64,000 bases of DNA from Methanothermobacter sp. MT-2 (GCA_003584625.1 AP017647.1:249501-313500); one strand, 5' to 3'. Positions 1-64,000 are shown, counted from the first letter of the stretch. Notes: a model not told the origin generated them from the sequence alone. Numbers and translations: made by a program.

Positions 1-2
1 TT

Positions 3-1052
3 GCAGGCGGATTCCCAATAAAAAAAGAAGACAAAAAGTTGCTCGAAACATACATAGGACCAGCAATCTACGAAAAAAAATTAGAAAAACTTGCATTAGA
101 GCACCTGGGAGGGGAAAAAGCCATAGCATTCAACCGCACAACAACAGGGATACTAGCCACCATAATAGCCCTAACAAAACCCAGAGAAAAGATCATACAC
201 TACCTCCCGGAATCACCATCACATCCATCAATACCAGAAAGCGCCAAAATCAGAAACACAGAATACCTAGAATTCGATAACATCAAAAAATTCCACATAC
301 CAGAAAAAACCTCCCTCATTTTCATAACCGGAGCCACCATGGACCATAAAATAATAAAAATAAAAGAATTCAAAAGGATAATCAGCCTATCAAAGGAAAA
401 AGGAATCCCAACAATAGTTGATGATGCATCAGGAGCCCGCCTAAGAACAATAATATTCAAACAACCCACAGCAATACAACTAGGAGCCGATCTAGCCATA
501 ACAAGCACAGATAAACTCATGAACGGACCCAGAGGCGGAATACTCGCAGGAAAAACCGAACTAATCAATAAAATAAAAAGAGTAGCATACCAATTCGGCC
601 TCGAAGCCCAACCACCACTCATAGCAGCCATGGTAAGAGCACTAGAAGAATTCAAACCCTCAAAACTGCTCAGAACACTTAAAAAAAGAGACGAACTCCA
701 CCTAAAACTTAAAAAATCCTTCAAAAGTTTCGAAAAGACACCCACAGGTGTTATGATACGCCCAGAAAAAATAAAAAAAGAAATCCAAAAACACCAAATC
801 AAAACACCACTATCCCCAAAAGACACATCCTACCTCTGGTCCATGATACTACTCAAAGAACATGGAATAATAACAATACCAGCCGCAGGAATGCCAGGAG
901 CATCACCAACACTCAGATTAGACCTCTCAGCAGCCGACGCCCAAAAACTAGAACCAGACCAAATAGTAAACATCCTAGAAAAATCATTCCAAAAACTACT
1001 AAAAACAGCAAAAGAACCCCCAAAGGCAAAAAAACTACTGCTAGGAGGATAA
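3..1052 (+). CDS. SelA-like PLP-dependent enzyme (TIGR03576-type), 5' end missing
   Basis: The reading frame is open from base 3 with no start codon or ribosome binding site, so the true start lies upstream of the window; the TTG at 39 is only an internal leucine. The protein resembles archaeal PLP proteins related to L-seryl-tRNA(Sec) selenium transferase (the MJ0158 group). A fold-type I Schiff-base lysine is visible in the motif TSTDKLMNGPRGG (codon 513-515), preceded by the cofactor-binding DDASGAR. The archaeal members are not known to make selenocysteyl-tRNA and their substrate is unsettled. The stop at 1052 is 3 bases before rtcA, whose ribosome binding site lies in the last codons, so the two genes are probably co-transcribed. 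Family call is good; function is unknown. Confidence 0.8.
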   Translation, partial: AGGFPIKKEDKKLLETYIGPAIYEKKLEKLALEHLGGEKAIAFNRTTTGILATIIALTKPREKIIHYLPESPSHPSIPESAKIRNTEYLEFDNIKKFHIPEKTSLIFITGATMDHKIIKIKEFKRIISLSKEKGIPTIVDDASGARLRTIIFKQPTAIQLGADLAITSTDKLMNGPRGGILAGKTELINKIKRVAYQFGLEAQPPLIAAMVRALEEFKPSKLLRTLKKRDELHLKLKKSFKSFEKTPTGVMIRPEKIKKEIQKHQIKTPLSPKDTSYLWSMILLKEHGIITIPAAGMPGASPTLRLDLSAADAQKLEPDQIVNILEKSFQKLLKTAKEPPKAKKLLLGG

Positions 1053-1055
1053 CAT

Positions 1056-2072
1056 TTGCTCGAAATCGACGGATCATTCGGCGAAGGCGGAGGAGCCCTC
1101 GTAAGAATATCCACAGCACTCGCAGCCCTAAAAACAAAACCCATAAAAATCTATAACATACGCGCAAACAGACCCCGCAAAGGCCTATCATACCAACACC
1201 TAACAGCAATCAAAGCACTAGCCAAACTAACAGAAGCCAAACTAGAAGGAGCTAAAATAGGATCAAAAGAGATAAAATTCACCCCCAAAAAAATAAAAGG
1301 GGGAAACTTCTACTTCGACATTAAAACCGCGGGGAGCATAGGACTAGTCCTACAAGCACTCATGATACCAGCAGCATTCGCAGAAAACAAAATAACCTTC
1401 AAAATCAAGGGAGGAACAGACGTCAAATGGTCACCCCCAATAGACTACATAAAACAAGTAACAATACCCCTACTAGAAAAAATGGGCTACAAAGCAAAAA
1501 TAAAACTAATAAAAAGAGGATACTACCCAAAAGGCGGAGGCCTCATAGAAGCAAAAATACAACCCATAAAAAAACTGAAACCAATAAAATTGACAAAAAC
1601 CAAGATAAACACAATAAAAGGAATATCACACACAGGGAAACTCCCATCACACGTTGCAGAAAGACAAGCCCAAGCAGCGCAAAAAAAACTAGAAGAAAAC
1701 GGCCTGGAAGCAAATATAAAAATAGAACACTCCAACAACACCCTCTCACCAGGATCCGGTATAATACTCTGGGCCGAGGGCAACACAAGGATAGGGGCCA
1801 GTTCACTCGGCGAAAGAGGCAAACCAGCAGAAACCGTTGGAATAGAAGCCGCGGAAGAACTTTTAAAATTCCTGGGAAAAAAGGCTCCAGTAGACAAATA
1901 CATGGGAGACCAGATAATACCATACATGTCAATCGCAGGAGACTCCATCATAAAAACAGTTGAATTCTCAATGCACGCCCACACCAACATACACGTTACA
2001 GAAAAAATCACAGGAAAAAAATTTAAAGTAAAAGGAAAACTAGGAGAACCCGCCACCATAAAATGTCCATGA
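1056..2072 (+). CDS. rtcA: RNA 3'-terminal phosphate cyclase
   Basis: 338 aa, the usual length for RtcA, which uses ATP to convert RNA 3'-phosphate ends to 2',3'-cyclic phosphates. The N-terminal EIDGSFGEGGGALVR is the family signature for the nucleotide-binding part. The C-terminal HAHTNIHV carries His307 and His309; the second aligns with the adenylated catalytic histidine of E. coli RtcA. The start is TTG, chosen because AGGAGG sits 8 bases upstream inside the end of the preceding gene. The stop directly abuts the stop of the convergent birA gene, leaving no room for a terminator between them. Confidence 0.95.
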   Translation: MLEIDGSFGEGGGALVRISTALAALKTKPIKIYNIRANRPRKGLSYQHLTAIKALAKLTEAKLEGAKIGSKEIKFTPKKIKGGNFYFDIKTAGSIGLVLQALMIPAAFAENKITFKIKGGTDVKWSPPIDYIKQVTIPLLEKMGYKAKIKLIKRGYYPKGGGLIEAKIQPIKKLKPIKLTKTKINTIKGISHTGKLPSHVAERQAQAAQKKLEENGLEANIKIEHSNNTLSPGSGIILWAEGNTRIGASSLGERGKPAETVGIEAAEELLKFLGKKAPVDKYMGDQIIPYMSIAGDSIIKTVEFSMHAHTNIHVTEKITGKKFKVKGKLGEPATIKCP

Positions 2073-3044
2073 TCACCTACCCAAATGTATACATTCACCA
2101 GACACAATCTTTCTCAATTTCCCATTATCCAATTCTAATATAAGAGCCCCCTCATTATTCACACCAACAGCCTCACCACGCACAACCTCACCCAACTGTT
2201 TCCTAATCTCAACATAACTTCCTATAGTCCTAGAGAATCTTCTCCACTCATTAAGTATCTCAGGAAACCTACCATCCCTAAAATCATCATAAACCTTCTC
2301 AAACTCTACTAAAAGCTTCCCGATAAGGTCAATGGAATCAACATCCCTTCCAAGCTCCCTTTTGAGGGAAGTTGCCCCTTCACGGAATTCCTCTGGGAAC
2401 AAGTCCACGTCAACATTCGTATCTATCCCTATACCCACCACAATATACTCTATAGTATTGAAACGCGCATGGGCCTCTGTCAATATACCGCAAACCTTCT
2501 TTTCACCGATAAGTATGTCATTAGGCCATTTTATCCCAACATCCAAACCGAACTCCCTTTTAAGAGTCTTGGCCACAGCAACACCAGTTATTAGGGTTAA
2601 ATGGGGTGCCTCTGCAGGGGGTATGTCAGGCCTTAATATTATTGACATCCATATCCCACCACGTGGTGATATCCATTTTTTACCTCGTCTACCCCTACCC
2701 CTTGTCTGGGTCTTTGCTATGACAATGGTGCCTTCCTTAGCATCATCCTCTGCAAGTTCCTTGGCTATAATATTAGTGGAGTCAACCTCATCGAAACAAT
2801 AAATTTCACAGCCAATGTAACTGGTTTCAAGGGCTTCTTTTATCTTGGATGGTGAAAGATCACCCTCTGGCTCCTTTAACCTGTAACCCTTCCCTGACTT
2901 TTCAAACTTGTAACCTCTATCCTCCAGTATTTCAAGTGTCTCCAAGACCTTTCCGGGTTCAAGATCCAATTTTGAGGCAATATCCTGGACTGATACAAAT
3001 TTTCCCCTATTTTCATGTAGGAATTCAAGGATCCTATAATTCAT
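2073..3044 (-). CDS. birA: bifunctional biotin--protein ligase / HTH protein BirA
   Basis: 323 aa. Residues 1-60 form a winged helix-turn-helix ([27 protein letters not shown] region), followed by the biotin ligase core with the biotin/ATP loop GRGRRGKKW, the KWPNDI motif and a C-terminal SH3-like domain. It should activate biotin to biotinyl-AMP and load it onto the biotin-carrier subunit of pyruvate carboxylase, which is not in this window. The start ATG overlaps the pycA stop (ATGA) and follows GAGGGTG, so the two are translationally coupled. The HTH suggests it may also act as a biotin-responsive repressor, as in E. coli; that is inference. Confidence 0.95.
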
Positions 3045-4525
3045 TTTAACACCCTCTTATTGGATGCCATGTAACTTCCTATCGCCGCGGAGATTGCGGC
3101 AACCTTCTTTGAAGGTAGGAAGGTTGATTGTAGTCTGCTTACCATTTCTTTATCTTCGATAACTATCCTTCTCATTTCCTCTTCTATCTTTTTCCTGTGC
3201 TGGTCTACAAAGTGTGTGTGGAGTTCGCCTTTCTTAAAGGCTTCGTTTCTCATTATAGCTTTATGGAATGGTATGGTGGTTTTAACACCTAATATTATAT
3301 ATTCTGCGAGGGCTCTTTTCATCCTTTCAATGGCCTCTGCACGATTCCTACCCCATACTATGAGTTTTGCTATCATTGAGTCATAGTAGCTTGGTATCTC
3401 ATAGTTCATGTAGACGCCGCTGTCCACTCTAACTCCTATACCACCAGGTGACCTGTAACCTGTTATCTTCCCTGGGGTTGGTTTGAAATCTGATAATGGG
3501 TCTTCTGCGTTTATACGACATTCGATGGCATGACCTCTTACACTTATATCTTCTTGTGAGCAGCAGATTTCCTCTCCACTAGCAATTTTTATCTGTTCTT
3601 TCACTAGGTCTACTCCGGTTATAACCTCTGTTATGGGATGTTCTACTTGTATCCTTGTGTTCATCTCTAAGAAGTAGAAATCTCCATTAGAATAGAGGAA
3701 TTCAACAGTACCTGCATTGGTGTAACCTATATATTCTGCGGCTCTGACGGCCGCTGCACCCATCTCTTCTCTGAATTCTGGTGTCATTATAGGTGAAGGG
3801 GATTCTTCTATCAGTTTCTGGTGTCTGCGTTGTATTGAACATTCTCTTTCATTAAGGTGTATTGTGTTCCCATGTTCATCTGCCAGGACCTGGAATTCGA
3901 TGTGCCTTGGTTTTTCAAGATATTTTTCTATATAAACTGTGGGGTCTCCGAATGCGGATGATGCTACTGATTGTGTGGATTCTATAGCCCTTACAAGTTC
4001 ATCTTCCTCATAGACTGTACGCATGCCTATGCCGCCACCGCCAGCGGATGCTTTTATTATAACTGGGTATCCTATCTCTTCCGCTACCTTAACGGCTTTA
4101 TCAGCCTCTTTCACACCCTCCACTGTACCTGGGATTACCGGGACATCTGCTTTCTTCATGAGCTTCCTTGCCCTTATCTTGTCGCCCATGGCTTCAATAA
4201 CTGAACTTTTTGGGCCTATAAGTTTTATTCCATGTTTTTCGCATTCCATGCCAAGTTTTGGGTTTTCTGCCAGGAACCCGTAACCTGGGTGTATGGCTTC
4301 CGCCCCTGATTTTTCGGCTATATCTATGATTTTGTCTATTCTTAGGTAGCTTTCGGCTGGAGTTGAACCACCAAGTGGGTGTGATTCGTCTGCATAACGT
4401 GCGAATAGTGAATTTTTATCAGCGTCTGAGTATATGGCGACGCTTTTAATATTCAGTTCTCTGCACGCCCTCATAACTCTTATGGCTATTTCACCACGGT
4501 TTGCAACGAGAACCTTGTTGAACAT
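3041..4525 (-). CDS. pycA: pyruvate carboxylase subunit A (biotin carboxylase)
   Basis: 494 aa ATP-grasp enzyme that carboxylates the biotin of the carrier subunit, the first half-reaction of pyruvate to oxaloacetate in methanogen carbon assimilation. The N-terminal biotin carboxylase domain starts [16 protein letters not shown]. The glycine-rich ATP loop [11 protein letters not shown] and the metal/biotin motif [11 protein letters not shown] are both intact, followed by the C-terminal biotin carboxylase domain. Archaeal pyruvate carboxylase is a two-subunit enzyme and PycB is not in this window. Co-transcription with birA links enzyme and biotin loading. The ~440-residue core with a short C-terminal extension agrees with archaeal PycA. 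Confidence 0.95.
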
Positions 4526-4659
4526 GGACTAGCACCTTATAATACTATTTTTTTAGATAATCTTTGTGGGGGATATTATTTAAAGTTTAGTTGAGAAAAA
4601 AGGAAACATGGATGGTCCAGGTTTTTCTGGGGATAGGATTGGTTTCTTGTTGATCTGAT

Positions 4660-5313
4660 ATGGGGTCTAGGATATTGAAGAAGCGACATCTTGAAATGTT
4701 ACTTGAGGGCGTGCCTGATTATGTTAATCCTAGGTTTGTCTTGGAGCAGTATAAAACTCCTGCGTCTATTGCTGCTGATATTCTCTGGTTTGCATATAAT
4801 CTTGGGGATATTAAGGGTCGGCGGGTGATGGATCTTGCTTGTGGCACTGGCATATTTGCTATTGGAGCTGCTCTATTAGGGGCTAGGAAAGTTTTTGGTG
4901 TTGATATTGACAGGGGTGCTCTTAGTCTTGCTGAAGAAGCTGCTGGGGATTTGGATGTTGCTGAGAAAATACAATTCCTAGAGGGTGATATAAGAGATGT
5001 TAACATTTTCTTGAAACTTTCAAATTTGAATATTGATACTCTGATACAGAATCCGCCCTTCGGATCCCAGAGGATGGTTAAACGCGGCGCTGATAGGATT
5101 TTTATTGAAAGATCCCTTGAGATTTCTCCTGTTGTCTATTCATTCCATATGGCGGGATCAGAGGATTTTGTTAGGGGATATTTTAAGAGGATGGGTGGGG
5201 AGATAACCCATAGATTATATTATAGGTTCCCTATACCAAGGTTATATGATTTCCATAGAAGAGATTTCAGAATAGTGGATGTTATCGTCCTAAGGGTTCT
5301 TAAGATGATATGA
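4660..5313 (+). CDS. METTL5-like N6-adenine RNA methyltransferase
   Basis: 217 aa class I SAM methyltransferase. The SAM-binding loop DLACGTGIFAIGA and the acidic motif VFGVDID are followed by the catalytic NPPFGSQ motif typical of N6-adenine methyltransferases. The overall match is to the archaeal METTL5 group; eukaryotic METTL5 makes a single m6A in small-subunit rRNA. Only a weak ribosome binding site (GTTGATC) precedes the ATG. Codons here are richer in T and G than in the neighbouring ribosomal genes, consistent with lower expression. The gap 4526-4659 must hold the diverging promoters of this gene and pycA. The rRNA target is inferred from the family. Confidence 0.8.
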   Translation: MGSRILKKRHLEMLLEGVPDYVNPRFVLEQYKTPASIAADILWFAYNLGDIKGRRVMDLACGTGIFAIGAALLGARKVFGVDIDRGALSLAEEAAGDLDVAEKIQFLEGDIRDVNIFLKLSNLNIDTLIQNPPFGSQRMVKRGADRIFIERSLEISPVVYSFHMAGSEDFVRGYFKRMGGEITHRLYYRFPIPRLYDFHRRDFRIVDVIVLRVLKMI

Positions 5314-5385
5314 TGATGCTGGTCTCCTCCACCTAAAATTTTCTTTGGTTTGAGGGTGTGATCCTCCCAAAAGTTTATTGGCATG

Positions 5386-5401
5386 AAAATATTTATAAAA
5401 G
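5386..5401 (+). promoter_or_regulatory. TATA/BRE promoter of the ribosomal super-operon
   Basis: AAAATATTTATAAAAG matches the methanogen AAANNTTTATA box. A start site about 25 bases downstream falls at or within a few bases of the ATG at 5422, and no Shine-Dalgarno sequence precedes that ATG, so the first gene is probably read from a leaderless or nearly leaderless mRNA. Confidence 0.7.
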
Positions 5402-5421
5402 ATGAAAATAGAAATTAATAG

Positions 5422-6222
5422 ATGTATAAAAGACATTTATCCATATTCATCCCAGACACGTTAACAGAAGAGACAAGGGATCCTAAAATAAAAACATATA
5501 AGGTTGGTATAATAGGCCGGGCAGCGGCCATATTCAAAGTCGATGAGATCATAATCTATAGGGATGAAGGTGGGGGAGAGGCAAAGTTTATTAAGGATAT
5601 CCTATCTTATATGGATACACCCCAATATCTTCGGAGGAAGGTTTTCCCTTTATCACCTAATCTGAAACATGTGGGTGTGCTCCCACCACTAAGAACCCCA
5701 CATCATCCAGTAGGGAAACCAGATATAGGCGAACACAGACAAGGACTAACCCTTAAAAGGACAAGAAAAGGGACCATAGTCGATATAGGGGCTGAAAGAC
5801 CAGCCCTATGCAAGGAAAAGCTTACAGTGAACAAGATACTAACATTCAAGATAATAAAGTATGGTAAAACTATAATAGTAGAACCAGAGGAACCAGAAGA
5901 TGTGTACTGGGGATACACTGTAAAGGATACGGGTAAAAATCTCGAGGAAACCTTAAAATCCTCGGAGAAGGATGTTATCATAGCAACATCCAAGTATGGC
6001 ACGCCCCTTACTTCTATTCTAGATGAAGTAAAATCCAGACTAAAAAAAGCCCATAACGTGGCTATTTTATTCGGAGGTCCTTACAAGGGGTTACCAGCCA
6101 CTATCAAAGCCGACTTCAACTTGAACATGATACCAGACCAGGGAACCGAAACTGTAAGGACCGAGGAAGCTGTACTAGCAACATTATCAATATTTAACCT
6201 GATAACGAAAATCCAAAACTAG
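5422..6222 (+). CDS. SPOUT RNA methyltransferase (DUF171/COG2106 family)
   Basis: 266 aa protein of the SPOUT family that sits immediately upstream of rpl3 in many archaea; eukaryotic relatives are C9orf114/SPOUT1. The C-terminal part has the knot-type SAM signature around AILFGGPYKGLP and the final segment DQGTETVRTEEAVLATLSIFN. An OB-like insertion lies near residues 90-160. Position as the first gene of the ribosomal operon and constant synteny with L3 suggest an rRNA target, with N3-methyluridine formation reported for relatives; the specific site is not visible. It lacks a Shine-Dalgarno sequence and is 15 bases from rpl3. Confidence 0.85.
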   Translation: MYKRHLSIFIPDTLTEETRDPKIKTYKVGIIGRAAAIFKVDEIIIYRDEGGGEAKFIKDILSYMDTPQYLRRKVFPLSPNLKHVGVLPPLRTPHHPVGKPDIGEHRQGLTLKRTRKGTIVDIGAERPALCKEKLTVNKILTFKIIKYGKTIIVEPEEPEDVYWGYTVKDTGKNLEETLKSSEKDVIIATSKYGTPLTSILDEVKSRLKKAHNVAILFGGPYKGLPATIKADFNLNMIPDQGTETVRTEEAVLATLSIFNLITKIQN

Positions 6223-6237
6223 AGGAGGTATAATCTA

Positions 6238-7254
6238 ATGGCTAGACATCATCAACCAAGAAAAGGATCACTTGCATACAGTCCAAGGAAAAGGGCTGCG
6301 AAGGAAACACCAAGAATAAAATCTTGGCCAACAATCCAAGAGTTGAAACCACTAGCCTTCGCCGGTTACAAAGCCGGCATGACCCACATACTAATGGTGG
6401 ACAATAGAAAAAATTCACCAACAGAAGGCATGGAAATCACAACACCCGTCACAGTCATAGAAGTTCCACCAATCACTGTAATGGGTGTTAGAGCCTATGA
6501 AAAAACCAGCAGAGGACTCCGGACAATAGGAGATGTCCTAGCCGACAACCTGAAAGAGGAGCTTAAAAGGAAAATCTCCCCACCAGGAGACAAATATGAC
6601 AAGGAAACAGCCATAAAAAAGATAATAGAAGAAAACAAAGAACAAATCAGAGAAATAAGGATCCTAGCACACACAAACCCAAGCCTGGCACCAACACCAA
6701 AAAAGAAACCAGAAATATTCGAATGCGCCATAGGCGGCGAAAACATAAACGAAAAAATAGAATACGCCCTTGAACTCATAGGCAAAGACATCAAAGCCGC
6801 CGAGGTGTTCTCAGAGGGAGAATACGTTGATTCAATAGCAGTGACCAAAGGCAAAGGATTCCAAGGACCAGTGAAAAGATGGGGTATCAGAATACAATAT
6901 GGAAAAGCAGCAAGAAGCAGCAAAGGAAGACACATAGGATCCCTCGGCCCATGGACACCATCAAGGACAATGTGGACAGTCCCACAAGCAGGACAAATGG
7001 GCTACCATAGAAGAACAGAATACAACAAGAAAATACTAAGGATAGGAGACGCCTCAGAAGCAGACCAAATAAACCCAGACGGAGGATTCATAAGATACGG
7101 GCTCGTTAAAAACGATCACATACTCCTAAAAGGCTCAGTACCAGGCCCTGCGAAGAGGCTGATAATCCTAAGAAAAGCTATAAGAGCGCCGAAAAATGGT
7201 ATGGAGGCGCCCCAAATAACATATATAAGCACAGCATCAAAACAGGGAACCTAA
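6238..7254 (+). CDS. rpl3: ribosomal protein uL3 (L3)
   Basis: 338 aa archaeal/eukaryal-type L3. Typical features are the N-terminal [18 protein letters not shown] and the central [17 protein letters not shown] stretch followed by the [20 protein letters not shown] region, the loop that reaches the peptidyl transferase centre. GAGGAGG lies 9 bases before the ATG. It binds 23S rRNA early in 50S assembly. First ribosomal gene of the cluster, followed after 13 bases by rpl4. Confidence 0.97.
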
Positions 7255-7267
7255 GGGCGTGGTTCAC

Positions 7268-8035
7268 ATGAAAATTAAAGTTTACTCACTAGACGGAGAA
7301 CCAATAGACGAGATAAAATTGCCCGAAATATTCACAGAAGAATACAGACCAGACCTCATAAAAAGGGCGGTTATATCAGCGCAAACAGCAAGAATACAAC
7401 CATGGGGCTCAGATCCCATGGCAGGTAAAAGAACATCAGCAGAATCATACGGCGCCGGCCGAGGAATAGCCATGGTACCCCGTATAAAAGGAGGTCAAAG
7501 AGCAGCATTCGTACCCCAAGCCAGAGGGGGTAGGAGAGCCCACCCACCAAAACCATACAAAAACCACCATGAAAGGATAAACGCCAAAGAAAGGCGCCTA
7601 GCCATCAGATCAGCCATAGCAGCCACAAAAGACAAAGAACTAATCAAAGAAAGAGGACACATCATAGACAACCTACCAGAAATCCCACTAATAATTGAAG
7701 ATGAACTCACCAAGATAAAAAAGACAAAAAAGACAAGAAAAATATTCAAAAAACTAGGAATAATAGATGATATCATAAGAGCAAAGGAAGGCAAGAAGAT
7801 AAGAGCCGGGAAAGGAAAAATGAGAGGGAGAAAATACAAAACACCAAAAGGGCCCCTCATAGTAATCCACGAAGACAAAGGCATAAGCCTAGGCGCAAGA
7901 AACCACCCAGGCCTAGACATAGTCAGAGTAGAAAACCTAAACGCTGAACTATTAGCACCCGGCACACACCCAGGAAGACTAACAATATTCACAAAATCAG
8001 CCATAGAAAAACTTGACAAACTATTCAAACCCTAA
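7268..8035 (+). CDS. rpl4: ribosomal protein uL4 (L4)
   Basis: 255 aa from the ATG at 7268 ([11 protein letters not shown]). A GTG at 7259 is in frame but has no room for a ribosome binding site after the L3 stop, so the ATG is preferred. The basic exit-tunnel loop, [20 protein letters not shown], is intact at about residues 70-90. As in archaea and eukaryotes it carries a C-terminal extension compared with bacterial L4. Assembly and exit-tunnel protein of the 50S subunit. The coding strand is very A/C-rich, as in all the ribosomal genes here. Confidence 0.95.
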
Positions 8036-8047
8036 AGGAGAGATAGC

Positions 8048-8308
8048 ATGGACCCATACAAGATCATAATAAAACCACATGTAACAGAAAAAACTATGAA
8101 TCTAATAGACCAAAATAATGAATTAACATTCATAGTCAACAGAAAAAGTAACAAACCAGAGATAAAATCAGCCTTCGAAGAACTCTTCGCAGTGAAAGTT
8201 GAAAGAATTAACACCCAGATAACCCACAACGGAGAAAAACTAGCATATATAAAATTGGCGAAAGAACACAACGCAGAAGACATAGCAGTCAAACTAGGCG
8301 TATTCTAA
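8048..8308 (+). CDS. rpl23: ribosomal protein uL23 (L23)
   Basis: 86 aa, the normal compact archaeal length. The N-terminal IIIKPHVTEKTMNLI and the C-terminal VKVERINTQITHNGEKLAYI are the conserved L23 motifs. It lies at the exit of the ribosomal tunnel and forms part of the docking site for the signal recognition particle and the SecY translocon, whose gene is later in the same cluster. AGGAG sits 5 bases upstream of the ATG. Confidence 0.96.
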   Translation: MDPYKIIIKPHVTEKTMNLIDQNNELTFIVNRKSNKPEIKSAFEELFAVKVERINTQITHNGEKLAYIKLAKEHNAEDIAVKLGVF

Positions 8309-8327
8309 ACCCGAGGAGGGGGAAATT

Positions 8328-9038
8328 ATGGGTAAAAGATTAAGATCACAAAGGCTTGGGAGGGGAACACCAACATACAGGAGCGCCTCCCACCGATTCA
8401 AAGCAAAAATAAGATACAAACCCCAAAATGAAAACCTAAAGGGTAAAGTAGTTGACATAATACACGACCCTGGTAGAACAGCGCCAATCGCCAAGATAGA
8501 ATATGAAAATGGCGACGAAGACTTCATACTAGCACCAGAAAGTATCAGAGTAGGGGAAGAAATATACAATGGAACCCCAGCACCCATAAAACCAGGTAAC
8601 ATCCTACCACTCAAAGAAATCCCAGAAGGAACACCCATCTACAACATAGAAAACCAACCAGGAGATGGTGGGAAACTCGTCAGATCATCAGGCACCTACG
8701 CCTCACTCATCACACACGACATCGACAAAGTAGTTATCGAACTACCATCAGGAGAACTCAAAGCCCTAGACCCAAAATGCAAGGCCACAATTGGCGTTGT
8801 AGCAGGGGGAGGGCGTAGAGAGAAACCCTTCCTCAAAGCAGGTAAACATTATCATGCTCTCAAAGCCAAGGGTAAAAAATCTGTAGTTGTAAGAGGCGTT
8901 GCAATGAACGCCGTAGACCACCCACATGGTGGAGGTAACAGACAACATCCAGGCAGGCCCACAACAGTCTCAAAACACGCGCCACCTGGAAGAAAAGTTG
9001 GTTCAATCGCAGCTAAAAGAACCGGGAAAAGAAGATAA
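8328..9038 (+). CDS. rpl2: ribosomal protein uL2 (L2)
   Basis: 236 aa archaeal L2 with the OB-fold and SH3-like domains. The near-universal VRGVAMNAVDHPHGGG motif carries the histidine implicated in peptidyl transferase activity. The N-terminus GKRLRSQRLGRGTPTYR is archaeal. A GGAGGGGG ribosome binding site precedes the ATG. It is a primary 23S rRNA binder that is required for subunit association. Confidence 0.97.
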   Translation: MGKRLRSQRLGRGTPTYRSASHRFKAKIRYKPQNENLKGKVVDIIHDPGRTAPIAKIEYENGDEDFILAPESIRVGEEIYNGTPAPIKPGNILPLKEIPEGTPIYNIENQPGDGGKLVRSSGTYASLITHDIDKVVIELPSGELKALDPKCKATIGVVAGGGRREKPFLKAGKHYHALKAKGKKSVVVRGVAMNAVDHPHGGGNRQHPGRPTTVSKHAPPGRKVGSIAAKRTGKRR

Positions 9039-9062
9039 AAAAATAATATTGGAGGTGAGTTA

Positions 9063-9473
9063 TTGGCACGTAGAGAATTCAGTTACAGAGGCTACCAACT
9101 AAATGAATTACAAAAAATGCCCCTAGACGACGTGATAAAATTGTTCCCATCCAGGCAAAGAAGATCCCTTAAAAGGGGATTTCTACCAAGACAAAAAAAA
9201 TTACTGGAAAAAATAAGAAAAATTAAAAAAGAGGCGGAAAAGGCTGGAAGACAGCCCATTATAAAAACCCACTGCAGGGACATGATAATACTCCCAGAGA
9301 TGGTGGGTTTAACCTTCGGAATACACAATGGGAAAGACTTCGTGGAAGTGAAAATACAACCAGAAATGATTGGACACTACCTCGGAGAATTCGCACCAAC
9401 AAGGAAAAAAGTTGAACACGGAGACCCTGGAATGGGCGCAACCAGATCATCCATGTTCGTTCCTCTCAAATAA
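9063..9473 (+). CDS. rps19: ribosomal protein uS19 (S19)
   Basis: 136 aa, with the archaeal N-terminal extension. Start is TTG ([10 protein letters not shown]), supported by GGAGGTGA 6 bases upstream; no ATG is available nearby. The conserved core is [23 protein letters not shown] and the terminal GEFAPTRK loop. It lies in the head of the 30S subunit near the A-site tRNA and S13. Confidence 0.95.
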
Positions 9474-9488
9474 TAGGGAGACAATAAA

Positions 9489-9950
9489 ATGGCCAGGATC
9501 AAATACGCTTACAAAAGAGATGACGAAAGCAAGATAGCAAGGGCAGCCGGGTTCAGACTCCAAATCTCCCCAAAACATGCAGTGGAAATCTGCAGAGAAC
9601 TCAAAGGGATGAAACTAGAAAAAGCCAAAGACTATCTCAAGGAAGTCATACAAATGAAACGTCCAATACCATTCAAAAGATACAACAGGAAAGTAGGACA
9701 CCGCAGAGGCCTCAGAGGATGGGACAGTGGCAGATACCCAGTCAAAGCAGCCAAACACATACTAAAAGTACTTGAAAATGCAGAGGCCAACGCAGACTAC
9801 AAAGGACTAGACACAGAAAACCTGAAGATAATCCACATATCAAGTCATAGGGGACAGCCAATCAGAGGATGGATCCCAAGAGCCTTCGGAAGAGCCACAC
9901 CATTCAACAGGCCAACCACACACATCCAAGTAGTACTAGGGGAGGCTTAA
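9489..9950 (+). CDS. rpl22: ribosomal protein uL22 (L22)
   Basis: 153 aa archaeal L22. The conserved [17 protein letters not shown] helix and the tunnel-lining hairpin with [24 protein letters not shown] near the C-terminus are present. It lines the nascent-chain tunnel with uL4. GGGAG precedes the ATG by about 8 bases. Confidence 0.96.
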
Positions 9951-9954
9951 TTCA

Positions 9955-10611
9955 ATGATCGAAAAAGATTTCGTCATAGAAGGTCTTAAAAGGACAAAAA
10001 TCGACGAATACCTTGAAAAGGAACTTGAAAGGGCTGGATACGGTGGTATGGACATCCAAGTAACACCCCTAGGTACCATGGTAGTGGTCTATGCAGAAAG
10101 ACCAGGAATGGTAATTGGACGAGGGGGTAAAACAGTCCGAAGCATAACCCAAAAACTCAAAAACAAATTCAAACTCGAAAACCCCCAAGTAGAAGTTAAA
10201 GAAGTTGAAGTACCAGAATTAAACCCTAAGATAATGGCCCACAAAATCGCTGCCATGCTCCAGCGGGGCATGCACTTCAGGAGAGTGGCCTACACAGCCA
10301 TGAGAAGGATAATGTCAGCTGGCGCCCAGGGAGTTGAAATCACAATATCTGGGAAGATAAGAGGTGCCAGGGCAGCCATGGCCAAATTCACAGACGGTTA
10401 TATTAAAAAGTGTGGCGAACCAGCCATAGAATTCGTCAAGGAAGGATTCGCCACAGTACAACTAAAACCCGGAGTCTTGGGTGTATACGTGCGTATAATG
10501 CCCCCAGACGCCAAACTACCAGATGATGTGGAGATCAAAACCCCAAAGATTGAAGAAGAAATCACAGAAGAAGAAGCCGAGGAAGAACTAGAAGAACTAG
10601 AAGAAGAGTGA
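9955..10611 (+). CDS. rps3: ribosomal protein uS3 (S3)
   Basis: 218 aa. The KH domain has its GXXG loop in VIGRGGKTVRSI (about residues 52-63), followed by the C-terminal S3 domain (MRRIMSAGAQGVEITISGK). The last 25 residues are almost entirely glutamate, an acidic tail common in archaeal S3. It is part of the mRNA entry tunnel. The start ATG is 4 bases after the rpl22 stop. Confidence 0.96.
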   Translation: MIEKDFVIEGLKRTKIDEYLEKELERAGYGGMDIQVTPLGTMVVVYAERPGMVIGRGGKTVRSITQKLKNKFKLENPQVEVKEVEVPELNPKIMAHKIAAMLQRGMHFRRVAYTAMRRIMSAGAQGVEITISGKIRGARAAMAKFTDGYIKKCGEPAIEFVKEGFATVQLKPGVLGVYVRIMPPDAKLPDDVEIKTPKIEEEITEEEAEEELEELEEE

Positions 10612-10617
10612 TTAAAA

Positions 10618-10812
10618 ATGGCCATCCTAAAAAGTGATGAGATAAGAGAGATGGACACAGAAGAACTCCATAAAAAATTAGATGAACTAAAAGCAGAATA
10701 TTCAAAATACTTATCCAAAAGCGCGGCAACAGGAGCCCATGAAAACCCTGGTAAAATGCGCGAACTTAGAAAGACGATAGCAAGAGTTCTCACAATCATG
10801 AAAGAAAAATAG
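10618..10812 (+). CDS. rpl29: ribosomal protein uL29 (L29)
   Basis: 64 aa two-helix protein with the motif LKAEYSKYLSKSAATGAHENPGKMRELRKTIAR, clearly L29. It sits near the exit of the nascent-chain tunnel next to uL23. It follows rps3 after 6 bases, with GAAGAAGAGTGAT acting as ribosome binding region. Confidence 0.94.
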   Translation: MAILKSDEIREMDTEELHKKLDELKAEYSKYLSKSAATGAHENPGKMRELRKTIARVLTIMKEK

Positions 10813-10824
10813 AAGGAGACATAA

Positions 10825-11130
10825 ATGAAAATCTGCGAGGTATGCGGTCTTCCAAAGGAATTATGCGTCTGTGAAGAAATAGCAAGAGAAATACAAAGAC
10901 TGAAAGTATACACAGTAAGAAGAAGATTCGGAAAAATCATGACAATAATCGAAGGCATCAACGAACAAGAAATAGACATAAAAGAACTCACAAAGACGCT
11001 AAAAGCCAAATGCGCATGTGGGGGAACAGCCAAAGAAGGCAGAATAGAACTACAAGGAGACCATAAAAAAAAGGTCAAAAAAGTCCTAGTCGAGTTAGGC
11101 TTCTCCCCAGACACCATAGAAATAAGATGA
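10825..11130 (+). CDS. translation initiation factor aIF1 (SUI1/YciH family)
   Basis: 101 aa. The N-terminus MKICEVCGLPKELCVC has a CxxC...CxC cysteine cluster that could bind zinc, followed by the SUI1 fold with RRRFGKIMTIIEGI and the ending QLQGDHKKKVKKVLVELGF-like segment. aIF1 monitors start-codon selection on the 30S subunit. Its presence between L29 and the RNase P subunit is normal archaeal order. AGGAGA precedes the ATG. Confidence 0.93.
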   Translation: MKICEVCGLPKELCVCEEIAREIQRLKVYTVRRRFGKIMTIIEGINEQEIDIKELTKTLKAKCACGGTAKEGRIELQGDHKKKVKKVLVELGFSPDTIEIR

Positions 11131-11408
11131 TAACACCAAAGAACATTTTTAGACATGAAATCATAGGCTTAAAAGTCGAAATAGTAGAAAGCCCACACAA
11201 AGACTTCAAAGGCCTCAAGGGCAAGGTCATAGACGAGACAAAAAACACACTCAAACTAGAACTAGAAGATGGAAGAGAAATCACCATACCAAAAGACGTG
11301 GCAATCTTCCACTTCCAACTCCCAAACGGCCAAAAAGTAGAAATAGACGGACAAATACTATTAGGCCGCCCAGAAGAACGGATAAAAAAGAAATTTAAAA
11401 AACCTTAA
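11127..11408 (+). CDS. rnp1: RNase P protein component 1 (Rpp29/Pop4)
   Basis: 93 aa Sm-like barrel protein matching archaeal Rpp29, which pairs with Rpp21 and activates the RNase P specificity domain for 5' tRNA maturation. Conserved features are NIFRHEIIGLKVEIVESPH at the start and the basic C-terminal LGRPEERIKKKFKK. The ATG overlaps the aIF1 stop (ATGA), so the two are translationally coupled. Confidence 0.93.
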   Translation: MITPKNIFRHEIIGLKVEIVESPHKDFKGLKGKVIDETKNTLKLELEDGREITIPKDVAIFHFQLPNGQKVEIDGQILLGRPEERIKKKFKKP

Positions 11409-11419
11409 GGTGATAAGAG

Positions 11420-11740
11420 ATGATCGGCATAGATGTCCCAGAACCAAAATCCAAATGTAACGATCCTAACTGTCCATTCCATGGCAACCTAAAGGTCAGA
11501 GGCCGAATACTAGAAGGTATAGTGACCAGTGACAAAGCAGAAAGGACAGTTACAGTAGAAAGAAGCTACTATCAGTTCCTGCCAAAATATGAAAGATATG
11601 AGAAGAGAAGATCCAAAATAAAAGCCCACAAACCCGATTGCATAGACGTGAAAATTGGGGACACAGTAAAAATTGCAGAATGCAGACCCCTAAGCAAAAC
11701 AAAAAGTTTTGTAGTAGTCCAGGTAAAGGGAGAGAAATAA
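11420..11740 (+). CDS. rps17: ribosomal protein uS17 (S17)
   Basis: 106 aa OB-fold protein. The archaeal N-terminal extension carries [10 protein letters not shown], then the conserved core [39 protein letters not shown] and [13 protein letters not shown]. The GGTGAT ribosome binding site lies 6 bases upstream of the ATG. It binds 16S rRNA early in 30S assembly. Confidence 0.96.
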
Positions 11741-11741
11741 A

Positions 11742-12140
11742 ATGAAGGCCATAACAAGCAATGTCACCAGGGCACTGCCCGTAGGCGCGACACTACACTG
11801 CGCAGACAATACAGGAGCCCGAGAACTTGAAATAATAGCAGTTAAAGGTTACAAGGGTGTTCGAAGGAGACTCCCAGCCGCAGGTATAGGTGACATGATA
11901 GTGGTCTCAGTAAAAAAAGGTACAGTGGACATGCGAAGAGAAGTCCTCAACGCAGTCATAATAAGACAGAAAAAAGAATACAGGAGACCAGACGGGCTAA
12001 GAGTTAAATTCGAGGATAACGCCGCGGTCATCGTAAACCCAGACGGGAGCCTAAAAGGCTCAGAGATAAGAGGACCCGTCGCAAAAGAAGCGGCGGACAG
12101 ATGGCCCAGCATAGGAAGCGCAGCCAGTATAATAGTATAA
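11742..12140 (+). CDS. rpl14: ribosomal protein uL14 (L14)
   Basis: 132 aa. The universal L14 motif [22 protein letters not shown] and the [23 protein letters not shown] segment are intact. It sits at the subunit interface and is part of the aIF6 binding site. The ATG is just after the rps17 stop, with AGGGAGA upstream as ribosome binding site. Confidence 0.97.
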
Positions 12141-12154
12141 TAAGGGTGATAAGA

Positions 12155-12526
12155 ATGGCTAGAAAAAGACCAAGATCAAAACAGCCGAGAAAACAGAGGA
12201 AATTCCTACATAATGCACCTTTACACATCCGTCACAAGATAATGAGCGCAAACTTGAGTAAAGAACTCCGAGAAGAATACAATAGAAGATCACTACCAAT
12301 AAGGAAAGGAGACAAGGTAGAGGTAATGCGCGGAGACTTCAAAGGACACCAGGGAAAAGTGGAAAGAGTAGACCTCAAAGAATATAAAGTTTACGTGGAA
12401 GGCGCCACCATACAAAAAGTGGATGGTACCACAGCATACTTCCCAATACACCCCTCAAACCTTCAAATAATAGAATTAAACCTAGAAGATGAGAAGAGAG
12501 TCGAAATATTAGAACGGAAGGGATAA
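12155..12526 (+). CDS. rpl24: ribosomal protein uL24 (L24)
   Basis: 123 aa from ATG 12155 ([13 protein letters not shown]), which follows AGGGTGATAAGA. The open frame extends to 12101 but that would overlap rpl14 by 40 bases and lacks a ribosome binding site. The KOW motif is [19 protein letters not shown]. It is a 50S assembly initiator near the tunnel exit. Confidence 0.95.
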
Positions 12527-12529
12527 AAA

Positions 12530-13258
12530 ATGGCTAAAATGGGATCAAGAAAACATCTTAAACGTTTCAAATCACCTAGACATTGGCCAATACCACCCAA
12601 AGAAAGAAAATGGACAGTTAAACCATCACCAGGACCCCACACCATGGAAAACTCACTACCACTCCTTATAATAGTAAGAGACATCCTAGGCGTGGCCGAC
12701 ACTTCCAGGGAAGCTAAAAGGATAATAAACAATGGGGAAATCCTTATAGATGGACATCCAAGGAAAAATTACAAGTTCCCAGTCGGTTTCATGGACGTTG
12801 TGGAGATACCAAAAGCAGGCGAAACCTACAGAGCAGGCCTCAGCGAAAAAGGCGAACTCACCTTATACCCCATAGAAGAAAAGGATAAAAACTTCAAACT
12901 ATGCAAGATCATCAACAAAACAACACTAAAAGGTGGGAAAACACAATTAAACCTCCATGATGGACGCAACCACATAACCAATGAAAACCTCAAAGTAGGA
13001 GACGTTATAAAACTCAAAATACCACAACAGGAGATCATAGATTCAATAACATTCAAAGAAGGTAACATAGGACTAGTTACAGGCGGTAAACACATAGGAG
13101 AAATCGGAAAAATCAAAAAGATAACCATCACAAGATCATCAATGCCCAACACAGTAATCATAGAAACAGACACCAATAAAAGTTTCATGACACTCAAAGA
13201 CTACGTATTCGTCATCGGAGAAAAAGAACCAGCCATACAAATAGGAGGAAAACCATGA
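12530..13258 (+). CDS. rps4e: ribosomal protein eS4 (S4e)
   Basis: 242 aa protein with the S4-like RNA-binding domain ([31 protein letters not shown]), a central S4e domain and a KOW segment ([18 protein letters not shown]). Found only in archaea and eukaryotes. The expected position between L24 and L5 supports it. The stop TGA overlaps the rpl5 ATG (ATGA). Confidence 0.96.
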
Positions 13259-13761
13259 ACCCAATGGAACAAGTGAGAATATCAAAGGTAACCCTAAACA
13301 TAGGCGTGGGAGAAGGTGGAGAAAGACTAGCAAGAGCAGAGAAACTACTAGAAATCATGACAGGACAAAAACCAGTTAAAACAATATCAAAGGTAACAAA
13401 CCCAGAATTCGGGATAAGAAAAAAACAGCCAATCGGCTGCAAAGTAACACTACGCGGCGAAAAAGCCGAGGAAATCATCAAAAAATTCCTAGACGGCATC
13501 GGCAACAAACTCAAAGCAAGCCAATTCGACGACCAAGGGAACGTCTCCATGGGGATAGAAGAACACATAGACATACCAGGAATGAAATACGATCCAGACA
13601 TTGGAATATTCGGGATGGACCTTTCAATAACATTCGAAAAGCCAGGATACAGGATAAACAGGCGCAGAATACAGAAAAGGAAGATTCCAAGGAAACATCG
13701 AGTCACACGGGAAGAAGCCATCAAATTCATGAAAGAAAAATTTAAAGTCAAGATAACCTAG
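13255..13761 (+). CDS. rpl5: ribosomal protein uL5 (L5)
   Basis: 168 aa. Conserved segments are [31 protein letters not shown] and [16 protein letters not shown]. It binds 5S rRNA and contacts the P-site tRNA elbow. Translation is coupled to rps4e by the ATGA overlap. Confidence 0.96.
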
Positions 13762-13772
13762 GGTGATATCTT

Positions 13773-13916
13773 ATGCCAAGAAAATATGGGAAAGCATCAA
13801 GGAAATGCTCAAGATGTGGCGATCATTCAGCCATCGTAAGAAGGTACGGGTTAATGTTATGCCGACAATGCTTCAGAGAACTCGCACCAAAAATAGGCTT
13901 CAAAAAATACAACTAA
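13773..13916 (+). CDS. rps14: ribosomal protein uS14 (S14), zinc-binding
   Basis: 47 aa, below the usual ORF size cut-off but clear: [12 protein letters not shown] start, with zinc ligands C12-x2-C15 and C30-x2-C33, and the ending [14 protein letters not shown]. This is the four-cysteine (C+) short form usual in archaea. GGGTGAT lies 6 bases before the ATG. A longer frame from 13763 that overlaps it in another phase is not a gene. Confidence 0.96.
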
Positions 13917-13927
13917 GGGGGAAAAAG

Positions 13928-14320
13928 ATGACACTAATGGATCCACTCGCCAACGCACTGACAAACCTTAGAAACAATGAACTTAGAGGAAACACCAAAT
14001 GCATAATATCACCAGCCTCTAAACTAATAGGACGAGTCCTAAGAACAATGCAAAAAGAAGGATACATAGGAGAATTCGAATACGTTGACGACGGCAGAGC
14101 CGGGAAATTCATAGTAGAATTAGAAGGGAACATAAACCAATGCGGAGTCATAAAACCCAGACACGCCGTCAAAAAAGACGAATTCGAAAAATTCGAAAAA
14201 AGATACCTGCCAGCCAGAGACTTCGGAATACTCATACTCACAACACCCCAAGGGATAATGACACACAAAGAAGCCAAAGAAAAAGGGATCGGCGGCAGAC
14301 TACTAGCATACATCTACTAA
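13928..14320 (+). CDS. rps8: ribosomal protein uS8 (S8)
   Basis: 130 aa from ATG 13928 ([18 protein letters not shown]), preceded by AAGGGGG. Upstream extension to 13763 would read through rps14 out of frame. The C-terminal [20 protein letters not shown] is the S8 signature. It binds the central domain of 16S rRNA. Confidence 0.96.
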
Positions 14321-14336
14321 AAAAAGGGTGATAAGA

Positions 14337-14870
14337 ATGGCAGTAGCAGCTATAATCCGAGAAGAAATACCAATCCCAGAAAACGTAGAAGTCGCCATAG
14401 ACCACAAAATAATAGTAAAAGGGCCCAAAGGGGAAGTATCCCGCGAATTCAACCAACACAACATAAAAATCGATAAAGAAGACGAAAATATCATCCTAGA
14501 AGTTAAGTTCCCACGCAAAAGAGACAAGGCCATGCTAGGAACAATCAAAGCCCACATAAACAATATGATAACCGGGGTAACCAAAGGATTCACATATAAG
14601 ATGAAAATAGTCTACGCACACTTCCCAATGACAGTCAAAGTCCAAGAAGACAAGGTAATAATCGAAAACTTCCTAGGTGAAAGACACCCCCGCAAGGCAA
14701 AAATCCTAGGAGACACCAAAGTCCAAGTAAAAGGCGATGAAGTTCATGTAACCGGCATAGACAAAGAAGATGTTGGACAAACCGTGGCAAACATAGAACA
14801 GGCCACGAAAATCAAAAGAAGAGACCCGAGGGTATTCCAGGATGGCATATACCTTATAAGTAAAGAATAA
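14337..14870 (+). CDS. rpl6: ribosomal protein uL6 (L6)
   Basis: 177 aa from ATG 14337 ([19 protein letters not shown]); GGGTGAT is 6 bases upstream. A GTG at 14328 is in frame but lies inside that ribosome binding site. The two repeated L6 domains end in the archaeal signature [20 protein letters not shown]. It lies near the sarcin-ricin loop of the 50S subunit. Confidence 0.95.
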
Positions 14871-14884
14871 AAGGGTGATAGCCG

Positions 14885-15211
14885 ATGAAAAAAAGATTCA
14901 AAAGACAAGAATATGCAAGATACAAAAAACTGGGCGAAAAATGGAGAAAACCCAAGGGCAAAACCAGTAAAATGAGAAGATACGAGAAAGGCAAACCAGC
15001 CATGCCATCCATAGGATACCGGAAGCCGAGGAAAAAGAGAGGCTTACACCCCTCAGGCTACAAGGACATTCTAATCAGGAACTTAAAGGAAATAGAATCC
15101 CTAGACCCTTCAAATGAAGCTGCTAGGATAGCATCCACGGTAGGAGCGAGAAAAAAGAGACTGATCATAAAAAGGGCCAGGGAATTAGGAGTTAAAGTCC
15201 TGAACCCATAA
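14885..15211 (+). CDS. rpl32e: ribosomal protein eL32 (L32e)
   Basis: 108 aa, somewhat shorter at the N-terminus than many L32e proteins but containing the full core [21 protein letters not shown] and [26 protein letters not shown] precedes the ATG. An archaeal/eukaryal-specific 50S protein. Confidence 0.94.
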
Positions 15212-15253
15212 AAGCCTCTCAATAAAAAAAGGAGAGAAGGGGGACACAAAAAA

Positions 15254-15700
15254 ATGAATCTCACCACTCAAAAAAGACTAGCCGCAGACATACTCAAAAT
15301 AGGAATAAACAGAGTATGGATAGACCCTGAAAGGGTTGATGAAGTCTCGACGGCAATAACCAGAGAAAGCATAAAACAACTAATAGACGATGGAGCCATA
15401 AAAGCCAAACCCAAAAAAGGTATAAGCAGTTACAGATCCAAGAAGATCAAACAGCAAAAAAAGAAGGGCAGAAGAAAAGGAAAAGGCAGCATAAAAGGGG
15501 CTAAAGGTGCTAGAAGACCCCGTAAGAGGGAGTGGATCAGCACCATAAGGGCTCTGAGGAAAGATCTTAAAAAAATGAGGGATAAAAGAGAGATAAACAA
15601 GACAACATATCGTAAACTTTACAAGATGGCTAAGGGCGGGGCTTTCAGGAGCAAATCTTACATGAAAACCTATGCCAGAGACCATGACATGCTAAGATAA
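15254..15700 (+). CDS. rpl19e: ribosomal protein eL19 (L19e)
   Basis: 148 aa. The N-terminus NLTTQKRLAADILKIGINRVWIDPERVDE and the basic stretch KKKGRRKGKGSIKGAKGAR identify L19e. It forms intersubunit bridges in archaeal and eukaryal ribosomes. AGGAGAGAAGG precedes the ATG by 15-20 bases, a longer spacing than usual. Confidence 0.95.
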   Translation: MNLTTQKRLAADILKIGINRVWIDPERVDEVSTAITRESIKQLIDDGAIKAKPKKGISSYRSKKIKQQKKKGRRKGKGSIKGAKGARRPRKREWISTIRALRKDLKKMRDKREINKTTYRKLYKMAKGGAFRSKSYMKTYARDHDMLR

Positions 15701-15717
15701 AAGGGAGGCGATGAGAC

Positions 15718-16299
15718 TTGGCATACGGACCCAGATACAAGTTACCCTTCAGAAGACGTAGAGAAGGGAAAACGGACTACAGGGCAAGGTACAAGTTAGT
15801 TGACACTGAAAAGTTAAGATTCGTTGTAAGATTAACCAATTATCATGTTATAACCCAGATAATAAAAGTTGGCAGAATGGGAGATGAAACAATTGTCTCA
15901 GCCCACTCAAAACAATTACAAAAAATAGGATGGCTAGCCAGCACTAATAATATCAGCGCAGCCTACCTAACAGGATACCTCTGCGGTAAAAAAGCCCTAA
16001 AAGAGGGTGTAACCGAGGCAGTTCTTGACATGGGACTGAAACCACCAATTAAAGGTTCGAAGGTTTTCGCAGCCCTTAAAGGGGCTGTGGACGCGGGTTT
16101 AAACGTGCCACACAGCGAATCCATCCTACCAGACGACTCAAGGATAAAAGGAGAACACATAGCAGCATATGCAAAATCATTAGATGAAACAGAAACCGAA
16201 AAAAGGTTCTCCAAATACTTCGAAAAGGGCATCTCCCCACTAAGATTACCAGAACACTTCGAAGAAATCAAAAAGAAAATAGATGAGGTAATATCATGA
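15718..16299 (+). CDS. rpl18: ribosomal protein uL18 (L18)
   Basis: 193 aa archaeal L18, longer than the bacterial form. Start is TTG ([14 protein letters not shown]), supported by GGGAGGCGAT about 8 bases upstream. Conserved segments are [16 protein letters not shown] and the [17 protein letters not shown]-type region. It binds 5S rRNA with uL5. The stop overlaps the rps5 start. Confidence 0.95.
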
Positions 16300-16940
16300 A
16301 CTTTGACATTGAAGAATGGGAGCCTAAGACAAGCCTAGGACGCAGAGTAAAAGAAGGAGAAATCACAAGCATAGACGAGATATTCGAAGAAGGACTCCCC
16401 ATAATGGAATTGGAAATAATAGACGCACTACTCCCAGACCTCCAAGAAGAGGTCATAGACGTTAACCTAGTCCAGAGAATGCACAAATCAGGAAGAAAAG
16501 TAAACTTCAGAGTCATCGTAGCAGTTGGAAACAGGGACGGCTACGTGGGACTAGGACAAGGAAAAGCAAGAGAAGTCGGACCAGCCATAAGAAAAGCAGT
16601 AGACGATGCCAAATTTAACATAATCAAAGTCAGAAGAGGATGCGGAGACTGGGGATGCATATGTGGAAAAGAACACACCGTACCCTTCAAAGTCACAGGT
16701 AAAAGTGGAAGCGTGAGAGTCACCCTATTACCAGCACCAGGAGGTGTGGGACTCGCCATAGGAGACGTTGGCAAAACAATACTCAAACTCGCAGGGATAG
16801 AAGACGTATGGTCCAGGACAAAGGGACAAACACAAACCACCATAAACTTCGCAAAGGCAACCTTCAACGCCCTAAAACAACTAAGTAAAGTAAAAGCCGC
16901 TGAAAAAGACCTTAAAACACTTGGAGTCACCACAACATAA
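16296..16940 (+). CDS. rps5: ribosomal protein uS5 (S5)
   Basis: 214 aa. The double-stranded RNA-binding-like domain starts [25 protein letters not shown], and the [20 protein letters not shown] loop is the S5 fidelity region near the mRNA entry. The ATG overlaps the L18 stop by 4 bases. Confidence 0.96.
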
Positions 16941-16957
16941 AAAAGCGGTGATCTAGA

Positions 16958-17413
16958 ATGTTCGCAGTCATAAGAGTGAGAGGATCAGTAGGTGTGAGAA
17001 AAGACATCAAAGACACCCTAAAAATGTTAAGATTACATAGGATCAACCATGCAATACTAGTCGATGAAACACCAAGCTACAAGGGCATGCTACAAAAAGC
17101 CAAAGACTACATAACATGGGGAGAAATAAACAAGGACACACTAGCAGCTATGATACAAAAAAGGGGAAGATTACCCGGTAACAAGAAAATCACAGAAGAA
17201 CACATAAAAGATAAAGGTTATTCAACATTCAAAGAATTCGCAGAAGCCATAATCAAAGGAGAAATCAAACTAGAAGACTCCAATATAAAACCAGTATTCA
17301 GACTCCAACCACCACGAAAAGGCTACAAGAGCGTTAAAAAATCCTTCAAAGAAGGTGGAAGCCTAGGCTACAGAGGAGATAAAATAAACGAATTAATACA
17401 ACAAATGATATAA
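16958..17413 (+). CDS. rpl30: ribosomal protein uL30 (L30)
   Basis: 151 aa long archaeal form of L30. N-terminal [27 protein letters not shown] and the C-terminal [25 protein letters not shown] segment are typical. GCGGTGAT lies 5-8 bases upstream of the ATG. Confidence 0.95.
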
Positions 17414-17431
17414 CATCCGGGGGAGCCTACG

Positions 17432-17872
17432 ATGATCAGAAAAAGAAAAAAGATTAATAAAATGAGAGGATCCAGGACAGTCGGCGGAGGATCATCAAAG
17501 AAAAGACGCGGAGCAGGACACCGTGGCGGCAGAGGACAAGCAGGCGGACACAAACACCACTGGACATGGATAGTCAAACACGACCCAGAACACTTCGGTA
17601 AAAGAGGATTCAAACGCCCCAGAGAACTTGTAAAGGATCTGAAAACAATAAACCTTGGAGAAATCCAAGAAAAACTGCCAAAATTCATAAAAGAAGGCAT
17701 AGCCCAAAAAGAAAAAAACATAACAATCCTAGATCTTACAAGAACAGACTACGATAAAGTACTAGGCCAAGGCAAAATAACAGAACCACTACACATCAAA
17801 GCCCACGAATTCTCGGCTCAAGCAAAAGAAAAAATAAAAGAGGCCGGGGGGAAAACAGAAACAATAGACTAA
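17432..17872 (+). CDS. rpl15: ribosomal protein uL15 (L15)
   Basis: 146 aa. The glycine/arginine-rich N-terminus [32 protein letters not shown] and the C-terminal [20 protein letters not shown] are L15 signatures. A GGGGGAG ribosome binding site precedes the ATG. Last ribosomal gene before secY, the standard spc-operon order. Confidence 0.95.
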
Positions 17873-17894
17873 CCTTGATGGGAGTTGAACCAAT

Positions 17895-19256
17895 TTGAGG
17901 GAGAAACTAGACCCCATATTCTCAATACTACCCCAGGTAAAACAGCCAGAATACAGACAAACATTCAAAGAAAAACTAAAATGGACCGGGATAATCCTAA
18001 TACTCTACTACTTCCTCGGCCAAATACCCCTATATGGTCTAAGCCCATATGCAGTGGACCAATTCGCCCAATTAAGGGCGGTTATCGCAGGAAACTTCGG
18101 ATCCATACTAACATTAGGTATAGGACCCATAGTATCAGCATCAATCATACTACAATTACTCGTAGGCGGCAAACTATTAAAATTGGACCTCTCACGCCAC
18201 GAAGACAAAGCATTCTTCCAAGGAACCCAAAAATTACTTGCAATGATCTTCACAGTCTTTGAAGCCAGCATACTAGTATTAACTGGTGCACTAGCACCCA
18301 TATCATCCACATTCATCGGCATACTCATATTACAGATGACCATAGGCGGCATACTCATAATATTCCTAGACGAGGTTATATCCAAATGGGGCTTCGGCAG
18401 TGGAGTGGGATTATTCATCGCAGCCGGAGTAGCCCAAGAAATCATGGTCGGAGCATTCAACCCCTTATCATCACCAGCACAACCAGGAGTACCAGCTGGT
18501 AGAATACCAGGATTCCTATACCTGCTGGCAACTGGACAATCCCCAGACCTACAATACTATATCATACCAATACTCGCCCTAATCTTCGTATTCCTCATTG
18601 TAGTATATGCAGAGAGTATGAGAGTAGAAATACCCCTAACCATGGGTGGAGGTAAAAGATGGGGACGCGGTCCAATAGGCAAATACCCCCTCAGATTCGT
18701 ATATGCAAGTAACATGCCAGTTATACTCACAAGCGCCCTACTACTAAACGTACAATTAATGGCCAATGTATTCCAAAAAATTGGACATCCAATACTTGGA
18801 GAAGTATCAGGTGGACAAGCTATAAGCGGCCTAGCATACCTCCTAACACCCCCAAGGTCAATAGACATCCTATTCACAGACCCGCTAAAGGTGGCGTTCT
18901 ACGCCATAGTGTTCATCGGATTTTCCATACTATTCGCATGGTTATGGATCGAGATAAGCGGCCTAGGGCCGCGGGAGGTTGCCAAACAATTATACCAGAT
19001 GGGCTTGCAAGTTCCTGGTTTTAGGAGTACTAAGAGGCAGTTTGAAAGGATATTAAGCCGTTACATACCCCCACTCACAATACTAGGAGGGGCTTTCGTA
19101 GGATTCCTAGCATTCATAGCCGACTTAACAGGGGCCCTAGGTGGGGGTACCGGTGTGCTCCTAACAGTAGGGATCATCTACAGATTATATGAGGAGATAG
19201 CCCAAGAACAACTTATGGACATGCATCCAATGCTCAGACGCTTCCTCGGAGAATAG
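17895..19256 (+). CDS. secY: protein translocase subunit SecY (Sec61 alpha)
   Basis: 453 aa polytopic membrane protein with about ten hydrophobic segments and an N-terminal amphipathic helix. Typical features are the plug-region start QFAQLRAVIAGNFGSILTLGIGPIVSASIILQLLVGGKLL and the cytosolic loop GGGKRWGRGPIGKYPLRFVYASNMPVIL. Start is TTG 17895 following GGGAGTTG; this is the first in-frame start with a possible ribosome binding site. It forms the channel for secreted proteins such as those at 37-44 kb. Confidence 0.95.
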   Translation: MREKLDPIFSILPQVKQPEYRQTFKEKLKWTGIILILYYFLGQIPLYGLSPYAVDQFAQLRAVIAGNFGSILTLGIGPIVSASIILQLLVGGKLLKLDLSRHEDKAFFQGTQKLLAMIFTVFEASILVLTGALAPISSTFIGILILQMTIGGILIIFLDEVISKWGFGSGVGLFIAAGVAQEIMVGAFNPLSSPAQPGVPAGRIPGFLYLLATGQSPDLQYYIIPILALIFVFLIVVYAESMRVEIPLTMGGGKRWGRGPIGKYPLRFVYASNMPVILTSALLLNVQLMANVFQKIGHPILGEVSGGQAISGLAYLLTPPRSIDILFTDPLKVAFYAIVFIGFSILFAWLWIEISGLGPREVAKQLYQMGLQVPGFRSTKRQFERILSRYIPPLTILGGAFVGFLAFIADLTGALGGGTGVLLTVGIIYRLYEEIAQEQLMDMHPMLRRFLGE

Positions 19257-19277
19257 AATAAAAAGGGACTGATAAAT

Positions 19278-19832
19278 ATGAAGGTTGTTGTAGTTGCAGG
19301 CATACCAGGTTCTGGGAGTACAACAGTACTCCAACACGCACTTGAAGACCTAGAATATGTGAACGTGAATTATGGGGATGTGATGCTTGAAATAGCCAAA
19401 TCAGAGGGTATAGTAGAGGACAGGGATGAGATGAGGAGACTTTCACCAGAAAAACAGAAGATGATACAGAAGGCGGCTGCGAAAAGTATAAGAGAAAGAT
19501 CCAAAGAAACTAATATAATTGTCGACACCCACTGCACAATAAAAACACCCACTGGTTTTCTACCAGGACTGCCAAAATGGGTCCTGGATGAACTCCAACC
19601 CAACATGTTCGTACTAATTGAAGCAGACCCAGAAGAAATCTTTATGAGAAGAATCTCAGATAAAACACGAAGCAGAGACATGGAAATGCTCAAGGAAATA
19701 GAACTACACCAACAGATGAACAGGGCCGCGGCCATAGCCTACGCCACCCTAACCGGCGCAACAGTGAAAATAATCGAAAACCATAACAACCGCCTAGAAA
19801 ATGCAGTTCAAGAAATGAGAAAGATATTATAG
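19278..19832 (+). CDS. adkA: adenylate kinase (archaeal type)
   Basis: 184 aa, the short archaeal adenylate kinase, distinct from bacterial Adk. The P-loop is AGIPGSGSTT (residues 7-16), followed by the AMP-binding VNYGDVMLEIA and the lid arginines near RISDKTRSRD. Balances AMP, ADP and ATP. Location directly after secY is conserved in bacteria and archaea. Confidence 0.94.
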   Translation: MKVVVVAGIPGSGSTTVLQHALEDLEYVNVNYGDVMLEIAKSEGIVEDRDEMRRLSPEKQKMIQKAAAKSIRERSKETNIIVDTHCTIKTPTGFLPGLPKWVLDELQPNMFVLIEADPEEIFMRRISDKTRSRDMEMLKEIELHQQMNRAAAIAYATLTGATVKIIENHNNRLENAVQEMRKIL

Positions 19833-19847
19833 AGGGGAAACAAGAAA

Positions 19848-20411
19848 ATGGTACTAAACATCATCTACAATGGATTAGACATCATATTCGGCCCATTCCT
19901 GGCATTGGATCCGAACCCGCAAAATCCAATATTCACAATATTTGTTATAGCCACCTTGGTAGCCTTTATAATAACCTTGGCAAATAAACTACTCGTAAAT
20001 CAAGAGCGGTTACAAGAGCTTAGAGAGGAGATGCAAGAATTTCAACAGGAAGTAATGGAGGCCAGAAAATCTAGTGACGTTAAAGCCCTAGAGGAACTCC
20101 AGGAAAAGCAGATGGAATTCATGGATAAGCAAAGGGAAATGATGACAATGTCATTCAAACCCATGATAGTAACCTTTCTACCTATAATCCTAGTGTTCTA
20201 TTGGATGGCGCAGCATCCTCATATTTCAAAGGCTACCATAATACTTCCACAGGTAGCATATTATGTGCTTCTAGTCCCAATATGGCACATGTTCTATAAG
20301 ATGCCAGCTGGTTCACCAGCATATGCCATTGGCTGGCTTGGCTGGTACATACTATGCTCATTTGCAATGTCCCAGATATTCAGGAAATTCATGGGACTTA
20401 AAGGAATGTAG
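19848..20411 (+). CDS. DUF106 membrane protein, EMC3/Oxa1/YidC-like insertase
   Basis: 187 aa. An N-terminal membrane segment ([18 protein letters not shown]), a long charged coiled coil (about residues 50-105), then two or three membrane segments. This is the DUF106 topology, shown in archaea to be related to the Oxa1/YidC/EMC3/TMCO1 insertases. The location two genes after secY fits a role in membrane protein insertion. GAGGGG precedes the ATG. Confidence 0.88.
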
Positions 20412-20433
20412 AATTTTTTTGGAGGATTATTTC

Positions 20434-20700
20434 ATGCCAGAGTTAAGATACAGATCCAGATCATATAAGAGAACATTTAAGAGGACTCCAGGAGGCAGAA
20501 CAGTATTACATTATAAGAAGAAGAAGCCATCAAAGCATGTGTGCGCAGGATGCGGTAAACCACTGCATGGAGTCCCGCGAGGAAGACCATACCAGATCAG
20601 AAGATTGCCAAAATCAAAGAGAAAACCTAACAGGCCCTATGGTGGTTATTACTGTTCAGAGTGTATGAGAAAAGTGTTTAAGGAAGAGGCAAGGTCATGA
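20434..20700 (+). CDS. rpl34e: ribosomal protein eL34 (L34e)
   Basis: 88 aa from ATG 20434 ([14 protein letters not shown]), with GGAGGAT upstream. Longer in-frame starts to 20323 would overlap the DUF106 gene. Four cysteines in CAGC and CSEC pairs (around residues 37-40 and 75-78) suggest a zinc site. Archaeal/eukaryal 50S protein. Confidence 0.94.
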
Positions 20701-21218
20701 TAATAACCATCAGCGGTCTTCCAGGCGCTGGCACAACAACAATAACAAAGATACTCTCAAGGAAACTAGGAATACCATTCATATCAGCTGGAGACGTTTT
20801 CAGGCAAATGGCAGCCGAAAAAGGAATGGAGATCCTGGAATTCAGCAAACTAGCAGAAAAAGACCATGAAATCGACAAGGAAATAGACACTAGACAAGCG
20901 GAAATAGCAAAGAAAGCCAAAAATTTGATAGTTGAAGGGCGGCTCTCAGCCTACTTTGTCGACGCCGACCTCAAAATACTCATCATAGCACCAGCCGATA
21001 TCAGAGCAGAAAGGATAAGCAGAAGAGAATCAAAACCGATCAAAAAAGTGAAATATGAGATGAAGAAAAGAGAGGAAAGCGAAGCCAAAAGATACAAGGA
21101 AATACATGGAATCGACATAAAAGACTTGCAAGTCTATGACATAATACTAAACAGCGCCCATTTCAAACCCGAAGAAATCACAAACATAATAATAAAAATT
21201 ATCGAGGTGATCAAATGA
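20697..21218 (+). CDS. cmk: cytidylate kinase
   Basis: 173 aa, short archaeal CMP kinase. The P-loop is [10 protein letters not shown] (residues 5-14), followed by GDVFRQMA and the GRLSAYF motif that in this family contacts the nucleotide monophosphate. It phosphorylates CMP/dCMP. The ATG overlaps the L34e stop by 4 bases and the stop overlaps the L14e start. Confidence 0.93.
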
Positions 21219-21439
21219 CAGCAATAGAAGTGGGAAGAATATGCATCAAAACCGCAGGCAGAGAAGCCGGAGAAGAATGCGTAATACTAGATATAATCGA
21301 TAAAAATTTCGTGGAAGTCGTGGGAGTCAACGTCAAAAATAGAAGGTGCAACATAAAACACCTCGAACCCACAGAAAAAAAGATAGAAATAAAATCAGAC
21401 AACATAGAAGAGATTAAAAAACAACTCGAAAAACACTAA
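21215..21439 (+). CDS. rpl14e: ribosomal protein eL14 (L14e)
   Basis: 74 aa KOW-type SH3 protein: [25 protein letters not shown] start and the conserved NRRCNIKHLEPTEKKIEI. This is the short archaeal form. Its ATG overlaps the cmk stop and it precedes cbf5, an order repeated in other archaea. Confidence 0.92.
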   Translation: MTAIEVGRICIKTAGREAGEECVILDIIDKNFVEVVGVNVKNRRCNIKHLEPTEKKIEIKSDNIEEIKKQLEKH

Positions 21440-21459
21440 CCTTTTTAAGGGTTCAGCCC

Positions 21460-22428
21460 ATGGCAAAATTCCTCATCAAAACCAAAGCCGAAACAGACCC
21501 AGCATACGGTTGCCCGCCACAAAAACGACCCATAGAAGAACACATAAACCACGGGGTTATCAACCTTGATAAACCCCCAGGCCCCACTTCACACCAAGTA
21601 GACTCATGGGTCCGCAGACTACTCAACGTTAAAAAAGTCGGACACGGAGGAACACTAGACCCCAAAGTTACTGGGATACTACCACTAGGCATAGAAAAGG
21701 CCACAAGAGTCCTTCAATTACTCCTAGAAGCAGATAAAGAATATGTTTGTATCATGAGACTGCACAAACCCGTTGAAAAACCAGAACTCGAAAGGATCTT
21801 TAAAGAATTCCAGGGAAAGATATTCCAGACACCCCCAATGAAGGCGGCTGTGAAACGCCAACTAAGAGTTAGAAAAATATACTATGTTAAAATCTTGGAA
21901 ATTGATGGAAAGGATGTGCTCTTCAGGATAGGATGCGAAGCAGGAACCTATATAAGGAAATATTGCCATGACATCGGCGAAGCCCTAGGGACCGGAGCCC
22001 ACATGCTTGAACTAAGACGCACAAAAGTGGGGCCATTCCTAGAAGATGATACCCTCATAACCCTACATGATTTAACTGACGCATACCATTTCTGGGTGGA
22101 GGATGGTGACGAATCATTCCTAAGAAGATGCATACAGCCAATGGAGTTTGCCGTAAGACACCTTCCAAGGATAGTTATCAGAGATAGTGCAGTTGACGCC
22201 ATATGCCATGGTGCAGACCTTGCTGTTAGTGGCATTATAGGATTAGATGATAACATAAAAAAAGGTGACAGGGTAGTTATCATGACACTCAAGGATGAGC
22301 TCGTAGCCGCTGGTGAAAGCATGTGCTCATCCCCCCAGATCCTAGACGCTGAAAAGGGTATCGTAGTAAGCACCCAGAAAGTTTTTATGGAACGCGGAAC
22401 ATACCCTAAATTATGGGGTAAAACTTAA
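21460..22428 (+). CDS. cbf5: pseudouridine synthase Cbf5 (TruB family)
   Basis: 322 aa. TruB catalytic domain with the active-site aspartate in GGTLDPKVTGILPLGIEKATR, then a C-terminal PUA domain (IVIRDSAVDAICHGADLAVSGI). In archaea Cbf5 works with Gar1, Nop10 and L7Ae in H/ACA guide RNPs and also makes pseudouridine 55 in tRNA. The start at 21460 is ATG after a GGTTCAGCC leader; no strong ribosome binding site is visible. Confidence 0.95.
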   Translation: MAKFLIKTKAETDPAYGCPPQKRPIEEHINHGVINLDKPPGPTSHQVDSWVRRLLNVKKVGHGGTLDPKVTGILPLGIEKATRVLQLLLEADKEYVCIMRLHKPVEKPELERIFKEFQGKIFQTPPMKAAVKRQLRVRKIYYVKILEIDGKDVLFRIGCEAGTYIRKYCHDIGEALGTGAHMLELRRTKVGPFLEDDTLITLHDLTDAYHFWVEDGDESFLRRCIQPMEFAVRHLPRIVIRDSAVDAICHGADLAVSGIIGLDDNIKKGDRVVIMTLKDELVAAGESMCSSPQILDAEKGIVVSTQKVFMERGTYPKLWGKT

Positions 22429-22491
22429 ATAGAATCTAAAGCCTATGATAATAATATAGGATTACCCCTTGATTAATCTCATTATACAGAT

Positions 22492-22577
22492 GCCGGGATA
22501 GCCTAGCCAGGTAAGGCGCAAGATTGGAGATCTTGTGGAGCTCTTGCTCCTCCTGGGTTCAAATCCCAGTCCCGGCG
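22492..22577 (+). tRNA. tRNA-Ser(GGA)
   Basis: The acceptor arms GCCGGGA and TCCCGGC pair perfectly, with discriminator G. The anticodon stem CAAGA/TCTTG encloses the loop TTGGAGA with anticodon GGA at 22526-22528. A long variable arm (TGGAGCTCTTGCTCC region) marks a type II tRNA, and the T arm is CTGGG/CCCAG around TTCAAAT. The 3' CCA is not encoded. No intron. An A/T-rich element near 22451-22462 may be its TATA box. Confidence 0.96.
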
Positions 22578-22716
22578 TCGGATTAATGCAAAGATTCTAA
22601 AGTTTTATCCCCCACACAACATGGGATATCACGTTAATAAGAGTTCGCAGATCCCCCCACAAAAAAATATTATAAATCTTGCGGATTCATTCTTTATACT
22701 TATGGAGGTTAACCCG

Positions 22717-23169
22717 ATGGAAGAGGAATTCAAACACATAGTACGTATAGCTAGAAAAGACTTAAATGGTAACAAGACAATAGAACATGCCATAACAGAC
22801 ATCAAAGGTGTTGGCAAGGCCTTCGCCAAGGCCATAGTAAGTGTCCTTGGTTTAGATGGCCAGGAAAAGATAGGATACCTATCAGAGGATGATATAACAA
22901 GATTAGAAGAAGCTTTGAAAAACCCTGGAAAGTATGATATCCCCCATTGGATGATGAACCGTCGCCAAGATTATGGAACAGGCCAAGACAAGCACATAAT
23001 CGAAGCAGACCTTGAAATGAGCCTCAGAGAAGACCTAAACCGTCTGAAGAAGATAAGAAGCTACAGGGGGATAAGACACGAACTAGGCCTCCCAGTAAGG
23101 GGCCAGAGAACAAAATCAACCTTCAGAAAAGGACAATCTGTAGGTGTTCGAAGAAGGAAAAGAAAATAA
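22717..23169 (+). CDS. rps13: ribosomal protein uS13 (S13)
   Basis: 150 aa from ATG 22717 ([18 protein letters not shown]), after GGAGGTTAACCCG. A TATA-like TATTATAAAT near 22668-22677 lies within any longer frame, so the upstream in-frame ATG at 22621 is rejected. Helix-two-turn-helix [15 protein letters not shown] and the ending [22 protein letters not shown] are S13 signatures. First gene of the alpha-operon section. Confidence 0.95.
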
Positions 23170-23187
23170 AATAAGGGGAGATTTAAC

Positions 23188-23706
23188 ATGGGACACCCAA
23201 GAAAACCCCGTAAAAAGTATGACACTCCACCCCATCCATGGAATGCTGAAAGGATAAAAGAAGAAAACAGACTACTCTCAAAATACGGGTTAAAGAACAA
23301 AAAAGAGATATGGAAAGCCGAGACAATGATCAGAAGATACAGGAGAGATGCAAGACACCTCCTAGGCCTCCCAGCAGAACAGACAATAAAAGAAAGGGAA
23401 CAACTATTAGGACACCTTAAAAGGATGGGTATATTAGCAGATGATGCTAAACTAGAAGATGTCCTAAACTTAACAATTGAAGACGTTTTAAAACGCAGAC
23501 TACAAACCATGGTATATGAAAAGGGACTTGCAAGAACCATAAGACAGGCAAGACAGATGATAATACATGGACACATAACCTTAGATGGTAGTAAAGTTAA
23601 CGCCCCAGGATACTTTGTGAAAAAGGGTGAAGAAGATAAAATAGGATTTTATCCATCATCACCTATGATAGAACAGGTAGAATCCAAGGCTAAAGACACA
23701 GAATAA
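23188..23706 (+). CDS. rps4: ribosomal protein uS4 (S4)
   Basis: 172 aa. The N-terminal [19 protein letters not shown] is the archaeal form lacking the bacterial zinc knuckle. The S4 RNA-binding domain is [28 protein letters not shown]. 30S assembly initiator. GGGGAGAT precedes the ATG. Confidence 0.96.
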
Positions 23707-23725
23707 TATTATGGGGGAATAAAAG

Positions 23726-24127
23726 ATGGCTAAGGCTAAAGGAAAGGAAAGATGGGGTATCGCCCACATCTACTCCTCATTCAATAATACAATAATCACA
23801 GTAACAGATATCACAGGAGCCGAAACAGTAACACAATGGTCTGGTGGAAGAGTTGTGAGAGCAGACAGGCAAGAGGCCTCACCATTCGCTGCCATGGAAG
23901 CAGCCACAAGGGCAGCGGAGGATGCTAAAGAGAAGGGCATCACAGGATTACATATAAAAGTCAGGGCACCTGGAGGAAACGGTCCAAGGACACCAGGACC
24001 CGGTGCACAGGCAGCTATAAGGGCTTTAGCCCGTGCAGGTTTGAAGATAGGTAAGATAGAGGATGTAACACCAATACCACATGATGGCACAGGGAGGCCT
24101 GGAGGCAGGAGAGGGAGAAGGGTCTAA
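23726..24127 (+). CDS. rps11: ribosomal protein uS11 (S11)
   Basis: 133 aa. Conserved [23 protein letters not shown] and the C-terminal [27 protein letters not shown] and [16 protein letters not shown]. It lies in the 30S platform near the E site. The rpo3 start follows immediately after the stop. Confidence 0.97.
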
Positions 24128-24128
24128 A

Positions 24129-24926
24129 ATGGACATAGAAATCAAAGAAAGATCTGACAATGAGATGATCCTCATTATAAAGGATTCTGACACATCATTT
24201 GTTAATGCTATAAGAAGAACCAGCATGACAGAAGTTCCTAAACTAGCAATAGAATATGTTAACATCATAAAAAACGATTCTTCCATGTTCGATGAGGTTG
24301 TGGCGCATAGACTCGGTCTAATCCCATTAAAATCGGATGAAGAGGCGATAAATGGTATTATAATGCCAAGCGAATGTGAATGTGAAGACTATTGTCCAAA
24401 ATGCGGCATATCCCTAACATTAAAAAAGAAGGGGCCTGGGATCGTCCATTCAAATGATTTAAAATCTGAAGACGAGAAAGTAGTACCAGCATATGACACC
24501 ATACCAATCTTAAGGCTTAGAGATGATGAAGAGATAGAATTGGAGGCTATAGCACAGCTTGGTGTTGGAATGGAGCATGCCAAATGGAAACCCACCACCG
24601 CATGCGCCTACAAATACTATCCCAGGATAACAATAGGAGAAGAATGCGACCAATGCCATGAATGCATAAAAGCATGCCCACGCGGAATCCTAGAAGAGGA
24701 TGAATCCGGAAAACCCAAAATAGTTAATATTGAAGATTGTACAATGTGTAAAAGTTGTATGCGGGCATGCGAAAAAGGAGCTATAAATGTGGGATACGAA
24801 GATGGATCATTCATTTTCAAAGTGGAAACAGACGGTTCAATATCGGCAGAAGAACTTTTAGAAAGGGCATGTAACATTCTAATAGAAAAAGCAGACAACA
24901 TAATAATCTTCTTAGAGGAGGAATAA
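24129..24926 (+). CDS. rpo3: RNA polymerase subunit Rpo3 (D) with two [4Fe-4S] motifs
   Basis: 265 aa from ATG 24129; upstream in-frame codons to 24081 lie inside rps11. The alpha-like dimerisation part begins NEMILIIKDSDTSFVNAIRRTSMTEVP. An inserted ferredoxin-like domain has two complete CxxCxxCxxxC motifs (CDQCHECIKAC and CTMCKSCMRAC), so it should hold two [4Fe-4S] clusters, as known for methanogen subunit D. A further CECEDYCPKC cluster lies near residue 80. The clusters are thought to stabilise the assembly platform formed with Rpo11, Rpo10 and Rpo12. Confidence 0.95.
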   Translation: MDIEIKERSDNEMILIIKDSDTSFVNAIRRTSMTEVPKLAIEYVNIIKNDSSMFDEVVAHRLGLIPLKSDEEAINGIIMPSECECEDYCPKCGISLTLKKKGPGIVHSNDLKSEDEKVVPAYDTIPILRLRDDEEIELEAIAQLGVGMEHAKWKPTTACAYKYYPRITIGEECDQCHECIKACPRGILEEDESGKPKIVNIEDCTMCKSCMRACEKGAINVGYEDGSFIFKVETDGSISAEELLERACNILIEKADNIIIFLEEE

Positions 24927-24929
24927 ATC

Positions 24930-25295
24930 ATGACAAGGAAACTCACAAAAACAAACCCCAACCTCATAAAACTCATACGCGCCCTTAAAAAGAAATCATC
25001 ACAAGAAAAAGTAGCAATATGGAAGAATATCGCGAAGAGACTGGAAAAACCCACAAGACAAATGGCTGAAGTCAACATATCAAGGATAAACAGACACACA
25101 AACGAGAACGAAACAATAATAGTACCCGGGAAAGTACTAGGAACAGGCAAACTAGACCACAAAGTTAAAGTAGCGGCATGGAAATTCTCAAAAGCGGCGA
25201 AAGACAAAATAAAAGAAGCGAAAGGCGAACACCTCACCATAGAAGAATTATTAGAAGAAAACCCGAAGGGTTCTAACATAAAAATAATAGGCTAA
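24930..25295 (+). CDS. rpl18e: ribosomal protein eL18 (L18e)
   Basis: 121 aa member of the L18e/L15 fold: [28 protein letters not shown] and [20 protein letters not shown] are diagnostic. GGAGGAAT precedes the ATG. Normal archaeal position between rpo3 and L13. Confidence 0.95.
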
Positions 25296-25306
25296 GGTGT
25301 CTTCTC

Positions 25307-25729
25307 ATGATCATCAACGCTAAAGGACACGTCCTAGGAAGACTTGCAAGTATTGTGAGCAAAAAATTACTAGAAGGCGAAAAGATAATAGTACTCAACA
25401 CAGACAAGATAATAATCACAGGATCCAAAGAATGGGCCCACCAAAAATATAAACAGAGAATAGACAGATCAAGCATATCAAACCCCAGAAGAATGGGTCC
25501 AAAATATCCAAGAAGACCAGATGACATATTCAGAAGAACAGTCAGAGGAATGCTACCCTACAAGAAAGCAAAGGGTCGTGAAGCATTCAAAAGACTAAAA
25601 GCCTATGTAGGTATTCCAAGAGAGTACAGGGACGCTGAATTAGCCCAAATACCAGAAGCTAAAAGATCACCAATACAAAAAGGCGTTAAACTAGGCGAAA
25701 TATCAAGATTACTAGGCGCCAAATTCTAA
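25307..25729 (+). CDS. rpl13: ribosomal protein uL13 (L13)
   Basis: 140 aa. Conserved [20 protein letters not shown] at the start and [27 protein letters not shown] in the middle. 50S protein needed early in assembly. A weak AAGGTG ribosome binding site lies 12 bases before the ATG. Confidence 0.96.
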
Positions 25730-25755
25730 AAAAAGGATCATGGAGCGGCGAAAAG

Positions 25756-26160
25756 ATGAAAAAAATAGTTCATACAAGTGGAAAAAGGAAAACCGCAATT
25801 GCAAGGGCAACATTCTATGAAGGCAAGGGTAGGGTGAGGATCAACAAAACACCAGTAGAATTATACCAACCTGAACTCGCCCGCCTCAAAATATTCGAAC
25901 CCCTAAAATTAGCAGGCGAAGAAGTGACAAAAAACATAGACATAAACGTGAACGTCAAAGGTGGCGGGATCATGGGACAAGCAGAAGCCGCCAGAATGGC
26001 CATAGCCAGAGGCCTCATACAATGGACCAACGACATGGAACTTAAAGAAAAATTTTCACAATATGATCGTACCATGCTAGTGGGAGACTCAAGACGCTCA
26101 GAACCCAAAAAATATGGTGGCAGAGGAGCTAGAGCACGAAGACAGAAAAGCTACCGATAA
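25756..26160 (+). CDS. rps9: ribosomal protein uS9 (S9)
   Basis: 134 aa. The [23 protein letters not shown] start and [23 protein letters not shown] are conserved. The C-terminal RRQKSYR tail reaches the P-site tRNA anticodon in the 30S head. ATCATGGAGCGG upstream supplies the ribosome binding site. Confidence 0.96.
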
Positions 26161-26183
26161 AACATTATCAAAAGGAGAATAAA

Positions 26184-26351
26184 ATGATCCCAATAAGATG
26201 TTTCAGCTGTGGAAAACCCATATCAGCATATTTCGAAGAATACCAAAAGAGAGTAACTGAGGGTGAAAACCCAAAGAAAGTGCTCGATGACCTTGGAATT
26301 AAAAGATACTGCTGCAGACGAATGTTAATTTCACATGTTGACACATGGTAA
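26184..26351 (+). CDS. rpo10: RNA polymerase subunit Rpo10 (N)
   Basis: 55 aa, too short for most ORF cut-offs but unmistakable: [14 protein letters not shown] start with CxxC and the CCRRML motif near residue 43, the four-cysteine zinc site of Rpo10/Rpb10. It belongs to the polymerase assembly platform with Rpo3. AAAGGAGAATAAA gives a good ribosome binding site. tRNA-Pro starts 6 bases after the stop. Confidence 0.96.
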
Positions 26352-26356
26352 AAAAT

Positions 26357-26457
<101 letters not shown>

Positions 26458-26495
26458 TCACCAAAAAAACCCCTTATAAAAATAGGAGGGAAAAA

Positions 26496-26663
26496 ATGAC
26501 TAGGATGACCCGATTCGAAAAGGCTAGACTAATAGGGGCGAGAGCTCTTCAACTTGCAATGGGAGCCAAACCATTAGTCAAGATCCCAGAGACTAAAGAC
26601 CCCATTGACATAGCCACACTCGAACTTAAAAAAAGTGTTATACCATTAACTGTTAGAAAATAA
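26496..26663 (+). CDS. rpo6: RNA polymerase subunit Rpo6 (K/omega)
   Basis: 55 aa from ATG 26496 ([26 protein letters not shown]), preceded by GGAGGGAAAAA. The longer frame to 26397 runs through the tRNA and is not coding. Homologue of bacterial omega and eukaryal Rpb6; it clamps the largest subunit. Expected position after rpo10. Confidence 0.95.
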
Positions 26664-26702
26664 ACTCTAAATCAACCACTATTTCTCCCAATTTTAGAGT
26701 TT
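26662..26702. promoter_or_regulatory. perfect 10-bp inverted repeat between rpo6 and eno
   Basis: AAACTCTAAA at 26662-26671 is exactly complementary to TTTAGAGTTT at 26693-26702, with a 21-base loop. It begins in the rpo6 stop codon and ends 8 bases before the enolase ribosome binding site. No long T run follows, so it may be an mRNA stabilising or processing hairpin, or an attenuator-like element, more than a terminator. Confidence 0.6.
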
Positions 26703-26720
26703 ATAATAAGAGGTGTTTAT

Positions 26721-27974
26721 GTGGAGACTGTTATTGAAGATGTTAGAGTAAGAAAAATATTAGACAGTAGGGGAAACCCTACAATAGAAGTAGACGTTAT
26801 AACCTGGAATGGTTTTGGACGTGCAGCAGCACCAAGCGGAGCCAGCACAGGAACCAGGGAAGTTGTAGCATTCCCAGAAGGAGGAGTTGACAAGGTAATA
26901 AGCGAACTAGAAGACATCATATCATCCGAATTGATTGGAATGGACGCAGAATACCTAGAAGACATCGACCTCATACTAAAAGAAATAGATGGAACAGAAA
27001 ACCTCTCAAACCTCGGAGGGAACACCATAGTAGCGGTTTCAATGGCAGCAGCCAAAGCAGCCGCATCATCATACAACCTCCCATTATACAAATTCCTTGG
27101 AGGCAACTTCGCGACAAGCATACCCTACCCCTTAGGAAACATGATAAACGGAGGAGCCCACGCAGGAAAACACGCCCCAGACATCCAAGAATTCCTAGTA
27201 ATACCCAAAGGCGCCAAGAACATACAAGAAGCAGTATTCGCAAACTCAAAAGTCCACGCAAGAATAAAAGAACTAATACAAGACAAAGACCCAGAATTCA
27301 CAGGAGGAAAAGGCGACGAAGGCGGATGGGCCCCCAAAATATCAAACTATGAAGCCCTAGAAATACAATCAAGAGCCTGTGAAGAAATAGGAGACGAAAC
27401 AGGCATAGAAATAAGACCATCATTAGACTTCGCGGCTACAGAACTCTGGAACCCCAAAGAAGAAAAATACATCTACAAACAAGAAAACATAAAACGCGAC
27501 ACAGGAGAACAAATAGAATTCGTCAAAGAACTAATAGAAACCTACAAAATGTTCTTCATAGAAGACCCACTACACGAATCAGAATTCCAAGGATTCGCCC
27601 AACTAACAAAAGAAGCAGGCGACAAATGCATAATCTGCGGCGACGACATCTTCGTAACAAACAACAAAATACTCAAAAAAGGAATAGAAATGGGCGCCGC
27701 AAACGCAATAATCATAAAACCCAACCAGATAGGAACACTAACAGACACCTACAAGACAGTAAAACTAGCAAAAGAAAACAATTACACCCCAGTAGTGTCT
27801 CACAGATCAGGAGAAACAACAGACGAAACCATAGCCCACCTAGCAATAGCATTCTCAGCACCCATCATAAAAACCGGAGCCATAGGCGGTGAAAGAATAG
27901 CCAAACTAAACGAACTCATCAGAATACAAGAAGAAATACCCTACGCCAACATGGCAAACCTACCAGACTACTAA
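26721..27974 (+). CDS. eno: enolase
   Basis: 417 aa. Start is GTG after AGGTG (5-base spacing). The fold is clear from [23 protein letters not shown], the metal-binding EDPLHESEF and the HRSGETTD motif. It interconverts 2-phosphoglycerate and phosphoenolpyruvate in gluconeogenesis. Coding strand strongly A/C-biased like the ribosomal genes, indicating high expression. Enolase between rpo6 and S2 is a conserved archaeal arrangement. Confidence 0.97.
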
Positions 27975-28008
27975 AAAAAAAGAGGAGAAGGCTTAGAGGT
28001 GATTATAC

Positions 28009-28605
28009 TTGGCAGAACTCTTAATCCCATTGGACAAATACCTAGCAGCAGGCCTACATATCGGCACACGACAAAAAACAGCCGACATGGAAAAATACAT
28101 CTACCGTGTAAGATCAGACGGCCTCTACGTACTAGATATTAGAAAAACAAATGACAGGATCATAGCAGCCTCAAAATTCCTGGCAAAATATGAACCAGAT
28201 GACATACTCGCAGTATCAACCAGACAATACGGGCAAAGACCCGTTAAAAAATTCGGAGAACTAACCGGGGCGAAAACAATCCCAGGCAGATTCATCCCAG
28301 GAACACTAACAAACCCAAACTTCCCAAAATTCATAGAACCAAAGGTGCTGCTCGCAACAGACCCCAGAGCAGACTCCCAAGCCATCATAGAAGCAAAACA
28401 AGTCAACATACCAGTAGTCGCCCTATGCGATACTGAAAACCTCCTAGGAAACGTGGACATAGCAATACCAGTGAACAACAAAGGCAGGAAAGCCCTAGCA
28501 CTAGTCTACTGGTTACTCACAAGACAATTCCTAAGAGAAAAAGGCATGCTTAAAGAAGACGAAGAATTTGAGGTGCCCCCAACAGAATTTGAAGTAAGAA
28601 TATGA
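28009..28605 (+). CDS. rps2: ribosomal protein uS2 (S2)
   Basis: 198 aa archaeal S2 with TTG start ([24 protein letters not shown]) and GAGGTGATT upstream. The conserved [31 protein letters not shown] and the [23 protein letters not shown] segment identify it. Binds at the 30S head-body junction. Confidence 0.95.
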
Positions 28606-28614
28606 TGTGATCAT

Positions 28615-29448
28615 ATGAAAAGAAACCCTGCAGTAGCAGGAACATTCTATGAAGCCGACCCAGAAGCCCTTAAAAAAAGAATAGAATGGTGCTTCCACCA
28701 CGAAATAGGCCCCGGCAAAATACCAAGAATAGGAGATAAAAGAGAACTAAAGGCTGTTATAGCACCACACGCAGGATACATCTACTCAGGGCCAGTAGCA
28801 GCCCACACATACCATGAAGTTGCAGCCGACGGCTTCCCTGAAACATTCATCCTCTTATGCCCAAACCACACAGGTATTGGTTCTGGAGTATCCATGATGA
28901 CAAAGGGGGAATGGGTAACCCCAATTGGCTCTGTTAAAATCGATGAAGACCTTGCAGAGGAACTCTTAGAAGTCTCGGAGATAATAGACATTGATGAGTC
29001 AGCCCACCTAGGAGAACATAGTTGCGAAGTCCACATACCATTCCTACAATATTTCAGCCAAGATTTTAAGATAGTGCCGGTTTGTATGTGGATGCAAGAC
29101 CTTGACACAGCAAAGGAAATAGGAAATAGTATAGCAGATGCAAGCCAGGGAAAGGATATTCTAATCATAGCAAGCACAGACTTCACACACTATGAACCAG
29201 CTGATGTCGCATATAAAAACGACCAGAAGGTGCTTGAAGCTATAGTATCATTAGATGAGAATAGAATGTATGAACGGATTTACCAGTTCAATGTTAGCAT
29301 GTGCGGTTATGGTCCAGTAGCTGCTTCAATAGTCGCGGCCAGAAAAAAGGGAGCCTCTAAGGGCAAACTCCTTAAATATGCCACTAGCGGTGACATAACC
29401 GGGGACTATTCATCAGTTGTTGGATACGCCTCAGCCATCTTCAAATAA
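28615..29448 (+). CDS. MEMO1-family protein (AmmeMemoRadiSam system protein B)
   Basis: 277 aa. MEMO fold related to class III extradiol dioxygenases: N-terminal RNPAVAGTFYEADPEAL, VIAPHAGYIYSGPVAAHTY with a histidine ligand, LGEHSCEVHIPFLQY and the DFTHYEP motif. In many prokaryotes it is co-encoded with AMMECR1 and a radical SAM protein; those partners are not next to it here. Its reaction is unknown. The GTGAT ribosome binding site spans the rps2 stop. Confidence 0.9.
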   Translation: MKRNPAVAGTFYEADPEALKKRIEWCFHHEIGPGKIPRIGDKRELKAVIAPHAGYIYSGPVAAHTYHEVAADGFPETFILLCPNHTGIGSGVSMMTKGEWVTPIGSVKIDEDLAEELLEVSEIIDIDESAHLGEHSCEVHIPFLQYFSQDFKIVPVCMWMQDLDTAKEIGNSIADASQGKDILIIASTDFTHYEPADVAYKNDQKVLEAIVSLDENRMYERIYQFNVSMCGYGPVAASIVAARKKGASKGKLLKYATSGDITGDYSSVVGYASAIFK

Positions 29449-29478
29449 CACTTTAAGCTTTTTTATGGTGATTCCAAG

Positions 29479-30426
29479 ATGCATTCAAGGGCTTCAGCAC
29501 CAGGTAAAGCCATACTATTCGGGGAACATGCAGTAGTTTATGGTAAACCCGCAATAGCAGTCGCAATAGACCAAAGGGCTAATGTAACCATTAAAGAATC
29601 CAGGAGAGATTATACAAGGATAAGATCTGAAGATCTTGGTATAGAGGCCATAATCAACCCAGAAACCGGACTAGAACTAAAAGGGGGCTCAGAGGGCATC
29701 CTAGCTTATATCCTTAAGGCTTTGGAATTTTATCATGATTCATCCCCCATAAACATAGAATTTGGGATGGAACTGCCCATAGGCGCGGGTTTAGGCTCAT
29801 CAGCTGCCGTTACAGTCGCCACAATAGCAGCGCTAGACAAACACCACCAAAGAAAAATCATATTACCTTCAATAGCGAAAAGAGCCCATAAAATCGAATT
29901 AGAAGTCCAAGGTGCTGCAAGTCCACTTGACACAGCAACCTCAACCCACGGAGGCCTAATATACCTAGATGAGGAGAGAAAAATAGACCATATCAAAGGC
30001 GAACTTGAAGATTCCCTTATCATAGGATACACAGAATCAGAGGACACTGCAAAGATGGTTAGAAAAGTGAAGGAGCGCATGGAACACCACCCCAAGATCA
30101 TGAACCTTATCATGGATACCATAGCACAGATCGCAAAAAAGGCGAAAAAAGCCCTGGAAACCAATGATAAATGCCTCGGGGAACTAATGAACATAAACCA
30201 GGGCCTATTAGATGCTATAGGTGTTAACACCCGCAGCCTATCAGAGATGATATATATTAGCAGAGAAGCGGGCGCAATAGGCTCCAAAATAACAGGAGCA
30301 GGTGGTGGTGGGAGCATAATAGCCTACTCCCCAACTAATAAAAATCAAATCCTAGAAGCTCTAAGAAAACAGGGATACAATGCCATGAAAGCAGACTTCT
30401 CAATCAAAGGGGTTCTCACAAATTAA
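29479..30426 (+). CDS. mvk: mevalonate kinase
   Basis: 315 aa GHMP kinase. N-terminal SAPGKAILFGEHAVVYGKPAIA and the ATP loop PIGAGLGSSAAVTVA (about residues 99-113), with the C-terminal KITGAGGGGSIIA motif. It phosphorylates mevalonate to 5-phosphomevalonate for archaeal lipid synthesis. First gene of a tight isoprenoid operon. GGTGATTCCAAG precedes the ATG. Confidence 0.95.
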   Translation: MHSRASAPGKAILFGEHAVVYGKPAIAVAIDQRANVTIKESRRDYTRIRSEDLGIEAIINPETGLELKGGSEGILAYILKALEFYHDSSPINIEFGMELPIGAGLGSSAAVTVATIAALDKHHQRKIILPSIAKRAHKIELEVQGAASPLDTATSTHGGLIYLDEERKIDHIKGELEDSLIIGYTESEDTAKMVRKVKERMEHHPKIMNLIMDTIAQIAKKAKKALETNDKCLGELMNINQGLLDAIGVNTRSLSEMIYISREAGAIGSKITGAGGGGSIIAYSPTNKNQILEALRKQGYNAMKADFSIKGVLTN

Positions 30427-30436
30427 GGTGTGCAAA

Positions 30437-31243
30437 TTGATCATGCTAAAAATAGGTGGAAGCGTCATAACAGACAAAAGCGCCCCAAAACCCACCCTAA
30501 ACCATGAAAACCTTAAAAGGATCGCTAAGGAGATCTCAGACTCCCTACCACCATCCCTTATAATAGTACATGGCGCAGGATCATTCGGCCATCCCCTGGC
30601 AAAAAAATATAGGATAGGAACTCCCACCACCAAAAGAGAACTGCCAAGGAAGATGATGGGATTCTCCATCATACAAAGATGGGTTAAACTTCTAAATATC
30701 AGGGTATGTGATGCGTTAAGAAAAGAAAACATTCCAGTTGTCTCAATACAACCTTCATCTTTTATAATAGCATTCAATGGAAGGATAAAACATGCAGATC
30801 CTAGGATAATAATCTCATACCTTGAAAAGGGATTCATACCAGTAACCTATGGTGATGTAGTGCTAGATGCAAACAAAGAATTGAAAATGTCAGTACTCTC
30901 AGGCGACCAAATCATAAAATACCTCGGGGAAACCCTAAAACCTGAAAAGGTCATACTCGGAACAGACGTAGACGGAGTATTCGACAAAGACCCTAAAAAG
31001 TATCCAGACGCCAAACTCATAAAAAAGATAAAATCCCCCAAAGACATCGAAATCGAAACCAGAACATCAAGGGATGTTACGGGAGAGATGATCGGGAAAA
31101 TAAAAGAACTCTTACTATTAGCCGAAAAGGGGATAAAATCGGAGATAATAAATGCAAAAACACCCGGGAACATTAAAAAGGCCCTTCTAGGCCAGGAACT
31201 TAAAAAGACGATTATAGATGGGGATACAGATGATCTCGGATAG
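30437..31243 (+). CDS. ipk: isopentenyl phosphate kinase
   Basis: 268 aa amino-acid-kinase-fold enzyme converting isopentenyl phosphate to isopentenyl diphosphate, the last step of the archaeal mevalonate variant. Motifs are [10 protein letters not shown] at the start, [12 protein letters not shown] with the phosphate-binding histidine, and the YGDVVLD and [12 protein letters not shown] segments. TTG 30437 is chosen as start because GGTG lies 7 bases upstream and it gives the N-terminus MIMLKIGG seen in the family; GTG 30428 lies inside that ribosome binding site. The stop overlaps fni. Confidence 0.93.
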
Positions 31244-32285
31244 GAAATTGGAACACCTAATACTATGCACATACTATGATGTACAATACAAAAAAGACAC
31301 AGGATTCAAGGACGTGGAACTCGTACACCACGCATTAACCCAAGTTAATACAGAAGAAATTGACCTGAGCATAAAATTACTTGGCAAAAAACTAAAATCG
31401 CCCATACTGATAACGGCCATAACTGGGGGCCATCCAGCAGCATACAAGATTAATAAGGCCCTTGCAAAAGCCGCTGAAAAACTAGGTATAGGATTGGGAG
31501 TTGGAAGCCAAAGAGCAGCTATAGAAGATCCTACACTTGAAGCCACTTATACCATTGCAAGGAAGGAAGCTCCATCAACACTCCTAATAGGGAATATTGG
31601 AGCGCCCCAAATAGAACATGCAGAGGCTGCAGTGAAAATGATAGATGCAGACGCCCTCGCAATCCATCTGAATCCACTACAAGAGTCCATACAACCCGGG
31701 GGTGACATAAACTCCACTGGACTCATCAACTCAATCAAAAAAATAACAGAAAACATAAACGTACCAGTAATTGTTAAAGAGACCGGCGCCGGCATCTCTG
31801 CAGAGGACGCACTCAAACTAGAAGAAATTGGAGTGGCGGCCATAGACATTGCAGGGGCCGGGGGGACAAGCTGGGCCGCTGTTGAAACCTACAGGGCGAA
31901 AGAAAAATATCTGGGGAAATTATACTGGGATTGGGGCATTCCCACAGCTGCTAGCACAGTAGAAGTCACCCAGACAGTTAAAATACCTGTAATAGCATCA
32001 GGTGGGATAAGAAGCGGATTAGACGCTGCGAAAGCCATAGCACTAGGAGCTGATGGTGTGGGCATAGCCCTACCAGTCCTAAAAGCTGCTCAGAAAGGCT
32101 ACAAGGAAGTCATCAAAGTAATTGAAAGGTTCAATAAAGCCTTGGAAGTGGCCATGTACCTAGTGGGCGCCCAGAACATAAAAGAACTTAGAAGGGTCCC
32201 AGTTGTGATAAAAGGCGAGACAAGAACATGGCTCCATGAAAGGGGCTTTGACACATCAAAATATGCAAGGAGGCCACGATATTGA
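31230..32285 (+). CDS. fni: type 2 isopentenyl-diphosphate delta-isomerase
   Basis: 351 aa FMN-dependent TIM barrel enzyme interconverting IPP and DMAPP. ATG 31230 gives the standard N-terminus [10 protein letters not shown]; an ATG four codons upstream is possible. Motifs include [35 protein letters not shown] with the catalytic glutamine, and the FMN phosphate site [21 protein letters not shown]. It overlaps ipk by 14 bases and its stop overlaps the TTG of RNase J. Confidence 0.95.
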
Positions 32286-33631
32286 CCGTGGAGATCATAG
32301 CAATCGGAGGCTACGAAGAAGTAGGAAAAAACATGTCAGCAGTCAAAATAAACGATGACGTGGTAATATTTGACATGGGCATACACCTTGACCGCGTACA
32401 TGTACACGAGGATACCGACATAGCGAGGATGCATAGCCTAGACCTCATAGAAAGAGGAGTCATACCAGATGACACACTCATGAGAGAAGTTAACGGCAAA
32501 GTAAGGGCAATAGTATTCACACATGGCCACCTAGACCATATCGGTGGAGTGGCTAAACTAGCACACCGCTACAACGCACCAATAATAGGAACACCCTACA
32601 CAATAGCATTGATAGAACGTATAATAAAATCTGAGAGGAAATTCAACGTCACAAACAAGTTAGAGGTTCTAAATGCTGGCGAAAAATGTCAACTATCACC
32701 TGACATGACACTAGAGTTTATAAATGTTACACATAGCATACCACAATCAGTTATAGCAGCCCTACACACTTCAGAGGGTATAATAGTATATGGTTTGGAT
32801 TTCAAGTTTGACGACCACCAGATAATATCCCCTTCACCAGATTATCAACGCTTAAAGGAGCTCGGACGCAAGGGAGTATTAGCCTTAATAGTGGAAACAA
32901 CAAGGGTAGCTGATCAGGAAGAAGTTAAAACACCATCAGAAAAAGTTGCGAGGATAATACTCAAAGATATAATGAAAAGACCCTTAGAAGAAGAGGCTGG
33001 TCTGATAGTAACCACATTCTCATCACATATAGAACGTATACAAGCCATAAGTGATATAGCAAGAAAAAGCGACAGACAAATACTTTTACTTGGAAGATCA
33101 ATGGAAAGATATTGTAGCCTAGCAGAATCCATGGGAATCCTAAAATTGCCAGAAAATGCTAGCATATTCGGAAGTCCTAAATCAGTTAACAGGGCCCTTA
33201 CAAGGGCCGAAGCCAAGAGAGAAGATTATATTCTTGTTACAACTGGACACCAGGGGGAGCCAGACGCCCTATTACCCAGGATAGCTAATAGTAAAACACA
33301 ATTTAATGTCAGGCAGGGAGACAATATCATAATATCGGCTCCAGTCATACCCAATCCAATGAATATAGCGAACCGTAACCTTATGGAGAAAAGACTCGTC
33401 TCAAGCGGGGCTAGAATTTACACAAACGCACACGTATCAGGACATGCTGGTAAAGAAGATCACAGGGATTTCCTGAGGATGTTAAACCCTGTGCATGTGA
33501 TCCCAGCCCATGGCGACATCTACATGCTATCAGCATATGCCGAACTTGCCGAGGAAGAAGGTTACAGGCTGGGTAACGACATTCACATCTTAAGGAATGG
33601 GCAAGCCCAAGTCTTCGATGGAGGGATCTGA
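32282..33631 (+). CDS. rnj: ribonuclease J (archaeal beta-CASP exonuclease)
   Basis: 449 aa metallo-beta-lactamase/beta-CASP nuclease. The zinc motif [11 protein letters not shown] (HxHxDH), the beta-CASP segment with [19 protein letters not shown] and the final [11 protein letters not shown] are intact. aRNase J degrades RNA 5' to 3'. The TTG start overlaps the fni stop. Its place inside the isoprenoid operon, between fni and idsA, recurs in Methanothermobacter as I recall it. Confidence 0.94.
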
Positions 33632-33632
33632 T

Positions 33633-34619
33633 TTGGATTTAATGGAAACGCTTGGAGAATACTCCAATATCATAAACCCAAAACTAGAGAAGATATTATC
33701 TGATATAACACCTGAGAGCTTATATGGGGCGTCAATGCACCTTATAAGTGCTGGTGGGAAAAAAATCAGGCCAACGTTAGCTCTTCTCAGCTGCCAGGCT
33801 GTAGGTGGTGAAATAGAAGATGCCATGAACGTGGCAGTAGCCATCGAGCTAATACACACATTCTCACTCATACACGATGATATCATGGACAAAGATGAAA
33901 TGAGAAGAGGCGAACCATCAGTCCATGTACTATGGGGGGAATCAATGGCAATACTCGCAGGCGACATACTATTCTCAAAGGCCTTCGAAAGCACACTAAA
34001 AACAAAAATCGATGAAATGTCATATAAACGTGTTACAGATGCATTATCAGCCATCATAGACTCCTGCATAAAAATATGCGAGGGACAAGCCCTAGACATG
34101 AGCTTCGAGGAAAGTTTTAATGTTAAAGAGGAAGAATACCTTGAGATGATCTACAAAAAGACAGCAGCCTTAATATCAGCCGCCACAAGATCGGGGGCCA
34201 TAATGGGCGGGGGCACCCCTGAAGAAGTCGAAGTGCTTGGCGAATATGGAAAATTGATAGGACTAGCATTCCAAATCCACGACGACTACCTAGACATAAC
34301 AGGCAACGAAAAAACCTTGGGGAAACCCATAGGAAGCGACATAGCAGAGGGAAAAATGACAATACTCACAGTGAAAACATTAGAAAAAGCCTCAAAAGAA
34401 GACAGAGAAAAATTGATAGAAATACTAGAAGCAAGAAACCAGAAAAGGGTTAAAGAAGCCATAAAAATCTTTAAAAAATACGACTCAATCAACTACGCCC
34501 AAAGACTAGCCCAAGAATACACAAAAAGAGCCAAAGAAAAACTCAAAATCCTAAAAGACTCAAAAGCAAAAAAACACCTAGAAGAAATAGCAGACTTCAT
34601 AATAGAAAGAAAACACTAA
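33633..34619 (+). CDS. idsA: short-chain isoprenyl diphosphate synthase (FPP/GGPP synthase)
   Basis: 328 aa from TTG 33633, which follows GGAGGG at a normal distance; the ATG at 33597 would overlap RNase J by 35 bases and precede the ribosome binding site. Both aspartate-rich motifs are present, [14 protein letters not shown] (first) and [16 protein letters not shown] (second), and the family motif GGKKIRPTL lies near the N-terminus. It makes the C15/C20 diphosphates for archaeol lipids. It completes the mvk-ipk-fni-rnj-idsA operon. Confidence 0.93.
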
Positions 34620-34632
34620 AAAAAAGGTAAAC

Positions 34633-36300
34633 ATGATAGACAAGACAATATACAAATACGCCCTCATAAACGCAGTAAAACACAAAGGCAAGGCCATGGA
34701 AAAGGCAGTGATAGGGGCAGTGATGAGCAACGAACCACAACTCAGAAAAAAAGCCCAACAAGTATCAAAGAAAACAAAAAATATAGTGGAAAACGTCAAC
34801 AAAATGACCCCACAAGAACAAAAAAGAGAACTCCAAAAACTAGGAATAAAACTAGAAGAAAAAAAAGAAACCAAAAAAAAGAAAAAACTACCACCACTAC
34901 CCAACATCCAAGAAAAAGTCATCATGAGATTCGCACCAAACCCCAGCGGACCCCTCCACATAGGACACGCAAGAGCAGCCATATTAAACCACGAATACGC
35001 CAAAAAATACAATGGCAAACTAATACTCCGCATGGAAGACACAGACCCCAGAAGAGTAGACCCCAAAGCCTACCAGATGATACAAGAAGACCTAAAATGG
35101 CTAGGAATAAAATGGGACCAACTCATAATACAAAGCGACAGAATACCCACCTATTACAAACACGCGAAAAAAATACTAGAAAAAGGTGGAGGATACATCT
35201 GCACATGCAAACCAACAGAATTCAAAAAACTAAAAGACCAATCCAAGTCATGCCCGTGCAGAAACCTCCCAACAAAGGAAAACCTCAAACGCTGGGAACA
35301 AATGCAAAAAATGCCAGAAGGCAAAGCAGTCCTCAGAATAAAAACAGACCTCAAACACAAAAACCCGGCCATAAGAGACTGGGTAGCCCTCCGTATAGTA
35401 GATGAACCACACCCACGCACAGGAAAAAGATACCGTGTATACCCCACAATGAACTTCGCAGTAACAATAGACGACCACCTACTAGGAATAACACACGTAC
35501 TCAGAGGAAAAGACCACATAACAAACACAGAAAAACAAGAATACCTCTACAAACACCTCGGATGGAAACCACCAACATTCATACACTACGGCCGACTACA
35601 CATGGACAACATACAACTCAGCACATCCAAAACAAGGGAAGGAATACAAAAAGGAACATACAAAGGATGGGACGACCCAAGACTCGGAACAATAAGAGCC
35701 ATAAAAAGGCGAGGAATACAAGCACAGGCCATAAGAGAAGCCATGATAGAAATCGGCGCAAAAATAGCAGACACAACCCTAACCTGGAAAAAAATCTACG
35801 GCCTAAACAAAAACATACTAGAGGACATGGCAAACAGATACTTCTTCGTAGCAGAACCCCAACCATTCAAAATCAAAAACCTCCCAGAACACTTAAAAGG
35901 TACAATCAAAAGACCATTACACCCAGACCACCCAGAAAGGGGCCAAAGGAAAATACCATTCAACGGCAGAATCTACATCCAAAAAGACGACCTCAAAAAA
36001 GCGAAAATACTAAGACTCGTAGATGCGGTCAACGTCAAAATAAAAAACAACAGCCTAGAATATCACAGCATGAGCCTAGAAGAAGCGAGAAAACACAATG
36101 CAAAAATAATACACTGGGTGCCAATGGACGAAAACATACCAGCCAATGTAATAATGCCAAACACAAAAATTGTAGAAGGCCTCCTTGAACCAGCCGCAAA
36201 AAGCCTCAAAATCGACCAAATAGTACAACTTGAAAGATTCGGATTCGCAAGAGTAGATAAAACAAACAAAAAAACCACATTCTATTACACCCACAAATAA
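34633..36300 (+). CDS. gltX: glutamyl-tRNA synthetase (archaeal type)
   Basis: 555 aa class I synthetase. A basic N-terminal extension of about 95 residues precedes the HIGH motif in NPSGPLHIGHARAAI. The KMSKS-like motif is LSTSKTREG. The C-terminal beta-barrel anticodon domains are of the GlnRS-like archaeal type. In methanogens this enzyme also mischarges tRNA-Gln, repaired by GatDE. Codon usage is extremely A-rich. The gap to idsA is short, so probably same operon. Confidence 0.95.
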   Translation: MIDKTIYKYALINAVKHKGKAMEKAVIGAVMSNEPQLRKKAQQVSKKTKNIVENVNKMTPQEQKRELQKLGIKLEEKKETKKKKKLPPLPNIQEKVIMRFAPNPSGPLHIGHARAAILNHEYAKKYNGKLILRMEDTDPRRVDPKAYQMIQEDLKWLGIKWDQLIIQSDRIPTYYKHAKKILEKGGGYICTCKPTEFKKLKDQSKSCPCRNLPTKENLKRWEQMQKMPEGKAVLRIKTDLKHKNPAIRDWVALRIVDEPHPRTGKRYRVYPTMNFAVTIDDHLLGITHVLRGKDHITNTEKQEYLYKHLGWKPPTFIHYGRLHMDNIQLSTSKTREGIQKGTYKGWDDPRLGTIRAIKRRGIQAQAIREAMIEIGAKIADTTLTWKKIYGLNKNILEDMANRYFFVAEPQPFKIKNLPEHLKGTIKRPLHPDHPERGQRKIPFNGRIYIQKDDLKKAKILRLVDAVNVKIKNNSLEYHSMSLEEARKHNAKIIHWVPMDENIPANVIMPNTKIVEGLLEPAAKSLKIDQIVQLERFGFARVDKTNKKTTFYYTHK

Positions 36301-36319
36301 ATAAAGGAGGATAAAAAAT

Positions 36320-37552
36320 TTGACGCTAATCAACGAAAATTACCTACACCTCGAAGAAAGCTACCTATTCTCCAAAATCAACCAGAAAATAGAAGAATAC
36401 CGAAAAGAAAACCCAAAGGCCAATATAATAAGCATGGGCATAGGAGACGTTACAAGACCACTACCAAAAGCCGTCATAGAAGCATTCCACAATGCAGTGG
36501 ATGAAATGGCCCACAAGGAAACATTCAAAGGATACGGCCCAGAACAAGGCTACCCATTCCTCAGAGAAGCGATAATAGAAAACGACTACAAACCAAGAGG
36601 GATCAAACTAACACTACAAGAGGTATTCATAAGTGATGGTGCAAAATGCGACACAGCAAACATCCAAGAAATATTCAGCAAAGACAACAAAGTCGCCATA
36701 ACAGACCCAGTATACCCAGTATACGTTGAGAGTAATGTAATGGCAGGCCGGGGAGGACCACAAAACAAAAAAGGCCAATACAAAAACATCACATACCTAC
36801 CCTGCACGGCAGAAAACAACTTCCAACCACCCCTACCAGAAGAAAAAGCAGACCTGATCTACCTCTGCTACCCAAACAATCCAACAGGGACGAGCCTAAC
36901 AAAAGACCAACTGAAAGAATGGGTTGACTATGCAAGGGACAACAATAGCATAATACTATTCGACGGAGCATACGAAGCCTACATACAAGAAAAGAATATA
37001 CCACACAGCATCTACGAAATAGAAGGGGCCCTGGAAGTTGCGATAGAATTCAGGAGCTTCTCAAAGACAGCAGGCTTCACAGGTACAAGATGCGCCTACA
37101 CCATAGTACCAGAAGAACTAGAAGCAGAAGACAGCCAAGGAAGAAAACACCCACTAAATAGGTTATGGAACAGAAGACAAACCACAAAATTCAATGGCGT
37201 ATCCTATCCAGTACAAGTGGCAGCAGCAGCAACCTACACCAAAGAAGGACAAAAAGAAATCAAAAAATCAATAAAATACTACATGGAAAATGCTAGGATA
37301 ATCAGAGAAAACCTAAAGGATACTGGCCTAGAATACTATGGTGGGGTCAATGCGCCATACATTTGGATCAAAACACCCAATGGCATGAAATCATGGCAAT
37401 TCTTCGACAAACTACTAGAAGAAGCCCAGGTAGTAGGCACACCAGGCACGGGCTTCGGGCCAAGCGGCGAAGGATATTTTAGATTAACAGCATTCAACAC
37501 ACGAAAAAACACCGAAGAGGCAATGGAAAGAATAAAAAAGATAGAATTCTGA
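36320..37552 (+). CDS. dapL: LL-diaminopimelate aminotransferase
   Basis: 410 aa fold-type I aminotransferase. Start is TTG ([20 protein letters not shown]) after [30 protein letters not shown] near residue 40, [10 protein letters not shown], and the PLP lysine in [13 protein letters not shown] mark the DapL group. It converts tetrahydrodipicolinate directly to LL-diaminopimelate for lysine synthesis. Follows gltX as recalled for M. thermautotrophicus. Confidence 0.94.
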
Positions 37553-37556
37553 AAAA

Positions 37557-38444
37557 TTATTTTCTTTCGATTTTTATTCTTATAGGTGCCTCCACACCCC
37601 TCCTGCGCAACATCCAAATGACTAATCCTATTATGATGAGGATTATAAGCCATACTGGTATAACTACGACAGTATCAGTGGTATTTATTGTCTTGATTGC
37701 CTGGAACCTACCATATTTTATTGTTGTATCTACCTTGTACAAACCAAGGTCTGTCCATCCAGGAGCCCACCTTTCAACGAGAGTATAATTATCTTCAGGG
37801 TATACCACGCCTTCTATAGGAATACTATGACTGGTCAAGCCTCTAATATCTATTGAACCTGTCATGTTTGCCTGAACGGTACCATTATTCTTGAGCTCAT
37901 AGACAAACTCTCCTGGAATAAAACTCAGAAGTATAATAGGTGCCTTATGGTCAATGAGTTGTAGGGATTCTATGATAGGCCCTGGGAGTCCCACTCTTAT
38001 GGGTACTACAAGTTCGACTCCATGGGTGATTTGTGTTCCACCTGTAACATTCTCCACCACGGGAAGACCCCTTATAACAAGTGCGCCTACAGCATCTGAA
38101 TAATTTATCTTAGATGGTGCTTTTACAGTGAATGTTATCTTCCTGGATTCTCCAGGTTTTAAAGTGAATGTTGTGTTACCATTGATTGTTATCCAATTTG
38201 CAATACCTTTATCAGAATATACGAGGTGTATGCTGTCCATAAGAAGCCTCTTTTTTTCAACGGTAACATTGACAGTTTCATTACCGATATTTTTCACTGT
38301 AACTTCACCGGTTACTGTCCCACCTGGTTTGAGGTCGTAGCGGAATTCCGCCGGCGAAGCCCATAGGCCAGTTGCAATAATTGGATATAGTGACCCTAGG
38401 AGGAATATGAACATTAAAGTTGCCACAAAAATCTTGAACTTCAT
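37557..38444 (-). CDS. DUF916-like secreted protein with C-terminal membrane anchor
   Basis: 295 aa. Signal peptide (residues 1-25, hydrophobic FVATLMFIFLLGSLYPII), then two beta-sandwich-like regions: residues 30-140 with DLKPGGTVTGEVTVKNIGNETVNVTVEK and TLKPGESRKITFTVKAP, and residues 140-245 with many N-x-S/T sequons. A single membrane helix (VVVIPVWLIILIIIGLVIW) and a basic tail RRRG end it. This plan matches the DUF916/DUF3324 proteins of Gram-positive WxL surface systems, which keep a C-terminal anchor and are co-encoded with small secreted partners, as here. GGGGGGAGAG lies upstream of the ATG. Function inferred only. Confidence 0.7.
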   Translation of the reverse strand: MKFKIFVATLMFIFLLGSLYPIIATGLWASPAEFRYDLKPGGTVTGEVTVKNIGNETVNVTVEKKRLLMDSIHLVYSDKGIANWITINGNTTFTLKPGESRKITFTVKAPSKINYSDAVGALVIRGLPVVENVTGGTQITHGVELVVPIRVGLPGPIIESLQLIDHKAPIILLSFIPGEFVYELKNNGTVQANMTGSIDIRGLTSHSIPIEGVVYPEDNYTLVERWAPGWTDLGLYKVDTTIKYGRFQAIKTINTTDTVVVIPVWLIILIIIGLVIWMLRRRGVEAPIRIKIERK

Positions 38445-38502
38445 CTGAGACTCTCCCCCCTACAGTTGACTAAATTTGGTCATTATAATAAATAAGGTAG
38501 AA

Positions 38503-38511
38503 TAAAAAAAA
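38503..38511 (-). terminator. T-run terminator after the 175-aa surface gene
   Basis: On the minus strand a run of eight or more T follows the gene ending at 38544, within the 99-base gap before the next gene, which has its own TATA-like TTATTTATTATAATG. Archaeal terminators need only such U tracts. Confidence 0.5.
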
Positions 38512-38543
38512 GTTTTTGCTAAAAAATGCGAATTGGATCAGAT

Positions 38544-39071
38544 CTATGGTTGTACGTTGTGTTTCACGGCAGTGTAGATCAAGGTTATAATATAGGTTCC
38601 ATCTTCTGTAAATGATGGTATTGTAAGCTGTTGCTGTGTGGTCCATGTAAATGGTGTTCCTGAACCCTGACTAGCCTTAGGCATGTTATCATAGATCTTT
38701 AAAAGACTTGTTGAAAGTTGTTGGAAGCTTCCGGTAACATTACTCCTTATCTTATAATTACCAGCTATTGGTATTGTGTCCTCTGTGTTTGGAGTGGTTG
38801 GTCTAAAGTCTGTGTCATTTGTCTGGACATAAAGGTCTATTTTAACATTGCCAGCGTTCTTTATATTGTAACTTGGGCTCTCGTAAGTACCACCTGCACT
38901 CTGATTACCAAAGTTCACTGGAGTGTCAAGCTCTATTGATATGGCCTCTGGTACTGATACGGTTACAGTCTGGTTTGCCGTGGCTGCTGATGATGTGTCA
39001 TATGCTCCTAATGCGACTGCGAACATCAAAGCCAACAGTAACGCTATTAATCCTCCGATTTTTTCCTTCAT
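38544..39071 (-). CDS. small secreted Ig-like surface protein (WxL-like partner)
   Basis: 175 aa. Clear signal peptide (IGGLIALLLALMFAVALGAYD, cleavage near residue 30). The mature part is beta-rich: VTVSVPEAISIELDTPVNFGN, then SYNIKNAGNVKIDLYVQTND, and it ends LTIPSFTEDGTYIITLIYTAV. It shares its plan with the proteins at 39319 and 43740 and resembles the small secreted partners of DUF916 proteins, although the literal WxL motif is missing (FTWTT instead). TAGGTGATATA precedes the ATG. Probably extracellular, associated with the wall. Confidence 0.7.
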   Translation of the reverse strand: MKEKIGGLIALLLALMFAVALGAYDTSSAATANQTVTVSVPEAISIELDTPVNFGNQSAGGTYESPSYNIKNAGNVKIDLYVQTNDTDFRPTTPNTEDTIPIAGNYKIRSNVTGSFQQLSTSLLKIYDNMPKASQGSGTPFTWTTQQQLTIPSFTEDGTYIITLIYTAVKHNVQP

Positions 39072-39186
39072 ATTATATCACCTAACGACAATCCCAGTAT
39101 AGTCTTAATTATAAAACGATTTTTTCATAGGGTATATTTAAAGTTTTTGGTTTATGTGAAGATTGAGACCAAATATAAAAAAAAGT

Positions 39187-39204
39187 TTGTGACTATTGTC
39201 ACAA
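39187..39204. promoter_or_regulatory. perfect palindrome TTGTGAC-N4-GTCACAA
   Basis: Seven-base arms TTGTGAC and GTCACAA separated by TATT. It lies about 115 bases upstream of the 175-aa surface gene start (minus strand) and downstream of the TATA-like element TTTAAATATA of that gene in genome order. It could be an operator or a small hairpin ending a transcript. No third copy was seen. Confidence 0.4.
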
Positions 39205-39318
39205 TAATTTGGCGGATCCACAAAAAAATTGAATGGTCATAGAGATCCTAAAAAAAGAGGAAATACTCAACCCTCCCCCAAAGGACGTCCAAAAACCCCC
39301 CCAAAAAATAAGGAATTT

Positions 39319-39819
39319 TCATGTTGCAGTATAGATTATGGTCACAGAATATGTTCCAGGATCGGCATAAAGCGGTACACTAATATAAAAACTCATGTCC
39401 ACTCTCTCAATACCAGTTCCCAAATAACGTAATATACTCTGATTTGATGTTGTAAATGATGTTTTAGTAACATTTTGAGTGCTAGACTTAAGGTTATCAA
39501 TGGAGATTATTGAACCATCTTCACTTACTAGATCGCCATTTGCCCTGACATAAAGGTCACCTGCCCCATTATGATCTATTATTACATTCACGGCATTCGG
39601 ATAACTTCTTTCTGTGCCATCAGGGGGTACAGTCCCAAGATTTAAAATAGATGGGGTTACACTAACAGATACGTGCCCTGACAATGGCTGTACCGTGATA
39701 TTACCCATATTCGTCGAGATGTTCTTTATAGACTGATTTGTCTGGTTTTCTGCTGCAACTGCAAATACGCCCAACAATAACACACATAATACCATGACTG
39801 AAAGAATCCTTAAATCCAA
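39319..39819 (-). CDS. small secreted Ig-like surface protein, paralogue of 43740 gene
   Basis: 166 aa. Start TTG (MDLRILSVMVLCVLLLGVFAVAAE) behind AGGGGGTT; the first 23 residues are a signal peptide. The mature chain has VSVTPSILNLGTVPPDGTERSY, VRANGDLVSEDGS and ends VPLYADPGTYSVTIIYTAT. It is a paralogue of the 167-aa protein at 43740: the signal-peptide codons and the last 39 bases are nearly or fully identical while the centre differs. Upstream sequence on its strand is the insertion-element remnant at 39843-40085, which carries a strong TATA box (ACTTTATATAAG near 40005-40018). Confidence 0.72.
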   Translation of the reverse strand: MDLRILSVMVLCVLLLGVFAVAAENQTNQSIKNISTNMGNITVQPLSGHVSVSVTPSILNLGTVPPDGTERSYPNAVNVIIDHNGAGDLYVRANGDLVSEDGSIISIDNLKSSTQNVTKTSFTTSNQSILRYLGTGIERVDMSFYISVPLYADPGTYSVTIIYTAT

Positions 39820-39842
39820 TTTAACCCCCTTCTATAAGCACC

Positions 39843-40085
39843 TATCATGAACCACCCTATCCTTAGCAACTAAGAGCCTCCTTACTCCAATAAAGAGCTT
39901 ACCACTTGTCTTAACAGTCTAAGGGCTCATAAAGGACAGTCCTCACTCTACACAAATTCAAGGTTGCCATCTATCCCTGTCTATAATGTTCTGTTTGAAT
40001 ACTTATATAAAGTTATTACCGGCTTTTTCTCTTGTTGTATTCCTTCCCTTTCGGAAGGGAGGCTTAATAACAATGCTAAGTTAAA
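39843..40085 (-). mobile_element. IS200/IS605 (TnpB-type) element remnant A
   Basis: Read on the minus strand. The left end TTTAACT-N12-TAA, a C-rich/G-rich hairpin and ATACAACAAG (40031-40085) align with the same parts of remnants B and C. The right end has an AGGCTC...hairpin (CTTAG/CTAAG) followed by GGTTCATGATA at 39843-39853, like the hairpin-TTCAC right ends of this family. Only about 243 bases remain and no transposase frame is intact. A TATA box lies inside. Family assignment is inference from end structure. Confidence 0.55.
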
Positions 40086-41010
40086 CTTTGCGGTTTAACA
40101 TATCAAATATCAAATTTAGAAAAAAAATTCATAAAACTAGCTATGATGCACACTTGAGGATACAATTAACCCCAAGCTCTGTAGAAATCATAGGGAAGTC
40201 ACCTAGGTATTAACCAAATAACTTGAAAAGTGATCTAGAGTAATCCCCCCCAAAGGTAACCATAGTGATAACAAGTTAATAATGTTTACAAGTGTGGCGT
40301 TTAAAGAAGGCTTTACCAGCCTATAAATCGAAGCATAAATATACCCAACACCACGCCTTGTTGCGTTTTAAGACACATTTAGGACCTAGGATGACGAATT
40401 CACATCCGTTTAGTAATGACATCTTTACTTAAAATGCTCGGTTTAGAGAGTGTTCCACACTACTGGAGAATTTCTTCAAACGCATCAGCCACTTCCTGAA
40501 CATGATGCTCGATTTTAAAGCGCATTTATTCAACATTAAGAATTCTTGGGCAGCTATTGATGGAACAAGGCCGCTCCAGTAGTCATGCAGGTCTCTGTTA
40601 TGCCCAATGGGAGGGTTTAGAATGCAAAAAAATGGGGGAAAGTTGCACCAGGAAATTATGATAGCAAAATGGATATTCAAGAGTAGGTTATAATCAGCCA
40701 AAGGTCGTCAAATGGGGGGGTGTCAAGGCAATTTTCAAGGACACGTAAAAAAAGGAAAAATTGGCCAATAATAGTTTTTCATTTTAGATGTTAGTTGGGG
40801 ATACTCCCCTGTTATAAAATGTGTGGGGGAATTGGAGGAAGTTGTCAAAGAAAAAAATATCGGTTTTTGCAGTGTTAAATACTATTTCAACAACCCAATA
40901 CAACCTTCATGAAATTAGTGAGAATTTTCAATGATTACAAAAATACCCACTAAAAAAAAGCTAAAAAAAACATTTACCCACAATAAAAAGATGGTTCATG
41001 CAAATCACCC
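40086..41010. other. long intergenic stretch without a supported gene
   Basis: About 0.9 kb. The plus strand has a stop-free stretch near 40435-40575 (a translated piece ends KNSWAAIDGTRPLQ) without a start or ribosome binding site, and the opposite strand has a 90-codon frame across 40429-40701; neither resembles a known family to me. It may be decayed mobile DNA given remnant A next to it. AT-rich, with several A runs near 40970-41030. Confidence 0.4.
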
Positions 41011-41030
41011 CAAAAAAAATAAAATAAAAT
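41011..41030 (-). terminator. T-rich terminator of the beta-helix gene
   Basis: On the minus strand, directly after the stop of the gene ending at 41041, three T tracts (TTTT, TTTT, TTTTTTTT) follow in 20 bases, fitting an archaeal U-tract terminator. Confidence 0.5.
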
Positions 41031-41040
41031 TTTTAGGATA

Positions 41041-42831
41041 TTATCTCGCCACAGTAAACGTTGATGAGTAATCTGTTGCTAACATGCTTCCTATGCTGTT
41101 TTTTATGGCATTCTTGGGTATTGTAACTGTGAATTTCACACCAGGGTTCCAGTTGTATATTGCTTTTATATAGAGTTTGTTTCCACTGATGGTCTTGTTA
41201 ATGGTTTTTACTGTTCCGTTGGCCATTTTGACTGTTATGTTCGCATAGCTTGGACCTTTGAGGATGTTCTGGTTGAATGTTATGATGATGGTCTTGTTAG
41301 ATGGCACGCTAACAGCACCATTTGCCGGGTCTATAGAATTTATTTTTGGTATGATGAGTGGTAGGTTGTCTTGTCCTCCTGTGAAGGTGTATGGTGTGTC
41401 GCCGAAACCGTCGCCATCAAGGTCTTTTCCTGTGTAGTCGCTCCAGTAGTTTCCTCCTGTCGGTTTTGCCAAATTGAAGAGATTATCCATACCAAAATAC
41501 ACTATTGCCTGCACCCCGTTGCCTATAAAACTATTTCTATAAACTATGTTGTTATCACCGTATAAGAATATTCCACGCCCTTTGTTATTGGTTATGTTGT
41601 TGTTGGATATTGTATTATTATTTGAAGAATCGTAGAGGTAGATTCCATCCTCCCCGTTGTTGGTTATGTTGTTGTTGGATATTGTATTATTTGAAGAATC
41701 GTAGAGGTAGATTCCATAATAATACATGTTGTTGATGGTGTTGTTGGATATTGTATTATTTGAAGAATAGCAGATGTAGATTCCATCATTTCCGCTATTG
41801 GTTATGTTGTTGTTGGAAATCAGATTATTATTTGAAGAATACCGGAGGTCGATTCCATCATAATCGTTGTTGGTTATGTTGTTGTTGTAGATTTTGTTAT
41901 ATTCTGAATCTGAGAGGTCTATTCCAAGTCCGTTGTTGGTTATGTTGTTGTTGGATATTGTATTATTTGAAGAATACCAGAGGTCTATTCCATCATCTCC
42001 GTTGTTGGTTATTTTGTTGTTGGAAATCATATTATTATTTGAAGAATAGAAGAGGTAGATTCCATAATACGTGTTGTTGGTTATGTTGTTGTTGGAAAGT
42101 ATATTATTTGAAGAATACCAGAGGTCTATTCCAAGTCCGTTGTTGGTTATGTTGTTGTTGGAAAGTATATTATTTGAAGAATAGCAGATGTAGATTCCAT
42201 CATACTTGTTGTTGGTTATTTTGTTGTTGTAGATTGTATTATTTGAAGAATTGTTGAGGTAGATTCCATAATACGTGTTGTTGGTTATGTTGTTGTTGGA
42301 AAGTATATTATTTGAAGAATACCAGAGGTCTATTCCAAGTCCGTTGTTGGTTATGTTGTTGTTGGATATTGTATTATTTGAAGAATAGTCGAGGTAGATT
42401 CCATAATACGTGTTGTTGGTTATGTTGTTGTTTGTTATTTTGCATTGGTTTGCTTGTATGTGTATTCCAGTTTGGCTGTTTTTTATTGTGAATCCTGTTA
42501 TTGTTGTGTTGTTGGCGGTTATTGTTATTGTGGGTTGGTTTGGGTTTTTTGGTTGTATTGTTGGTGTTCCTTGTGCTTTTAGTGTTATGGTTTTGTTTAT
42601 TTTGATGTTTTCTGTGTATGTTCCTGTTTCTGCTATTATTGTGTCGCCGGGTTGGGCATCGTTTATTGCAGCTTGTATTGTTGTGTAGTGTGTTCCTGTT
42701 CGGTTGTTCCATGGGTCGGGAAGTTTTGGGGTGTCTTGTATGGTGTTGTTTGCTGCTGTCACGCCAGTAGAAAGTGCTGCTGCCACTAAGAAAAAAAGCA
42801 AGGCAACTAAAACAAAATTCAAAGGCTTCAT
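41041..42831 (-). CDS. secreted NosD-like parallel beta-helix adhesin
   Basis: 596 aa. Signal peptide (PLNFVLVALLFFLVAAALSTG). Residues 45-110 have the pectate-lyase/NosD entry YTTIQAAINDAQPGDTIIAE and ITLKAQGTPTIQPKNP. Residues 110-440 hold about 14 coils built on the unit NNTISNNNITNNGxGIDLWYSS, then the NosD ending FIGNGVQAIVY and GGNYWSDYTGKDLDGDGFGDTPYTF. The last 100 residues are a Big_5-type Ig domain (IDPANGAVSVPSNKTIIITFNQNI). Very rich in N-x-S/T sites. Such adhesin-like proteins are numerous in Methanobacteriales. A consensus TATA box and GGGGTGG support the start. Confidence 0.88.
   Translation of the reverse strand: MKPLNFVLVALLFFLVAAALSTGVTAANNTIQDTPKLPDPWNNRTGTHYTTIQAAINDAQPGDTIIAETGTYTENIKINKTITLKAQGTPTIQPKNPNQPTITITANNTTITGFTIKNSQTGIHIQANQCKITNNNITNNTYYGIYLDYSSNNTISNNNITNNGLGIDLWYSSNNILSNNNITNNTYYGIYLNNSSNNTIYNNKITNNKYDGIYICYSSNNILSNNNITNNGLGIDLWYSSNNILSNNNITNNTYYGIYLFYSSNNNMISNNKITNNGDDGIDLWYSSNNTISNNNITNNGLGIDLSDSEYNKIYNNNITNNDYDGIDLRYSSNNNLISNNNITNSGNDGIYICYSSNNTISNNTINNMYYYGIYLYDSSNNTISNNNITNNGEDGIYLYDSSNNNTISNNNITNNKGRGIFLYGDNNIVYRNSFIGNGVQAIVYFGMDNLFNLAKPTGGNYWSDYTGKDLDGDGFGDTPYTFTGGQDNLPLIIPKINSIDPANGAVSVPSNKTIIITFNQNILKGPSYANITVKMANGTVKTINKTISGNKLYIKAIYNWNPGVKFTVTIPKNAIKNSIGSMLATDYSSTFTVAR
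41580..42420 (-). repeat. in-gene tandem repeats of the beta-helix protein
   Basis: About a dozen imperfect units of roughly 66-72 bases (22-24 codons) recur, with the common core TTATTTGAAGAAT followed by a Tyr/Leu-Ser-Ser codon group and a GGTTATGTTGTTGTTGGA core (as read on the plus strand). Some pairs of units are nearly identical over tens of bases, suggesting recent unit duplication. Confidence 0.85.
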
Positions 42832-42884
42832 TCAAACCACCCCATTCTCAACTAAATACAGTAGTATCTTTACAAGAAAAATAA

Positions 42885-42897
42885 TATATAAAGTTTA
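42885..42897 (-). promoter_or_regulatory. consensus promoter of the beta-helix gene
   Basis: Minus strand reads AAACTTTATATA, the full methanogen BRE-TATA consensus. The predicted start site near 42863 leaves a leader of about 30 bases with GGGGTGG before the ATG at 42831. Confidence 0.75.
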
Positions 42898-43739
42898 ACA
42901 TCATGAATAGAAAAAACATAAAATGTGGGGGGGCAACCTCCAGCCAACTAAAAAAAATCACCAACCCAAAAAAAACAAGGATTAAAAGCCAGAAAAATTC
43001 TCAAAACACCCTCTAAAAATTTCAAAAATATCACATCAAAACCCTAAAATTATTAAGCCCACATACACCCTAGCTACAAAAATCTTAAACATTTCAATTT
43101 CCATAGGCAAGCCCAACCCAAATTTACATAAACAGTCTGTAAACAACCAACATACTAATCTTATTTTTTAATCATCAACAGCCCCCCCACACACACCATT
43201 ATATAAACAGTTTGCAAACAATCAACAGTTATCACAAAATACCCCTTTCAATCATCCAAGAGCTCAACACCCACCCAATAATAAACAAGGAAAAAAACCA
43301 GTATAACTCAGTAAACAAACCTTAAACATGAAAAAAAACACATCACAACATTAACTAAAAACAGCCAGCATGACACCACACCCCAAAAAATAATATAGAA
43401 AGGCAAAACACCGGCTTGCAACCTCCCCCCATCCAGCAACACACTATAACTTCAAAAAACTTGGCGGAAACACTCATATTTGCACTGAAGAAAGTTTTTC
43501 AACGATAAAAAATTACTGCAAAAAATAACCGGCAAAAACAAGGCAAAAAAATGTCTGCTACAAAATATACTGCCACTTAAAACACTTATCCACATAAGAC
43601 ATGATTTTCTGCAAAGCCTATTCCAAGATTTTTCCCACCTTTTTAGAAGTACATTTTCATACTATCCATTAGGTGTGCTTGACTTTTTCTTGATAAAAAA
43701 CCTTACAGGGGGGAGAGTTAACCACAATAAAAATTTTTT
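42898..43739. other. intergenic stretch, A/C-rich plus strand, no gene
   Basis: About 840 bases with many stops in all frames. The plus strand is strongly A- and C-rich. Two 25-base near-identical motifs lie at 43128 and 43203 (separate entry). I see no tRNA, insertion-element end or convincing small ORF. Confidence 0.5.
43128..43227. repeat. two 25-bp direct repeats, 75 bp apart
   Basis: 43128-43152 and 43203-43227 both read ATAAACAGT-Y-TG-Y-AAACAA, continuing Y-CAACA; 22 of 25 bases match and all three differences are transitions. The second copy is preceded by TTAT, forming a TATA-like TTATATAAA. They may be regulator binding sites or remains of a duplicated promoter. Confidence 0.6.
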
Positions 43740-44243
43740 TCATGTTGCAGTATAGATTATGGTCACAGAATATGTTCCGGGGTCAGTGTAAGATGGTACA
43801 GTAATATAGAAATTCATAGGGACCGTAAGAGTTCCCAAAAGGCCGCTATAGTTTGCTATAATATAATTTGTTGTTGTGAATGATCTCTTGGGGACATTTG
43901 ATGTGCTGAATTTAAGATTTGATAAGGGGATTGAACCATTGGCACCTATAAGATCGCCGGTTGCCCTTACATAAAGATGATCATCAAACGCCAAAATGTA
44001 TGTGACAGTTACGGTTGCAGCGTTTTGGTAGCTTCTTTCTATGCCATCAGGGGGTACCGTTCCAAGATTTAAAGTAGATGGGGTTACACTAACAGATGAC
44101 CACACCGAAAGTGGTTGTACTGTGGTGTTATTTGTAGTATTGGACTTGTTTGAAGTTTGGTTTGTCTCGTTTTCTGCTGCAACTGCAAATACGCCCAACA
44201 ATAACACACATAATACCATGACTGAAAGAATCCTTGAATCCAA
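43740..44243 (-). CDS. small secreted Ig-like surface protein, paralogue of 39319 gene
   Basis: 167 aa. Start TTG (MDSRILSVMVLCVLLLGVFAVAAE) with GGGGGGTT upstream; signal peptide of about 23 residues. Mature part: a low-complexity Asn/Thr stretch with sequons, then VSVTPSTLNLGTVPPDGIERSYQNA, LYVRATGDLIGANGSIPLSNL and ending VPSYTDPGTYSVTIIYTAT. Paralogue of the protein at 39319. It starts 25 bases after the stop of the radical SAM gene on the same strand, so the two may be co-transcribed. Confidence 0.72.
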   Translation of the reverse strand: MDSRILSVMVLCVLLLGVFAVAAENETNQTSNKSNTTNNTTVQPLSVWSSVSVTPSTLNLGTVPPDGIERSYQNAATVTVTYILAFDDHLYVRATGDLIGANGSIPLSNLKFSTSNVPKRSFTTTNYIIANYSGLLGTLTVPMNFYITVPSYTDPGTYSVTIIYTAT

Positions 44244-44268
44244 ATCTAACCCCCCATGATGTTATCTG

Positions 44269-44976
44269 TTAGTGAACTTTTATTATTAAACTTTTTTGGA
44301 TGAGTATCTTTTTTCCTTTTCTATGCCTTCTAGATTCTAGTGATGTTGAAACATGTGATAAGTATTTTTTGCTGATATTCTTCGCGGCCTCTATTATGCC
44401 TTTTGATGGTCTTGGCATATTCAACCTGGAGGGTACATGGGCTATTATATGATATGGTAGATCCCATCTTCCAAGGAATTTTGCGATCTTCCCAATCTCA
44501 GATACTCCGATTATACCTGGTATGAGTACGGTTGAAATTTCCACCTTAAAATTAAGGTCTCCCTTGTTTTCTCCAAGATATTCTATGGCTTCAAGGACTC
44601 TCTTATTTGATTGAGAAGTGAGAATCTTATGTTTTTTATCATCCAAGGCCTTGAGGTTCACATGAACCTCGTTGACTTTCAATTTGTCTATTTTCTCAAG
44701 TAAGTATGAGCCGTTAGTGGATAATATACTATAGAAGTTTCTATCTAGGAGTTTTGTCAAATCTGGGAGATCATCTTGGAGTGTTGGTTCTCCGCCGGCT
44801 ATTATAATACTAGAGAGATTGTATACCCTTCCTATCTTGGAGAGAATATCATATAGGCCTTTTGTTGTAAGGCTTGTGCAATCTTGTGGTTTGAAAAAAC
44901 AATATTTACACTTGAAATTGCATCCGTATACGAGCAATGTTATCTTATCACTTACCGAAATATGGGAAATTCTCAT
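44269..44976 (-). CDS. radical SAM protein, pyruvate-formate-lyase-activase-like
   Basis: 235 aa single-domain radical SAM enzyme. The cluster motif is C19-x3-C23-x2-C26 in GCNFKCKYC; the SAM-binding GGEP sits in IIIAGGEPTLQ, and NGSYL and the later VLIPGIIGVSEIGKIAKFL fit the activase-like barrel. It has no C-terminal SPASM cluster. GAGGTCTT lies before the ATG. The substrate is unknown. Its downstream neighbour is a secreted surface protein and its divergent neighbour a phosphoesterase; neither reveals its role. Confidence 0.8.
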   Translation of the reverse strand: MRISHISVSDKITLLVYGCNFKCKYCFFKPQDCTSLTTKGLYDILSKIGRVYNLSSIIIAGGEPTLQDDLPDLTKLLDRNFYSILSTNGSYLLEKIDKLKVNEVHVNLKALDDKKHKILTSQSNKRVLEAIEYLGENKGDLNFKVEISTVLIPGIIGVSEIGKIAKFLGRWDLPYHIIAHVPSRLNMPRPSKGIIEAAKNISKKYLSHVSTSLESRRHRKGKKILIQKSLIIKVH

Positions 44977-45021
44977 AAGACCTCATATCATAAATAGTAG
45001 CTACACCCTCATAATAGTTTG

Positions 45022-45801
45022 ATGCTTATGTCAACGAAATATATTGGTGGTCTCATAGAAGTTGGTGGAAGTGAGAATTTACTTGTTGTCACAGATCTTC
45101 ATGGTAATCTCGCGGACTTTAAAGTTTACCTTAAAATATGGGAAGAAGATCATGGTAGAAGATCATCTATTGTTTTCACTGGGGATTTCATACACTCAAT
45201 GGGGTATGAGGACGGTTCAGTGGAAATCCTCGAAACCATGAAATCATATTATAAACGTTATAAAAATTTCCATCTACTCCTAGGAAACCATGAATGGTCT
45301 CACATAACAGGCATAGACGTCTTTAAAGGCGGTATAAACCAGAGCCTATCATTCGAAAGACTATTAAATGAAAAATTCGGGGACTACTGGATGGAAAAAC
45401 TAGAATCCTATACAAGATTCTTCAAAAAATTGCCCTTCGCCGTTAAAACTAAAAATAAAGTCTTCATAAGCCATGCAGGCCCATCAAGGCACATAAAGGG
45501 CCTAGATGATATAATCAACATAAGAGAGAATGGCTACCAAACTCCAGCGGTTTATGAGATGCTCTGGAACCGTTACGGATCCTACCTAGAAGATGATATA
45601 GATGAATTTCTAAGGAGAGTTGGCTGCAACGCCATGATAGTAGGGCACACCCCAGTTGACGGTTTCAAAGTGATAGGCAACCAAATTATACTATCATCAA
45701 GCTATGGTGCCGGGAGAAAAGCCTACATAAGCCTAGACTTAAACACGAAAATAGAAAATGCCCAAGACCTCCGCAAGATGATAAAATTCATACAATACTA
45801 A
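45022..45801 (+). CDS. calcineurin-like metallophosphoesterase
   Basis: 259 aa protein phosphatase-like enzyme. All metal motifs are visible: VVTDLHGN (D-x-H), FTGDFIHS (GD), LLGNHEW (GNHE), ISHAGPS and IVGHTPV. This is the PPP/bis(5'-nucleosyl)-tetraphosphatase type arrangement; the substrate cannot be told. The start is uncertain: ATG 45022 or ATG 45028, with TTG 45019 also in frame and no good ribosome binding site, so the mRNA may be leaderless. Confidence 0.85.
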   Translation: MLMSTKYIGGLIEVGGSENLLVVTDLHGNLADFKVYLKIWEEDHGRRSSIVFTGDFIHSMGYEDGSVEILETMKSYYKRYKNFHLLLGNHEWSHITGIDVFKGGINQSLSFERLLNEKFGDYWMEKLESYTRFFKKLPFAVKTKNKVFISHAGPSRHIKGLDDIINIRENGYQTPAVYEMLWNRYGSYLEDDIDEFLRRVGCNAMIVGHTPVDGFKVIGNQIILSSSYGAGRKAYISLDLNTKIENAQDLRKMIKFIQY

Positions 45802-45830
45802 TCATAAAAAAAACTATGGATTTTTTTTAG

Positions 45831-45838
45831 ATACTTTC
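45831..45838 (+). terminator. T-run terminator after the phosphoesterase gene
   Basis: Eight consecutive T residues 30 bases after the stop codon, the usual archaeal termination signal. Confidence 0.5.
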
Positions 45839-45926
45839 TCATCACATCCTTGCTGGAATTTCAATAAGAGGGATTATTTGCACTCAAACTTTGATTCTCT
45901 CGATTATCTTTTAGGGTTTCTCAAAG

Positions 45927-46421
45927 CACGTGAAGTATCCTCTCGTTATCGCAAGGGGCTTCCTGCTCCCCTAAAGACTTGCCCTTTGATCAGCTTTCTT
46001 CAACCCTTTTTGAGGGCTTTAATGTTCGATCACAATTGGTAGTCCACCATCTGCAATACTTTCGAATACATGTTCTTCAGATCTGGCTTTTTCTTGTTTT
46101 GGCTTTACTATCATGACTTAAGTATCTTTTTGAGAGATTTTTCTCCTTTCTTTTACCTTATTCACTTCTTTGAGTAAGCGGGTTGTAAAGCCACCTTGCA
46201 AATTTACAGTTGGTCTAACAATCTATTCTCGGCTTCCTTCAACAGATAGACTTTGGAACTTGTAAATATGGAAATTTTGGTATTCTCTCCTTGAGGATTC
46301 CACGTAACTTTTGAGGAGCGTTTAAAAGTTACTATAGTGTTTTTTCAGACTAGATTAACTCACTCTCCTTGCTGTATCCCCCCCATTTGAAAGGGGGAAT
46401 TAGCAGCAACAAAAAGTTAAA
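45927..46421 (-). mobile_element. IS200/IS605 (TnpB-type) element remnant B
   Basis: Read on the minus strand: left end TTTAACT-N12-TAA, a C5/G7 hairpin and GATACAGCAAGG (46361-46421); right end GGAAGCCCCT-hairpin-TTCACG at 45927-45960. These match the right-end hairpin and TTCAC terminus typical of TnpB-carrying elements and remnants A and C. About 495 bases remain. A 31-codon frame (46114 to 46019, MIVKPKQEKARSEEH start) could be the tail of the former tnpB, but it is too short to assign. The rest is degenerate. Confidence 0.6.
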
Positions 46422-46445
46422 TAATCATATTCACCCCATATTTTT

Positions 46446-46727
46446 ATGGTGAGGGAGGAGATGAAAAGTATGAGACCTGAATGGAGGAAAAGCATAAAAA
46501 GGACTATTATAGTCCATGCAGACGATCTTGAGGTGAAATCTGCACCATCTATCCCTTCCAAGACAAAAAAGCCAAAAATTGTTAGAAAAAGCACCATAAA
46601 AATACACAGAGTACATTACAAACCTAATAGGATGACCAGAACCTTAATCTTAGGGATTTTATCCATACTTACATTTGGCCTTGCAACTATAGCATACCTC
46701 TTCTATAAAATTTCAAAAAAACAATAA
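46446..46727 (+). CDS. small basic membrane protein of unknown function
   Basis: 93 aa as written from ATG 46446; ATG 46470 (MRPEWRKSIKR, 85 aa) is also possible because GGAGG lies between the two. The first 65 residues are basic and polar; the C-terminus has a hydrophobic span (TLILGILSILTFGLATIAYLFY) and ends KISKKQ. I do not recognise a family. It lies 24 bases after the left end of remnant B, whose A/T-rich edge (TTAAATAAT) may provide the TATA box. Confidence 0.6.
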   Translation: MVREEMKSMRPEWRKSIKRTIIVHADDLEVKSAPSIPSKTKKPKIVRKSTIKIHRVHYKPNRMTRTLILGILSILTFGLATIAYLFYKISKKQ

Positions 46728-46925
46728 ACATCATAATAACTATTGTGGAACCTTAAAAAAATATCCTTTAGATTTCCCCCATTTTATTTTATTAAGAAGA
46801 ATATGGAATCTTAAGGATGAACCCTCTCTAGTCTGATTGTCTATGTATTGACAAAAGGAGTGTTTTTATCAAAAATTTGTGTGTGGGGGTTGATTATACC
46901 CCCCATGAGGTGCTATAATAGTAGT

Positions 46926-48788
46926 TTATTTGTTTATTAGTTTTAGGCCGGTTATTGCTGCTGTGTTTGTGTCTAGTGCGCGTAGGTCATCTGGGTTGAA
47001 TTGTCTTATATCGTCGTGTCCTGCAAGTTGTGCTAGCATCTTGGTTTCCTCTGTCATGGCTTTTATGTAATTTGCGACTTTTCTTGCTCCTATGTCAACG
47101 TCTAACCTTTTTCTAAGTTCTGGGTCCTGTGTTGCAACACCTACTGGACATTTTCCTGTGTAGCACATTCTGCAGGCTCGGCATCCCATTGCTATCATTG
47201 CACCTGTTCCAATATATACTGCGTCTGCTCCCATTGCCATTGCCTTGGCAACATCTGCACCGCTTCTTATCCCACCAGTTATGATGAGATCTATCTCATC
47301 TTTTAGACCCATATCTTCTAGGCTGTTTACTGCTTGTACCAGTGCTGAGAGTGTTGGTATACCTGTATGTTCGATTACGACCTCTGGGGCCGCTCCGGTT
47401 CCCCCTTCCATACCATCAACAGATATTATGTCGGCTCCTGCTTCTGCTGCTATCCTAACATCCTCGTATACTCGTCCTGGTCCGAATTTGACTATGATTG
47501 GGACTTTCCAATCTGTGACTTCCCTTAAAAGTTCGATGTGTTTTGCCAGGTCTTCTCTGTCTGTTGCATCTAAGAATCTTGCTGGGCTTAGAGCATCTGT
47601 ACCTTCTGGTATGCCCCTGATTTTGGCGACTTCTGGGCTTACTTTTTCTGCTAGTAGGTGTCCTCCCATTCCTGGTTTGGCTCCTTGGCCTATTTTTACT
47701 TCTATTGCGTCTCCGACGTTTAAGTATTCTGATGAGACTCCGAATCTTCCTGAGGAGTATTGTACTATGAGTTTGTCTGCTAGTTCTCTTTCTTCTGGTA
47801 GCATGCCGCCTTCTCCTGTATTAGCGCAGGATCCTACCATTGTTGATCCCTTGGCCAGTGCTAGTTTACTTTCTCTGCTGAGTGCTCCGAATGACATTCC
47901 TGCTATAAGTACTGGTGTTTGTAGTGTGAGTGGTTCTTCTGCGTATCTTGTCCCTAGGGTTACCTTTGTGTTGCATGGTTCTCTGTATTTGTCTACTGGT
48001 GCTATTGATGCTTGTGCTGGTACTATTAGTATGTCGTCGAAGTTTGGGAGTCTTCTTTCTGTTCCGAAGCCTCTTAGGACGTATTTACCGGCTTTGGATG
48101 TGTATCTTATGTTTGCTATTGTCCTAGGATCCCATATGCTGCCCGCTCCACTTGGTAGGAGTACTGGGCAGGCTGCTAGGCATGATCCGCACATTATACA
48201 TTTTTTCTTGTCGATTTCGGGGTGGTTGTCCACGACTTTTATGGCGTCTACTGGGCATACCATTTCGCAGGTTCCGCAGAATACGCAGAGTCCTTGGGTG
48301 GCTGCTGCAAGATCTGATGATGGTGATGATGGCGTCAATGAACTTGATGATGTTGTGGCTTTTAGTTCGAATCCTTTTTGTATGTCACTTACAACTTCTC
48401 TTACATCGACTGCTTCTAGACATTTTTTTTCGCATGCGGCTACGCATGCTGGTGTGTCTCCTGGTTTTTCTATGCAGCTTTGGTCGCATTTTATCATGCC
48501 GTCGTCTGAGTATGTTATGGCGCCTATTGGGCACATTAGCATGCATAGTTTGCAGCCTATGCATGCTTCTTGTTCTATTTTAACGATTCCATGTTCTTTT
48601 CTTATGGCGTCTCTGAAGCATCCTCTTGCGCATGCTGGGTCGACGCATTGTTGGCATACTATTGCATGGTATCCATCTTCAAGTTCGTTTAGGAATATTG
48701 AAGTGTGACCTGTGACCTTTTCGCATGCTTCTATACATTCGTTGCATCCATCACATTTTTCAGGGTCTGTTAGGAGTATTTGCACCAT
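46926..48788 (-). CDS. glutamate synthase FMN domain protein with N-terminal ferredoxin domains
   Basis: 620 aa. Residues 1-215 carry several iron-sulfur motifs: CDGCNECIEAC, CQQCVDPACARGC, CIGCKLCMLMC, CVFCGTCEMVC and CIMCGSCLAAC. The remainder is the FMN-binding GltS barrel: GMSFGALSRESKLALAKGS, GQGAKPGMGGHLL, KFGPGRVYEDVRIAAEAGAD and the cluster motif CRACRMCYTGKCPVG. This is the split archaeal glutamate synthase, domain 2. With the GXGXG protein just upstream and a separate glutaminase subunit not in this window, it should form glutamate from glutamine and 2-oxoglutarate using ferredoxin. Confidence 0.9.
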   Translation of the reverse strand: MVQILLTDPEKCDGCNECIEACEKVTGHTSIFLNELEDGYHAIVCQQCVDPACARGCFRDAIRKEHGIVKIEQEACIGCKLCMLMCPIGAITYSDDGMIKCDQSCIEKPGDTPACVAACEKKCLEAVDVREVVSDIQKGFELKATTSSSSLTPSSPSSDLAAATQGLCVFCGTCEMVCPVDAIKVVDNHPEIDKKKCIMCGSCLAACPVLLPSGAGSIWDPRTIANIRYTSKAGKYVLRGFGTERRLPNFDDILIVPAQASIAPVDKYREPCNTKVTLGTRYAEEPLTLQTPVLIAGMSFGALSRESKLALAKGSTMVGSCANTGEGGMLPEERELADKLIVQYSSGRFGVSSEYLNVGDAIEVKIGQGAKPGMGGHLLAEKVSPEVAKIRGIPEGTDALSPARFLDATDREDLAKHIELLREVTDWKVPIIVKFGPGRVYEDVRIAAEAGADIISVDGMEGGTGAAPEVVIEHTGIPTLSALVQAVNSLEDMGLKDEIDLIITGGIRSGADVAKAMAMGADAVYIGTGAMIAMGCRACRMCYTGKCPVGVATQDPELRKRLDVDIGARKVANYIKAMTEETKMLAQLAGHDDIRQFNPDDLRALDTNTAAITGLKLINK

Positions 48789-48801
48789 TTAAGTCACCTC
48801 T

Positions 48802-49467
48802 TTATCCGTAGAATGGGCGGAGTTTTTTTCGTTGTATTTTTTTGAAGTTTTCTACTTCGGCTTCTATCCCATAATCGTAGAAGAGTTTTGAGAGTTTTAG
48901 TGTGTCTTCTTTTTCTAGGCTGCTTACTTTGGTGTTGGTTCCTGTTTCGAAGTCTCCGGCCACGTAGATGTTGCCTCCTATTATCCAGTCTCCTGTGTCT
49001 TTTCCAGCGTCTCCTGTTACTATTATGTCTCCGCTTAGCATGTATAATCCTGCGAGGTCTTTTATGTCTCCGTCTATGATGATTGTTCCTCCTTTGTTTA
49101 GTTGTCCGACTCCGTTGCCCGCGTCTCCGTGTATTACTATTGTGCCGTTGTATGTTCCGAATCCGACGCCGTCTTTGGCTGATCCTTCGACTATTATTTC
49201 GCCTGCTGTCATGTTGTCTCCTAGGTATCTTCCTGTGTTTCCCATGACTTTTATTTTGGCTCCGTCATTTAGGGCTCCTATGAAGTCGCCGAATTCTCCT
49301 TTTAGTATGAATTCTGCTTCTTCTCGGATTCCTACTACGAGTGAGTCGAGTTTTTTATCATTTTCTATTATGAATTTTTTTGTGTTGTCTTTTAGGCCTT
49401 CTTTTATTATTTTATTGATTTTTCGGGTGGATAGGTTATTTCCTGAGATTACTAATTCTGTTTTCAT
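48802..49467 (-). CDS. glutamate synthase GXGXG-domain subunit (GltB domain 3)
   Basis: 221 aa right-handed beta-helix of GXGXG repeats: GEFGDFIGALNDGAKIKVMGNTGRYLGDNM, VEGSAKDGVGFGTYNGTIVIHGDAGNGVGQLNKGG and GDIIVTGDAGKDTGDWIIGGNIYVAGD. The same fold occurs in FwdC, but the adjacent FMN-domain gene, 13 bases downstream, makes this the split GltB domain 3. A TTTAAATA-type TATA box lies near 49519-49527 on the minus strand. Confidence 0.9.
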   Translation of the reverse strand: MKTELVISGNNLSTRKINKIIKEGLKDNTKKFIIENDKKLDSLVVGIREEAEFILKGEFGDFIGALNDGAKIKVMGNTGRYLGDNMTAGEIIVEGSAKDGVGFGTYNGTIVIHGDAGNGVGQLNKGGTIIIDGDIKDLAGLYMLSGDIIVTGDAGKDTGDWIIGGNIYVAGDFETGTNTKVSSLEKEDTLKLSKLFYDYGIEAEVENFKKIQRKKLRPFYG

Positions 49468-49568
49468 GTTATCCCCTTGAAGTGTTCTGAAGGTCTAATT
49501 TCTGATTTTTTTCATGGTTTTATTTAAACATTCCCATCCATTAGAGTTTTAGGTTGGATGTGTCAATA

Positions 49569-49600
49569 TTTATATGAGATTCGCATAATTTTATATGAGA
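49569..49600. promoter_or_regulatory. two TTTATATGAGA boxes 21 bp apart, regulator/GOGAT intergenic region
   Basis: The 11-base sequence TTTATATGAGA occurs at 49569-49579 and 49590-49600, spaced by two helical turns. The first copy is well placed as the TATA box of the regulator gene (ATG 49620). The second would lie at the transcription start, making it a good candidate operator, perhaps for autoregulation. Confidence 0.5.
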
Positions 49601-49619
49601 GTATTGGAAGGTGGTTATA

Positions 49620-50168
49620 ATGAAGACTTTGATCACTAACCTTAGGGGCCGCTGCCTCTTTGATGTTACAATGAGAAACAAAATAGATGGTTTAATATTG
49701 GTTCAGAGCGAAAAATTTGACGATCTATCCCTTGAAAAGTTCGTTAAAGGAGGACTAATAAAAATAGAGACTGAAGACCCTCTTAAAGCATGTTATAAGA
49801 TGTGTGAGGTTATAAGAGGGGCTAAAAAGCATGGTGAGGTTTATGTCGCTTATAATGGTGACGACTTGGGAGGTCTTCTAGCATTAGCGGCATTCAAAGA
49901 AGGTGTTGATGCTATCTTCACTTGTTTCAGGGAGACGTCAGTTAGGCTGCCAATTCCAAGGCTTGATATATCAGATTCAAAACTTAGAATCTTGGAAGTT
50001 TTGGAGGATGAAAATTTAACCGCTGTAGAAATTGCAAAAAGGGTTGGTGTTTCAAGGGCCATGGTTTATAAACATCTTAGTGATCTTATAGAGATGGGAC
50101 TTGTGAAGCAGTCCCATCTGCTTGAGAAGTATTCTATTACAAAAGCGGGAAAATTCGTTACAATATAA
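49620..50168 (+). CDS. winged-HTH regulator with Rossmann-like (CARF-like) N-terminal domain
   Basis: 182 aa from ATG 49620, after GGAAGGTGG; GTG 49611 is inside that site. The N-terminal 110 residues look like a Rossmann-type sensor domain (MKTLITNLRGRCLFDVTM start; VYVAYNGDDLGGLLALAAFKEG in place of the ligand loop), similar in plan to Csa3-type CARF regulators. The C-terminus is an ArsR/MarR-type winged HTH (LTAVEIAKRVGVSRAMVYKHLSDLIEMGLV). It diverges from the split glutamate synthase genes and may control them. No CRISPR genes are nearby. The CARF comparison is tentative. Confidence 0.65.
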   Translation: MKTLITNLRGRCLFDVTMRNKIDGLILVQSEKFDDLSLEKFVKGGLIKIETEDPLKACYKMCEVIRGAKKHGEVYVAYNGDDLGGLLALAAFKEGVDAIFTCFRETSVRLPIPRLDISDSKLRILEVLEDENLTAVEIAKRVGVSRAMVYKHLSDLIEMGLVKQSHLLEKYSITKAGKFVTI

Positions 50169-50172
50169 TATA

Positions 50173-50394
50173 TTATTCCATGGGGTATCCTATCCTCAGA
50201 CGATATGATGCCCTTTCACTAACTAAAACAGTGCCTGGTATGAAAAAATCTTTAAATTTTTCTACTTTTTTTCTCATGCAAGGTTTGAGATCTATATTCC
50301 TAGTATAGGATGCGCATTCATCTTCTTCTATTATTCCCTTCTTTACTAGTTCGATGTATCTCATTTTTATGGTTTCTTCGTCTAACACATCCAT
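50173..50394 (-). CDS. hypothetical 73-aa protein
   Basis: Unrecognised soluble protein, starting MDVLDEETIKMRYIEL and containing two cysteines (residues 27 and 39). A GTGGTGAT ribosome binding site and the TATA-like AGATATATATAGG on the minus strand near 50427-50439 support it as a real gene. It is convergent with the HTH regulator (4-base gap) and divergent from the nuclease-like gene. Confidence 0.65.
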   Translation of the reverse strand: MDVLDEETIKMRYIELVKKGIIEEDECASYTRNIDLKPCMRKKVEKFKDFFIPGTVLVSERASYRLRIGYPME

Positions 50395-50465
50395 GTTATC
50401 ACCACTAATTTCAATTGATAGAAACCTATATATATCTTTTGTGTATTAAATAGATGATAACCTAT

Positions 50466-50480
50466 AAGTATTTATACTAT
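50466..50480 (+). promoter_or_regulatory. TATA box of the nuclease-like gene
   Basis: AAGTATTTATACTAT sits about 65-75 bases before the ATG at 50539, leaving a leader that includes GGTGGGGAT. Confidence 0.5.
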
Positions 50481-50538
50481 TAAATCCAAGATTATAAACA
50501 ATGTTCAAAAAAAGTTTATGGTTGGTGGGGATAAAAAC

Positions 50539-50901
50539 ATGAAAAGAAGAGAAAAAAACCATGACCAAATACTGAAAATAATAACCGATCAACTGCAAAG
50601 AGAAGGCTACACCGTAAAATGCCATGAAAAACACAAAATACCCAAAATCCAAGGATTCAAACCAGACCTCTACGCAGTTAAAAACTTCAAAGACATCATC
50701 ATAGAAGTTACCAGGGACCCGAACAGATTCTCACAAAACATGAAAAAATGGAGAAGATTCGGATTCAACAACAACGGCACCAGATTCTGGATAGTAACAA
50801 CCCCAGACCTCAAAGAAACAATAAAACTACAACTCCAAGTCTTCAACATACCAGCAGAAATATACTACTGCAACGGAAACAAAATAAAAAAGATAAGTTA
50901 A
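50539..50901 (+). CDS. PD-(D/E)XK-like nuclease-fold protein
   Basis: 120 aa from ATG 50539 (MKRREKNHDQILKIITDQL), which follows GGTGGGGAT. An N-terminal helix with E3-like HDQILKIITDQLQREGY is followed by GFKPDLYAVKNFKDIIIEVTRDP, which has the PD...(D/E) strand pattern of restriction-endonuclease-like folds. The usual lysine of E-x-K is a threonine here (EVT), so catalysis is doubtful. Coding strand A/C-rich. It is convergent with and overlaps the SPASM radical SAM gene by 4 bases. Could be a resolvase-like or repair protein; role unknown. Confidence 0.6.
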   Translation: MKRREKNHDQILKIITDQLQREGYTVKCHEKHKIPKIQGFKPDLYAVKNFKDIIIEVTRDPNRFSQNMKKWRRFGFNNNGTRFWIVTTPDLKETIKLQLQVFNIPAEIYYCNGNKIKKIS

Positions 50902-52028
50902 AGTTCCTTTAACATTAAATCAATAATCCTAGCCTTCTTCTCATCCCCACCCTGAAGCCCATGAACTGCAAATTCTCTATTAACCCTCCTTTTCATCTCA
51001 CCAAAAATCATCTTATAAGCCTCGCACTGATGATCCACACCATCAAGCTCCATCCCACCCTCATCATCAATACTCACAGCATTATAAGGACAGCCACCAA
51101 GACAAAAACGATAATAATCACAAGAAGAACATTCCCTATCAACAAGCCCCCTCCAATCCCTAAGCCTCCCCATAGCCTCTGAACCTTCAAGATCATCCAT
51201 ACTAGGACTATCCTCCACATTACCCATAACATAATCCTTCATTTCAACAAAACGATAACAAGGATATATGTCACCATGAGGATCAACAGCAAAAGTATTA
51301 CCCACACAATCTGCATGCGTACATACAACACCACGCCTCAAAAACATACTCTTAGCAAAATGATCAAGATTCTTTATTTCAATCTCCCCAAAATGAGCAA
51401 GATACTCATCAAGAAGATAAACCAAAAGCTTACCATACTCCTCTGCACTTATACTCCACTCACTCGGATCCTCACTCTTAAGAGAAGGTAAAGCTGGATG
51501 CAACTTAAGACTCAAACCATTCTCAAGGAAAAACCTGAAGATCTCCTCCTTAAACCTTATAGAATATGATGTGAAAGTACTGATAAAACTCACAGACAAA
51601 CCATGTCTCCGAGCCACCCTATATCCACGCATAGTCTTTTCAAAGTAACCCTCACCCCTCTGAAAATCATTTATCTCCTCAGGACCATCAAGACTAGATC
51701 CAATAGGCATATTATATTCAGCAAACAACTCCGCCAACTTATCATCCATAAGCCAAAGATTCGTCTGTATAGCGAATGCAGGGTTCAACATAGCCAATTC
51801 CGTGCTTAATAAACGCAAAGCCTCCTTATAAAATCTGTAACCTGCAAGTAGGGGCTCCCCACCATGAAATGTGAAGGTCACAGGCTCCATCCTGAAACCC
51901 TTAAGCCAAGAAACAATCTTTTCTATAATTTCAACATCCATTATAGTGGAGTCACGTTCCACACCCCAACAATAACTACAATTTGAAGGACAATCCATTG
52001 TAGGGACTATCATCACATGGAAGGCCAA
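50898..52028 (-). CDS. SPASM-domain radical SAM enzyme, putative peptide-modifying
   Basis: 376 aa. Radical SAM cluster motif C13-x3-C17-x2-C20 (CPSNCSYC), the SAM motif FHGGEPLLAG, and a C-terminal SPASM domain with cysteines in VCTHADCVGN, DIYPCYRF and CSSCDYYRFCLGGCPYNA. It belongs to the anaerobic sulfatase maturase-like group and matches what I recall of the methanogen peptide-modifying family TIGR04083. Start is TTG 52028 with GGGGGTGAT 5 bases away, directly after the stop of the Cys-rich peptide gene, so the two are coupled. The peptide is the likely substrate. Confidence 0.85.
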   Translation of the reverse strand: MAFHVMIVPTMDCPSNCSYCWGVERDSTIMDVEIIEKIVSWLKGFRMEPVTFTFHGGEPLLAGYRFYKEALRLLSTELAMLNPAFAIQTNLWLMDDKLAELFAEYNMPIGSSLDGPEEINDFQRGEGYFEKTMRGYRVARRHGLSVSFISTFTSYSIRFKEEIFRFFLENGLSLKLHPALPSLKSEDPSEWSISAEEYGKLLVYLLDEYLAHFGEIEIKNLDHFAKSMFLRRGVVCTHADCVGNTFAVDPHGDIYPCYRFVEMKDYVMGNVEDSPSMDDLEGSEAMGRLRDWRGLVDRECSSCDYYRFCLGGCPYNAVSIDDEGGMELDGVDHQCEAYKMIFGEMKRRVNREFAVHGLQGGDEKKARIIDLMLKEL

Positions 52029-52043
52029 AAAACATCACCCCCA

Positions 52044-52202
52044 CTAATCTCCCTTTTGGAAGACATACCCACACTTTTCGCACACAATCTCCCTGAGACT
52101 AGCAAAGGCCTTATGTTCATCTAAGATCTTCCTTTTGACGATTTTATCCTTACAACCACAAACTGGACACTCTTTAAATAAATCCTCAAATTTCATTCTC
52201 AT
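52044..52202 (-). CDS. Cys-rich 52-aa peptide, probable radical SAM substrate
   Basis: From ATG 52202 (MRMKFEDLFKEC), which follows GTGGAGATC. A longer frame to 52262 is excluded because the promoter TATA box (52243-52255) lies inside it. Cysteines are C12, C15, C17, C41 and C44 (CPVCGC and CEKC), with a conserved-looking LDEHKAFASLREIVC between them. It resembles the archaeal Cys-rich peptide family TIGR04165 found beside TIGR04083 enzymes. The pairs could bind zinc (a small ribbon) or be sites of thioether or other modification. Single operon with the downstream radical SAM gene. Confidence 0.75.
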   Translation of the reverse strand: MRMKFEDLFKECPVCGCKDKIVKRKILDEHKAFASLREIVCEKCGYVFQKGD

Positions 52203-52242
52203 GATCTCCACTAAAAGGTTATCTTCAAATTTCTCCTTGACC

Positions 52243-52255
52243 AGATATAAAAATT
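52243..52255 (-). promoter_or_regulatory. promoter of the Cys-rich peptide/radical SAM operon
   Basis: The minus strand reads AAATTTTTATATC, a close match to AAANNTTTATATA. The start site is expected near 52220, about 18 bases before the ATG at 52202, with GGAGATC in between. Confidence 0.7.
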
Positions 52256-52288
52256 TCCCCAAAACAAAATAGGGGCATGATCACTATT

Positions 52289-53272
52289 TTATTCTACGTA
52301 CTGTTTAACCTTTTCTCTCACGATTGATGAAGCTCCCAAGCTTTTAATACCGCTTAACATTTCCGGGAATTTATTTTTCGGTATTAGAACGTTCACCTGG
52401 GAGAATCTAATACCCTTGACTATTGTAGGCTCCTGTGAACAATACTCTCTAGAGATAAGGAATTCTTTGATATCTTCCAGTTTTTCATTTTTTATATTGA
52501 ATTTAACATCAAAATAATTCCGGGCTTTTATAGCCCCAAATAATTGCTGATATATCATCTTAGCCTTTTCAAGTTTTTCTCCCTTACAAGTTGGCCCAGC
52601 ATATAATCCAGCGCTGGATTCCATTATGGTGTCAATAATTTTTAAACCAGCTTTCCTTAGACTAGTACCAGTCTGTGTATTATCGATTATGAGATCAGCT
52701 CCCTTCGCAATATACACTTCAGTGGCCCCATCAGAATTTATTATCTGAACCATTTCATTATCACCATCAACAAGACCCCTTATTTGGATCATAGGAGTGC
52801 TGTCACCGAATAATCTCTTGTATCCTGGATTTTTCATGAAAAATTCCCTTGCAAGGTTAGGATATTCTGTGAAACATAGTATCGGCTTTTCACGGTCACT
52901 GTTGGCCAAGAAAAATTCTTCAAGGGAATTGTATGGCTCCTCTTTTGGTACTGCGACTATTAGTCGTGTCTGGCCATATTCAAGGTCTCCTATCTTTTTT
53001 ATCTTGTTATTGTTGATGGATTCTTCACGCACCCAATCTTCACCTATTATCGCAATATCGAGCATGCCCCTATTTAGTTCTACTGGGGCGCTCTGAGGCC
53101 TTGTAAGGTATGCTTTTATTTCTGGGTCGTTCAGTATTCTGATCTCGTTTTCTTCTCTGCCGGGTTCATAGCCTCTGATCTCGTATCCAGCATCAACAAA
53201 TATCTGATAAGTGTTTCCCCTGTTAATGTTGTTCAGACTACCCTTTGGCAATCCTAGTATGATCTTTTCCAT
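52289..53272 (-). CDS. HisG-like ATP phosphoribosyltransferase paralogue
   Basis: 327 aa from ATG 53272 ([15 protein letters not shown]), 10 bases after AGGGGT; the TTG three codons upstream is too close to that site. It has the HisG plan: LPKGSL start, [14 protein letters not shown], a phosphate-loop-like [24 protein letters not shown] and a C-terminal ACT-like regulatory part ([25 protein letters not shown]). It is longer and more divergent than the usual methanogen HisG (about 290 aa), with insertions near residues 35-70 and 110-170. It may be a paralogue with a changed substrate, or the only HisG of this strain. Confidence 0.75.
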
Positions 53273-53390
53273 GATTATCAAACCCCTATAATTCTATCAT
53301 TTGCTAAAGATTTTACTTTTAACTTGTGATATTCCCATTTTTCTGTTGAAGGGAAATATTAATAATATATGTGGTGGAGACCTCATATTC

Positions 53391-54002
53391 ATGTCTAGTA
53401 TATTGATGAAAACTTCACGTATTGAAACGCTTGTAGATGGTATATTCGCTATTTCAATGACTCTACTTGTTCTAACACTTAATATACCGCAAATTCATAC
53501 TTCTCTAAGTGAAACAGCTTTCCAGCAGCAACTGGGGGTGTTATGGCCACAGATGCTATGTTATTTTCTTTCTTTTTGGATTTTGGGCGGTTTATGGCGT
53601 GTTAATCATCAGCATTTCCATTTCATCAAACGCACGGATCAAACCCTAATAACCATAAATATTTTCTATCTGCTTTTTGTGGCTATGGTACCATTTTCTA
53701 CTGAGATGGTCTCCACTTATGGTAGCAGCTACTTCACAGCCAATATAATATTTCAGACTAACCAATTATTAGCTGGTATGCTATATTATACTAGTTGGAA
53801 GTATGCTTTCTTGAATGGTCTGGCAGATGTTGACAAGAGAACAGGCAGATTCATAGAATATAACAGTCTTATTTTACCCATATGTTCCATCATAGCCATG
53901 ATTTTATCCTTTTATATATATGCGTGGAGTAATTTGATATATTTAACCATCCCAGCTTTCAAGAAGGTTTTAGAGAGAAAATATTTCCCAAAACCCAATT
54001 AA
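53391..54002 (+). CDS. TMEM175-like potassium channel (DUF1211)
   Basis: 203 aa membrane protein. The signature first helix is RIETLVDGIFAISMTLLVLTL, close to the RxxxFSDGxxAIxxTLLVL motif of prokaryotic TMEM175 channels but with L-V in place of F-S. Five or six hydrophobic segments follow, including HQHFHFIKRTD in the first loop. ATG 53391 is taken; longer frames include the TATA-like ATTAATAATATATG at 53358-53370, so they are rejected. The message may be nearly leaderless. Confidence 0.82.
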   Translation: MSSILMKTSRIETLVDGIFAISMTLLVLTLNIPQIHTSLSETAFQQQLGVLWPQMLCYFLSFWILGGLWRVNHQHFHFIKRTDQTLITINIFYLLFVAMVPFSTEMVSTYGSSYFTANIIFQTNQLLAGMLYYTSWKYAFLNGLADVDKRTGRFIEYNSLILPICSIIAMILSFYIYAWSNLIYLTIPAFKKVLERKYFPKPN

Positions 54003-54007
54003 AAATA

Positions 54008-54397
54008 TTATTTTAAAGATTTGATGAAATTGTAAAACCAATCTGTGAGTTCATAGTATCTGAGGTCTTCTGGCCTCACCCAAGCATACGATTCATGTTC
54101 ACTGCTTAATTTCAGCTTACCATTCGCTGAACATTCAATTATGATATGTATGGCCTTAAAAATGGTCAGTTCTTGTTCTGCAACTCCAATAACGCCTTTA
54201 GGGTTTATGTTTAGTCCTGTTTCTTCTTTAACTTCTCTTTTGAGGGCTTCCTCTAGGGGTTCTCCTAGGTTTACTTTGCCACCTGGCAACTCCCACTTTG
54301 AAGGGTTTGTCTTACAAGTGTTAGACCTTTTTATTATGAGAATTTTTCCATTGTCTTTTATCAAGGCTCTGACTGCAAGTAAGCATAATGATACCAT
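54008..54397 (-). CDS. NUDIX hydrolase
   Basis: 129 aa. Perfect NUDIX box spanning GGKVNLGEPLEEALKREV and KEETGL (about residues 39-61), preceded by KWELPGG. MutT-like pyrophosphohydrolase; substrate unknown, nucleotide diphosphate derivatives likely. The ATG shares one base with the stop of the histidine kinase gene (TAATG), so it is translated as part of that operon. Confidence 0.92.
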   Translation of the reverse strand: MVSLCLLAVRALIKDNGKILIIKRSNTCKTNPSKWELPGGKVNLGEPLEEALKREVKEETGLNINPKGVIGVAEQELTIFKAIHIIIECSANGKLKLSSEHESYAWVRPEDLRYYELTDWFYNFIKSLK

Positions 54398-55479
54398 TAT
54401 TGTTGCTCCTTGAATCTTATATTGAAAGTGGTTCCATTATTTGAATGTAAGGATAGTTCACCATTTATTTGCTTTGTAAGGGCATTGACTATTGAAAGTC
54501 CAAATGTTTTGCTTTCATCTAAATTGAAATCTTCTGGCAAGCCTATGCCATCATCTGAAACTTTTAAAGAATAAAATCCATCCTTTTTCTTGAATTCTAC
54601 TCTTATGGTGCCTTTCCTGTCACCTGGAAATGCATGTTTTATTGCGTTGGTGAAAAGTTCGTTTATGATGAGTGCAAGTGGCATTGCTATTCTCACATCA
54701 AGTTCTCTGTTTTCTATGTCCATTTCGAGGCCGATTTTCCCGGGTTGTGTGACGAAGGCATAATATAAATCTTTTAGAAGGCCCTTGAGGTATTCTCCAA
54801 ATTCTATGCTGCGATATTTTCCTGATTGGTATAATTTTTCATGGAGCATTGCCATGGATTTGGCTCTTGTCTGGGCCTCTTTGAATAGTATCAGATCATC
54901 CTTGTCTTTAACATATTTTGCTTGTAGGTTAAGCAAGCTTGAGATTATCATGAGGTCATTTTTGACCCGGTGATTGATTTCTCTTATTAGCATTTCTTTT
55001 TCTTGGAGGGCTTTTTTTAGTTCGAGGTTCTTTTTTATAAGTTCGCGTTTGGCTAGTGTGAGCTGGTTATTAAGGTGTGTTAATTCGTCAAAGAGCAGTT
55101 TTTCATCCTTGGTTTTATTGAGGGTCTTTGGTTTTGTTAATGGCATGTCTTCTTCTAGTAATTTGTAGATTTTTATCATTTCGCTTCGGTTCTCTGCGCC
55201 TACGATGAATATTTCATTATTAACTTTGTATCCTGAAAAATGGAAGGTTTTTATTTTATCTTTAATTTTGATGTTCATTTCCCAGTCGAATATCGCATTT
55301 CCATCTATTAGTTTGTCCATGAAAATTGATGATTTCGCCTTGCTTCCTGTGTCTATGAGCTGTGAGAATGGTTCGCCTTTTTTGAAAGGTATATTCATAT
55401 TATAATTTATTATCCTTTTAAGCAACCCTTCTTTGTCAGTGATGGCGACAAAACCTTTAGCGAGTTCATCCATGATCAT
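54397..55479 (-). CDS. cytosolic sensor histidine kinase (HisKA_2 type)
   Basis: 360 aa with no membrane segment. Residues 1-110 form a PAS-like sensor, 125-165 a coiled coil, then the HisKA_2 dimerisation motif EINHRVKND with the phospho-accepting His170, and a HATPase domain with N box [13 protein letters not shown]1 DDGIGLP and G2 FGLSIV. The start ATG overlaps the stop of the B12-binding gene (ATGA), so the two proteins are made together. No response regulator is encoded nearby; the partner is unknown. Confidence 0.92.
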
Positions 55480-56492
55480 AACATCCTATCTACTATTTTA
55501 ACTGCCATGGAGGCGTTTGTGGCATGAGCATCTGCCCCGACTCTTTTCCAGAGTTCAGGGTCGATGTTAAAGGGGTGGCCTCCCACCATTATCTTAGGGG
55601 GTTTTTCTAATTTTTTCACTTTTCCTATGAGTTTTTGCACATGGCCAATGTTATATGTCATGGTGGCGGATATCAGTAGTAGTTCTGGGTCATGTTCTTG
55701 GATTATCTTGATTATACTCTCTTGTGGGGTGTTGGCTCCAAGATATATTGAGTTCCATCCGTTCATTTCAAGGAAGTCTGATACTATTCTAAGGCCGAGT
55801 TCGTGGAGTTCATTGTTTATACAAGTTGCTACTAGGGTTTTGCCGGTTTTTTCTGCGGATTCTAGGATGTATGGGTAAAGTTCGGCGATTAGCATTTGTG
55901 TGAGTCCAGTGGCATAATGTTCATGGGCTACTGTTATCATGTTCATCTGCCATAGGCGTCCGATCTCGTATTGTGCTGGTTCGAAGATATTCAGGTAAAT
56001 GTCGGAAATTTTTATACCATCATCTAATAGGGATTTTATCAGTTTACGGGCGCCTTCTGTGTCTGCATTGAGTAGGAATTTTAGGTAGTCTTCAGCTTCT
56101 TTTTTCAGGGGGTTGTCATCAGTTATGAAACTTTTAAGCACATGTTCTTTTTCTAGCTGATTTAAGGCCTCTGTTATATAAGATGATATCTTTTCATATG
56201 ATCTTGGGTCCATTACATCCTTTGAGGCGGTTTTTAAAGCTTTTAGGGATTCTTTTAAACATTCTCTGGGCAGTCCTATGCTCTTGAGTAGTATGTCGGC
56301 CCAGATCACATAGTCATTAAATAATGGCGGGCTTGAAGCGTCTAGTGCTTCTTTTAGGTATTTTAGATGATATTTTAGATCTTGTAGGCATAATTTTTTA
56401 TCCCTTAAAGTATAACCTTGTGTTATATCTGTTTTTAGAAGTTCATCCATTGCTTTATCTGCAATTTTTTCCAATTCAAATTCTTTGAACAA
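55476..56492 (-). CDS. cobalamin-binding domain sensor protein
   Basis: 338 aa from TTG 56492, 6 bases after GGGGGTG; a GTG at 56531 is in frame but has no ribosome binding site and a TATA-like TATATAAAT lies between the two. The N-terminal 120 residues are helical and unassigned. Residues 130-215 form a B12-binding helical cap ([38 protein letters not shown]), as in methionine synthase and CarH. Then comes a Rossmann B12 domain with [12 protein letters not shown], a variant of D-x-H-x-x-G keeping the histidine, and VGGHPFN. It heads the histidine kinase/NUDIX operon and may feed a corrinoid or methyl-corrinoid signal to the kinase. Confidence 0.83.
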
Positions 56493-56592
56493 AAAAAACA
56501 CCCCCACATTTATATAGGGCGGTTTACCCACTAAGATATTTTAAGGATAATTATAATTATTATTCATAATAAATATGATCTTGGTGTTATAA

Positions 56593-57477
56593 ATGCTAAC
56601 AGCCGTTCAAAAAGAAATACTACAAACACTCATCAACCTCTACAGAAAATCCAGAAAATCCATAAAAGGCGAGGAAATAGCAACATTAATGAACAGAAAC
56701 CCGGGAACCATAAGAAACCAAATGCAAGCACTAAGAAGCCTAGGCCTCGTAAAAGGGGTTCCGGGGCCCAGGGGCGGGTACAAGCCAACAATAAAAGCAT
56801 TCCAACAACTAGAAATATCACCAGCAGAAATGGAAGCCCAAGTACCCATCTACAAAAACGGGAAAAAACTTGAAGACCTCTCAGTCTCAAAAATAGAATT
56901 CACAAGCATACCACACCCAGGAGAATGCGAAGCAGCCATAAAAGTAGTTGGAAGCACAAAAAAACTCGACCTCGGAGACAGGATAAGAGTAGGGCCAACA
57001 CCAGTAAACAAACTCGTAGTAGACGGTATCATAGTAGGAAGAGACGATGTAGACAACATAATCCTCCTAGATACGACAGGAATCAGGAGCATACCAAAAA
57101 AAACAGTGAAAGAAGTCGCAACCCAAGACCTAGTCACAATAGAACCAGAAATGGAACTCAACAAAGTCGCGGGGATACTATCAGAAAAAAACATCGAAGG
57201 AGCCCCAGTCACAAAAAAAGGGAAAATAGTTGGCATGCTAACCCTCAGCGACATAAACAGGGCAATAGCAGAAGGCAAAAGCAAATGCAAAGTCAAAGAT
57301 ATCATGTCAACTAGCATAGTAGCTGTCGACGAAACAGTAATGATATCAGATGCCATAGAACTAATGAACAAACACAACATAGGAAGACTAATCCTAATAG
57401 ACTCTGAAAAAAAACCCATAGGGATAGTCACACGCACAGACATACTAGACGCAATCGCAGGCCTCAAAAACGGATAG
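56593..57477 (+). CDS. HTH regulator with two CBS domains
   Basis: 294 aa. N-terminal winged HTH (QKEILQTLINLYRKSRKSIKGEEIATLMNRNPGTIRNQMQAL), a middle domain of about 90 residues (SIPHPGECEAAIKVVGSTKKLDLGDRIRVGP), then a CBS pair (TIEPEMELNKVAGILSEKNIEGAPVTKKGKIVGMLTLSDI and IMSTSIVAVDETVMISDAIELMN...TRTDILDAI). CBS pairs bind adenine nucleotides or SAM. It diverges from the B12 operon over a 100-base A/T-rich gap and could control either side. 12 bases before dys. Confidence 0.88.
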   Translation: MLTAVQKEILQTLINLYRKSRKSIKGEEIATLMNRNPGTIRNQMQALRSLGLVKGVPGPRGGYKPTIKAFQQLEISPAEMEAQVPIYKNGKKLEDLSVSKIEFTSIPHPGECEAAIKVVGSTKKLDLGDRIRVGPTPVNKLVVDGIIVGRDDVDNIILLDTTGIRSIPKKTVKEVATQDLVTIEPEMELNKVAGILSEKNIEGAPVTKKGKIVGMLTLSDINRAIAEGKSKCKVKDIMSTSIVAVDETVMISDAIELMNKHNIGRLILIDSEKKPIGIVTRTDILDAIAGLKNG

Positions 57478-57489
57478 GATGACCCAAGA

Positions 57490-58383
57490 ATGAAAGTCCA
57501 ACACATGAAAATACAAGAGGAAATGAAAGTCAAAGACCTGATCAATGAAATGGGCAAAACAGGAGTGCTTGGAGCAGGAAGAGTATACAATGCCACAAGA
57601 CTATTATCTGAAATGTTCAATGACAAAGACATGAACATCTTCCTCAGCATGGCAGGACCCCTCATAGCAGGTGGCATGCGACAAATCATCTCAGACCTAA
57701 TAAAAAAAGGGAAAATCCAGGCACTCATCACAAGCGGAGCCAACCTAACACACGACCTCCTAGAAGCATTCGGAGGCAAACACTACCACAACCTCAAACC
57801 AGACCAGATAAAAGGAGGACACATCAAGGACATTTACACGAAAACAGAAGACTTCGAAATTTTCGAAAAAAAGATAATAAAGATTATAGAATCCATCACA
57901 AGATCCTCTGGACGCGTTTTTTCCATAAGGGAATTTATCCATGAAATAGGAAAACACATCAATGACAAAAATTCCATAATAAAAAACGCCACCGACAATA
58001 ACATACCAATCTACGCCCCTGGGATAATAGACAGCATGATCGGACTCCAACTTTGGATGTTCACCCAAGAAAACCAATTATGCCTCGATGCAATAGCAGA
58101 CATGCACCACCTATCAAACCTAGTATTCGAATCAGAAAAAATAGGCGCCATAATACTAGGTGGTGGACTGCCAAAACACTACACCCTAGCATCAACCATC
58201 CTAAGAGGAGGTGTTGACGCGGCAATCCAGATAATCATGGACCGGAGCGAAACAGGAAGCCTCAGCGGAGCGCCACTAGAAGAAGCGAGAACATGGGCAA
58301 AAGCACAAAGCAAATCCAAACTCGTTACAGTCATAGGAGACGCGACAATAATATTCCCACTAATACTAGCAGGAGCACTCTAA
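57490..58383 (+). CDS. dys: deoxyhypusine synthase
   Basis: 297 aa NAD-dependent enzyme that moves the aminobutyl group of spermidine to a lysine of aIF5A. Features include MAGPLIAGGMRQIISDLIKKGKI, TSGANLTHDLLEAFGG, NVPIYAPGI-like NIPIYAPGIIDS and, near the C-terminus, ARTWAKAQ, in the position of the catalytic SWGKI lysine. The start may be ATG 57490 or a following in-frame ATG; the CCAAGAATG context has no strong ribosome binding site. Likely co-transcribed with the CBS gene. Confidence 0.93.
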   Translation: MKVQHMKIQEEMKVKDLINEMGKTGVLGAGRVYNATRLLSEMFNDKDMNIFLSMAGPLIAGGMRQIISDLIKKGKIQALITSGANLTHDLLEAFGGKHYHNLKPDQIKGGHIKDIYTKTEDFEIFEKKIIKIIESITRSSGRVFSIREFIHEIGKHINDKNSIIKNATDNNIPIYAPGIIDSMIGLQLWMFTQENQLCLDAIADMHHLSNLVFESEKIGAIILGGGLPKHYTLASTILRGGVDAAIQIIMDRSETGSLSGAPLEEARTWAKAQSKSKLVTVIGDATIIFPLILAGAL

Positions 58384-58453
58384 GACCACAAAAAACAACT
58401 TATAAGGACTCTAAAAAAACCCCTCACCATTCTAATACAAAAGGAGAGGTCAA

Positions 58454-59642
<1,189 letters not shown>

Positions 59643-59656
59643 TTATACTATTTGCT

Positions 59657-59930
59657 AGTGAACTACTCCACCTTGACAGACAGGGCTTCCCATCTCATCG
59701 AGGGAACCTCCCCACATGATCACCTCTTGTTAGGGGATCATGATGGTAGTGGTTCTTTTTCCACGGGTCTTCGGGGACTCAGCCCTCCCATGTCCTCTCT
59801 TCATGCCCTACCAGTCCTCTCAGCCTTGTAAGCTACATGTATATTTTTGATATGAAGGTTACCCCTCCACAACTTTCCCTCTTGTATCCCCGCCGCTTTC
59901 GAGAGGGTTTAGTAGAAGAGACTAGTTAAA
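59657..59930 (-). mobile_element. IS200/IS605 (TnpB-type) element remnant C
   Basis: Read on the minus strand: left end TTTAACT-N12-TAA, CCCTCTCGAAAG hairpin and GGGGATACAAGAGG (59876-59930); right end GGGAAGCCCTGTCTGTCAAG hairpin followed by GGAGTAGTTCACTAG at 59657-59700. The right end is the best match of the three to the hairpin-GTAGTTCAC terminus of TnpB-type elements. About 274 bases remain, with no intact frame. It fills most of the gap between pyrF (59618) and the Trm10-like gene (59982). Confidence 0.62.
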
Positions 59931-59981
59931 AAAAAAGGTTTAGAGGAATATCGTTTTTTTATTGTTGGAGGTGGGTTCACC

Positions 59982-60974
59982 ATGAAAAGGCTCAGTTTAA
60001 TATTCAGGGAAGTTTTAAAAAGTAAGGGTGTGGATAAACTTGGGAGCCTCCATAGATGTGAATGGGATGATCCCTTCCAGGAGATGGCAATTTCAATCCT
60101 CGAAGGCAAAGGGGCTATAATAAGAGTGGATAAGCCCACAAGATTAGCCTGGACCCTAGATGGGAAGGTCACAAGATCCGCACACTTCGCCTATTCACGC
60201 CGAGACTTCAAGGATCCTCTGATAGGGGAGAAAGAGATTATGGAAGAACTATCCAAGTATGAGCATCCTTATTTCATAATAGATCTAATGTACTGGGATG
60301 AACACACTCCAAAGGAGAAAAGGAAGCTGGCGCTACAATTATCCCAATCATATGGACTTATAAGGAACTACCTATGGGGTGGGAAACTCGTGCTCACATG
60401 GCTTAACAAAGAAGCAAAAGAGCACATGCATTTCCCCCTTGAGAACATAACAAGTTCTAATACTCCAACACACCAATTCCTATCAAAAAAAGGAATAAAT
60501 GAAACAGTACTCCTAGACCCCTGGGCCAGAAAAGATATAAAGGAGGATGATCTCGCCTCCAAAGCTTTTATAATCGGTGGTATAGTTGATAAAACAGGTG
60601 ACAAGAAGGGAGTCACTCCAAGGATAGGTGAAAAACTTCAGGAAAATGGTATACGTGTTAGAAGGAGGAGAATATCGCTTCGAGGAGATATTATAGGAGT
60701 TCCGGATAGGATAAACTTGATCTTGGAAATTCTTCTTTTGATGATCTTCGAAGGTAAAAGGATGGAAGAAGCCGTCCTTGAAGTCCAACCATATAGAGAT
60801 GCAAGATGGCGGCTCAGGAGGGAGTTGCCAAAAAATAAGATCAAATTAAAGGGACTTTCCCCCATGGTTGAGAAAAAACTGTTCCATGAATACTCAAAAT
60901 GGCTCAATATAAGATGGAAGGACTTCAACAAGGTAATGGATGAACTGAACTTAGATAAAAAATTGGAGAATTAA
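59982..60974 (+). CDS. Trm10-type SPOUT tRNA methyltransferase (archaeal)
   Basis: 330 aa. The N-terminal part is unassigned (KRLSLIFREVLKSKGVDKLGSLHRCEWDDPFQEM). The central SPOUT domain has HPYFIIDLMYWDEHT, LIRNYLWGGKLVLTWL, ETVLLDPWARKDI and AFIIGGIVDKTGDKKGVT, the Trm10 knot signature. Archaeal Trm10 proteins make m1G9 and/or m1A9 in tRNA. A GGAGGTGG site precedes the ATG. Its promoter region directly borders remnant C. Confidence 0.85.
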   Translation: MKRLSLIFREVLKSKGVDKLGSLHRCEWDDPFQEMAISILEGKGAIIRVDKPTRLAWTLDGKVTRSAHFAYSRRDFKDPLIGEKEIMEELSKYEHPYFIIDLMYWDEHTPKEKRKLALQLSQSYGLIRNYLWGGKLVLTWLNKEAKEHMHFPLENITSSNTPTHQFLSKKGINETVLLDPWARKDIKEDDLASKAFIIGGIVDKTGDKKGVTPRIGEKLQENGIRVRRRRISLRGDIIGVPDRINLILEILLLMIFEGKRMEEAVLEVQPYRDARWRLRRELPKNKIKLKGLSPMVEKKLFHEYSKWLNIRWKDFNKVMDELNLDKKLEN

Positions 60975-61157
60975 AAAAAATTTTATGTGAGATTTGCCAC
61001 ATGAATCTTATAATAAAGATTATAAACTAAAAAAGTATATTATTAGATTGGGGGTGTTAACATTTAGCTCTATCTTTTCGCCAATAATCCAATCTTGATA
61101 GAGGAGTTCAACGTTCTTTTTTTCGAGATTTAAAAGCTTATATAGGAGGTTATATTT

Positions 61158-61724
61158 TTGGTCTGGGAAACTATCATGAACTTTTCCAGGGACTTTCTGA
61201 AAGTTCTTGTGTCTCCAGAGGAGGCGCTTAAAACCGTGAAGGATAAAAACTTGGAAAGCCAAGGTTTGTACTTTTACATTTTCATCTGCGCATTCCTTGG
61301 TTTCATGTTAGGTGGGGTTGCATCTGCCATAACAGGAGTTTGGATAATCCTTCCAATAATCTCTGCAGTGATAGTCGCAGTACTAGCACTAATAAAACTT
61401 CTGGTATGGGCGATTATCTCACATATAGTCGCGGTTTTTGTCTTCAAGGGCAAGGGAGACTTTACAAATACCATGAAACTCATGGGATTCTCAGCCGCTC
61501 CTTTCATCCTAGGAATCTTCGCCCTAATGACACTAATACTAGCCAAGACAATTTTCACATCAACCATGCTCTTTACTATAATGTACATCTGGGCCATTTT
61601 AATCGGTTCAACAGCAGTGAACATTGAACATAGGATCGGATTTGGAAGATCATTCCTATCAGTCCTTGGAATACCAGCCCTTATAATAATAGGGTTAATG
61701 ATGATTGTGGAGGTGTTCCTATGA
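61158..61724 (+). CDS. Yip1-domain membrane protein
   Basis: 188 aa. TTG start after AGGAGGTTATATTT (best ribosome binding site in the region). An N-terminal MNFSRDFLKVLVSPEEALKTVKDKN amphipathic stretch precedes five membrane segments with the Yip1-like GKGDFTNTMKLMGFSAAPFILGIFALM. Role unknown; often with envelope genes. Its stop overlaps the next start (ATGA). Confidence 0.78.
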   Translation: MVWETIMNFSRDFLKVLVSPEEALKTVKDKNLESQGLYFYIFICAFLGFMLGGVASAITGVWIILPIISAVIVAVLALIKLLVWAIISHIVAVFVFKGKGDFTNTMKLMGFSAAPFILGIFALMTLILAKTIFTSTMLFTIMYIWAILIGSTAVNIEHRIGFGRSFLSVLGIPALIIIGLMMIVEVFL

Positions 61725-62548
61725 ATGCAGAGAAATTCTTCAGCATCATAATCATCATCGTACTAGTGGCAGCATTTTTAACAGCGGCCGCAGCACCTTT
61801 ATTCAAACCAAAAGATGAGAAGGCCGTTACGGATACATTCACCTTAAATGAGAGCCAAGTATCAGGTATAAAATATGTGAATATAAATGTTGAATCTAAT
61901 AGCAGTGGTGTGGCCATCGAATTCAAAAACACTACAGGTTCGGTTTATAGTATTGAAACTGAAAGGAATGTGGGTGCTGCGAAGCCAACTGTTAATTATA
62001 CAGTTGAAGGCGACACCCTAAACATTGACATGAAGCTAGATGAAGGTTCTGCAACTGTCCTATTATCAAATAAATATACATATAATGTGACGACTAATAG
62101 CAAGATTGGTGGAGTTGCCCTGATCCTTGGAAACGATTCAAAGATTGACAGTATAAATTCAACAATCCAATATGCTGGAGGCGGATTACTAATAGTTGAT
62201 AAAACAGCCTTTAAGAACATATCAATGCAAGTGAACACCGGAGGATTTTATATAGCGGTAGACCCTGAATTTAAGGGTGGCGGTTCCATAATTGCGAATG
62301 TTACAATGGGTGGTGTGACAGTCGCTCCGATGGATCCATCACTCCCCATTAAACTAATAGCTAGCGTAGATCTTGGCGGGATCACATTCAAACCAAGTGG
62401 CTTCAATGTTATAAAAAACACAACAAATTACCTTGAAATGCAAACAAAGTCTTATGGATCTTCAAGTGACAAGCTTGAAATAATAAGTGGGGTTGGCCTT
62501 GGTGGTGTGAACATAGGCACATTCCAGATGCAGATACAGCCACAGTAG
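61721..62548 (+). CDS. membrane-anchored beta-rich surface protein (LiaF/toast-rack-like)
   Basis: 275 aa. An N-terminal membrane anchor or uncleaved signal (FFSIIIIIVLVAAFLTAAAAPLF) is followed by a beta-rich exterior with repeating glycine turns such as IGGVALILGN, TGGFYIAVDP, MGGVTVAPMD, DLGGITFKP and GLGGVNIG, as in LiaF-type beta-helical domains. Several N-x-S/T sites. Translationally coupled to the Yip1-like protein, so the pair probably forms an envelope complex. Function unknown. Confidence 0.7.
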   Translation: MNAEKFFSIIIIIVLVAAFLTAAAAPLFKPKDEKAVTDTFTLNESQVSGIKYVNINVESNSSGVAIEFKNTTGSVYSIETERNVGAAKPTVNYTVEGDTLNIDMKLDEGSATVLLSNKYTYNVTTNSKIGGVALILGNDSKIDSINSTIQYAGGGLLIVDKTAFKNISMQVNTGGFYIAVDPEFKGGGSIIANVTMGGVTVAPMDPSLPIKLIASVDLGGITFKPSGFNVIKNTTNYLEMQTKSYGSSSDKLEIISGVGLGGVNIGTFQMQIQPQ

Positions 62549-62581
62549 CCACTCCACACCTATAAACTTTTTTTTTGGAAT

Positions 62582-62614
62582 CCCCCCATATTGTGTGCAC
62601 ATTTTTAAGGGGGG
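62582..62614. promoter_or_regulatory. C6/G6 inverted repeat before the cbi promoter
   Basis: CCCCCC at 62582-62587 and GGGGGG at 62609-62614 enclose 21 bases containing TGTGTGCACA. The second arm directly touches the promoter at 62615. It could be an operator for a metal-responsive repressor or a terminator hairpin for the preceding gene, which ends in a T run at about 62568-62576. Confidence 0.4.
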
Positions 62615-62630
62615 AAAAGTATTTATATAC
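62615..62630 (+). promoter_or_regulatory. promoter of the cbiMNQ operon
   Basis: AAAAGTATTTATATAC matches the AAANNTTTATATA consensus. A start site near 62652 gives a short leader with GGTGAT before the TTG at 62676. Confidence 0.7.
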
Positions 62631-62675
62631 TATTATTCAAGTTTACTTTAAAAAAAATAAAAGATGGTGATATTC

Positions 62676-63341
62676 TTGCATATTATGGAAGGCTTTCTCC
62701 CATGGCAATGGTGCATCCTCTGGTATGCAATCTCCCTACCAATCATCATATACGGGATAACAAGGATAAAAAAGGTCGCAGATGAACTCCCAGAATCAAA
62801 ACCATTACTGGCTGTGAGCGGAGCATTCATATTCATACTATCCTCACTTAAAATGCCATCAGTCACAGGAAGCTGCTCACACCCCACAGGAAACGGACTC
62901 GGCGCAATACTATTCGGCCCATGGATAACCTCAGTAATGGCAGCCATAGTACTCATATTCCAAGCACTTCTACTCGCCCACGGAGGATTAACAACACTAG
63001 GAGCCAACACGTTCTCCATGGGCATAATAGGCCCAATATTCGCATGGTTAGCCTACAAGGGATCCCTAAAAATAAACCTCCCAACTTCAATTGCAGTTTT
63101 CCTAGCAGCATTCCTAGGCGACATAATGACCTATGTAACAACATCATTCCAATTAGCCCTAGCATTCCCAACACCCAATTTGATAGCAGCAGCCTCAAAA
63201 TTCATGTTAATATTCGCCTACACTCAAATACCCCTCGGAATAGCTGAAGGCTTACTCACAGTAGTAGTGTTCGAAAACATTCTAAAATTGAAACCAGACA
63301 TCACAGAAAAACTAAACCTAATAGCTCCCACGGTAAGGTGA
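62676..63341 (+). CDS. cbiM: cobalt transporter substrate-binding membrane subunit CbiM
   Basis: 221 aa. TTG 62676 is chosen over ATG 62664 because it gives Met-His-Ile-Met-Glu (MHIMEGFLP); the N-terminal amine and His2 are the metal ligands of CbiM and NikM. GGTGAT lies 6 bases upstream. About six or seven membrane segments; HGGLTTLGANTFSMGIIGP holds the further conserved ligand-region histidine. It is the S component of an ECF-type cobalt importer for cobamide synthesis. Confidence 0.94.
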   Translation: MHIMEGFLPWQWCILWYAISLPIIIYGITRIKKVADELPESKPLLAVSGAFIFILSSLKMPSVTGSCSHPTGNGLGAILFGPWITSVMAAIVLIFQALLLAHGGLTTLGANTFSMGIIGPIFAWLAYKGSLKINLPTSIAVFLAAFLGDIMTYVTTSFQLALAFPTPNLIAAASKFMLIFAYTQIPLGIAEGLLTVVVFENILKLKPDITEKLNLIAPTVR

Positions 63342-63345
63342 TCAT

Positions 63346-63627
63346 ATGGAGAAAAGGCATATTATAATGCTTATAATCGTCGTTTTCATCTGCATAATAC
63401 CACTCCTAATCTATAATGGATTGGGTGAAGAACAAGGCTACTTTGGAGGGGCTGATGATAAAGCCAGCCAGGTTATAGAAGAGACAGGCTATAAACCATG
63501 GTTCGAGCCCATCTGGGAACCTCCAAGTGGTGAAATAGAAAGTCTACTATTCGCGGTGCAAGCGGCCATAGGAGCCCTTATCATAGGATACGTTTTCGGC
63601 TACTATAAAGGCAAAAGACCCTCATAG
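63346..63627 (+). CDS. cbiN: cobalt transporter small subunit CbiN
   Basis: 93 aa with two membrane helices (IIMLIIVVFICIIPLLIY and SLLFAVQAAIGALIIGYVFGYY) around an exterior loop containing YFGGADDKASQVIEETGYKPW and PIWEPPSGEIE, the CbiN signatures. It starts 4 bases after cbiM, with AAGGTGATCAT as ribosome binding site. Confidence 0.93.
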   Translation: MEKRHIIMLIIVVFICIIPLLIYNGLGEEQGYFGGADDKASQVIEETGYKPWFEPIWEPPSGEIESLLFAVQAAIGALIIGYVFGYYKGKRPS

Positions 63628-63638
63628 AAGTGAGGAAA

Positions 63639-64000
63639 TTGAATATTTCAACAGACTTCTACGCCCATAAAAACAATCTTAACAGGATATCCCCAGCTGT
63701 AAAACTATCCTGGGGTATCCTTACAATGATATTATCACTATTATCACCCTCCCCAGTAATCCCGATTATAGTAGCCTTTATGATGTCATTTATCACAGTT
63801 TATATTGCAGGGATACCATCACGTTACTATCTCAAATTTATAAGCATACCCATGGGCTTCGGGATCCTAACACTGATAATAATGGCATTATTTTTTGGAG
63901 TTGAACCCTCATCCATAAGATTCCTCTACTTCAAGGTCTACTTGGATGGCCTGCATACAGGATTCCTAGTATTCTCAAGGATAATGGGTGGTTTCACCTG
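63639..64000 (+). CDS. cbiQ: cobalt ECF transporter transmembrane subunit CbiQ, 3' end missing
   Basis: The first 120 codons are present, starting TTG 63639 (MNISTDFYAHKNNLNRISPAVKLSWGIL) after GTGAGG; GTG 63630 is an alternative. DFYAHKNNLNRISPAVKL matches the N-terminal YAYxNRLxxxHPxxKL motif of CbiQ/EcfT proteins, followed by hydrophobic segments. The frame remains open at the window end. CbiO would be expected next. Confidence 0.9.
   Translation, partial: MNISTDFYAHKNNLNRISPAVKLSWGILTMILSLLSPSPVIPIIVAFMMSFITVYIAGIPSRYYLKFISIPMGFGILTLIIMALFFGVEPSSIRFLYFKVYLDGLHTGFLVFSRIMGGFT

Follow-up and report, generated by a model that had tools for sequence, protein, structure and literature searches.

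Identity of the locus

The question raised by this locus is what a membrane-anchored protein resembling the bacterial DUF916/WxLIP family would be doing in an archaeon. In the initial annotation of the window (64,000 nucleotides of the Methanothermobacter sp. MT-2 genome, AP017647.1:249501-313500), the 295-aa anchored protein and the small secreted proteins next to it had been read as a possible WxL-like surface complex binding the pseudomurein wall. The genome is 1,522,738 bp long, in a single contig, and all the open reading frames of that annotation were recovered at the same positions (Table 1).

Primers used for work on the mth58-61 genes were printed by Fink et al. 2023 (PMC10370314), and 14 of these 18 primers map no more than 4.2 kb apart at the homologous locus of M. 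thermautotrophicus ΔH (G148), where the mth60 test pair falls within the small-protein gene. Because of this mapping, the window region is recognised as the Mth60-type operon for the adhesive fimbriae of thermophilic methanogens, a system already known. Gene order (radical SAM, Mth61-like, fimbrin, anchored protein) is identical in the window and in ΔH, so that the Mth60 ortholog, 61% identical to ΔH Mth60, is syntenic with the counterparts of mth58/59 and mth61. Unlike ΔH, MT-2 has the anchored gene as one intact open reading frame, and its Mth61 gene is duplicated, with a beta-helix gene between the copies. Among named relatives, Methanobacteriaceae archaeon 41_258 is the nearest, with an anchored protein that is 91% identical.

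Mth60 is the major fimbrin, and recombinant Mth60 self-assembles at 65 °C; deletion of mth58-61 leads to loss of fimbriae and to reduced cell-cell connections; what mth58, mth59 and mth61 do is described there as largely unknown (PMC10370314). Fimbriae on cells were shown for ΔH in the same study. Only a few archaeal appendages, Mth60 fimbriae among them, are built without the type IV pilus machine; the analysis below offers a testable assembly mechanism for these fimbriae.

The initial annotation had also counted the beta-helix adhesin as a member of the set. This candidate was rejected: the gene has no counterpart in the four related loci for which reading frames were listed (L001, L064, L068, L069), and its product is probably not part of the system.

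Table 1. Features of the fimbria region, with positions counted from the first nucleotide of the window
Feature	Position	Strand	Basis
Membrane-anchored WxLIP-like protein, 295 aa, intact counterpart of Mth59 + Mth58; proposed chaperone/assembly platform	37557..38444	-	model, profiles, synteny
Proposed donor hairpin of domain 1, residues 117-152	37989..38096	-	secondary structure and pLDDT
Poly-T tracts (T6, T8) past the fimbrin stop; terminator-like, read-through into the anchored gene proposed	38504..38526	-	sequence
Major fimbrin, Mth60 ortholog, 175 aa; secretory signal, mature start at about residue 30, donor-strand candidate 34-40, predicted incomplete beta-sandwich	38544..39071	-	synteny, identity, model
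TATA-box-like TTTAAATATA, putative fimbrin promoter, conserved upstream of relatives	39133..39142	-	sequence
Palindrome TTGTGA-CAATAG-TCACAA, proposed operator of the fimbria regulon	39187..39204	.	genome-wide motif search
Mth61-like fimbrin-family protein, copy 1, 166 aa, TTG start	39319..39819	-	ORF and homology
Secreted protein with beta-helix (NosD-type repeats) and Big_5, between the two Mth61-like copies	41041..42831	-	PF13229/PF05048
Mth61-like fimbrin-family protein, copy 2, 167 aa	43740..44243	-	ORF and homology
Radical SAM protein, conserved upstream neighbour, adjoining mth61 in ΔH too; putative fimbria role	44269..44976	-	ORF and synteny

The anchored protein is related to WxLIP

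The layout proposed for the 295-aa protein was confirmed by its reading frame and by the AlphaFold model (mean pLDDT 84, two beta-sandwich domains): a signal peptide is followed by domain 1 (about residues 27-156, DUF916-like), domain 2 (about 157-262, Ig-like), a transmembrane helix (264-281) and a basic tail. For profile-profile comparison with hhalign, DUF916/DUF3324 proteins were gathered from plasmids of lactic acid bacteria and Bacillales, and signal peptides and transmembrane helices were trimmed. The query for the DUF916 search was a consensus-like probe, and only the database sequences found with it entered the profiles.

Domain 1 matched DUF916 with a probability of 96.2% (E 2e-9, score 57.9), against a maximum score of 19.3 for 60 column shuffles and of 11.3 for the reversed control. 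Other Ig families scored 15.4 (PapD-type, six E. coli K-12 chaperones), 20.6 (archaeal CARDB) and 13.6 (DUF11), all with a probability of 6% or less. Judged from these profiles, domain 1 is homologous specifically to bacterial DUF916. Domain 2, in contrast, matched DUF3324 at 1-2% only, with a score at shuffle level; the fold match of the whole ectodomain to WxLIP does cover it, and DUF3324 is recovered by fold only, on the predicted model. Of the DUF916/DUF3324 kinship first proposed, the DUF916 half (PF06030) is thus upheld by profile, structure and gene order, and the DUF3324 half finds sequence similarity at background level.

In the Foldseek search against the PDB, the highest TM-score among the matches listed was obtained with the Enterococcus faecium WxLIP (9i1y, 0.57/0.62); the WxLIP-WxL complex 9i25 gave 0.54/0.62, and class 5 and archaic pilus chaperones (CfaA/CsuC) came at lower TM. 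Pfam searches discriminated less. With the single sequence, NPCBM_assoc, fn3_5, WxLIP_PGBD (19.7, for a cut-off of 27.3) and CARDB all remained under cut-off and were set aside, and although 11 of 16 anchored relatives match WxLIP_PGBD, other Ig families score about equally.

WxLIP proteins consist of DUF916, DUF3324 and a transmembrane helix, and their long DUF916 hairpin is predicted to complete the WxL beta-sandwich (Hassan et al. 2023, PMC10599100). At the very place of that hairpin, the model of the anchored protein has one of its own, with a strand at 117-128, a loop whose lowest confidence is at 132-135, and a second strand at 143-152; this hairpin may act as a strand donor. Gene order is shared too, as in the plasmid sequences collected a small WxL gene lies directly upstream of the WxLIP gene, and the archaeal gene lies directly downstream of that of a small secreted beta protein. 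The resemblance to the proteins of Lactobacillales and Bacillales, which includes the signal peptide, the second Ig-like domain and the helix with its basic tail, extends the WxLIP family into Archaea. The differences are the sub-threshold Pfam score, the archaeal host, a partner that is a fimbrin, and the NQIDKxxxYFDLK motif, not found in the anchored protein, which carries only FRYDLKPG at the corresponding place. Neither Pfam nor profile comparison found a WxL-domain protein next to the anchored gene. We do not assign the region to a WxL system, as it lacks a WxL partner and the anchored protein has neither the NQIDK motif nor a sequence match to DUF3324.

PapD-type chaperones (FimC, CsuC, CfaA) are likewise two-Ig-domain proteins encoded with a donor-strand pilin, and their fold matches that of the anchored protein with a TM of about 0.4/0.5. 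Unlike them, the anchored protein is held in the membrane instead of being periplasmic, has no usher gene, and shows no homology at profile level (0.3-0.5% for the mature domains against the six K-12 chaperones); a single one of the 16 family members matches PapD_N (E 0.006). A scan of viral contigs and a tblastn search of plasmids with the anchored protein returned no relatives. Archaeal bundling protein X (9rhp), picked up by phmmer at E 0.93, was dropped, as a search with the family profile did not return it at E<=1.

The partner is a fibre subunit

The GTY-x4-IYTA ending ascribed to the three small proteins was found at or near the C-terminus of each, the 175-aa protein continuing with VKHNVQP. 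The two Mth61-like copies are 66% identical to each other, and are probably minor or alternative subunits. As had been remarked from the outset, no literal WxL motif is present. None of 30 fimbrin-family members matches the Pfam WxL model at E<=1, nor was a pair of Trp-x-Leu motifs found. When signal peptides were kept in the hhalign comparison, the match of the small proteins to WxL was inflated to 31.6%; with mature domains it fell to 1.8%, near background, with only 18-22 C-terminal columns (the last strand) aligned. One column shuffle of the WxL set was an outlier, with a score of 134.3, and the fimbrin-WxL pair was judged on the reversed control and on the separate mature-domain run. The suggested kinship of the small proteins with WxL (PF13731) is not supported.

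The AlphaFold model of the 175-aa fimbrin (pLDDT 92) is all-beta in its mature part. Among its best 50 PDB matches, about three quarters are donor-strand fibre subunits. The TasA fibre comes first, and CS20, Csu, CupE, CfaB, FimA/FimG, PapA, cannulae and a TasA-like protein are also present, all with moderate TM-scores (0.3-0.5). The predicted fold is thus an incomplete beta-sandwich of the pilin/TasA type; no convincing sequence relative of Mth60 was found in the PDB. An N-terminal amphipathic strand (34-40) stands unpaired in the model, outside any sheet. Across 30 fimbrins, a hydrophobic residue occupies position 36 in 100%, position 38 in 93% and position 40 in 83%, the alternating positions being mostly polar, and Q34 is kept in 28 of 29. 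The mature length of Mth60, reported as 143 aa (PMC4187195), places the mature N-terminus at about residue 31 of the ΔH protein, just ahead of QTVTVTV. This is the anatomy expected of a donor strand, for which the segment is our candidate.

The same mature length bears on another reading, in which the Mth60 family would be pilins of an archaeal type IV pilus and the anchored protein an accessory. One census indeed places MTH60 in arCOG10348 as a major pilin (PMC4858521). A 143-aa product nevertheless implies that about 30 residues are lost, that is the whole hydrophobic segment, which type IV pilins keep; inspection of the fimbrin together with this length revealed no class III signal with a retained hydrophobic helix. 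As the mature model is all-beta and recombinant Mth60 assembles by itself, we regard a type IV pilus as very improbable.

These results also bear on the wall-binding complex of the initial annotation. The homology of domain 1 to DUF916 and a gene order like that of WxL-WxLIP pairs speak for it, whereas the small proteins lack any WxL match by family model or profile, fold like fibre subunits, and include the ortholog of a known fimbrin. Peptidoglycan binding by DUF916 itself rests on docking (PMC10599100). With the locus encoding the Mth60 fimbria and a filament subunit as partner, a wall-binding role is improbable, if slightly less so than the type IV pilus.

Compared with TasA/TapA of Bacillus and with archaeal donor-strand fibres (bundling pili, threads, cannulae), the fimbrin is alike in fold and in its N-terminal donor-strand candidate, and differs by having no detectable sequence homology to them. 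We know of no membrane-anchored WxLIP-like partner for any of these fibres.

Fimbrin and anchored genes are paired

Profiles of both protein families were searched against 151 Methanobacteriales genomes. The anchored protein was found in 13, from four genera, and small proteins always co-occur with it. Each of the 19 anchored genes in these genomes immediately follows a fimbrin gene read in the same direction, with a gap of 27-210 bp in the 17 pairs measured; a second, diverged cassette (anchored protein 48% identical) is also paired. Such a pairing is not due to chance. The initial annotation had named the joint lack of a profile or structural match and of recurrent pairing as the outcome that would speak against it; a match and a recurrent pairing were both found.

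In all 15 fimbrin-anchor gaps listed, a run of 6-8 T follows soon after the fimbrin stop, which fits the published excess of mth60 transcript (PMC10370314). In a genome inferred to be M. marburgensis (G143), mth60 and the anchored gene are missing while mth61 and fimbrin paralogs are kept, in agreement with the listing of MTH60 as M. thermautotrophicus-specific compared to M. marburgensis (Kaster et al. 2011, PMC3087415).

mth58 and mth59 appear to be one gene

In the 12 genomes other than ΔH, one uninterrupted frame of 278-310 aa encodes the anchored protein. In the deposited ΔH sequence, the homologous stretch spans three frames (residues 2-180, 182-280 and 281-299), Mth59 holding domain 1 only and Mth58 domain 2. 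As read from these frames, mth58 and mth59 together make up a single frame-shifted gene. Compared with the nearest species, identity is 94-96% in the first two segments and 84% over the last 19 residues, and because it stays high across most of the breaks, these would be either sequencing errors or recent mutations. A further frame change is present near the end of ΔH mth61. A mixture of Mth59 and Mth60 did not assemble in the published test (PMC10370314). Since ΔH Mth59 is the N-terminal part only, that failure would have involved a truncated partner.

A proposed mechanism of assembly

The explanation that we consider best, and probable, is an usher-less donor-strand fimbria served by a membrane-tethered chaperone or platform of WxLIP type. 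The fimbrin would be secreted by the general pathway, and the fibre would polymerise by donor-strand exchange, the N-terminal QTVTVSV of one subunit completing the incomplete beta-sandwich of the next. The 295-aa protein would be held in the cytoplasmic membrane by its C-terminal helix, both Ig-like domains outside, and its DUF916-like domain would offer the long hairpin to newly secreted subunits and cap them. It would feed or anchor the growing fibre, no outer-membrane usher being involved. This proposal would explain how these unusual archaeal fibres are made. The literature that we searched makes no mention of the WxLIP relation, of the donor-strand anatomy, of mth58/mth59 as a single gene, or of the operator described below.

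Some observations sit against a tethered chaperone. Recombinant Mth60 assembles alone at 65 °C, so that assembly in vitro has no strict need of a chaperone, and in M. marburgensis fimbrin paralogs are kept although the anchored protein is missing. The TM-scores of the fimbrin are moderate, and domain 2 is not detectably DUF3324 by sequence.

The chief rival, which we hold to be a real possibility at somewhat less than even chances, sees in the anchored protein the base of the fibre or its nucleator, giving the first donor strand and the tie to the membrane, as was proposed for TapA in TasA fibres (PMC9674648). Its transmembrane helix and basic tail would suit that function, as would the intergenic poly-T, which implies that less anchor than fimbrin is produced. 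The fold, being nearest to WxLIP and PapD-type chaperones and not to TapA, speaks against this rival. The two roles can coexist in one protein.

A wider proposal, more tentative still, is that WxL-WxLIP and Mth60-Mth59/58 are two branches of one old usher-less chaperone-subunit machine of single-membrane cells, in which an Ig chaperone tethered to the membrane supplies a hairpin to a subunit whose beta-sandwich is incomplete. If so, bacterial WxL proteins would be strand-complemented subunits, and the WxLIP helix would sit in the membrane of the cell itself rather than that of a host. These thermophilic methanogens have no known animal host, which argues that the helix is an anchor in the membrane of the cell that makes the protein.

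A palindrome upstream of the fimbrin gene

The 1.52-Mb genome contains a single TTGTGA-N6-TCACAA palindrome, which lies 115 bp ahead of the fimbrin start and by its sequence and position could be an operator. We know of no regulator for it. This candidate operator, present as a single copy in most of these genomes, offers a way to study the known surface induction of fimbria expression. In 13 further genomes bearing fimbrin-family genes, exactly one copy was found in 9 and none in 4 (one copy in 10 of 14 overall). By coordinates, 6 of these 9 further palindromes have a fimbrin gene immediately downstream; in two cases (G002, G150) it is an MTH382/383-type paralog, and in one (G003) it belongs to the second cassette. 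Another stands where the promoter would be of the mth60 gene that M. marburgensis has lost, and the remaining two are elsewhere.

Surroundings of the fimbria genes

The beta-helix gene lies between two Mth61-like copies, whose DNA is 75% identical, and is bordered on each side by roughly 1 kb of AT-rich DNA (39820-41040 and 42832-43739 of the window); no conserved genes were found in either stretch. This layout gives the impression that the Mth61-like copies were once a tandem pair, later separated by an inserted block.

A perfect palindrome, TTGTGA-N6-TCACAA, was observed at 39187-39204 of the window. A whole-genome motif search returned one copy per genome in 10 of 14 genomes, and in most of the genomes with a copy it lies at a fimbrin promoter; copies elsewhere were recorded in genomes G137 (C1:28230) and G139 (C10:85328). 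The M. marburgensis-like genome G143, where mth61 is kept and mth58-60 are absent (L063:8461-8997), still carries the palindrome that belonged to the promoter of its lost mth60.

Related loci

In the deposited M. thermautotrophicus dH genome, mth58/59 is split and mth61 cut short by three reading-frame changes inside 2.3 kb; across these breaks, identity to the nearest species stays mostly high. No anchored-protein gene was found beside the MTH382/383-type fimbrin paralogs at the two loci tabulated. In dH these paralogs, whose two mature products are near-identical to each other over much of their length, are followed by a gene for a 605-aa membrane protein.

Positions of related genes in the loci cut from the genomes searched (L numbers)
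Feature	Locus and positions
dH mth58/59	L056:6332-7223
dH mth61	L056:7976-8531
MTH382/383-type fimbrin paralogs	L075:4836-6023
MTH382/383-type fimbrin paralogs	L074:5023-5547

In a control search, the PF06030 (DUF916) model gave a candidate match in Thermotoga maritima, a thermophile that is not among the Gram-positive bacteria.
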